Of a stretch of 38,674 bases of DNA, positions 1 to 38,674 are shown piece after piece. The stretch comes from Bacteroidota bacterium (GTDB taxonomy: Bacteria > Bacteroidota > Bacteroidia > Chitinophagales > LD1): NCBI GenBank assembly GCA_947461105.1, contig CANHIG010000005.1:1-38674 (forward strand), given 5' to 3'. Below the pieces are notes generated by a model that was not told the origin of the DNA, searched no databases, and was given only the letters and a program-made list of their open reading frames with translations. Numbering within the stretch: the stretch's first letter is position 1; the number at the start of each line of letters is the position of its first letter. The translations under genes and the position numbers were made by a program.

Positions 1-2
1 AC

Positions 3-110
3 TTAAATCCACTAACCGAGGACTTTGCAGAAGGGCAGAATGAAGCTGTTCTTTCCAGAAACATCAGAAAAATGATAACTAAATTTTTAAAGCGGAACAA
101 TGAAAAATAA
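3..110 (+). CDS. C-terminal tail of an upstream CDS (partial, 5' end outside window); possibly the RND efflux permease
   Basis: Open frame from position 3 (LNPLTEDFAEGQNEAVLSRNIRKMITKFLKRNNEK*) overlaps the start of the TolC-like ORF by 11 nt; the product guess rests only on the neighbouring outer membrane factor. Confidence 0.5.
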   Translation, partial: LNPLTEDFAEGQNEAVLSRNIRKMITKFLKRNNEK

Positions 111-1524
111 ACTATTTATAAAATGCATTACTGTAGCTTTTATGCTGCTAGCAGGCGGAGGGTGTAAACTCTTTAAAGAGCCGATAAAGACAGAAAATAA
201 AAATGTACCTGATGCTTTTAATATTTCGCAGGATACTACGAACACAGCTCGTGTAAAATGGCGCAATTATTTTACTGATACCAATTTAATTGCATTAATT
301 GATACCGCCCTGAAAAACAATCAGGAGTTGAACATCACCATGCAGGAAATTAATATTGCCCGAAATGAAGTGAAAGCTAAGAAAGGAGAATATTTACCAT
401 TTGGAGGAATACAACTTGGCGGTGGGCCTGACAAATCCGGGCGATATACATGGAACGGACAATCTGAGGAGGATCTTAAGGCTAACCCAGGGAAAGCAAA
501 GTATATAGGCGACTTTATGGTAGGTGCTGTTTTTTCCTGGGAACTGGATATCTGGAAGAAGCTGCGTAATGCTAAGAAAGCAGCAGTGGCAAGATACCTA
601 GCCAGTGTTGATGGGAAAAACTTTATGGTAACTAATCTTATTTCAGAGATTGCTAATTCATACTACGAACTAATTGCTCTTGATAACCAACTTTCCATTA
701 TTCAAAAAAATATTGAAATTCAAGATAATGCCTTGAATATTGTTAAGCAACAGAAAGATGCAGCCCGGGTGACTCAATTAGCAGTAAACCGATTTGAAGC
801 GCAGCTACTCAATACACAAAATCTTCAATATGATATTCAGCAGCAAATAGTGGAAACCGAAAACAAGATTAATTTCCTGACAGGCCGTTTCCCCAAGCCT
901 CTTACGCGCAATTCTGCATCATTTAATAATACACTGTTTGATTCTATTGCCTCAGGTATACCAAGCCAGTTGTTGGAAAACAGACCAGATATAAAACGAG
1001 CAGAGCAACAGTTAGTTGCCGCTAAACTAGATGTGAAAGTAGCTAAAGCTAGTTTTTTTCCGAATGTGCGTCTTTCCGCATCAATTGGATTTCAGGCTTT
1101 CAATCCGGCTGTGTGGTTTCGTCCAGAATCGATACTCTATAGTGTGTTCGGAGATTTGATGGCTCCTTTAATTAACCGAAATGCTATCAAAGCAGCTTAC
1201 ATGAGTTCCAGATCTAAGCAGATACAGGCAGTTTACAATTACGAACAAACTATTTTGAAGGCATACATTGAGGTTGTTAATCAACTCTCAGGAATAGATA
1301 AGTATTCGAAAAGTTATGAAACAAAATCAAAAGAAGTTGAAATCCTTACTCAATCAATTGCAGTTTCCGCAAATCTTTTCAAATCAGCCAGAGCAGATTA
1401 CATGGAGGTTTTATTGACTCAACGTGAAGCATTGGAGTCGAAAATGGAGCAAATCGAAATCAAGAAAAAACAATTGAACGCAGAAGTTAATATTTACAAG
1501 GCTTTAGGAGGAGGATGGAATTGA
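100..1524 (+). CDS. TolC/NodT-family outer membrane efflux lipoprotein
   Basis: Lipobox-like signal (LLAGGGCK), RPDIKRAEQQLVAAKLDVKVAKASFFPNVRLSASIGF motif typical of the RND outer membrane factor family. Confidence 0.93.
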   Translation: MKNKLFIKCITVAFMLLAGGGCKLFKEPIKTENKNVPDAFNISQDTTNTARVKWRNYFTDTNLIALIDTALKNNQELNITMQEINIARNEVKAKKGEYLPFGGIQLGGGPDKSGRYTWNGQSEEDLKANPGKAKYIGDFMVGAVFSWELDIWKKLRNAKKAAVARYLASVDGKNFMVTNLISEIANSYYELIALDNQLSIIQKNIEIQDNALNIVKQQKDAARVTQLAVNRFEAQLLNTQNLQYDIQQQIVETENKINFLTGRFPKPLTRNSASFNNTLFDSIASGIPSQLLENRPDIKRAEQQLVAAKLDVKVAKASFFPNVRLSASIGFQAFNPAVWFRPESILYSVFGDLMAPLINRNAIKAAYMSSRSKQIQAVYNYEQTILKAYIEVVNQLSGIDKYSKSYETKSKEVEILTQSIAVSANLFKSARADYMEVLLTQREALESKMEQIEIKKKQLNAEVNIYKALGGGWN

Positions 1525-1727
1525 TTAGATTGATATTCAAAAAATCAATGTAAGCCCAAATCTTTCTATGATTGAAGGAACAATTTCCCCATAACAATAA
1601 AGTGGAAAAAACTTGATAAGGTTTTATGAGTATTCACTTCACTCATTTTCATAATCAAACGCAAAATTATCTTTAATAGATGGAATCCCAATTTTATTTA
1701 AAATAAAATAAAGATTTTCAAAGCGAT

Positions 1728-2141
1728 TTACAGAAGCCTGATACCATCTTCTTTTAATTCGATTTGTCTTGTTTTGAAAAGCAGCCCCACCGCGGCTTTA
1801 AAGGCTTTTTTACTCATATGAAGCGCAGTCTCTATCTCTTTAGGGCTACTCTTGTCGTGCAGGTCAATAAGACCATCATTGGCGTTGAGCAAGTCGAGAA
1901 TGGCTATGGCATTCAACTCTACCACATTTTTGTAGCCCTGTGGTTTCAGGCTCACATCTATCAAACCATCTTCCCGAATCTTTTTAATAAATCCGTCTAT
2001 GTGTTCCCCTTCGTATAGCGACTGAAAAATATCGCTATGGAAAATCAGTCCTTCGTCAGAATCATTTATAATCACTGCCACACCCAAATCAGACTCTTTC
2101 CCGATGATGAGCTTTATTTTTTCTCCTACTTTGAAATCCAT
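1728..2141 (-). CDS. CvfB-like S1/winged-helix RNA-binding protein, C-terminal half only
   Basis: GFIKKIREDGLIDVSLKPQGYKNV...LHDKSSPKEIETALHMSKKAFKAAVGLLFKTRQIELKEDGIRLL matches the CvfB C-terminal S1 plus winged-helix region; in-frame TAG lies 3 nt upstream of the ATG. Confidence 0.8.
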   Translation of the reverse strand: MDFKVGEKIKLIIGKESDLGVAVIINDSDEGLIFHSDIFQSLYEGEHIDGFIKKIREDGLIDVSLKPQGYKNVVELNAIAILDLLNANDGLIDLHDKSSPKEIETALHMSKKAFKAAVGLLFKTRQIELKEDGIRLL

Positions 2142-2412
2142 AAGCTATTTATTGTTCAAAGATAATCGGTAATTTTTGTCTGTGTGGTATTTTTTGAAGT
2201 GATAACCTGAAAAAGCCCTAGCCGAATCAGGCAAGCCATAAAGCAGGGTGGGAGGAATTAAATTTTTCGTGAAAATTTTTGCCTGCTTAACGGTTTGGAG
2301 CTAAAAGAAGTGCGGCTTTGAAACCGAAATGTTTTCTAACAACACAATATTAATTAGTTGCCGAAATATTGCCTCTTTTTTTGTCTACAATAAAATAAGA
2401 AACTTTCGCGAA

Positions 2413-2457
2413 GCGGCAACTTTTAGGCAAAAAACTTATACTTCTGCCGCATTTTTT
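2413..2457 (+). terminator. Weak rho-independent terminator-like hairpin before the intron
   Basis: GCGGCA (2413-2418) pairs with TGCCGC (2445-2450), followed by ATTTTTTT; loop is long (26 nt). Confidence 0.3.
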
Positions 2458-2465
2458 TAGGTGCT

Positions 2466-3350
2466 GTGTGTGCCTTGAATGGTGAATATAGTTCTTTATT
2501 TAAAGAAAGAAAAGCCCTGAGAGTGTAAGTCTCTCCAAGCGGAAATAACATTCCGAAGTGAAGCAAGTCGCAAGGTGGATTACCGTGAGGTATACACTGA
2601 AGTAAGCGAGCCTGCGCATGATGGAACTGACGAACAGGAACTGCATAAGAGGCTATGAAAGCCGGATAAGGTTACACAGCAAACCGAAGTCCTAACGTGC
2701 GGTAACACGAGTGCTTTCATAGTAGATGCAGCAGGGTTCATCTGAAGGGAATTCACCTTACCGAGGGAGGTCTTGAAATAGATTCGTTCTCTATGTGCCA
2801 AGAAGTCAGCAGAGGTCATAGTATTTGGTAACGAGCCATCAGAAAAGATGGAGGACTCACAACCATCGAAGGACTGAACGGAAGGTTGTTTCCAATTCGA
2901 TGCGGAGTTCCGATAAAATCGAGATAGCCACATCTTAAACGAGAAACAGAGTAAAAGAAAGAGTAAAGATGATTGAGCAGATTATTAACCGCAAGAACAT
3001 GCACCGCGCATGCATCCATGTAATACAGAACAAAGGTTCGGCAGGAGTAGACGGCATGGGCGCAAGTGAACTAAAGCAGTACGTGCAAGAACACGGCACA
3101 GCAATAGCCACGCGCATCATAAACGGAAAATATCTGCCCCAAGCCATCAGGGGAGTCCACATCCCCAAGAGCAACGGCAAGAAGCGACTGCTGGGCATCC
3201 CGAAAGTAACCGACCGCTGGTTGCAGCAAAGCGAGGCGCAAGCAATTGCCCCGCGATTCGAGAAAGAATTCATGGAACACTGCTATGGATTCCGCCCGAA
3301 GAAAAACGCACATGATTGTATACTGCAATCACAAAAGTATGTACATGAAG
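2466..3350 (+). mobile_element. Truncated group II intron (5' RNA domains plus N-terminal part of the IEP; catalytic 3' end missing)
   Basis: GUGYG-like 5' boundary near 2466-2468, structured non-coding leader (GAGAG...CTCTC hairpin), then an LtrA-type reverse transcriptase start; no domain V/VI recognised downstream. Confidence 0.75.
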
Positions 3351-3424
3351 AGTCCCCTGTGGTGGGGTGTTATCACCGCACCACTTTCTTTCTTTTCTTC
3401 TTAAGGTCGGTCTTATGCCCGTAA
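2969..3424 (+). pseudogene. Group II intron reverse transcriptase/maturase remnant (RT0-RT2 region only)
   Basis: KGSAGVDGM, YLPQAIRGVHIPKSNGKKRLLGIPKVTDRWLQQ, HCYGFRPKKNAHDCI motifs; homology ends at ...QKYVHEE; no YADD, maturase X or endonuclease domain. Confidence 0.85.
3359..3402 (+). terminator. Rho-independent terminator-like hairpin after the RT remnant
   Basis: GTGGTG-G-GGTG-TTAT-CACC-G-CACCAC stem-loop followed by TTTCTTTCTTTTCTTCTT. Confidence 0.55.
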
Positions 3425-3495
3425 TTAAATCGTTCACTTCAAAGCGTTATGGAGATAACGCCAACCGGAAGTAAACAGCAGAAGAAATCAAATAT

Positions 3496-4479
3496 CTAAA
3501 ACTGCAGAATCATAGGTTTGTTTTGAAGTATATCTTCAATCTTTTTCATCACAGCATCATTCAGCTTATCCATCGAATCAAAAGCTTTGAGATTTTCGGC
3601 TAGTTGAGCTTCTTTTGATGCTCCCAAAATTACTGTAGAAACATTTGGGTTTTTTAAACACCAGCAAAGCGAAAGATTGGTGAGTGTAACACCCACCTCA
3701 TCGGCAAGTTTTTTAAGTTGCTTTACCTTTTCGGCTTTGTCCAGTTCTGCTAAAGTTCTGTCCTTCAACCAAGCCATATTTTCCAATCCAAGTCGTGAAT
3801 CTGCTGCAGGTGGAGTATCTATATACTTTCCTGTGAGCAAACCGGAAGCCAATGGCGACCATATAGTAGTACCTAATCCAAATGTTTTATATAATGGTAG
3901 ATAATCCTTTTCCAAAGATTCTCTTGCAAACATATTATACTGCGGTTGCTCCATCACCGGGCCAACTAATTTATAACGCTCTGCCCAATAATGCGCTTCA
4001 GTGATTTGCTGTGCTGTCCATTCAGAAGTTCCCCAATACATTATTTTTCCTTGTTGAAGCAAGGTGTTCATCGCCAATACTGTTTCAGAAATCGGTGTAT
4101 TGATATCGGGTCTGTGACAAAAAAACAAATCAAGATAATCCACCTGTATTCTTTTCAAGGCAGCATTACAAGCTTCGAAAACATGCTTACGCATCAAACC
4201 TTTCTGATTGGGCTTTTGCCCACCCCAAAACACTTTGCTGGATACAATATAGGTAGATCTATCCCAGTTTATTTTCTTCAAAATATTGCCCATCACAATC
4301 TCTGATTTGCCACTGGCATAAGCCTCGGCATTATCAAAGAAATTCACGCCCCCTTCATAAGCCGTTATCATCAGGCGTTCTGCCACATCATCGGTAATCT
4401 GATGGCCGAATGTAACCCAGGTTCCAAATGATAATGCACTCACTTGCAAACCGGTATTTCCTAATCTCCTGTATTCCAT
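3496..4479 (-). CDS. Aldo/keto reductase (voltage-gated K+ channel beta-subunit-like family)
   Basis: MEYRRLGNTGLQVSALSFGTW, DNAEAYASGKSE, YLDLFFCHRPD, YWGTSEWTAQQI motifs. Confidence 0.93.
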   Translation of the reverse strand: MEYRRLGNTGLQVSALSFGTWVTFGHQITDDVAERLMITAYEGGVNFFDNAEAYASGKSEIVMGNILKKINWDRSTYIVSSKVFWGGQKPNQKGLMRKHVFEACNAALKRIQVDYLDLFFCHRPDINTPISETVLAMNTLLQQGKIMYWGTSEWTAQQITEAHYWAERYKLVGPVMEQPQYNMFARESLEKDYLPLYKTFGLGTTIWSPLASGLLTGKYIDTPPAADSRLGLENMAWLKDRTLAELDKAEKVKQLKKLADEVGVTLTNLSLCWCLKNPNVSTVILGASKEAQLAENLKAFDSMDKLNDAVMKKIEDILQNKPMILQF

Positions 4480-4493
4480 ATTGTAAATTTTAT

Positions 4494-5141
4494 TTAGTCT
4501 TTAAATACAAAAACCGCAGGGGATTTTTTCCATTGCTGCAACAACTGCACATCAGCATCTTTGATGTAGTTATTAGTAACAGCCTGCTCTATCAGATAAT
4601 CATAATTGGAAAGTGTGAAGTAACTACAATCAGCATTTTTGAATGCTGTTTCCACTGCCTCAAAACCATACGAAAAAATAGCACCAAGGCCTACAACCTC
4701 TCCTCCTGCTTCACGAATGGCCTCCACTGCTTTCAGAGAGCTACCTCCTGTAGAAATCAAATCTTCAATCACAAACACCTTCTGTCCTTTTAGCAAAGTA
4801 CCTTCAATCTTATTTTCCAAACCATGTCCCTTTGCTTTATCTCGCACATAGATAAATGGTAAATTCAAAACATCTGCCACTAAAACTCCATGTGGAATTC
4901 CGGCTGTAGCTACACCCGCTATCACCTCCACTCCTTTAAATTCTTCATGAATAATATCAGCAAAAGAAGACCTGATGAAATCTCTTACCTTAGGATAAGA
5001 AAGTGTTTTTCGATTATCGCAGTATATAGGACTTTTGATACCGCTTGCCCAGGTGAAAGGCTTATCGAGACTTAAAATTACTGCTTTTATTTCCAGCAAG
5101 TACTCAGCCATTGTCCTTGCTTTTGCATTGTTCAAAACCAT
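4494..5141 (-). CDS. pyrE: Orotate phosphoribosyltransferase
   Basis: PFTWASGIKSPIYCDNR and VFVIEDLISTGGSSLKAVEAIREAG PRPP-binding motif. Confidence 0.95.
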   Translation of the reverse strand: MVLNNAKARTMAEYLLEIKAVILSLDKPFTWASGIKSPIYCDNRKTLSYPKVRDFIRSSFADIIHEEFKGVEVIAGVATAGIPHGVLVADVLNLPFIYVRDKAKGHGLENKIEGTLLKGQKVFVIEDLISTGGSSLKAVEAIREAGGEVVGLGAIFSYGFEAVETAFKNADCSYFTLSNYDYLIEQAVTNNYIKDADVQLLQQWKKSPAVFVFKD

Positions 5142-5198
5142 ATCTTCGATTAAAATGATTTATTATGTAGAATTGTTCGCAAAATAGAAAAAAGATTT

Positions 5199-5819
5199 AT
5201 GCCTGTAAGAGTTTATTTCGACAACTATCACCTGTTGATAACAGCAGATATAGCGGACATCAAAAAAGATGCCTACCAGCTTATAATCAGCAACAAAGAC
5301 AAAGTTTTTGACTTCAGATTAAATCCTGAGGAGCTATTCAACGGCGACAAAGGAAACATTGCCATAATTACGCCATTCGTTGAGGAAACACTGGAATCTA
5401 TTTTTGATTTTGCAGATGGTATCATTGCAGCAGGCGGCATTGTGCAGAATGAGAATAATGAAGTGCTGTGCATTTTCAGAAGAGGCTTTTGGGATTTGCC
5501 GAAAGGCAAAGTGGAGAAAGGCGAAAAAATAATTGATGCTGCGCAGCGAGAAGTAAAAGAAGAAACCGGAATTGATACTCAAATCGAAAATCCTGATGCT
5601 ATAATTTCATTTCATTGCTATGTGCTGAATAATAAAAACTGCATCAAAGAAACACATTGGTTCGATATGAAATTGAATGGAACTAACAAAGCCACCCCTC
5701 AAACTGAAGAAGATATCTCTGAACTGAAATGGATGAGTAAAGAAGCGTACAACGCTACCAGAGGTTTATTCTATCCACTAATTGCAGCTATTTTAGATCA
5801 GCATTTCGGCAAGCAATAA
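5199..5819 (+). CDS. NUDIX hydrolase
   Basis: Nudix box GKVEKGEKIIDAAQREVKEETGI. Confidence 0.93.
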   Translation: MPVRVYFDNYHLLITADIADIKKDAYQLIISNKDKVFDFRLNPEELFNGDKGNIAIITPFVEETLESIFDFADGIIAAGGIVQNENNEVLCIFRRGFWDLPKGKVEKGEKIIDAAQREVKEETGIDTQIENPDAIISFHCYVLNNKNCIKETHWFDMKLNGTNKATPQTEEDISELKWMSKEAYNATRGLFYPLIAAILDQHFGKQ

Positions 5820-5844
5820 TACATTTGATATACTATGCCAATTA

Positions 5845-8220
5845 CTAGAAAGTATACCTGAATTGCAACGTAAAATTTCTCAATGGTTCAGGTCTGCCCG
5901 GTCTAAGTGTATAAAGCCTGTTCGCCAGATTTTTTGCTATAAAACCAAAACTAACACGATCATTAATTTTATACCCGATACGCATATCTGCTGTCACATC
6001 TCCATTCTTATGCTGAGAGCCATATTTTGTGAAAGTATTTTTACCGCCATCAATCATATTTGCTGCTACATTAAACAAAGTTGAAAACACCTCAGGATAA
6101 CTCACATAACTCACTGTTGCTCCGATATAGGCACCCTTGTATGAAAGCTCAATATCAGCTCTGACCAAATGCCTCACCCGGTTTGCAAGAATGAGATTTT
6201 GATTGGCAGAATCCACTTTCTTAACGTTATATTCAAACAAGTCCTTAATGTATTTTCCTGTTTTAAAATTTCCGGTAGTGTCCTGCGAATTTGATTTACC
6301 CGGAAAGTTGTATGTGTATCCTGCCAGAAGTTGAATGCCAACCGGTCCGATATTTCCTTTACCTAATATACTCACCTCGTATCCCGCAACACGAGCATTT
6401 TCTACATTCAAAGCCTTAATGCCTACTACATTAGGACTTCTCTGAGGGCTTGGGTAAAGAAACTCCAGGGAATCGGGAAATATCTTAGTCTTACCATCAG
6501 AGTAGTAATTTGCCCAAACGCCCACATTGTAGTCAATAAAGTTCTTGTATTCCTGCCAGAAGAAAGCCACATCCACATAGGCTTGCCAGTTTTTAATTTT
6601 AAATCCTTGCTTCAATCCAAACTCCAAACTCCAACCCGACTCAGGGCGAAGTGTGTCATTAGGCACAACTAGAATCCCATTGAAAAAACTTTGTGCAATG
6701 TACCGCTCTCCAATAGTTGGTATTCGGTATGCTTGCCCCCATGACGCTCGAATAAAAGTAGCCTTTGCTGCCTGAATATTGATACCTGAACGGAAGATGG
6801 GTTTCGATTTTACCACTACCGTATCTACACCTATCACCTCATATCTCAAACCTGCCTGAAGCGATAATATTTTATAATTCAATTCAGCTTGTGCATATAC
6901 TCCCGCATTAAAATTGATTCGTGTTCCAGTATACAAATTACTGCTCGAAAAGGCCAGACCTAGCGGTGTCCCTGCAGTTACCACCAAAAGATTATTTTTG
7001 AGCTTGTACTGATATTGGTTTTCTATTTGCACTGAATTGGAAACTGCGTTGGGGTCTGCGCCATTTCCTTTTCTGAAAATATTCAGGTATCTGATATTCA
7101 GTTTATACCCATGACCATTTACACTGGAATATGCAAAGTGAGGGTCTATTGTTGTTTTTACATATTTATCATCAGAACCAACAGCTCTGTATAAAAGGAA
7201 AGAATCCATATCCTTTGAGATGAAAAAGCGATCACTTGCTTCATAAAGCATTGAAGCATTAAGACCAGCAGCCAACCCACTTATTTTAGGAGACAAATAG
7301 CGCGTTTTAAAAAACACCTGACCTCTGTACTCATCTGCAAGCTGTAGATGACTTTTCACCAAAGTGATATTACCGCCTGCTACTAGCTGCAAATCTTTAA
7401 TTTTCTGCTGATGATTTATATTGATGTTGGTAAACGCGGGAGGAGCGCTAGACCACCACTTTTGAGTGCCCTGAGGTTTATCTGAAACTCCAATATTCAC
7501 ATCTATGTCCGTTTTAGGTTCTGTCTTTGTTGGCCATTCTGTGATTACATTCACTACACCATTTAGGGCAGAAGAACCATATACTACAGATGAAGCCCCT
7601 TTGATCACCTCCACCTGTTTCACATTGGCAACCGGCACCATTTTATTTTGCGACTCTCCCAAATCAGAGCTTGTCAATCCCAGACCATCAACATTAACTG
7701 CTGTTCGGGAACCTACACCATAAGAATATGAACTACCTCCACGAATACTAATTTGCCCATCCTGAACCAACACTCCGGGTGATTTATTTACAATCTCTCC
7801 CAAATCATTTGCGTTGGTATTTTTAATTTGATTTTTACCAATTACATCGGTGGATACAGATTCTTTGGCTGCATTTTTTTTATATTGACTTACAGATACA
7901 ATTTCATTGAGCATCATAGCATCTGTTTTCAAGAAAACATCCAGATTCATATTTTCATTGTCTTTCAGCATAATTTCCTTAACTATTCGCTTATAACCAA
8001 TCAAACTAAAAACAAAACGGTATTGCCCCGCAGGTAAACTGAGACTGAAGTTTCCTGAGGCATTTGAAACTATTCCCTTTGCCTTATCATATCTGATAGC
8101 TACGCCTGCTAAAAATTCTTTTGAAACAGTATCACGGACAACTCCCGACACTGTGGAATTTTGAGCAATACTAAAAAGCGAAAAAAAAGCACAGAGTATT
8201 AACGTAAATAAATACTTCAT
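5845..8220 (-). CDS. TonB-dependent receptor with CarboxypepD_reg-like N-terminus
   Basis: Signal peptide, VSGVVRDTVSKEFLAGVAIRYDKAKGIVSNASGNFSLSLPAG, plug domain (SVVYGSSALNGVVNVIT), C-terminal FTLQFRYTF. Confidence 0.93.
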   Translation of the reverse strand: MKYLFTLILCAFFSLFSIAQNSTVSGVVRDTVSKEFLAGVAIRYDKAKGIVSNASGNFSLSLPAGQYRFVFSLIGYKRIVKEIMLKDNENMNLDVFLKTDAMMLNEIVSVSQYKKNAAKESVSTDVIGKNQIKNTNANDLGEIVNKSPGVLVQDGQISIRGGSSYSYGVGSRTAVNVDGLGLTSSDLGESQNKMVPVANVKQVEVIKGASSVVYGSSALNGVVNVITEWPTKTEPKTDIDVNIGVSDKPQGTQKWWSSAPPAFTNININHQQKIKDLQLVAGGNITLVKSHLQLADEYRGQVFFKTRYLSPKISGLAAGLNASMLYEASDRFFISKDMDSFLLYRAVGSDDKYVKTTIDPHFAYSSVNGHGYKLNIRYLNIFRKGNGADPNAVSNSVQIENQYQYKLKNNLLVVTAGTPLGLAFSSSNLYTGTRINFNAGVYAQAELNYKILSLQAGLRYEVIGVDTVVVKSKPIFRSGINIQAAKATFIRASWGQAYRIPTIGERYIAQSFFNGILVVPNDTLRPESGWSLEFGLKQGFKIKNWQAYVDVAFFWQEYKNFIDYNVGVWANYYSDGKTKIFPDSLEFLYPSPQRSPNVVGIKALNVENARVAGYEVSILGKGNIGPVGIQLLAGYTYNFPGKSNSQDTTGNFKTGKYIKDLFEYNVKKVDSANQNLILANRVRHLVRADIELSYKGAYIGATVSYVSYPEVFSTLFNVAANMIDGGKNTFTKYGSQHKNGDVTADMRIGYKINDRVSFGFIAKNLANRLYTLRPGRPEPLRNFTLQFRYTF

Positions 8221-8257
8221 ATAATGGGTGGTTTAGTGGTTGGAATAAAAATGTAAA

Positions 8258-9343
8258 TTATTTGCTGAAAACAGAATCAATTGCTTTTCCAATAAAATGA
8301 TCAGCGGTAAATTCTTTTCCTAATAAATGCGCAATGGTTTGTGCAATCTGATTTTGATGATAATGATGAATTGCTTTTAATTCTCCTTTTGCCGGAGTAT
8401 CTGGACCTATCATTGCCATCCAAATATATTCTGCACCGGGAACTGGCTGTCCATGATGACGCCATTGGCTTCCGACATTGCTACCCCTTCCGTGATCGCA
8501 GGTTACTATCAAGGTTGTTTTGTCTTTATATTCCTCTGTGGTCTGCACATAATTCCACAAGTCGGCAAGATAACTATCAAGCGTATGAGCCGCATCCAGA
8601 TAATTATCATATTGACCGCTATGCGCAAAGTGGTCTGTTTCATCGAAGCCTACAAAAAAGAAACGTGGTTTATTTCTATGGAAATATTCTTTTGCAAAAC
8701 GATAAGTAAGCGTATCCGATTCACACAACTTACTAGCAATAGGAATGTTGGTTTGATACTGGGTAAATGATTTATTGTCCTTGCTCAAAATAGTTCCTGT
8801 GCTATCTTTTCTAAATTCAACGAAGACAGGCACTTTATTTCTGCTGGTGTTGATGATTCGTGTAAAAGCATCCCAAGTGCCAACTGCGGCAGTCTTCTTA
8901 GCAAAGTCTGGCTGCTGCTCTAAAAAATCAAAAATGGTTTGATGCGGATTATTGGGATAATCATTGCTATTAATTTTTTTGTCGCCCCATCCACAGAATA
9001 TCTCGCTGTATCCGGGATACGAAAACTTATGTCCGTTTGTAATAGTCATTTTTGAGCCTGCCTTTTTATTTCCAAAAATCAGCCCTTTGGCAGCTACCTC
9101 TCCCCACAAAAAAGGGGTCAGCTTTTTGCGACTTTCTTCTAGTGAGTTGCCCACATATTTTTGAGTTAGCGTTTCTTTGTTTTTGGTAAACTTTTCCCTT
9201 TCCAACAGGCTTTGCTGAGGTCCTTGGAATAGCTCTTGCCAGCGATAGCCATCAAATGTTACAACAATTACATTTTTTGTCTTTTGAGCAGATGCTGTTT
9301 GGAGCAATAAACCTGCAAGTAGAAGTAGTGTGATTTTTTTCAT
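8258..9343 (-). CDS. Secreted alkaline-phosphatase-superfamily hydrolase
   Basis: Signal peptide MKKITLLLLAGLLLQTASAQ; VIVVTFDGYRW, MTITNGHKF nucleophile region, GFDETDHFAH and TCDHGRG metal-ligand motifs. Confidence 0.85.
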   Translation of the reverse strand: MKKITLLLLAGLLLQTASAQKTKNVIVVTFDGYRWQELFQGPQQSLLEREKFTKNKETLTQKYVGNSLEESRKKLTPFLWGEVAAKGLIFGNKKAGSKMTITNGHKFSYPGYSEIFCGWGDKKINSNDYPNNPHQTIFDFLEQQPDFAKKTAAVGTWDAFTRIINTSRNKVPVFVEFRKDSTGTILSKDNKSFTQYQTNIPIASKLCESDTLTYRFAKEYFHRNKPRFFFVGFDETDHFAHSGQYDNYLDAAHTLDSYLADLWNYVQTTEEYKDKTTLIVTCDHGRGSNVGSQWRHHGQPVPGAEYIWMAMIGPDTPAKGELKAIHHYHQNQIAQTIAHLLGKEFTADHFIGKAIDSVFSK

Positions 9344-9533
9344 AACATGAAAATAATAAGTGCTTTTAACATCAAGATTAATACAAGGTTAAATTAATCA
9401 TATAGTTGAAATATCCTATCAAATTGCCACATTGATGCATTACACCTCAAAACGCTCTTCCAAAGTATTTTAAAAATTCTTTGCAACTGTTTCCCTCCTA
9501 TTTTGTTTAATTTCATACTGAAATTCAAAATCA

Positions 9534-10676
9534 ATGGAAAGAAATAATCAACGAAGAACTTTTCTGCAAAAAATGTCTTTGGGTGTCACAACACTGTTCA
9601 CGCTACCATTATCCAACTTTGCATCTTCTTTTAAAAATGAATACGATAAAAAAGCAAAAAGTATGAACCCTGTATTAAAAGTAAAGCCTCTCGGATTTCA
9701 ATGGGAAACCGCAGATCCATTTTTGTTTTGTGTACACCACGAAGATAAATTCCCCAAAGGAAATGATGAAATGGGACCTGCTACTTCCATGGAAGGCCGA
9801 CATTTAGGCGATGACTTTATCATCAAAGATGGATTCAGAATGTATCATGGGAAAAGAGTTCCGGGCTTTCCGGGACATCCGCATCGCGGCTTTGAAACTA
9901 TTACTGTTGTGAGAGAAGGCATTGTAGATCATGCTGACTCGCTTGGCGCAGCAGGGAGGTACGGAAATGGTGATGTGCAATGGATGACTGCCGGAAAAGG
10001 AGTGCAACATTCAGAAATGTTTCCGCTGATTCATAAAGACAAGGAAAACCCCATGGAACTATTTCAAATCTGGCTCAATTTACCGAGAAAAAATAAAATG
10101 GTGGAACCTTATTTCACCATGCTTTGGAGCGATTCTATTCCGAAAATCATACTAAAAGACAATCAGAACAAAGAAGTAAAAATAGAAGTGATTGCAGGAA
10201 AACTATTTGGCAAAACAGCTCCTCCTCCCCCTCCAAATTCCTGGGCAAGCGACCCTTCAAATGAAGTAGCCGTATGGAATATAAAAATGCAAGCCAATGC
10301 AAGTTTAACACTCCCAAAAGCTTCGAAGGGAGTGAACAGAACGTTATATTTTTATGAAGGGGATGCCATAAATATTGCGGAGCAGACTATTCCTAAATAT
10401 CATGCAGCAGAGGTCAATGCCGAAAGTGAAATCACTATTCAAAATGGCAATCATATTTCACGCATATTGGTGCTTCAGGGAAAACCCATTGATGAACCTG
10501 TTATACAATATGGCCCTTTTGTGATGAATACTAAAGAAGAAATACATCAGGCCTTTGATGATTATCATAAAACGCAATTTGGAGGATGGCCGTGGTCTCG
10601 AGCAGATCAAACTCACCCGAGAAGCGAGGGCAGATTTGCGCTTCATGCAGATGGAAGAAAGGAAGTGAAATCCTAG
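9534..10676 (+). CDS. Pirin family protein with Tat-like signal sequence
   Basis: HPHRGFETITVVREGIVDHADSLG and GDVQWMTAGKGVQHSEM pirin cupin motifs; N-terminal QRRTFLQK followed by a hydrophobic stretch. Confidence 0.92.
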   Translation: MERNNQRRTFLQKMSLGVTTLFTLPLSNFASSFKNEYDKKAKSMNPVLKVKPLGFQWETADPFLFCVHHEDKFPKGNDEMGPATSMEGRHLGDDFIIKDGFRMYHGKRVPGFPGHPHRGFETITVVREGIVDHADSLGAAGRYGNGDVQWMTAGKGVQHSEMFPLIHKDKENPMELFQIWLNLPRKNKMVEPYFTMLWSDSIPKIILKDNQNKEVKIEVIAGKLFGKTAPPPPPNSWASDPSNEVAVWNIKMQANASLTLPKASKGVNRTLYFYEGDAINIAEQTIPKYHAAEVNAESEITIQNGNHISRILVLQGKPIDEPVIQYGPFVMNTKEEIHQAFDDYHKTQFGGWPWSRADQTHPRSEGRFALHADGRKEVKS

Positions 10677-10704
10677 ATTTACTATTCGAAATAATACAAA
10701 CAAA

Positions 10705-10734
10705 AAACCCATCACGTTATCTCGTGATGGGTTT
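10705..10734. terminator. Bidirectional rho-independent terminator
   Basis: Perfect 12-bp stem AAACCCATCACG-ttatct-CGTGATGGGTTT between convergent genes, with an A-tract on the 5' side (T-tract on the minus strand). Confidence 0.85.
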
Positions 10735-10758
10735 CTGATATTTGATTTATGCAGACTA

Positions 10759-11183
10759 TTAATCCTCTAACTCACTGCCATCTGAATCATCAGTTGCTTT
10801 ACCTTTTTCAGCTTTCTTCTCTGCTTTAGCCTCGTCCCAAGCCTTTTTCACTTTAGCAAATTGCTCAGGTGTCAATGCCGACTGAATTCCCGCTCTGTGT
10901 TTTTGATGAGCCGCATTCAACGCAGCCTTATCAGGAGGGCTGGTTGCTTTTGCTTTACGGACAGATGAAATATGCTCTAAATTCACCGGATAAATGTTAG
11001 CACTCAAATCCTGAGGAAATGCAAATTTCTGAATCATTTTGTCTGTGCACTTTTTAGCTAACTCTTCATTTGAAAGAGTTGCATTTTTTTGTTTAGCATT
11101 TCCGGCTTTTTTGTCTTGTCCTTGTGCATTGATAGTAGCTATGCTCATCAGACCAATTGCTACGAGAAAAACATTTTTTTCAT
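10759..11183 (-). CDS. Small secreted charged protein, uncharacterised; N-terminal signal peptide separated by an apparent 1-nt frameshift (ORF track covers 10759..11148)
   Basis: ATG at 11183 followed by A7; adding one A gives MKKNVFLVAIGLMSIATINAQGQ..., which joins in frame with the 129-aa ORF. Confidence 0.65.
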
Positions 11184-11298
11184 GGTTGCTTTTTTTGTTT
11201 GAGATAAATATAGGAGTTGGATAATTTAAAATTACTCCCGTTTAATTTAGTTACCCTTTTTCGATTTTGTTAACTTATAGGATTCCGGCTGTTGAAAA

Positions 11299-12693
11299 TC
11301 AAAACTCATTCACCTCAAGAATCTTCTCGTTGTTGGCTCGTGGATTAAATTCACCTTCCCACTTGGCAATGACTACTGTAGCTAAACAGTTCCCGATTAT
11401 ATTAACGGCTGTTCGTCCCATATCCATTACCACATCCACCGCCATAATCAGATACACCGGCCACATCGGCAAATCAAACTGACTGACTGTTGCAGCAAGA
11501 ATCACCATACTCGCTCTGGCTACTCCCGCCACACCTTTGCTGGTGAGCATGAGCGTAAGGCAAATCATAATCTGTTGACTAATTGTTAACTGAACTCCCG
11601 CGACCTGAGCCACAAAAATACTGGCTAATGAAAGATAAAGTGTGGTGCCATCGAGATTAAAACTATAGCCAGTTGGCAAAACAAAACCAACAATTTTTGG
11701 AGGCACACCTATTCTTTCCATTTCTTCAATAGCGCGAGGCAAAGCTGACTCTGAACTGGCTGTAGCAAATGCAATGCTCACAGGCTCAGAAATGGCATTC
11801 AGGAATTTCTTAATCGGAACTTTCACCACCAAAGCAATCGGCAGCAATACGCCCAAAACAAAAATGACCAGACCGAGATAGAGCGAACCCACAAGTTTTG
11901 CTAACGGCAAAAAGATATTCATCCCCATAGTGCTGACAGTGTAGGCAATAGCTCCGCCAACCGCAAATGGCGCAAACAGCATCACAATATTGGTGAACTT
12001 AAACATTACTTCGCTCAGGCTGTCGCAGAAAGAAAGCATCACCTGACGTTTTTCCTTTTTAACCATTGCCAATCCAATGCCAAAGAGAATAGAGAAAATG
12101 ACTACTTGCAGAATAAAACCTTCCGAAACAGATTTAGCAATGTTCTCAGGGAAAATTTCGATGATATGGTCTTGCCATGTTTTCGCACTCACGGGAATCA
12201 CTTCTTCGTGAATCTGCTCGGGTTTGATGAAGCCTTCTCCGGGTTTGGTAATGTTCACCACCGCAAGTCCGATGATTAAAGCAATTGTAGTTACCACTTC
12301 AAAATAGAGCAAGGCTTTCAAACCCATTCTGCCTACCTGTTTCAAATCAGAATGCCCCGCAATGCCGACCACCAACGTTCCGAAAAGTAATGGCGCAATG
12401 ATGGTTTTGATGCAACGTAGAAAAATCTTGCCTAAGATTTTTCCGTTAGCTGCTACTTCCGGGAAATACAAACCAACCTCCGCTCCTATTAACATGCTCG
12501 TAAAAATCCAGATGGTGAGGTTATTGCGTTTCAGTGCATAAGCTATGAGGCAGATTTCACCCGCCCAGCGGATAACATCGAGGTATGAGCCGCCTGGAAA
12601 CCAGCCCGCTACTGACGACATCAGCCACAGAGCAACGTAAACAGCAAGTAATACAGCTGCAAAGGGTAAAAGATATTTGTTGATTTTGTTCAT
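11299..12693 (-). CDS. Dicarboxylate/amino acid:cation symporter (DAACS family)
   Basis: TASSESALPRAIEEMERIGVPPKIVGFVLPTGYSFNLDGTTLYLSLASIFVAQ signature. Confidence 0.95.
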   Translation of the reverse strand: MNKINKYLLPFAAVLLAVYVALWLMSSVAGWFPGGSYLDVIRWAGEICLIAYALKRNNLTIWIFTSMLIGAEVGLYFPEVAANGKILGKIFLRCIKTIIAPLLFGTLVVGIAGHSDLKQVGRMGLKALLYFEVVTTIALIIGLAVVNITKPGEGFIKPEQIHEEVIPVSAKTWQDHIIEIFPENIAKSVSEGFILQVVIFSILFGIGLAMVKKEKRQVMLSFCDSLSEVMFKFTNIVMLFAPFAVGGAIAYTVSTMGMNIFLPLAKLVGSLYLGLVIFVLGVLLPIALVVKVPIKKFLNAISEPVSIAFATASSESALPRAIEEMERIGVPPKIVGFVLPTGYSFNLDGTTLYLSLASIFVAQVAGVQLTISQQIMICLTLMLTSKGVAGVARASMVILAATVSQFDLPMWPVYLIMAVDVVMDMGRTAVNIIGNCLATVVIAKWEGEFNPRANNEKILEVNEF

Positions 12694-12990
12694 AGGTTAG
12701 TTTGGCTATGATTTTGGAAACTCCATATTCGTAAAGATAGCGGGAAAAATGAAGCGGCATAACTGGAACATTATTTAGAATGCTATTCGAGATATTCTTA
12801 TGTATGAATTAGAATTTTATTTTTATCTCTATTTCGAGATTCAAAAGGCAAAACGTTATCTAAATTTTGCCTGAGGCAGTTGATAGTTTACGCTTTAGCG
12901 TTAAGAACAATGTATACAGTACCTCTCTATTCCCAACTGTTCTTAGTCTGACGGTTAGCAATAGGAAGGCGACTACGAACTTCCCAACAA

Positions 12991-13188
12991 CTACTCACTC
13001 GGCATCACAAATGCCAGAATGATATAAAGCAGCAAACCCGTACCGAATCCGAAAAACAGCAGCAGGAAACCAACGCGAACTAATGTCGGGTCTAAATCGA
13101 AATAGTTTGCCAATCCACTGCACACTCCAAAGATTTTCTTTTCGCCTTTCACTAATCGTTTTTGCTTAGTTTGTTGTTTTATCGTCAT
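12991..13188 (-). CDS. PspC domain-containing protein (start reassigned from 13314 to 13188)
   Basis: KRLVKGEKKIFGVCSGLANYFDLDPTLVRVGFLLLFFGFGTGLLLYIILAFVMP; the 42 aa upstream in the ORF are translated repeat sequence. Confidence 0.9.
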   Translation of the reverse strand: MTIKQQTKQKRLVKGEKKIFGVCSGLANYFDLDPTLVRVGFLLLFFGFGTGLLLYIILAFVMPSE

Positions 13189-13306
13189 TGCGATGCTTTG
13201 CGAAGCAATCTCCTCAAATACAGATTGCTTCAGTCGAAGACTCTTTCGCAATGACGGAAAGATTCCTCGCTCGGGGACTCGCATCAGAATGACAAAAGCC
13301 AAGATA
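13183..13306. repeat. Dispersed intergenic repeat-like element with palindromic ends
   Basis: CGTCATTGCGA (13183-13193) inverted against TCGCAATGACG (13246-13256), then GGAAAGATTCCTCGCTCGGGGACTCGCATCAGAATGAC; resembles intergenic repeats I recall from Bacteroidota genomes. Confidence 0.65.
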
Positions 13307-13317
13307 CAAAACACAAA

Positions 13318-14406
13318 TTACATATCGTAATTCAGCACTATTCCGTTGCTTTTTGGATGCGACTGGCAGGTTAAAACATAGCCTCTAGCAATTTCAGCAT
13401 CGGTTAGCGATTCACGGTCGTCCATTTCCACTTTTCCTGAAACGAGTTTTGCGCGGCAGGTGCAACAAGCTGCCACCATACATGAATACGGAGGATCGTA
13501 ACCGGCATCCAGAGCAGCAGTTAGAATAGTTTCCTTTTCTGAAACATCAAACTCCACTTCGTTGCCGTCATAAATGATTTTGACTTTGGTTTTTCCTGTA
13601 AAAGGTTCTTCGCTAACAGAAGTGCTGCCAACATTAGCAGCTACCTTGTCCTCATCAGCCTTAGCGGTGAAGTATTCTATATGTACTTTTTCTTTAGCTA
13701 TGCTCAAACTCTCCAAGGCACTTTCGATTTCCTTCATCATAGGTGTTGGCCCGCAAATGAAAAACTCTGCATTGCCAAAATTCATATCGGTATTCTCTTT
13801 CAGCAGTTTCAGTGCCATATCTTTTACGATAAAGCCCGTATAACTATTCCAGCCCGTTTCTGGCTTATCCAGGATATGTACTACTTTAAGTCTATTGTTA
13901 TTTTCAGCTTCTATTTGCTGAAGTTGCTCACGGAAAATGATGCTTTGGGTATCACGATTTCCATAAAAAAGGGTGGCTTTGCTAGTAGGCTCAGCCGCTA
14001 ACACAGATTTCATGATAGAGAACACCGGTGTGATTCCTGAACCTCCACCAAACAAAATATAGTGTTTCGAATTGGATGCCGCTATTGGTGAATGGAAATT
14101 GCCCATGGGTTCCATCACTTCCAGTTCCATTCCCGAAGCCAAAGTTTTATTGATGAAAGTAGAAACTACTCCACCAGCCACTTCCTTCACGGCAATAGTA
14201 ATTGGCTCGTTTTTATAAGGCGAGCTGCAAAATGAATAGGATCGATTATGCAACTGACCACTTACCGGAACACGAAGCGTCATATACTGTCCCGGAATGT
14301 AATTGAACTTATCTTTGAGTTCCTGAGGAACATCGAATGAAACAGACACTGCATCAGGCGTTTCGCGCTTTACTGATGCTACTTTCAGCTTATGAAAATG
14401 CGACAT
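13318..14406 (-). CDS. PaaE-like ferredoxin--NADP reductase with C-terminal 2Fe-2S ferredoxin domain
   Basis: RSYSFCSSP FAD-binding, GGGSGITPVFSIMKSVL, CMVAACCTCRAKLVSGKVEM 2Fe-2S motif. Confidence 0.92.
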   Translation of the reverse strand: MSHFHKLKVASVKRETPDAVSVSFDVPQELKDKFNYIPGQYMTLRVPVSGQLHNRSYSFCSSPYKNEPITIAVKEVAGGVVSTFINKTLASGMELEVMEPMGNFHSPIAASNSKHYILFGGGSGITPVFSIMKSVLAAEPTSKATLFYGNRDTQSIIFREQLQQIEAENNNRLKVVHILDKPETGWNSYTGFIVKDMALKLLKENTDMNFGNAEFFICGPTPMMKEIESALESLSIAKEKVHIEYFTAKADEDKVAANVGSTSVSEEPFTGKTKVKIIYDGNEVEFDVSEKETILTAALDAGYDPPYSCMVAACCTCRAKLVSGKVEMDDRESLTDAEIARGYVLTCQSHPKSNGIVLNYDM

Positions 14407-14436
14407 AAATTTGGATAAATAATGAATTATAAGGTT

Positions 14437-14850
14437 CTAGCAATAGTGATTAAACACCTGTTTCAAATGATCTGCAATGGTTTGAGCCGAGTTGCCTTCT
14501 ATCTGATGTCTTTCGATGAAATGCACTAATTTACCATCTTTAAAAAGAGCCATGCTCGGAGAAGAAGGCGGATAAGGCATAGTATATTCACGGGCTTTGG
14601 CAACAGCCTCTTTATCTACACCTGCAAAAACGGTGACAAGATTAGTCGGTAATTTGTCATTGCTTAGAGCTAGTTTCACAGCAGGTCTTGCTGCACCGGC
14701 TGCGCAACCGCAAACGGAATTGAAAACAAGCAAAGTAGTTCCCTCTTTATGAGAAAATTGAGCATCCACATCCTGTGGACCAGTTAATTCTTTGAATCCC
14801 AATGAAGTAAGGTCTGCTTTCATGGGTGCTACTAATTCTGCTGGATACAT
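14437..14850 (-). CDS. BrxA/BrxB family bacilliredoxin
   Basis: VFNSVCGCAAGAARPAVKLAL CGC motif, TVFAGVDKEAVAKARE, PSSPSMALFKDGKLVHFIERHQIEG. Confidence 0.92.
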   Translation of the reverse strand: MYPAELVAPMKADLTSLGFKELTGPQDVDAQFSHKEGTTLLVFNSVCGCAAGAARPAVKLALSNDKLPTNLVTVFAGVDKEAVAKAREYTMPYPPSSPSMALFKDGKLVHFIERHQIEGNSAQTIADHLKQVFNHYC

Positions 14851-14886
14851 ATTTTTGATATTTTATGGTTTATAAATAAATGCATT

Positions 14887-15207
14887 TTAAAGAAATCCTA
14901 ATTCTAATTTAGCCTCCTCACTCATCATATCCTGACCCCAAGGCGGATCAAATACGAGCTCCACGACCGCATCGCTCACGCCCGATACGCTCTTCACTTT
15001 CTGCTCTACTTCTCCCGGCAGTGTGCCTGCTACAGGGCAACTGGGCGATGTGAGGGTCATAACTACCTCTGCCACATCTTCAGGCAAAAGATTGACTTCA
15101 TAGATCAATCCTAAATCGTATATATTTACGGGAATTTCAGGATCAAAAATTGTCTTGAGCATGACTATTATAGCCTCTTTAGTTTCCTCTTGTGTTTTTG
15201 ATTCCAT
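14887..15207 (-). CDS. MIP18/DUF59 family Fe-S assembly protein (SufT/PaaD-like)
   Basis: TIFDPEIPVNIYDLGLIYEVNL, MTLTSPSCPVAGTLPGEVEQKV, VVELVFDPPWGQDMMSEEAKLELG. Confidence 0.92.
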   Translation of the reverse strand: MESKTQEETKEAIIVMLKTIFDPEIPVNIYDLGLIYEVNLLPEDVAEVVMTLTSPSCPVAGTLPGEVEQKVKSVSGVSDAVVELVFDPPWGQDMMSEEAKLELGFL

Positions 15208-15260
15208 TGATTGTGCGAAAATATTATTTTTGCGGTTAGAAAATCAATTAGTAAACATTT

Positions 15261-15292
15261 TTTGATATTTCGGAAAAATATTCTGATATTTG
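15261..15292 (+). promoter_or_regulatory. Candidate Bacteroidota-type promoter for rpmB
   Basis: TTTG at 15261-15264, 20-nt spacer, GATATTTG at 15285-15292 (one mismatch to TAnnTTTG), 33 nt upstream of the rpmB ATG. Confidence 0.45.
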
Positions 15293-15324
15293 CCCCTCTT
15301 TATAGAAATTAATAAGAACGCACT

Positions 15325-15567
15325 ATGTCTAACTTTTGTGAATTAACAGGAAAAGGCCCAATGTTCGGGCACTACGTTTCCCACTCAAACAGGAAAACGA
15401 AAAGAAAGTTTTTGCCAAACTTAAGAACAAAGAAATTCTATATCCCTGAGCTTGATGAGTGGATTACGCTGAAAGTTTCTACTTCTGCAATCCGCACCAT
15501 TGCAAAAAGAGGTATATACAGCTACTTGAAAGATTTGAACAAAAAAGGAGATATTATCCTTAAATAA
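15325..15567 (+). CDS. rpmB: 50S ribosomal protein L28
   Basis: CELTGKGPMFGHYVSHSNRKTKRKFLPNLRTKKFYIPE. Confidence 0.97.
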   Translation: MSNFCELTGKGPMFGHYVSHSNRKTKRKFLPNLRTKKFYIPELDEWITLKVSTSAIRTIAKRGIYSYLKDLNKKGDIILK

Positions 15568-15586
15568 TTTATAAAACACTACTACA

Positions 15587-15775
15587 ATGGCTAAGAAGTC
15601 TAAAGGAAACAGAATACAGGTAATTTTGGAGTGTACTGAACACAAAGACAGCGGTCTATCAGGTACTTCAAGATACATGACCTATAAAAACAGGAAGAAT
15701 ACTACTGAGCGTATAGAGCTTAAGAAGTATAATCCGATTATGAAAAAAGTAACCGTTCACAAAGAAATAAAATAA
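15587..15775 (+). CDS. rpmG: 50S ribosomal protein L33
   Basis: [20 protein letters not shown]...[31 protein letters not shown]. Confidence 0.97.
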
Positions 15776-15781
15776 TAAGCC

Positions 15782-15949
15782 ATGGCAAAAGTATCAAAGA
15801 ATGCCCGTACTGACAGGGGTGCACAAGTAGGTTCTAAAGACTATGTTAGAGTGATTAAAGCTGTAAAAGGCAAATCAGGTGCGTATGGTTTTTTAGAAAA
15901 AATAGTTCACAAAGACAAAGTTCAAGAGTTTCTGAAAGCTCAAGGCTAA
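15782..15949 (+). CDS. DUF4295 family protein
   Basis: 55-aa ORF (below the track cutoff) MAKVSKNARTDRGAQVGSKDYVRVIKAVKGKSGAYGFLEKIVHKDKVQEFLKAQG; matches the gene expected between rpmG and ftsY in Bacteroidota. Confidence 0.92.
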   Translation: MAKVSKNARTDRGAQVGSKDYVRVIKAVKGKSGAYGFLEKIVHKDKVQEFLKAQG

Positions 15950-15968
15950 TTATGTCAAAAAGATAACT

Positions 15969-16008
15969 AAAGCATCTTTGACTTCGGTTAAAGATGCTTT
16001 TTTATTTA
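15969..16008 (+). terminator. Rho-independent terminator
   Basis: AAGCATCTTT-gacttcggtt-AAAGATGCTT followed by TTTTATTT. Confidence 0.85.
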
Positions 16009-16035
16009 CTTTGAGCACAAATCGAAAAACACAGT

Positions 16036-16989
16036 ATGGGAATTTTCGACATTTTCTCCAAAAAGCAACAAGAAGATTTAGACGAAGGTCTTTCTAAGAC
16101 TAAAGAAGGATTTTTATCTAAAATAACTAAAGCTATTGCAGGAAAGTCAAAGATAGATATTGAAGTGCTCGATCAGCTGGAAGAAGCTTTGGTGTCATCA
16201 GATGTAGGGTTAAATACTACTATCAAAATTATAGAAAGGGTAGAAAAAAGAGCTGCTACCGATAAATATACGTCCTCCTCAGAATTAGATAAACTGATAA
16301 AAGAAGAAATCTCAAATCTAATCATAGAAAACAGCAAAAGTGATATAACGGCACTGGAAGAACTGACCCAAGGGAAAAAACCGTTTGTGCTGTTGGTGGT
16401 TGGGGTGAATGGAGCAGGAAAAACTACGACTATTGGCAAATTGGCCAATCAATTCAAATTGCGAGGTAAAAAAGTAATACTTGGCGCAGCTGATACCTTT
16501 CGCGCGGCCGCAGTTGATCAGCTAAGCGTTTGGGCGCAGCGAGCTCAGGTAGAGATTGTAAGTGGTCAGATGGGCGCGGACCCTGCTTCTGTAGCATTTC
16601 AGACAGTAGAAAAAGGAGTGGCCGATGGCGCTGATGTAATTATTATTGACACGGCAGGCAGGCTGCACAATAGAATAGACCTGATGAATGAGCTTAGTAA
16701 AATAAAGCGGGTAATGCAAAAAATTATTCCTGATGCTCCGCATGAAGTCATGCTTGTTTTAGATGGGTCAACAGGACAAAATGCTATTGAACAGGCTAAG
16801 CATTTTACAGCAGCTACTCAGGTTACAGCTCTTACAATAACCAAGCTTGACGGCACAGCAAAAGGCGGAGTTATTATAGGAATTATAGACCAATTTAAAA
16901 TTCCGGTTAGATTCATTGGCGTGGGTGAAGCCATTGATAAACTCCAAATTTTTAATGCCAAGGCATTTGTAAATTCTCTTTTGAAATAA
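16036..16989 (+). CDS. ftsY: Signal recognition particle receptor FtsY
   Basis: GVNGAGKTTTIGKLA, AADTFRAAAVDQL, IIDTAGRLHN, TKLDGTAKGG. Confidence 0.97.
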   Translation: MGIFDIFSKKQQEDLDEGLSKTKEGFLSKITKAIAGKSKIDIEVLDQLEEALVSSDVGLNTTIKIIERVEKRAATDKYTSSSELDKLIKEEISNLIIENSKSDITALEELTQGKKPFVLLVVGVNGAGKTTTIGKLANQFKLRGKKVILGAADTFRAAAVDQLSVWAQRAQVEIVSGQMGADPASVAFQTVEKGVADGADVIIIDTAGRLHNRIDLMNELSKIKRVMQKIIPDAPHEVMLVLDGSTGQNAIEQAKHFTAATQVTALTITKLDGTAKGGVIIGIIDQFKIPVRFIGVGEAIDKLQIFNAKAFVNSLLK

Positions 16990-17007
16990 TACGATTAATC
17001 AATTCGT

Positions 17008-18318
17008 TTGAAAACTAAACAAATAGTAAAAGACAAGGTGTCTGTAATTACTCTAGGCTGCTCTAAGAACACAGTGGATAGCGAAGTGATGATGGCGCAT
17101 TTGCAAGGTGGCGGATATGATGTGATTCACGACAAATGGAAGAAGGGCAGAAATATTGTAATCGTAAATACTTGTGGCTTTATTGATAAAGCTAAAGAGG
17201 AATCTATCAATACGATTCTGGAATATGCCGATGCGAAAGAAAACGGGAAAATTGAGAAATTGTATGTGACCGGTTGTTTATCGCAACGATACAAGGATAG
17301 TCTGGAAACTGAAATCCCGCAAGTGGATGCTTTTTACGGTACTAACGAATTACCACGGTTACTCAAAAATTTCAAGATTGATTATAAACACGAATTAGTT
17401 GGAGAGCGTTTTCTTTCTACACCAAAACACTTCGCCTATTTAAAAATTTCAGAAGGATGTAACAGAACCTGCTCTTTCTGTGCTATTCCTCTAATGCGCG
17501 GCAAGCATATTTCTAAAAGCATTGACGATTTAGTGATAGAAGCCAAAAATCTTGCTGCACAAGGCGTGAAAGAATTAATTCTGATTGCTCAGGAGTTGAC
17601 CTACTATGGCATAGACATTTACAAAAAGCGTAGTTTAAATAAACTACTAAGCGAATTAGCTCAAGTAGACGGTATAGAATGGATACGATTACACTACGCC
17701 TATCCTGCTCAGTTTCCTTTGGAAATATTGGATGCAATAGCTGATAATCCGAAAGTATGCAACTATCTGGATATGCCACTGCAACACGCCAGTGACAATA
17801 TTCTTAAATCCATGCGAAGAAATATAACCATGGATGAAACACAGCAGTTGATTGATACTATTCGCAAAAGAATTCTAGGTATTAATATCCGCACCACAAT
17901 GCTGGTTGGTTATCCCGGGGAAACTGAACAAGACTTTGAAATCTTGAAATCCTTTATTGAGAGAAACAGATTTGACAGATTAGGTGTATTTCAATATTCA
18001 CACGAGGATGATACACGAGCTTTCAAACTTGAAGATGATATATCGCAAGAACTAAAAGAAGAAAGAGCAGCTGATTTGATGGATATTCAAGAAAGCATTT
18101 CTCACGAATTAAATCAAAAGAAAATAGGTAAAACATATAAAGTGCTTTTCGACAGAAAGGAAGGCAATTATTTCATCGGTAGAACAGAATACGACTCACC
18201 TGAGGTCGACAATGAAGTATTGGTAGATGCATCAAAAGCATATGTTCGCGTTGGTGATTTTGCAAATGTCAAAATCACTTCAGCAGAGGCTTTTGATTTA
18301 TATGGAGAAGTTATATAA
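17008..18318 (+). CDS. rimO: Ribosomal protein S12 methylthiotransferase RimO (TTG start in track)
   Basis: SVITLGCSKNTVDSEVMM, EGCNRTCSFCAIPLMRGKHISK radical SAM motif, YLDMPLQHASDNILKSMRR, C-terminal TRAM region. Confidence 0.96.
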   Translation: MKTKQIVKDKVSVITLGCSKNTVDSEVMMAHLQGGGYDVIHDKWKKGRNIVIVNTCGFIDKAKEESINTILEYADAKENGKIEKLYVTGCLSQRYKDSLETEIPQVDAFYGTNELPRLLKNFKIDYKHELVGERFLSTPKHFAYLKISEGCNRTCSFCAIPLMRGKHISKSIDDLVIEAKNLAAQGVKELILIAQELTYYGIDIYKKRSLNKLLSELAQVDGIEWIRLHYAYPAQFPLEILDAIADNPKVCNYLDMPLQHASDNILKSMRRNITMDETQQLIDTIRKRILGINIRTTMLVGYPGETEQDFEILKSFIERNRFDRLGVFQYSHEDDTRAFKLEDDISQELKEERAADLMDIQESISHELNQKKIGKTYKVLFDRKEGNYFIGRTEYDSPEVDNEVLVDASKAYVRVGDFANVKITSAEAFDLYGEVI

Positions 18319-18326
18319 CTTGATAC

Positions 18327-19448
18327 ATGAAAGTATACTTTGACAATGCAGCTACTACAAAGATACACGAGAGTGTACTTGCGGAAATGATGCCGTTTCT
18401 CACAGACAACTTTGGCAACCCCTCCTCTATTCATGAATATGGTAGAAAAGCTAAATCGGCAATAGAGAAAAGCAGAAAGATTGTTGCTAGGTATCTCAAT
18501 GCTTCAACAGCAGAAATATTTTTTACATCATGTGGCACCGAGTCAAACAACATGGTAATCAAGGAAGCCATTTATTCTCTTGGTGTAAAAAGAATTATTG
18601 CTTCGTCTATTGAACATCACTGCGTATTGCACTCTTTAGATACTATGAAAGAACGCGGTGTAAAGGTGGAGTTGCTATCTGTAAATACTTTTGGTGAAAT
18701 CAATCTTGATGAACTTGAACAGATGCTTGCTACTTCTACTGAAAAGACGTTAGTAAGCATTATGAATGCTAACAATGAAATCGGTACTATCAATGATATA
18801 GTAGCTATAGGGGAAATATGTAAAACGCATCAAGCACTTTTTCATTCTGATTCGGTACAAACTATAGCCCATTATACTTTTGATGTTCAAAAAAATAGTA
18901 TTGATTTTCTCAGCGGTTCAGCGCACAAATTTCATGGACCAAAGGGAATCGGATTTGTATATATAAATTCAACAAACACATTACACCCTTTTATTGATGG
19001 CGGAGCACAGGAGCGCAATATGCGAGCAGGAACTGAGAATGTGGCTGGTATAATTGGACTAGGGACTGCGCTGGAATTATGGATGAATAATCTGGATGAA
19101 TACAAAACACAAATCAGTTCATTGAAAGTGTATATGATTGGCCGATTAAAGCATGAGATTAGTGACATTGCTTTTAATGGAAGAACTGACGACAAATCTC
19201 TTTATCATGTTTTGAGTGTATCGCTTCCTGCAAATAACAAAACAGACTTACTACTTTTCAATTTAGACATCAAAGGTATTTGTGCATCGGGCGGGAGTGC
19301 CTGTGCATCAGGCAGTGTACAAGCTTCTCATGTAATGGAAGCGATAAATGCTCCGCTCGACAGAAGAACAGTGCGCTTTTCATTCTCAATTTTCAATACA
19401 AAAGAAGAAATAGATTTTGCGGTAGAGTGTTTGAAAGAAATGGTTTAA
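18327..19448 (+). CDS. Cysteine desulfurase (IscS/NifS family)
   Basis: VYFDNAATTKIHESVL, FGNPSSIHEYGR, SGSAHKFHGPKGIGFVY (PLP lysine), CASGGSACASGS. Confidence 0.95.
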   Translation: MKVYFDNAATTKIHESVLAEMMPFLTDNFGNPSSIHEYGRKAKSAIEKSRKIVARYLNASTAEIFFTSCGTESNNMVIKEAIYSLGVKRIIASSIEHHCVLHSLDTMKERGVKVELLSVNTFGEINLDELEQMLATSTEKTLVSIMNANNEIGTINDIVAIGEICKTHQALFHSDSVQTIAHYTFDVQKNSIDFLSGSAHKFHGPKGIGFVYINSTNTLHPFIDGGAQERNMRAGTENVAGIIGLGTALELWMNNLDEYKTQISSLKVYMIGRLKHEISDIAFNGRTDDKSLYHVLSVSLPANNKTDLLLFNLDIKGICASGGSACASGSVQASHVMEAINAPLDRRTVRFSFSIFNTKEEIDFAVECLKEMV

Positions 19449-19450
19449 AA

Positions 19451-20461
19451 TCAGTTGATTGATTTGAACTTTTCTAAAGCGAACTCCAACATGGCATCAT
19501 TAAAATCTAAATGGGTCACGAATCTTATATGGATTGGAGAAAATGGAGAACACTTTATGCCATTTTCAGCTAATTTCTGGGTATAAAGTGCTGCATCATC
19601 TACCTCAATTATCACAATATTTGTTTCAACAGGCAAGACATTTTTAACCCATTTGCATTTTCCTAAGGAATCACTAAGTCTCTGTGCTCTCTGATGATCT
19701 TCTTTAAGTCTCTCAACATTATTGTGAAGTGCAAATAAACATGCAGAAGCGAGAAAACCACTTTGCCTCATTCCACCTCCCATTACTTTACGGATTTTAC
19801 GAGCTTTTTTAATCATTGTAGCAGAACCCAGAAGCACAGAACCTACAGGCGCTCCAAGACCTTTTGATATACAAACTGATATACTGTCAAATAAACCTGA
19901 TAAATCTGAAGGGGAGTTTCCAGTTGCTGATAATGCATTGAAAATTCTAGCTCCGTCTAAATGAAACACCAAATTGCTCTCTTTACAAAAATCAGATAAC
20001 AGTTTTAATTGCTCAATATCATAAACTGCTCCTCCCCCTTTGTTTACTGTATTTTCAACACACACCATTTTACTATTGGGATACCAATCGAAATCAGGCA
20101 AAATAGATTTTTTCACCTGCTCTAAAGTCATAATTCCCCTCTCTCCGTCAGTCAGCCTGATTGAAACCCCTGAATGAAAAGCCCACCCTCCGGTTTCATA
20201 ATTATAGATATGGGAGAGCTTATCACAAATAATTTCGTCCAGAGGTTGCGTTTGTGCTTTAATTGCAATCTGATTAGTCATTGTACCGCTTGGGCAAAAC
20301 AAACCTGCCTCCATTCCAAAGAGAGTCGCAGTGTATGATTCAAGATTGGCAACTGTAGGATCTTCCCCAAACACATCATCACCCACTTCTGCATGAAACA
20401 TAGCATCAAGCATTTCCTTAGATGGCTTTGTAACGGTATCGCTACGGAGATCAACAATCAT
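19451..20461 (-). CDS. Low-specificity threonine aldolase
   Basis: [64 protein letters not shown]. Confidence 0.94.
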
Positions 20462-21066
20462 TATTCAGTAAGTTTAGCAATGAAATGAGAAAGTATCTGC
20501 GGCTTGAGTATAATCGGAAAAATCAATCCGAAAACTGCACCCCCAAAATGAGTAAGGTGCCCGATATTATCCATACCCTTTTTTGCCATATAAACAGAGT
20601 AAAACAAATAACCTGCAGCATATAAAACAGCAGGAATCGGTATAAACATTTGAAGATAAATAGTTGCCTTTGGGTCAAAAAGTATCGCAGCAAAAACAAT
20701 TGAAGCCACTGCACCCGAAGCACCAACAGCTCTATAATTATAGTCGTTTCTGTGTACAATTAAATCAGGTATTCCTGAAATAATTAATGCAATTAAATAA
20801 AAGCCTGCATATACAAATGCGCCATAGTCAAAAAGGTAAATAAAGTACTGCTCTACATTAGTTCCGAAAAAATAAAGTGTAAGCATATTAAACAGCAGAT
20901 GTGATATATCGTTATGAACAAACCCAACTGACAACATTCTATACCACTCTTTCTCACGAAAAATTGCGACAGGGAAAAAACTGAGTCGCTCAAAAGCCTG
21001 ATTATTTTGAAAAGCTACTAAACTGATTAGAACCGTGCATATAATCAAAAGGAGGGTTATACTCAT
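20461..21066 (-). CDS. Rhomboid family intramembrane serine protease
   Basis: GFVHNDISHLLFNMLTLYFFG, GASGAVASIVFA (catalytic Ser), GHLTHFGGAVFGLIFP (catalytic His). Confidence 0.9.
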   Translation of the reverse strand: MSITLLLIICTVLISLVAFQNNQAFERLSFFPVAIFREKEWYRMLSVGFVHNDISHLLFNMLTLYFFGTNVEQYFIYLFDYGAFVYAGFYLIALIISGIPDLIVHRNDYNYRAVGASGAVASIVFAAILFDPKATIYLQMFIPIPAVLYAAGYLFYSVYMAKKGMDNIGHLTHFGGAVFGLIFPIILKPQILSHFIAKLTE

Positions 21067-21740
21067 ACCCCAAATTTTTGGCGAATGATAGAATCAAAAA
21101 GCTTCACTACCTCACTATTCATATTCCAGTTATACTTGGGTACTAGTTCCAAAACAACATAATCAAAGGCTTCTTTGACATCCGAAAAATCATTCAGCTT
21201 ATTGATGGCTTCCAAATATGCCGTAGGATCATTTGCAAACAGCTCGTGCGTAAACACAAACTGACGATTAAAATCAATGAGCTTTTTCAAATCGCCATGA
21301 GCTACGCGTTCATTTAAGCCCTTACTTTGCCCTACAAAACGCTGATTGAGGGAATTGTTAGCCGCATTTTCAAACTTACCTAAGAGTGATTCATCTTTCT
21401 TTGATTCAACATGATCTATCTTTTGAGCCTCCACCTTATCTTTAGACAAAAGCACTTCATCTTCTATTAAAGCTTCCACAACATTATGCTGCTCTGCTTT
21501 ATTAACTGTTGCCTCTAATACAATCTCCTCTATTTGAGGATATTCAGGTTTTATGACATCGTTTGTTACAGCACTTTTCTCTTCATGAAACGTCTGGGCA
21601 GAAATATTAACTGTACTTAATAGCTCATATATTTCAGCAATCTTATTCAAAAGTATTTGCTTTTCAATTGAAGAAACTTCTGTATAGGAAGCGGCTCCCT
21701 TTAGTTCCTCCAAAATTTGATTAATCTGATTAAATTTCAT
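21063..21740 (-). CDS. Conserved hypothetical protein (Bacteroidota-type)
   Basis: 225-aa ORF with ATGA-overlap coupling to the rhomboid gene; GLNERVAHGDLKKLIDFNRQFVFTHELFANDPTAYLEAINKLN resembles a recurring Bacteroidota hypothetical. Confidence 0.75.
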   Translation of the reverse strand: MKFNQINQILEELKGAASYTEVSSIEKQILLNKIAEIYELLSTVNISAQTFHEEKSAVTNDVIKPEYPQIEEIVLEATVNKAEQHNVVEALIEDEVLLSKDKVEAQKIDHVESKKDESLLGKFENAANNSLNQRFVGQSKGLNERVAHGDLKKLIDFNRQFVFTHELFANDPTAYLEAINKLNDFSDVKEAFDYVVLELVPKYNWNMNSEVVKLFDSIIRQKFGV

Positions 21741-21809
21741 GGATTCAAACCTAAGGCATTAAACGAATTTTTAAAAAAAATTATATTCACGTTCCCTTAA
21801 AAACTGTAT

Positions 21810-22379
21810 ATGTTTATAGAACCCGGAATCAGTAGCCCCAAAAAAGGATGGATAGAAGTGATATGTGGCTCTATGTTTTCCGGTAAAACAGAGGAATTAA
21901 TCAGAAGATTAAAGAGAGTTCAGATTGCAAATAAGCGAGTGGAAATATTCAAACCAGCTATAGATACACGCTATCACGAAGAAAATGTAGTTTCCCATGA
22001 TTCAAATGCAATCAGATCTACACCTGTATCACATTCCCAAAACATTACACTATTGGCAGAGGGAGTAGATGTAGTAGGCATTGATGAAGCTCAATTTTTA
22101 GATGCTGAATTGCCTTTGGTCTGTGAAAATCTGGCAAAAAAAGGCATCAGAGTTGTGATAGCCGGATTAGATATGGATTTTGAGGGGAAACCATTTGGGC
22201 CCATGCCAGAATTGCTGGCCATTGCAGATTTCATTACTAAGGTTCATGCTGTATGTATGAAATGCGGAGATATTGCACACTTCTCCTACAGAAAGGCCAA
22301 TGAGACTAACAAAGTTCTCCTCGGAGAAAAAGAATCGTATGAACCAAGGTGCAGAAATTGTTATTATTCAGAGATATGA
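21810..22379 (+). CDS. tdk: Thymidine kinase
   Basis: [49 protein letters not shown]...CRNCY zinc motif. Confidence 0.96.
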
Positions 22380-22495
22380 GTCATTTTAACAAAATACTTC
22401 GTCATTAAATTGCAATATTTATTGGATAAGTGCATCTATTTTATTTAATTCGCTGTTCTTAAAGTAATTTTAGTATTAAATCAAAAAAACCAGAA

Positions 22496-24502
22496 ATGAA
22501 AAAACTATTTACTATTGTCGTATTGACATCTTTAGCCTTCTTTGGCGCTTTCGCTCAGAAGACCTTTTTACCAAACACTACCAGAAGTATCAATGCAACT
22601 GTAATCAAGGATGCCAGATACTACAACAACCTAAACAAGATTAGGAACTTTTCCCACAATGGTTCAAGCAGAGCCACAACTGTTTGTGATACTGGATTTG
22701 CAGTAGATTTAAGTCTTTATGATTACGCATACAGAACTACCCAGCAACAATTGAATTACAGCGGTAGTTGGTATGAGGCTACACCTCAAATCATAGCTAA
22801 TGAAATAACAAATTATGTTGATACATTTCATGCATATGCAAATAATTATGTAACTGTGTTATTTGACAGCTTAGCTTTTGTTGGCGGAACATTACAAGCT
22901 CCGACTTTTGATTATATTCCTTTGTCTTTGGCTACAATATATGTAGACTCAGTTGAATTAAGATACGGATTGGATGGGGATACGCTTACATTCAATAACA
23001 ATGACTCACTTATTTTCAAGTTGCAAACTATCCAATCTGGTGCACTTGCAACTGTTGCAACAAGATCAGTAGTAGGACAAAATCTTAATAAATACTGGAC
23101 TGGTGGTAGCAGTGTGAGAGGAGATGTATTTCCAATTGGATATCAATTAAACAAAGGAGATGCTTTTGCAATAAGAGTTGAGTTCAAAGGAGCAGATACT
23201 TCTCGCCATTTCTATCTTACATACGGATTTGCAGACTCTTGTGGTACAATCCCTTTTCAAGGTCAAACCTTAGCTTCTCCAGCAATACCTAGTCCATTTG
23301 CTGTAAACGTATATTATGGTCAAATTCGTCCAAATGGCGCAACTGCGACTGTATCTGCTGCAAATAATGGATTTGCATACAATATCCCAGGAATCCCAGT
23401 TAACTGTACTTTTGTGTACGATCAGAACTACGACATCATTCCTTACATCAACATTTGTACAGATTTCTCAGCATCAATTGCTACTGTAGCACCTAGTACT
23501 ACACAGGGATGCCCTGGTGCTACCATTGAACTTGAAGCTAAAGTATTTGGTATCACTGCAGCTCAAGCGCCTAATATTACTTTTGCATGGAGCGCTTCTT
23601 CAGGAACACTTACTGCAAATTCAGGAAGTACTACTTCTGTTGTTCTTGGCAATACTAATTCAATAGTAACTTTGACTGTGAGCGATGGTTCTAATACAAC
23701 TACTGCTACATTAACTCTCGTATCCAACGGAATCAATGTAAGTTTTGCAAATCCAACTCAAACATTGGCTTGCGGAGGGTCTCTTACTCTTGCTCCTACT
23801 ACAAGTGGTGTGATCACAGGTAGAACTTACCAATGGGCTCCAGGCGGTGCAACAACAGGAACTTTGCCTGTAAATACACCAAATACATATACCGTTACAG
23901 TAACTAACAATAAAGGTTGTTCAGCATCTGCATCAGTTGCAGTTGCATATCCAAGTATATCAAATACAGTTAACTTTACAGTTCCTACAAATGGTAGCAA
24001 ACCATACTTATGCCAAAACGTAAGCTATACATTTACCAACACTTCAAGCCAAAAAGGTGGACTTTGGACTGCTGATTGGAATTTTGGTGATGGCAACACA
24101 TCTTCATTAACAGACGGTACTAATGCATACGGAATTATAGGAAACAACATTCCTGTTACATTAACTATGGATAGTGCAAACTGCAAGTTCACTTCTCCAA
24201 CAAAAACTGTAAATATCAGAAATTGTACAGGGGTGTCTGAATTAAGTTTTGAAAAATCTGTCAGCATGGTACCAAATCCAACTAACGGACAAGTTACTAT
24301 CGAAATACCTTCAGTTGATAACAACAACGTAGTAATCAGAATCTACAATATGCTTGGTGCAGAGGTTAAAGAAATCTCTGAACTAGCTTCAGGAACATTT
24401 GTTAAGAGCTACAATCTTTCTGATTTATCAGAAGGCAACTACATCGTGAAAATCAAAAACGGTGAGAAAATAGCTACTAAGAGATTGACTATCAGCAAAT
24501 AA
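22496..24502 (+). CDS. Secreted PKD-domain protein with T9SS type A C-terminal sorting domain
   Basis: Signal peptide MKKLFTIVVLTSLAFFGAFAQ; PKD-like WTADWNFGDGNTSS; C-terminus VPNPTNGQVTIEI...SEGNYIVKIKNGEKIATKRLTISK. Confidence 0.9.
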   Translation: MKKLFTIVVLTSLAFFGAFAQKTFLPNTTRSINATVIKDARYYNNLNKIRNFSHNGSSRATTVCDTGFAVDLSLYDYAYRTTQQQLNYSGSWYEATPQIIANEITNYVDTFHAYANNYVTVLFDSLAFVGGTLQAPTFDYIPLSLATIYVDSVELRYGLDGDTLTFNNNDSLIFKLQTIQSGALATVATRSVVGQNLNKYWTGGSSVRGDVFPIGYQLNKGDAFAIRVEFKGADTSRHFYLTYGFADSCGTIPFQGQTLASPAIPSPFAVNVYYGQIRPNGATATVSAANNGFAYNIPGIPVNCTFVYDQNYDIIPYINICTDFSASIATVAPSTTQGCPGATIELEAKVFGITAAQAPNITFAWSASSGTLTANSGSTTSVVLGNTNSIVTLTVSDGSNTTTATLTLVSNGINVSFANPTQTLACGGSLTLAPTTSGVITGRTYQWAPGGATTGTLPVNTPNTYTVTVTNNKGCSASASVAVAYPSISNTVNFTVPTNGSKPYLCQNVSYTFTNTSSQKGGLWTADWNFGDGNTSSLTDGTNAYGIIGNNIPVTLTMDSANCKFTSPTKTVNIRNCTGVSELSFEKSVSMVPNPTNGQVTIEIPSVDNNNVVIRIYNMLGAEVKEISELASGTFVKSYNLSDLSEGNYIVKIKNGEKIATKRLTISK

Positions 24503-24520
24503 TTTTCAGCATACTTGTTT

Positions 24521-24550
24521 AAAAGCCACGCAAAAGCGTGGCTTTTTTTT
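24521..24550 (+). terminator. Rho-independent terminator
   Basis: AAAAGCCACGC-aaaa-GCGTGGCTTTTTTTT. Confidence 0.92.
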
Positions 24551-24672
24551 GCAACATTGTCAACATTAAAATAAGGTTATCAACCTATTGTCCACATACA
24601 TTCGCACATATTTCTTGTGTAGAAGTTAAGAAATGACGAACGTATTAAAAGTGCTTTGATTAAATTTGTGAT

Positions 24673-25371
24673 GTGCAAAAAACTATGGAGTTTACATACT
24701 ACGGTCATTCATGCTTTAACCTGAAAATCAATGGCTTAAACTTGCTGTTTGACCCATTTATTACCCCAAATGAATTGGCCAAAAGTATAAATGTGAAAGA
24801 AATTCAGGCTGATTTTATTTTGGTTTCCCATGGGCATGAAGATCATGTGGCAGATGTGGAAGACATTGCCAAGCGCACAAGAGCTAAACTGATTGGGAGT
24901 TGGGAGCTAACAAACTGGTTTGCCGAAAGTGGAATTAAAAATTATCACCCCATGAATACTGGAGGAAAATGGAGCTTTGATTTTGGGACTGTAAAATGCA
25001 CTGCCGCTCAACATTCATCATCAATGCCTGATGGTACTTATGGCGGAAATCCAATGGGATTTATTATAGATGACAATAGAGGCAATACACTCTATTATTC
25101 AGGTGATACAGCACTGACTCTGGATATGCAACTAATTCCACTCTCCTATCCAAAACTAAATTGTGCAGTGCTGCCAATTGGAGATAATTTCACCATGGGA
25201 TTTGAAGACGCAGCTATAGCAGCGGAATATTGTAAAGTAAAAACCGTTATTGGTGTTCATTATGATACCTTTGGCTTTATAAAAATAGACCACAACAAGG
25301 CTATTGAAACATTTGCAGCAAAAGGAATAAAACTTATTTTGCCTTCTATCGGAGAAACAATTGAGATATAA
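24673..25371 (+). CDS. Metal-dependent hydrolase, metallo-beta-lactamase fold (UPF0173-like); ATG at 24685 is a likelier start than GTG 24673
   Basis: TYYGHSCFNLKI, LVSHGHEDHVADVEDIA, YSGDTALTLDMQLI, GVHYDTFGFIKID. Confidence 0.93.
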   Translation: MQKTMEFTYYGHSCFNLKINGLNLLFDPFITPNELAKSINVKEIQADFILVSHGHEDHVADVEDIAKRTRAKLIGSWELTNWFAESGIKNYHPMNTGGKWSFDFGTVKCTAAQHSSSMPDGTYGGNPMGFIIDDNRGNTLYYSGDTALTLDMQLIPLSYPKLNCAVLPIGDNFTMGFEDAAIAAEYCKVKTVIGVHYDTFGFIKIDHNKAIETFAAKGIKLILPSIGETIEI

Positions 25372-25376
25372 TAAAT

Positions 25377-26198
25377 ATGGGAAAAGTAATCACATTAGCA
25401 AATCAGAAAGGCGGAGTAGGCAAAACAACAAGCGCCATTAATATTGCTGCCTGCCTTGGCGTTTTAGAATACAAAACACTTCTTATAGATGCCGACCCTC
25501 AGGCAAATGCAACTTCAGGAGTTGGCTTTGATGTAAACAACATAAAAGTGAGTCTCTATGAATGTTTAATTCAGGAGGTAAAAGCAAAAGATATTATCCT
25601 AAAAACAGATACGCCTAATCTTTATCTATTGCCATCTCACCTCGATTTAGTAGGAGCTGAAATAGAACTGATTAATCAGCCAAACCGCGAAAAAATCATG
25701 AAACAGGTGATAGATGAAATCAGAGATGATTATGATTATATTTTGATTGACTGCTCCCCTTCATTAGGTCTTACAACAGTAAATGCACTTACAGCTTCGG
25801 ACTCAGTAATTATACCGGTACAATGTGAATACTTTGCCTTAGAAGGATTAGGAAAGCTTTTAAACACGATTAAAATTGTTCAATCAAGAATAAATCCTGA
25901 TTTAGAGATTGAAGGTATTTTACTTACGATGTTTGACCCTAGATTAAGATTATCGAATCAGGTAGTAGATGAAATCAATAAGCATTTTGAAAATATAGTT
26001 TACGAAACTTTAATTCACCGCAATACACGACTGGGCGAAGCTCCAAGCTTTGGGAAACCTGCTATTATGTATGATGCCGACAGTAAAGGAGCGCAAAATT
26101 ACATGTCATTAGTAAGAGAGATTTTACAGAAGAATGATGACACCCATATTTCACAAGAGGATAAAGTTTTTAAAATAGAAGAAGATGCTGGAGAATAA
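25377..26198 (+). CDS. parA: Chromosome partitioning ATPase ParA (Soj)
   Basis: ITLANQKGGVGKTTSAINIAACL deviant Walker A; DADPQANATSG; DCSPSLGLTTVNAL. Confidence 0.96.
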   Translation: MGKVITLANQKGGVGKTTSAINIAACLGVLEYKTLLIDADPQANATSGVGFDVNNIKVSLYECLIQEVKAKDIILKTDTPNLYLLPSHLDLVGAEIELINQPNREKIMKQVIDEIRDDYDYILIDCSPSLGLTTVNALTASDSVIIPVQCEYFALEGLGKLLNTIKIVQSRINPDLEIEGILLTMFDPRLRLSNQVVDEINKHFENIVYETLIHRNTRLGEAPSFGKPAIMYDADSKGAQNYMSLVREILQKNDDTHISQEDKVFKIEEDAGE

Positions 26199-27087
26199 AA
26201 AGAAAAATGTACTTGGACGAGGTTTAGGTGCATTATTAAACGAAGAAAAAGGGGGAGCAAAAGAAATAGGCTCAAAATCAATTGCTAACCAAGCCGGTGT
26301 TGTAATCTATCTTCCATTGGATCAAATAGAGGTAAACCCTTTTCAGCCCAGAACTACTTTTGAAGAAGAAAGCCTGAATGAGCTTGCCGATTCAATCAAA
26401 ATACATGGAGTTTTACAACCCATTACGGTAAGGAAAATAGAGAATAATAAATACCAACTAATTGCTGGAGAGCGCAGACTAAGAGCGTCAAAGTTAGCTG
26501 GTAAAAATGAGATACCTGCCTATGTTCGTGTAGCTTCAGACCAGGAGTCAATCGAGATTGCATTGATTGAAAATATTCAGAGAGAGGATTTAAACGCTTT
26601 AGAAATTGCTATCAACTATAAAAGATTGATGGATGAGTGTGAGCTTACTCAAGAAAAACTTTCTGAGCGATTAGGTAAAAATAGAAGTACCGTCACTAAC
26701 TTTCTGAGACTTTTAAAATTGCCTCCTGATATGCAGGCAGCTTTAAGGGATAACAGGATTACAATGGGTCATGCAAAAGCATTATTAGGTGTAGATCATC
26801 TTCCAACTCTTTTGAGCCTGTTTAAGGAAACCATCGAGAAAAATCTGTCAGTAAGACAAACAGAAGATTTGGTAAAAAGCGTGAGTGCCAAACCTAAAAA
26901 AATGCAGGTAGCAGCTAAGGCATCATCATCGGATGTTTTTCTCAGAAAAATTCAGGATGAAATTGGCTCTGCGCTAAGTACTAAGGTCAGTATCATTAGA
27001 ACAAGGGAAGGGAAAGGAGAAATTGTTATAAAATTCTATAGCGATACTGATCTTGAACGATTGAGTGAAATACTAAAAAATCATTGA
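26185..27087 (+). CDS. parB: ParB/Spo0J chromosome partitioning protein
   Basis: LGRGLGALL, VNPFQPRTTFEEESLNELADSI, IAGERRLRASKLAG, ALIENIQREDLNALEIA; overlaps parA by 14 nt. Confidence 0.96.
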   Translation: MLENKKKNVLGRGLGALLNEEKGGAKEIGSKSIANQAGVVIYLPLDQIEVNPFQPRTTFEEESLNELADSIKIHGVLQPITVRKIENNKYQLIAGERRLRASKLAGKNEIPAYVRVASDQESIEIALIENIQREDLNALEIAINYKRLMDECELTQEKLSERLGKNRSTVTNFLRLLKLPPDMQAALRDNRITMGHAKALLGVDHLPTLLSLFKETIEKNLSVRQTEDLVKSVSAKPKKMQVAAKASSSDVFLRKIQDEIGSALSTKVSIIRTREGKGEIVIKFYSDTDLERLSEILKNH

Positions 27088-27115
27088 TACGTTATATCGT
27101 ATAAAATCAAGTTCA

Positions 27116-27778
27116 TTGAAGGGGCTAAATCTAATACTTTTTATTCTAGTTTCAATATCAACCACTGCTCAGATTATTGATTCACTTAAGATTCAAGACT
27201 CAACAACTCTTAATCCTATTACAAGAAAAATCGTATTCAATACTGATACCGCATACAGTATTATTGATTCAAATAGCACAGCTCAAAAAGATAGTATAGC
27301 TCCGGAGAAAAAACTCAAAAAACACAGTCCGGGAAAAGCGGCATGGATGTCAGCCGTTCTTCCGGGTTTGGGACAAGCTTATAATAAGAAATACTGGAAA
27401 ATACCTATAATCTATGCCGGCCTAGGTGGATTGGGATATGCGGTATATTACACAGGAAATAACTTTACGCAAGCCAGAAATGCATACAGACTGCAAGTTG
27501 ACGGAGATTCAAGCACAATAGGCATTTTTCAGGGCACAACTGATGCCGCAACACTGAAAGTATACAGAGACTATCACAAAAGGAATCTGACTATTACCGG
27601 TATTTGCGCAGGAGTTTGGTACTTCCTAAATATTATTGACGCAGTGGTAGATGGACACCTTTACAACTTTAATGTAAGTGATAAGCTGTCTTTACACTGG
27701 GAGCCGGAAATGATCAAACCTGTTTGGGGTACCAGCGCCTTCTCTGGAGGGGCTAAATTTACATTGATTTTCAGGTAG
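27116..27778 (+). CDS. DUF5683 domain-containing protein
   Basis: HSPGKAAWMSAVLPGLGQAYNKKYWKIPIIYAGLGGLGYAVYYTGNNF...YHKRNLTITGICAGVWYFLNIIDAVVDGHLYNFNVSD; position after parB. Confidence 0.88.
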   Translation: MKGLNLILFILVSISTTAQIIDSLKIQDSTTLNPITRKIVFNTDTAYSIIDSNSTAQKDSIAPEKKLKKHSPGKAAWMSAVLPGLGQAYNKKYWKIPIIYAGLGGLGYAVYYTGNNFTQARNAYRLQVDGDSSTIGIFQGTTDAATLKVYRDYHKRNLTITGICAGVWYFLNIIDAVVDGHLYNFNVSDKLSLHWEPEMIKPVWGTSAFSGGAKFTLIFR

Positions 27779-27796
27779 ACCTCCTTCTCTAATCTA

Positions 27797-28498
27797 CTAA
27801 AAAAGTGAGCGAAATAGTACCTTTAGAAAGTTATATAATTCAGTACTAAGGATTCCAAAATTGGACTTTGACAATACGATTCCCTTTTTCAATTGTACTG
27901 GTACTTTCTCAATCACAAGCTTCTGACGAGCAGCTAAAAAGATAAACTCCAAATCAAACAAATAGCGGTCGATAGTAGTATTCAAAAATACTTTTTCCCC
28001 TTTTGTATTAAATCCTTTGAGACCGCATTGCGTATCATCAGTCGGAATCTGAATAAAAATCCTAATAAGCAAGCGAAGTATTTTTGAAACCCAAACACGA
28101 ATCTTAGGCATGTTTGTATAGTATTCTTGTGAGCGAACTCCAATGGCTACATCGCAGTGTTGCAGGGCATTATAAACCGCCAGAAAGCTCTCTCGTTCAT
28201 AGGGAAAGTCGATATCAGTATAAATTATTTGCGAAGCTAACGACTTTGATACTCCTTCTCTTAAAGTAAAACCTTTGCCCTTATTTTCATTTCTTTCATA
28301 AAAGAAAACATCGTCTATGCCATCAAAATAATTCTTTCCTAACTGCTCTGATGGTGTTCCGTCATTAATAATTATAAGCTGGATATTTTCTTCGGGTAAC
28401 GATTTTTTAAGCCACTCAAGTTCACTGACTATATTTTCGCTCCATCCAGGAGGTGGATTAAAACAAGGTAACACAATACTGAGCGTAGGGTTATACAC
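27797..28498 (-). CDS. GT2 glycosyltransferase, dolichyl/polyprenyl-phosphate sugar synthase-like
   Basis: LSIVLPCFNPPPGW, LIIINDGTPS, NKGKGFTLREGVSKSLASQIIYTDIDFPY, TDDTQCGLKGFNTKG. Confidence 0.88.
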   Translation of the reverse strand: MYNPTLSIVLPCFNPPPGWSENIVSELEWLKKSLPEENIQLIIINDGTPSEQLGKNYFDGIDDVFFYERNENKGKGFTLREGVSKSLASQIIYTDIDFPYERESFLAVYNALQHCDVAIGVRSQEYYTNMPKIRVWVSKILRLLIRIFIQIPTDDTQCGLKGFNTKGEKVFLNTTIDRYLFDLEFIFLAARQKLVIEKVPVQLKKGIVLSKSNFGILSTELYNFLKVLFRSLF

Positions 28499-28576
28499 TA
28501 TCCTATTTTATAACAACAAAAAAATAAATCAAAATACGTTTTATAATATCAAAACGTTAGGATTTGTGTTGGCAAA

Positions 28577-29635
28577 TTAGCCTAAACCAATAATTCCGAG
28601 TCCTGTAAGCACAATATTAATTATAGCCAGAGGAATTAATATTTTCCATCCTAGATTCATGAGTTGATCATATCTGAAACGCGGAAGCGTCCATCTCACC
28701 CACATGAAAAAGAATATAAAGAAGAATATTTTAGCAAATAACACAGCTACACCTATTGCTGCTGCAACGTTATAATCAATAGAATTTGCCACGTAATCCT
28801 GAAAAGGATAATTATAGCCTCCAAAGAAAAGCGTAGAAATAATAGTAGAAGAAATGAACATGTTTACATATTCCGAAAACAAGAAAAACCCAAGCTTCAT
28901 GGAAGAGTATTCTGTGTGGTAACCTCCGACCAACTCACTCTCGCACTCCGGCAAATCAAAAGGAGTACGGTTTGTTTCCGCAAACGCACAAATCAGGAAA
29001 ATAAGAAAGGCAATAGGTTGCTTGAATACTAGCCATGAAAAGAATGGAAATTTCCCGTTCCAGTCAATAAATCCATTTTGATAATTAGCGATATCTTTTA
29101 AACTCAATGAACCAACTACCATGAGTACTGCTATAATCGAAAGCCCCATAGCAACCTCATAAGAAATCATTTGTGAAGAAGCGCGAACTGCTCCAAGGAG
29201 AGAAAATTTATTATTGGATGCCCATCCTCCAATCATAATTCCATATACACCGATAGAAATAACACCAAAAACATAAAGAATGGCAATATTAATATCAGCC
29301 ACTTGCAAGTCAATGTTGTATCCAAAAAGATTAATTGGTTTTCCCCATGGAATCACAGCGCTTGTCATCAAAGCTGTTGTCATGGCAATACCTGGCCCTA
29401 AAATAAACAGAAACTTGTTTGGCGTATTAGGGATAAAATCTTCTTTAGTAAACATTTTTACACCATCGGCCAATGGTTGAAGTAAACCGCCAGGGCCAGC
29501 TCTATTAGGGCCTAATCTATCCTGAAAATAGGCTGCAATAACTCGCTCTGCAAATGTAGAGTACAATGCTATAAACATGGTAATCCCAAAAATCACCAGT
29601 ATCAAAATCAATTTTATAATTAGGGTTGTTGCCAT
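28577..29635 (-). CDS. nuoH: NADH-quinone oxidoreductase subunit H
   Basis: FAERVIAAYFQDRLGPNRAGPGGLLQPLADGVKMFTKED; AFAETNRTPFDLPECESELVGGYHTEYSSM. Confidence 0.97.
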   Translation of the reverse strand: MATTLIIKLILILVIFGITMFIALYSTFAERVIAAYFQDRLGPNRAGPGGLLQPLADGVKMFTKEDFIPNTPNKFLFILGPGIAMTTALMTSAVIPWGKPINLFGYNIDLQVADINIAILYVFGVISIGVYGIMIGGWASNNKFSLLGAVRASSQMISYEVAMGLSIIAVLMVVGSLSLKDIANYQNGFIDWNGKFPFFSWLVFKQPIAFLIFLICAFAETNRTPFDLPECESELVGGYHTEYSSMKLGFFLFSEYVNMFISSTIISTLFFGGYNYPFQDYVANSIDYNVAAAIGVAVLFAKIFFFIFFFMWVRWTLPRFRYDQLMNLGWKILIPLAIINIVLTGLGIIGLG

Positions 29636-29644
29636 TTTTGTTTT

Positions 29645-30652
29645 CTATTTTGGATTTACCATGCTCAATGATATTCTGTCTTGCTCTCTGCCTGTCAATA
29701 GAAATTTATCATCAGTATCGAATTCAACAGGCTGAAGTTTTTGAGTATAGTTATTCTGATTAATTACTGAATACTTCGCAAATTTTCTCGGTCCATCTAT
29801 AATCCAGGCTGCTTTATCTTTCTTCTCAAAACGGCAAGTGTTACAGATAAACTCCTCTACTTCATTGTATTCATCTTTTCTGGCACTTACTCTCAACACA
29901 TCATTGCCAAAGGTATAAAGCGTTACTTTTCCGCAACATTTATCGCAATCTCTGTGTGCATCTATAGGCTTGGTAAACCAAACTCTCGATGAAAAACGAA
30001 AAGTTTTATCCGTTAACGCACCTACTGGGCAAACATCTATCATGTTGCCACTAAACTCATTGTCGACTGAGTTTTGTATATAAGTAGATATTTCAGCATG
30101 GTCGCCACGATTGATGATTCCATGACAACGTCCGGGAGTTAACTGGTCTGCAACATAAGTGCAACGATAACACAAAATACAACGAGTCATGTGGAGTTGA
30201 ATCTTATCGCCAATATCTATCTTTTCAAATTCTCTTCTATCCTCTTTATAACGTGTTGCTTCCTTGCCATGTTTAAAACCAAGATTCTGCAAATCGCACT
30301 CTCCTGCCTGATCGCAAATCGGGCAATCTAGCGGGTGATTCATTAGCAAAAATTCCACTACTCCATTTCGCGCATCAATAACTCGTGGCGAAGTCAGGTT
30401 TTTCACCTCCATGCCATCCATCACCTGAGTACAACATGAAGCTACAAGCTTAGGCATTGGAGTGGGGTTAGCATCTGATCCCTTAGAAACTTCCACGAGA
30501 CACACACGGCATTTACCTCCGCTGCCTTGCAGCTTTGAATAATAGCACATGGCTGGCGGTACCAAATCGCCACCAATTTGCCTTGCAGCATTCAATATGG
30601 TGGTTCCTGGTTCTACTTCTACGGGTGTTCCGTCTATCGTTACTTTTGGCAT
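29645..30652 (-). CDS. nuoG: NADH-quinone oxidoreductase subunit G, short form (Fe-S cluster part only)
   Basis: MCYYSKLQGSGGKCRVCLVEV; HPLDCPICDQAGECDLQN; CILCYRCTYVADQLT; 335 aa, no long molybdopterin-type domain. Confidence 0.9.
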   Translation of the reverse strand: MPKVTIDGTPVEVEPGTTILNAARQIGGDLVPPAMCYYSKLQGSGGKCRVCLVEVSKGSDANPTPMPKLVASCCTQVMDGMEVKNLTSPRVIDARNGVVEFLLMNHPLDCPICDQAGECDLQNLGFKHGKEATRYKEDRREFEKIDIGDKIQLHMTRCILCYRCTYVADQLTPGRCHGIINRGDHAEISTYIQNSVDNEFSGNMIDVCPVGALTDKTFRFSSRVWFTKPIDAHRDCDKCCGKVTLYTFGNDVLRVSARKDEYNEVEEFICNTCRFEKKDKAAWIIDGPRKFAKYSVINQNNYTQKLQPVEFDTDDKFLLTGREQDRISLSMVNPK

Positions 30653-30662
30653 AGCAAATAAT

Positions 30663-32033
30663 TTATACTAATACTTCTTCTTTCATCAATAAATGCTTCA
30701 CCTTTTCCCATGGCTCAGCTACAAAATGCTCGCGATTTTTAATCTTCTCTGGGAACTTCACATGAAACTCAAACTCATCGCGGAAATGACGAATGGCAGC
30801 AGCCACAGGCCAAGCAGCAGCATCACCAAGAGGGCAAATCGTATTGCCTTCAATTTTGCGTTGAATGTCCCAAAGCACATCTATATCTTCCATAGATCCA
30901 TAGCCATTCTCTAAGCGCCAAAGGATTTTCTCCATCCAGCCAGTTCCTTCTCTGCAAGGCGAACACTGTCCGCAGCTTTCATGATGATAAAAGCGTGCAA
31001 AATTCCAGGTATTTCTAACAACACAGGCTCTGTCATCATAAACAATAAAACCTCCGGAACCAATCATAGAACCTGTTGCAAAACCACCATCAGCCATGCT
31101 TTCATAAGTCATGAGCCTGTCTTCGCCTTTTGCTGTTTTAAACAATAAATTGGCAGGCAGAATAGGCACAGAAGAACCTCCAGGCACACAAGCTTTTAAC
31201 GGACGCTCAGATTCCATACCTCCGCAATATTCATCACTGTTTACAAATTCATCAACCGTAATGCTCAATTCAATTTCATACACTCCCGGTTTTCTGATAT
31301 TTCCCGATGCAGATATCAATTTTGTTCCGGTAGATTTTCCGATACCAATTTTAGCATATTCTTCACCTCCGTTATTCAAAATCCAAGGAATTACAGCAAT
31401 AGATTCTACATTATTTACCACAGTAGGATTGCCCCAAAGCCCGCTCACTGCAGGAAACGGTGGTTTGATACGAGGATTGCCGCGTTTGCCTTCGAGGCTT
31501 TCAATCAAAGCAGTTTCTTCTCCGCAAATATATGCTCCTGCACCGCAGGTAACATGTAAATCTAAATCATAACCGGAACCTTTTATATTTTTCCCCAACC
31601 ATCCATTTGCATAAGCTTCATTTATAGCACGTTCCAAAATTCGGTACACCCACATGTATTCCCCACGAATATAGATATAGGAAAGATGGGCTTCAAGTGC
31701 GAAACTAGAAGTAATCATACCCTCAATCAAAAGGTGAGGTGTTTTTTCCATCAAAAATCTATCTTTAAATGTACCCGGCTCAGACTCATCAGCATTACAA
31801 ACCAGATGACGGGGACGACCGCTTTTTTTGTCAATAAAACTCCATTTTAACCCGGTCGGAAAACCAGCTCCTCCCCTACCTCTAAGCCCACTTTTTTTGA
31901 CCTCCTCCACAATATCGTTGGGAGCCATTTTCAGTGCCTTCTCCACAGAAGAATAACCTCCCACTTTTCGATAAGCTTCGTATCCCTGAATTCCGGGAAT
32001 ATCTATATGTTCTAAAAGTATTTTTTTACCCAT
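30663..32033 (-). CDS. nuoF: NADH-quinone oxidoreductase subunit F
   Basis: GLRGRGGAGFPTGLKWSF, CNADESEPGTFKDR, GAGAYICGEETALIESLEGKRGNPR, ESCGQCSPCREGTGWM. Confidence 0.97.
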   Translation of the reverse strand: MGKKILLEHIDIPGIQGYEAYRKVGGYSSVEKALKMAPNDIVEEVKKSGLRGRGGAGFPTGLKWSFIDKKSGRPRHLVCNADESEPGTFKDRFLMEKTPHLLIEGMITSSFALEAHLSYIYIRGEYMWVYRILERAINEAYANGWLGKNIKGSGYDLDLHVTCGAGAYICGEETALIESLEGKRGNPRIKPPFPAVSGLWGNPTVVNNVESIAVIPWILNNGGEEYAKIGIGKSTGTKLISASGNIRKPGVYEIELSITVDEFVNSDEYCGGMESERPLKACVPGGSSVPILPANLLFKTAKGEDRLMTYESMADGGFATGSMIGSGGFIVYDDRACVVRNTWNFARFYHHESCGQCSPCREGTGWMEKILWRLENGYGSMEDIDVLWDIQRKIEGNTICPLGDAAAWPVAAAIRHFRDEFEFHVKFPEKIKNREHFVAEPWEKVKHLLMKEEVLV

Positions 32034-32130
32034 TGTATAAAGTCATTTGAATGCCCTAAAATCCACAAATTAGGTTCAATAATAGGAAAGATTTTTCTGA
32101 ATATCTGTATGATTTCCACAATGTTTATTT

Positions 32131-33753
32131 CTAAATAAAAAGCTTCCTAACCGTCTGCATCTCAATATCTTGAAGCGGCTTTAAGGGTTGATAATTCATT
32201 TCATTGATTTTTATAAAAGTTCCTGAAGTTTTATCCATTTTAAAAAGCCTTGCCTTGCCTGATGTTCTATCATAATCACACATATAAGTCTGCCTGTTCG
32301 TATCCATCGTAGCGATATTAAAATCCTCTTGCTTAATTATGTCAAGTGTTTTGCCATAATAATTGAAAATCATTTTACTGTCTGACACAGGTTGCTTGAA
32401 AATAAAATCAATTCCTAAAACCATCACAGAATTATTTTCTACAGGATTTAAAAGACCATGCTTTATGGCTGAATAAAAGTTTTGAGCAGGGATGCTCTGT
32501 TCTGTATTCTTTGCTTTTATCATACAGCAATTAAGCAAGAATGTGCTTATGCCAATGATAATACAAATCGAAATAATAGAAACTTTAGCAGCATTATAAT
32601 GCAGAATTTTTGCAATCGGAAAAGCATTCAATATCTCAGTCAATACGATTGTAAGCCCAAAAATCTGGAAATAAACAGGAAGATAAGCAATCCCAAGTCT
32701 CAGCTCACTTTGATACTTCACAGAAACCATTAATATCATAGCGGGGACAAACAAAAATACCAGACCGATAAAAAAATTATCAAGTTGAAAAGAACCGCTG
32801 CCCCATTTCTGGTTTTGGGTATTGAACAGGAGAAGCCCTCCCAAACAAAGCATTACTAATGCAATAAATAGCACAAGAGGATTACTGAGCTGTAAGAAAA
32901 GCACTTCCGGTATAGCGTACACTTTATAAAAATTTGACAACGGAAGTGTTGAAAACATCTGACATATGAAAACGTTTCTCATGCCTTCTGCATTAAAACT
33001 CATCTCTGTTCCTATATAAGATAGTGTGGAATTTTCTCTAATAATTTTTAATGTAACAAAATAAAGAATGGGTAAAAGCAAGAGTGGGGCAAGTTGAAAC
33101 ATTCGCTGCCTAAGTTTCTTGAAATGGAAAACTATCAACCCATAAAAAACCAGAAAAGGAACAATCCCAATCTCAGTAATTAAAAGAGCCATAGTAGCAA
33201 ATACAAATGCGCCAGCTAATTTAAAGATAGATTTAGAGTCAATATAATACAGAAACAAACCAACCGCAAGTAGTGAAAAAGCAGTTGCAATAGGATACAT
33301 TGCATTTAAAGAGGTGAAAGGGTCGTGATGAGAAATTTGAAATTGAAAGAGCATTCCTAAAAGCATCAATGAAAGCCCTGTTAGATTTCCCATCTTTGAC
33401 TTTTGAAGAAAATATACAAACGACAATACAGCAAAAACATTAGCGGTGTAAACCAATAATTTGTATTGCAGGATAGAATGGGATAGCCAATAAATTCCAA
33501 CAAATAAGTAAAAAGAAAGAGGCGTGAATCTGCCTATTTTCAGCCATTTCGTAATTTCTCCATTGCTGTAGCCTATCATCTTGCTGAATGTGAAATCAGG
33601 AATAGATTTCAGCAACTGATAATTCATTAAATCATCAGAATATAATCCGGAACATATAATTGGGGATAACAAAAGAGCTAAAAAAGCAAATGCTAAAACA
33701 GGGAAAAGATGCTTATGTAAAAAGTAAAATAATTTTGCCTTTATCAGCATCAA
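32131..33753 (-). CDS. Polytopic membrane protein, GT-C glycosyltransferase-like, inserted between nuoE and nuoF
   Basis: Roughly ten hydrophobic stretches by eye; acidic YSDD motif just after the first TM as in GT-C enzymes; start lies 3 nt after the nuoE stop (TAATTGATG). Confidence 0.6.
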   Translation of the reverse strand: MMLIKAKLFYFLHKHLFPVLAFAFLALLLSPIICSGLYSDDLMNYQLLKSIPDFTFSKMIGYSNGEITKWLKIGRFTPLSFYLFVGIYWLSHSILQYKLLVYTANVFAVLSFVYFLQKSKMGNLTGLSLMLLGMLFQFQISHHDPFTSLNAMYPIATAFSLLAVGLFLYYIDSKSIFKLAGAFVFATMALLITEIGIVPFLVFYGLIVFHFKKLRQRMFQLAPLLLLPILYFVTLKIIRENSTLSYIGTEMSFNAEGMRNVFICQMFSTLPLSNFYKVYAIPEVLFLQLSNPLVLFIALVMLCLGGLLLFNTQNQKWGSGSFQLDNFFIGLVFLFVPAMILMVSVKYQSELRLGIAYLPVYFQIFGLTIVLTEILNAFPIAKILHYNAAKVSIISICIIIGISTFLLNCCMIKAKNTEQSIPAQNFYSAIKHGLLNPVENNSVMVLGIDFIFKQPVSDSKMIFNYYGKTLDIIKQEDFNIATMDTNRQTYMCDYDRTSGKARLFKMDKTSGTFIKINEMNYQPLKPLQDIEMQTVRKLFI

Positions 33754-34269
33754 TTATACTTTACTTATCATTTCCACTTTCCCTGCCTTGCAATCTTCAA
33801 TAAGCTTATCTATTTTTTCAGGAGTAAGAAACTCATGAAAATAATCGCCCAATTGAAGCATTGGTGCATAACCACAAGCGCCAAGGCACTCCACTCCTTT
33901 CACGGCAAACATTCCATCTGCTGTAACCTGACCTTGCTCCACACCCAACTTTTTGCAGGTGTAGTCCATAAGATTCTCAACTCCCTTTTGACAGCATGGT
34001 GAGGTGTGGCAAAACTCAAGCATATACTTTCCAATAGGCTTATGGTTATACATGCTGTAAAAAGTAGCTACTTCATATACCTCAATCGGTTTGATAGAAA
34101 GTATTTCTGCAATCTTATCCATCAAAGGCACAGTAAGCACATGATTATTTTCATCCTGTACTTCATGAAGAATAGTCAACAATGCAGACTTCTTTTTATC
34201 TTCAGGAAAACGGCTGATAAGCACATTTATCCTCTCATTCAATCTCTCTGAAAATTTGATTTCACTCAT
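33754..34269 (-). CDS. nuoE: NADH-quinone oxidoreductase subunit E
   Basis: VYEVATFYSMYNHKPIGKYMLEFCHTSPCCQKG; VECLGACGYAPMLQLGDYFHEFLTPEKID. Confidence 0.96.
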   Translation of the reverse strand: MSEIKFSERLNERINVLISRFPEDKKKSALLTILHEVQDENNHVLTVPLMDKIAEILSIKPIEVYEVATFYSMYNHKPIGKYMLEFCHTSPCCQKGVENLMDYTCKKLGVEQGQVTADGMFAVKGVECLGACGYAPMLQLGDYFHEFLTPEKIDKLIEDCKAGKVEMISKV

Positions 34270-34290
34270 TTTGTTGAAGTTTCTGTTTAT

Positions 34291-35529
34291 TTAAGCATCT
34301 AACTCGCCAGCTATCACGTTCATGGAACTCATGATTAATATTGCATCTGACAAATATCCACCTTTAATCATTTCTGTAAATGCCTGATAGTATATAAAGC
34401 ATGGTCTTCTGAAGTGTAAACGATAAGGCACACGGCTTCCATTGCTCACTAAATAAAAGCCCAGCTCGCCATTACCACCTTCCACACAATGATATACTTC
34501 TCCAACTGGAACAGGAATCTCGCCCATCACAATTTTGAAATGATAAATCAATGCCTCCATGCTGCTATACACTTCCTGTTTTGGCGGCAGATAGTAATCT
34601 GGCACATCTGCATGATAAGGGCCTTCAGGCATTTTTTCTAATGCTTGCCTGATTATTCTCAAGCTCTGTCTTACTTCTTCCTGACGAACCATGTAGCGAT
34701 CATAGGTATCCCCTGCAGTTCCAACAGGAACATCAAATTCGAAATCCTCATAAGAAGAATATGGATTCATCTTTCGAATATCATAATCAACGCCAGCTGC
34801 CCTCAAGTTTGGTCCTGTAAAACCATAACTAATTGCTTTTTCAGCAGATATAGCACCTGTATGCAGACAACGATTCATGAAAATTGTATTTCGGGTCAAT
34901 AGCTGATCAAACTCTTCCCATTTAGCAGGAAAAGTTTCCATAAACTTATGAATCTTAGCCCATACAGCTGGAGACCAATCGCGCTCCCATCCACCGATTC
35001 TACCCATATTTGTAGTGAGTCTCGCTCCGCAAATCTCTTCATAAATTTCATACACCTCTTCACGTGCTTGAAAAATATGAAGGAAGCCTGTAAATGCGCC
35101 TGAGTCAACTCCCAAAATTGAGTTGCAAATCAAGTGATCCGTGATTCTGGCAAGTTCCATAACTATCACGCGCATGTATTGTACCCGCTTTGGAACTTCT
35201 ACTCCTAGCAACTTCTCTAGTGTCATCCACCAACCCATGTTGTTGATTGGTGATGAGCAATAGTTCATCCTGTCTGTTAAAGGAGTTATCTGATAAAACG
35301 GTCTGTTTTCTGCAATTTTTTCAAACGCACGGTGAATGTATCCAACAGTTTGCTCTGCATCCACAATTTTCTCACCATCCATCAAAAGTACATTCTGGAA
35401 AATTCCATGTGTAGCAGGATGTGTTGGCCCAAGGTTAAGAATTGAAAGCTCACTTCCATCCTCATTTTCCTTTTCCTTGATGAGTTCGTTATATCTCTTT
35501 TGAATTACATCAGAAGTTGCTATTGACAT
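34291..35529 (-). CDS. nuoD: NADH-quinone oxidoreductase subunit D
   Basis: [57 protein letters not shown]-terminal VIAGELDA. Confidence 0.97.
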
Positions 35530-36059
35530 CAGTTCAAATTTTGGTTTAATGGAACACGTCCAAAATATCTATCGTCCTTATCTGTTCTGCCCTGATCCTC
35601 TAATGGAAACTCTTTGCGCATCGGGAAAGAAACCATTTCATCCATATTCAAAATACGTTTTAAATCGGGATGATTTTTGAAAATAATCCCATAGAAGTCA
35701 TAAGTCTCGCGCTCTTGCCAGTTTGCTGAAGAAAATAAATCTACCATAGAATCTACTTCAGGATTTTCGCCATCCAAATACACTTTTACTCTCACTCGAA
35801 CATTATCTAACCAATTATGCAAGTGATAAATTACTGATAATTGACGCTCTTTCTCATTTTCAGGGAAATGTGCTCCACAAAGATCTGTCATAAAGTTGAA
35901 ACGCAAGGTTGCATCATCTTTCAAAAAATGAATAAGCTCATGTGCACTGCCAGCAGTTACCTCAAAAGTCAATAAACCCCAAGGCTCATCAAATGCTGAA
36001 ACTTTATCTGCAAATTTTGCAATAAGCAATTCCTTTATGGTGTTGTTATCTAATGCCAT
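35529..36059 (-). CDS. nuoC: NADH-quinone oxidoreductase subunit C
   Basis: SANWQERETYDFYGIIFKNHPDLKRILNMDEMVSFPMRKEFPLEDQGR. Confidence 0.95.
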   Translation of the reverse strand: MALDNNTIKELLIAKFADKVSAFDEPWGLLTFEVTAGSAHELIHFLKDDATLRFNFMTDLCGAHFPENEKERQLSVIYHLHNWLDNVRVRVKVYLDGENPEVDSMVDLFSSANWQERETYDFYGIIFKNHPDLKRILNMDEMVSFPMRKEFPLEDQGRTDKDDRYFGRVPLNQNLN

Positions 36060-36061
36060 AA

Positions 36062-36616
36062 TTATTGAACGTTAATTCCGTAAGAAGCCAATAGAGCCTT
36101 ATATTCTGGCGAGTTTCTCCGTGAAAACTTTTCGTTTTTCACTAACTCCTGCAGTTGCATCAAGCCGTCAATGATTTGTTCGGGACGTGGCGGGCAACCC
36201 GGCACATATACATCTACCGGAATCACCTTATCTATTCCCTGAAGTACAGAATAAGTATCGAACACTCCACCGGATGATGCACAAGCACCAACAGCAATAA
36301 CCCATCTCGGCTCGGCCATTTGTTCGTAAACCTGACGTAAAACTGGCCCCATTTTTTTTGCAATAGTTCCCATCACCATAAGCATATCAGCCTGACGAGG
36401 AGAGAAACTCGGACGCTCAGAACCAAATCGGGCAATGTCGTATGTAGAAGCCATAGTAGACATAAACTCTATGCCACAACATGAAGTGGCAAAAGGCAAT
36501 GGCCACAATGACTTCGAACGAGCAAGCCCAACAACTTGGTCAACGGTGGTGGCAAAAAAGCCTTCGCCTTCAATACCTTTTGGGGGGGCTTCTACCATTT
36601 TTATATCACTACTCAT
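36062..36616 (-). CDS. nuoB: NADH-quinone oxidoreductase subunit B
   Basis: [62 protein letters not shown]. Confidence 0.97.
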
Positions 36617-36645
36617 TTATCGCGTTTTAATTCAAATTAGTGAAA

Positions 36646-37011
36646 TTACTCCCACTCCAATGCTTTCTTTTTGATAATGTAAAAAAAGCCCACTAACAAT
36701 AAGCCCATGAACAGGAACATCTTCAATAAACCGTCCATCCCCAAATCGCGGAAATTTACCGCCCATGGGTAAAGGAAGATGACCTCAACATCAAACAATA
36801 CAAACAAGATTGCAACTAGAAAATACTTCACAGAAAAAGGAATTCTGGCATTCCCATAAGACTCAATACCACACTCAAAATTGGCATCTTTTATCTGGGA
36901 CTTTCTTCTAGGTCCAATAAAATGAGATAGAAACAGCATAAGTGCCACAAAACCGGCAGCAAAAACCATCTGCATTATTATCGGCAAGTAATCAATATTG
37001 GTAGACTGCAT
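36646..37011 (-). CDS. nuoA: NADH-quinone oxidoreductase subunit A
   Basis: FECGIESYGNARIPFSVKYFLVAILFVLFDVEVIFLYPWAV. Confidence 0.96.
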   Translation of the reverse strand: MQSTNIDYLPIIMQMVFAAGFVALMLFLSHFIGPRRKSQIKDANFECGIESYGNARIPFSVKYFLVAILFVLFDVEVIFLYPWAVNFRDLGMDGLLKMFLFMGLLLVGFFYIIKKKALEWE

Positions 37012-37183
37012 ATTCGCTTAAATTATGGCAAAAATAATAGACCACACATATAAACCAACCCTTTTTATTCACAAATTGTTCAGGGGGCTCTTCTTTAAAA
37101 GATATTTTCAATGAATATAACTCATCATATATACAAGGCACTTAGAATAGGAAGATCGATCACAAAATAACAGAGATAAAAGA

Positions 37184-38674
37184 TTACTCCTTCACAATTC
37201 GCTTCACATCGAAAAAAGACTTGCCCTGGAGCTTCAATAAATAAACACCTTGATTGAGGTTCAAGGTATTTACAGCAACAAATTGATTGCTGTTATTGCT
37301 GAAAGAAACATCCTGACTTTGAATCAGCTTTCCGCTGAAATCAAAAATTGCTAATTGCAATTTTTCGTCCATTGGCTTACCCACATATACATTGAGTTCA
37401 CTAGAAAAAGGATTGGGAAATACATCTAAATCAGCAAGTAGATTATCATGATTATGATAGTTATATTTATTGGATAAAATCATATAGGCCACTGCCAAAT
37501 CAGGAATACCGTATCCAAAAGTATCATTAGGCATTTTAAATAAATGTGCGCTCTCCCGAATAGTTTCCATAATTTCTAAACCGGGAACATTGGGAAAGGC
37601 TTGTCTCAAACATGCTGCCCCACCTGCCAACACAGGACAGGAAAATGAGGTGCCGCTCCCGTTATAAATTTCACCGGCAGTATTATACACAGCTGTACCT
37701 ACACCTCTCGCACACACATCAGGTTTCACATGACCTGCGGCATTGGGTCCTTTACCGCTAAATTTCGCATACTGGCGCAATTCATTTACTGCGCCTACGG
37801 CCAATATACTGTCTGCATCTGCCGGAGTGCTGATAAAATACCATGAGTTTGCTCCTTCATTTCCAGCACTGTTGAGTACCACAATGCCTCCCCGTGCTGC
37901 CACATTAGCAGCTTTTGCAATAGGAGTGGTATTGCCGTCTAAATCGGCATAAGTGTGATTGGTAGTGGCATCATCAAACTGAGTATACCCTAAGGACGTA
38001 GAGAACACATCTGCACCACCGCTTTCTGCAAATTCTGCAGCAAAAACCCAATTGTATTCTTCTTCTAATGTCTCACTGGAACCTACTTCTGTCCTAAACA
38101 ACGCATAGTTAGCATTGGGCGCAGAACCTATCATTTTACCCGGTTGATTTGCCGCCATACACGAGAGGCATGAGGTGCCATGGCTGCCATCATCAAACAC
38201 ATTTGCATTCTGCGCTTCCAAATCCCAAGAGCCTTTGAAACGGGAAGTTTTAAATAATGAATCAAATCCGGCAAGACCATTAGCATTATAAAATCCGGCA
38301 TCAAAAACTGCTATATCCACCGAATCTCCTTTGTAACCCCTTTTATGGAGAAAATCTACATGAATCATCTGGTTCTGATTTGAAGATGCGCCATAATATT
38401 CATCTGGATTGAAATCCTTGAAATCTACATCAGTTAATACTTCAAATTTACTCTCTGATTTTCTTAATGAAGTAACTGGAGATTTCACCAATTCCACTTT
38501 AGACACAAAGCCAAGTGACGCAATGCGTTGTATAATAGTTGTATCAGAAGCGCTTATCAGTGAGCAATTCAGCCATTTTGAGGTCTTTATATTATGGACA
38601 CCAAAAGTAAGCAGCGAATCAGCATATAATTTTGAAACAGGTAAATCGCTCTCGAAAAAACCAATATGCTGTCT
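37184..38674 (-). CDS. S8 (subtilisin-like) serine peptidase with T9SS type A sorting domain; partial, 5' end beyond the window
   Basis: Triad motifs DIAVFDAGF, DDGSHGTSCLSC, NGSGTSFSCPVLAG; C-terminal VFPNPFSSELNVYV...NQGVYLLKLQGKSFFDVKRIVKE; reading frame stays open from 38506 to the window edge. Confidence 0.9.
   Translation of the reverse strand, partial: RQHIGFFESDLPVSKLYADSLLTFGVHNIKTSKWLNCSLISASDTTIIQRIASLGFVSKVELVKSPVTSLRKSESKFEVLTDVDFKDFNPDEYYGASSNQNQMIHVDFLHKRGYKGDSVDIAVFDAGFYNANGLAGFDSLFKTSRFKGSWDLEAQNANVFDDGSHGTSCLSCMAANQPGKMIGSAPNANYALFRTEVGSSETLEEEYNWVFAAEFAESGGADVFSTSLGYTQFDDATTNHTYADLDGNTTPIAKAANVAARGGIVVLNSAGNEGANSWYFISTPADADSILAVGAVNELRQYAKFSGKGPNAAGHVKPDVCARGVGTAVYNTAGEIYNGSGTSFSCPVLAGGAACLRQAFPNVPGLEIMETIRESAHLFKMPNDTFGYGIPDLAVAYMILSNKYNYHNHDNLLADLDVFPNPFSSELNVYVGKPMDEKLQLAIFDFSGKLIQSQDVSFSNNSNQFVAVNTLNLNQGVYLLKLQGKSFFDVKRIVKE

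Follow-up and report, generated by a model that had tools for sequence, protein, structure and literature searches.

Glycosyltransferases of the GT-CA type, such as the oligosaccharyltransferases STT3, PglB and AglB and the enzymes ArnT, DPY19, Pmt4 and PimE, carry their catalytic aspartate at the tip of the first juxtamembrane helix, JM1 (PMC12041525). The GT-C fold also occurs in a non-transferase role, namely in PIG-U of the GPI transamidase (PMC12041525). The Gtr three-component system consists of the flippase GtrA, the polyprenyl-phosphate-sugar synthase GtrB and a serotype-specific Gtr protein of the GT-C type, and genes for GtrA and a GT2 protein beside a GT-C gene represent parts of such a system (PMC11127046).

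We have analyzed an open reading frame, here termed ORF X, which is located between nuoE and nuoF in a stretch of 38,674 nucleotides (the window) from a Bacteroidota bacterium of the order Chitinophagales. ORF X is best explained as a periplasmic GT-C glycosyltransferase of an unnamed family and as a passenger of the nuo operon, residing at its permissive nuoE-nuoF junction; the probability of this reading is estimated at about 0.77. Like passengers in other housekeeping operons, ORF X is unrelated to its neighbors, is read in the same direction and lies tight to the upstream stop codon; unlike them, it occupies a single junction that recurs throughout the order with at least 10 unrelated kinds of genes. 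The features of the locus are compiled in the table.

Features of the ORF X locus (positions refer to the window)
Feature	Position	Strand	Remark
ORF X, GT-C-like glycosyltransferase	32131..33753	-	TTG 33753 / ATG 33750
nuoE (PF01257)	33754..34269	-	directly upstream of ORF X
Spacer between ORF X and nuoF	32034..32130	-	97 nt
nuoF (PF01512/PF10589)	30663..32033	-	next operon gene after ORF X
nuoG and nuoH	28577..30652	-	end of this operon part
nuoD, nuoC, nuoB, nuoA	34291..37011	-	
S38-D39-D40	33631..33639	-	start of first juxtamembrane helix after TM1; candidate catalytic base
R74, invariant	33529..33531	-	periplasmic loop 1, GRFTP motif
H142-D143	33322..33327	-	periplasmic loop 2 between TM3 and TM4
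E193, invariant	33172..33174	-	periplasmic turn TM5-TM6
K345-Y346-Q347, invariant	32710..32718	-	periplasmic loop after TM9
C-terminal periplasmic alpha/beta domain	32188..32457	-	residues about 432-521, from the model

The gene order on the minus strand of the window is nuoA-B-C-D-E-[ORF X]-F-G-H. A sequence-only reading had described a polytopic open reading frame between nuoE and nuoF with its ATG 3 nt behind the nuoE stop codon. Both statements proved correct, as did the coordinates, and the strand, which had been left unstated, is the minus strand. The junction reads TAA-TTG-ATG, with the nuoE stop codon TAA at 33754-33756 directly abutted by TTG. Translation from TTG 33753 to the stop at 32131 yields 540 amino acids, translation from ATG 33750 yields 539; the ATG is the more likely start codon. 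For the protein of 539 amino acids, 11 transmembrane (TM) helices and a C-terminal alpha/beta domain were predicted. Judged by its sequence conservation ORF X is a real gene, because homologues with an identity of 20-45% share 19 invariant residues with it over more than 500 amino acids. The coding strand of the spacer between ORF X and nuoF contains no terminator-like site, and ORF X is probably co-transcribed with the nuo genes. In the window genome the nuo operon ends after nuoH, and a nuoL/M/N-like cluster is found on another contig (G000:C26:5992-10703). The window also harbors a truncated group II intron at 2579-3424 on the plus strand, with domains matching RF02001 (E 1.9e-21) and RF01998, followed by an open reading frame of 151 amino acids whose reverse transcriptase domain breaks off after its first part.

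Searches of Pfam, NCBIfam and PDB sequences with ORF X gave no match, a profile of ORF X found nothing meaningful in sequence databases, and the same held for PHROGs searched with the protein or its profile. No named glycosyltransferase or Pfam family, including PMT, ArnT, STT3 and GtrII, scored above its curated cut-off, and none of the homologues could be assigned to a named glycosyltransferase family either. In agreement with the earlier statement that the protein matches no known complex I subunit, the one hit to such a subunit was a sub-threshold match of a fragment to Oxidored_q2 (E 0.028), which disappeared when the whole protein was used. A complex I subunit or a chain-4L-like protein was ruled out by this score and by the fold. 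ORF X is a candidate for a new GT-C sequence family for which no curated model exists.

Searching the order as well as public genomes yielded homologues. Among the 19 residues that are invariant in an alignment of ten sequences are D39, D40, R74, Y96, K97, D143, E193, K345, Y346 and Q347. The YSDD motif noticed earlier behind TM1 is present at residues 37-40; D39 and D40 are invariant in 10 of 10 homologues and stand at the start of a helix comprising residues 38-49 in the model. D143 is likewise invariant and H142 occurs in nine of the ten. K345-Y346-Q347 may possibly contact the donor phosphate.

AlphaFold models were built for ORF X (pLDDT 82.6, pTM 0.85) and for a homologue residing in the nuo operon of genome G020 (pTM 0.87); both were derived from the same ten sequences and are thus not fully independent. 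A Foldseek comparison of the ORF X model with the PDB returned GT-C enzymes at all of the top 14 places (STT3, PglB, ArnT, AftA, Pmt4), with a best E-value of 1.6e-4 and a probability of 1.00 for the first 11. With the model of the homologue all top 24 matches were GT-C enzymes (best E 5.2e-5), and DPY19 was also among the top folds obtained with the two models. Nearly all GT-C matches had probabilities of 0.98-1.00, AftA chains 0.66-0.80, and the first unrelated match followed at ≤0.23. TM-scores of the leading matches were modest (0.36-0.46), as expected for remote relatives. In a viral structure library one GT-C-like match was obtained, a protein of Oenococcus phage phiS13 with no known function (E 9.3e-4). 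In both models secondary structure assignment by DSSP revealed TM1 followed by juxtamembrane helices and then by further TM helices, the arrangement of the GT-C fold. The GT-C fold of ORF X is well supported by structure prediction, and its topology is supported by the same means. The likeness to GT-C enzymes proposed from the sequence was strengthened by the structure searches with both models, by the layout of the motifs and by the glycan clusters around homologues described below.

TM helices were assigned by hand from the secondary structure of the model, with the N-terminus inside and 11 TM helices. In this topology 18 of the 19 invariant residues, as compared to 67% of all residues, are located on the periplasmic side. 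Lysine and arginine are denser in the cytoplasmic loops (6 of 28 residues) than in the periplasmic loops (12 of 172). ORF X shares with GT-CA enzymes the acidic residues that follow TM1 at the juxtamembrane helix (here D39 and D40, both conserved and situated in extracytoplasmic loop 1), additional acidic positions from loop 2 onward, and a predicted active face on the periplasmic side. It differs from them by the lack of detectable sequence similarity, by its motifs SDD, GRFTP, HD and KYQ and by its short alpha/beta C-terminal domain.

Since D39 and D40 stand at the head of the first juxtamembrane helix, and the catalytic aspartate of GT-CA enzymes is found at the tip of JM1, we infer that Asp39 or Asp40 would act as catalytic base, the correspondence being one of topology and not of superposition. 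The enzyme would probably transfer a sugar from a polyprenyl-phosphate donor to an acceptor outside the cytoplasm, for which a surface glycan is the most likely candidate. PIG-U sets a precedent for a scaffold or lipid-binding protein with a GT-C fold and no transferase role. Such a role is nevertheless improbable for ORF X, given the invariant DD pair, D143, E193, R74 and KYQ on the periplasmic side and one homologue whose gene clusters with those for GtrA and a GT2 protein.

This homologue, from Desulfosporosinus metallidurans, carries a C-terminal LamG/ConA-like domain, a carbohydrate-binding type of domain comparable to the carbohydrate-binding module on GT136 of Citrobacter O1. Its cluster contains GT4 genes and genes for a nucleotidyltransferase, a dehydratase, a DegT aminotransferase, GtrA (PF04138, E 2.3e-24) and GT2, which resembles a Gtr system. 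The family of ORF X is also similar to Gtr proteins and to GT136 in that it comprises polytopic GT-C proteins which are patchily distributed and divergent. Four further homologues have comparable neighbors: one (L045) adjoins a GT2 gene, with an open reading frame for epimerase and GT2 domains nearby, a second (L050) overlaps a GT4 gene by 4 nt, a third (L098) has GT4 and methyltransferase genes near it and the fourth (L048) GT4, galK and galT. These neighborhoods support a role in extracytoplasmic glycosylation. Two large open reading frames near homologues (L098 2734-4320 and L049 3586-5835, the latter in D. metallidurans) had no Pfam match and appeared polytopic by eye; possibly, they encode other unclassified GT-C proteins.

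Unlike in Gtr systems, neither GtrA nor GtrB was found beside ORF X in the window. A GT2 gene (PF00535) directly follows nuoH at 27797-28498 on the minus strand; it is general in the family and was present in 35 of 61 relatives, almost all of them family members. At none of seven GT2 loci fetched from other genomes was nuoH adjacent. As a dedicated partner of ORF X this GT2 was ruled out, since it is widespread in the family and shows no link to ORF X.

A survey of the nuoE-nuoF neighborhood showed that the insertion is not limited to the window genome. Two further genera of the family, represented by genomes G014 and G020, likewise have an ORF X homologue that begins 4-8 nt behind nuoE and precedes nuoF. 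An assembly artefact was ruled out by these homologues, which come from separate assemblies. The same arrangement in two other species, together with an open frame conserved with shared motifs, also refutes the suggestion of a one-off chance insertion; the low GC content of ORF X would fit such an event, which has become a negligible prospect.

ORF X did not consistently co-occur with nuo: of 399 genomes of the order, 9 had ORF X and 236 had nuoE. Of the six genomes of the family that bear ORF X, three have it precisely between nuoE and nuoF, a share that might point to more than chance. Most nuoE-nuoF junctions of the family lack it: genome G001, of the same genus as the window genome, has an unbroken run from nuoA to nuoH without insert, followed by open reading frames in the places of nuoI to nuoN. 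The three nuo-resident proteins are 26-27% identical to each other, whereas NuoD, NuoE and NuoF of the species that bear them are 70-88% identical to those of the window. GC content is 33.6% for ORF X as compared to 36-46% for the nuo genes, a difference that may partly result from membrane-protein composition. Patchiness, the empty junction in G001, low GC content, low identity relative to nuo and the many unrelated inserts reported below support passenger status.

These data also bear on the suggestion that ORF X is a lineage-specific accessory protein, acting in assembly, stability or regulation of complex I, which would explain why three genera retain it beside nuoE. Its place, tight to nuoE in three species, is what speaks for such a role. 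It is very unlikely, however, in view of the absence of ORF X from the junction in the same-genus genome and in most of the family, the copies away from nuo, several of them near glycan genes, the low identity between species, the predicted GT-C fold and the many unrelated genes found at the same junction. A passenger at an insertion hotspot fits these observations better and would not require any participation of the protein in complex I.

The phylogeny of ORF X was compared with that of the nuo genes. ORF X of the window is sister to a copy in genome G058 (supports 97/99 and 99/98; identity 44-45%), which belongs to a different family and has its copy away from nuo; this grouping conflicts with the nuo tree. 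The G058 copy (L002 1483-3025), the closest homologue, has a frameshift near the position of residue 280 of ORF X. The AU test rejected a clade limited to the three nuo-resident sequences (p-AU 1e-33). In a reduced tree the three nuo-resident sequences and the G058 copy fell on one side of a branch (support 69/79, unresolved), as a single insertion in the family ancestor could produce, the three copies being vertical relics and the empty junctions losses. Such a history would be compatible with the enzyme reading of ORF X, yet we consider it rather doubtful, given the sister grouping with a copy of another family, the rejected clade and the nuo tree, in which every ORF X-bearing species has close relatives free of ORF X. 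Separate captures with lateral transfer are favored over one old capture followed by many losses and one transfer out.

In this order, the position between nuoE and nuoF is apparently open to foreign genes. Within the family, other inserts encode a fatty-acid desaturase, a PAP2/haloperoxidase-like lipoprotein, a nucleotidyltransferase pair and a VOC-like protein; beyond it, DUF4440, VOC/glyoxalase, NlpE, DUF2750, DUF4349, MFS, an AAA-like ATPase and HepT/MNT were recognized, some of them by eye. An insert was defined as a gap of ≥300 nt between neighboring nuo genes, with gap lengths extrapolated from tblastn ends, and operons were counted individually, ignoring shared ancestry. On this basis, 28 of the 67 operons in which both genes were covered had an insert at nuoE-nuoF. 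Gaps of this size occurred at F/G in 12 of 53, at D/E in 8 of 76 and at C/D in 4 of 58 cases, and were few at G/H (3 of 45), A/B (1 of 28) and B/C (1 of 29). A further eight operons were split after nuoE and eight after nuoF. A limited literature search found no reports of genes inserted at nuoE-nuoF.

Since this junction takes many unrelated genes, position is no evidence for a role of ORF X in complex I. The locus warns against deducing function from operon position: one junction of the complex I operon holds unrelated genes in this order. An insert on the same strand would probably be transcribed with the complex I genes. Tentatively, nuoE-nuoF may be an order-wide cargo site, at which unrelated genes are captured repeatedly and kept for steady, energy-linked expression from the complex I promoter, one orphan GT-C family having been captured more than once. 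A comparison of sister species with and without an insert at a given junction could test why that junction accepts foreign genes.

The nuoF-nuoG junction (L132-L171) also gathers genes: gaps of about 480 nt often contain PD-(D/E)XK genes (PF13366) or genes for 23S rRNA-intervening-sequence proteins (PF05635). The nuo operon of genome G025 (L083) has inserts at B/C, C/D, D/E and F/G, several of which are small open reading frames resembling toxin-antitoxin genes by eye.
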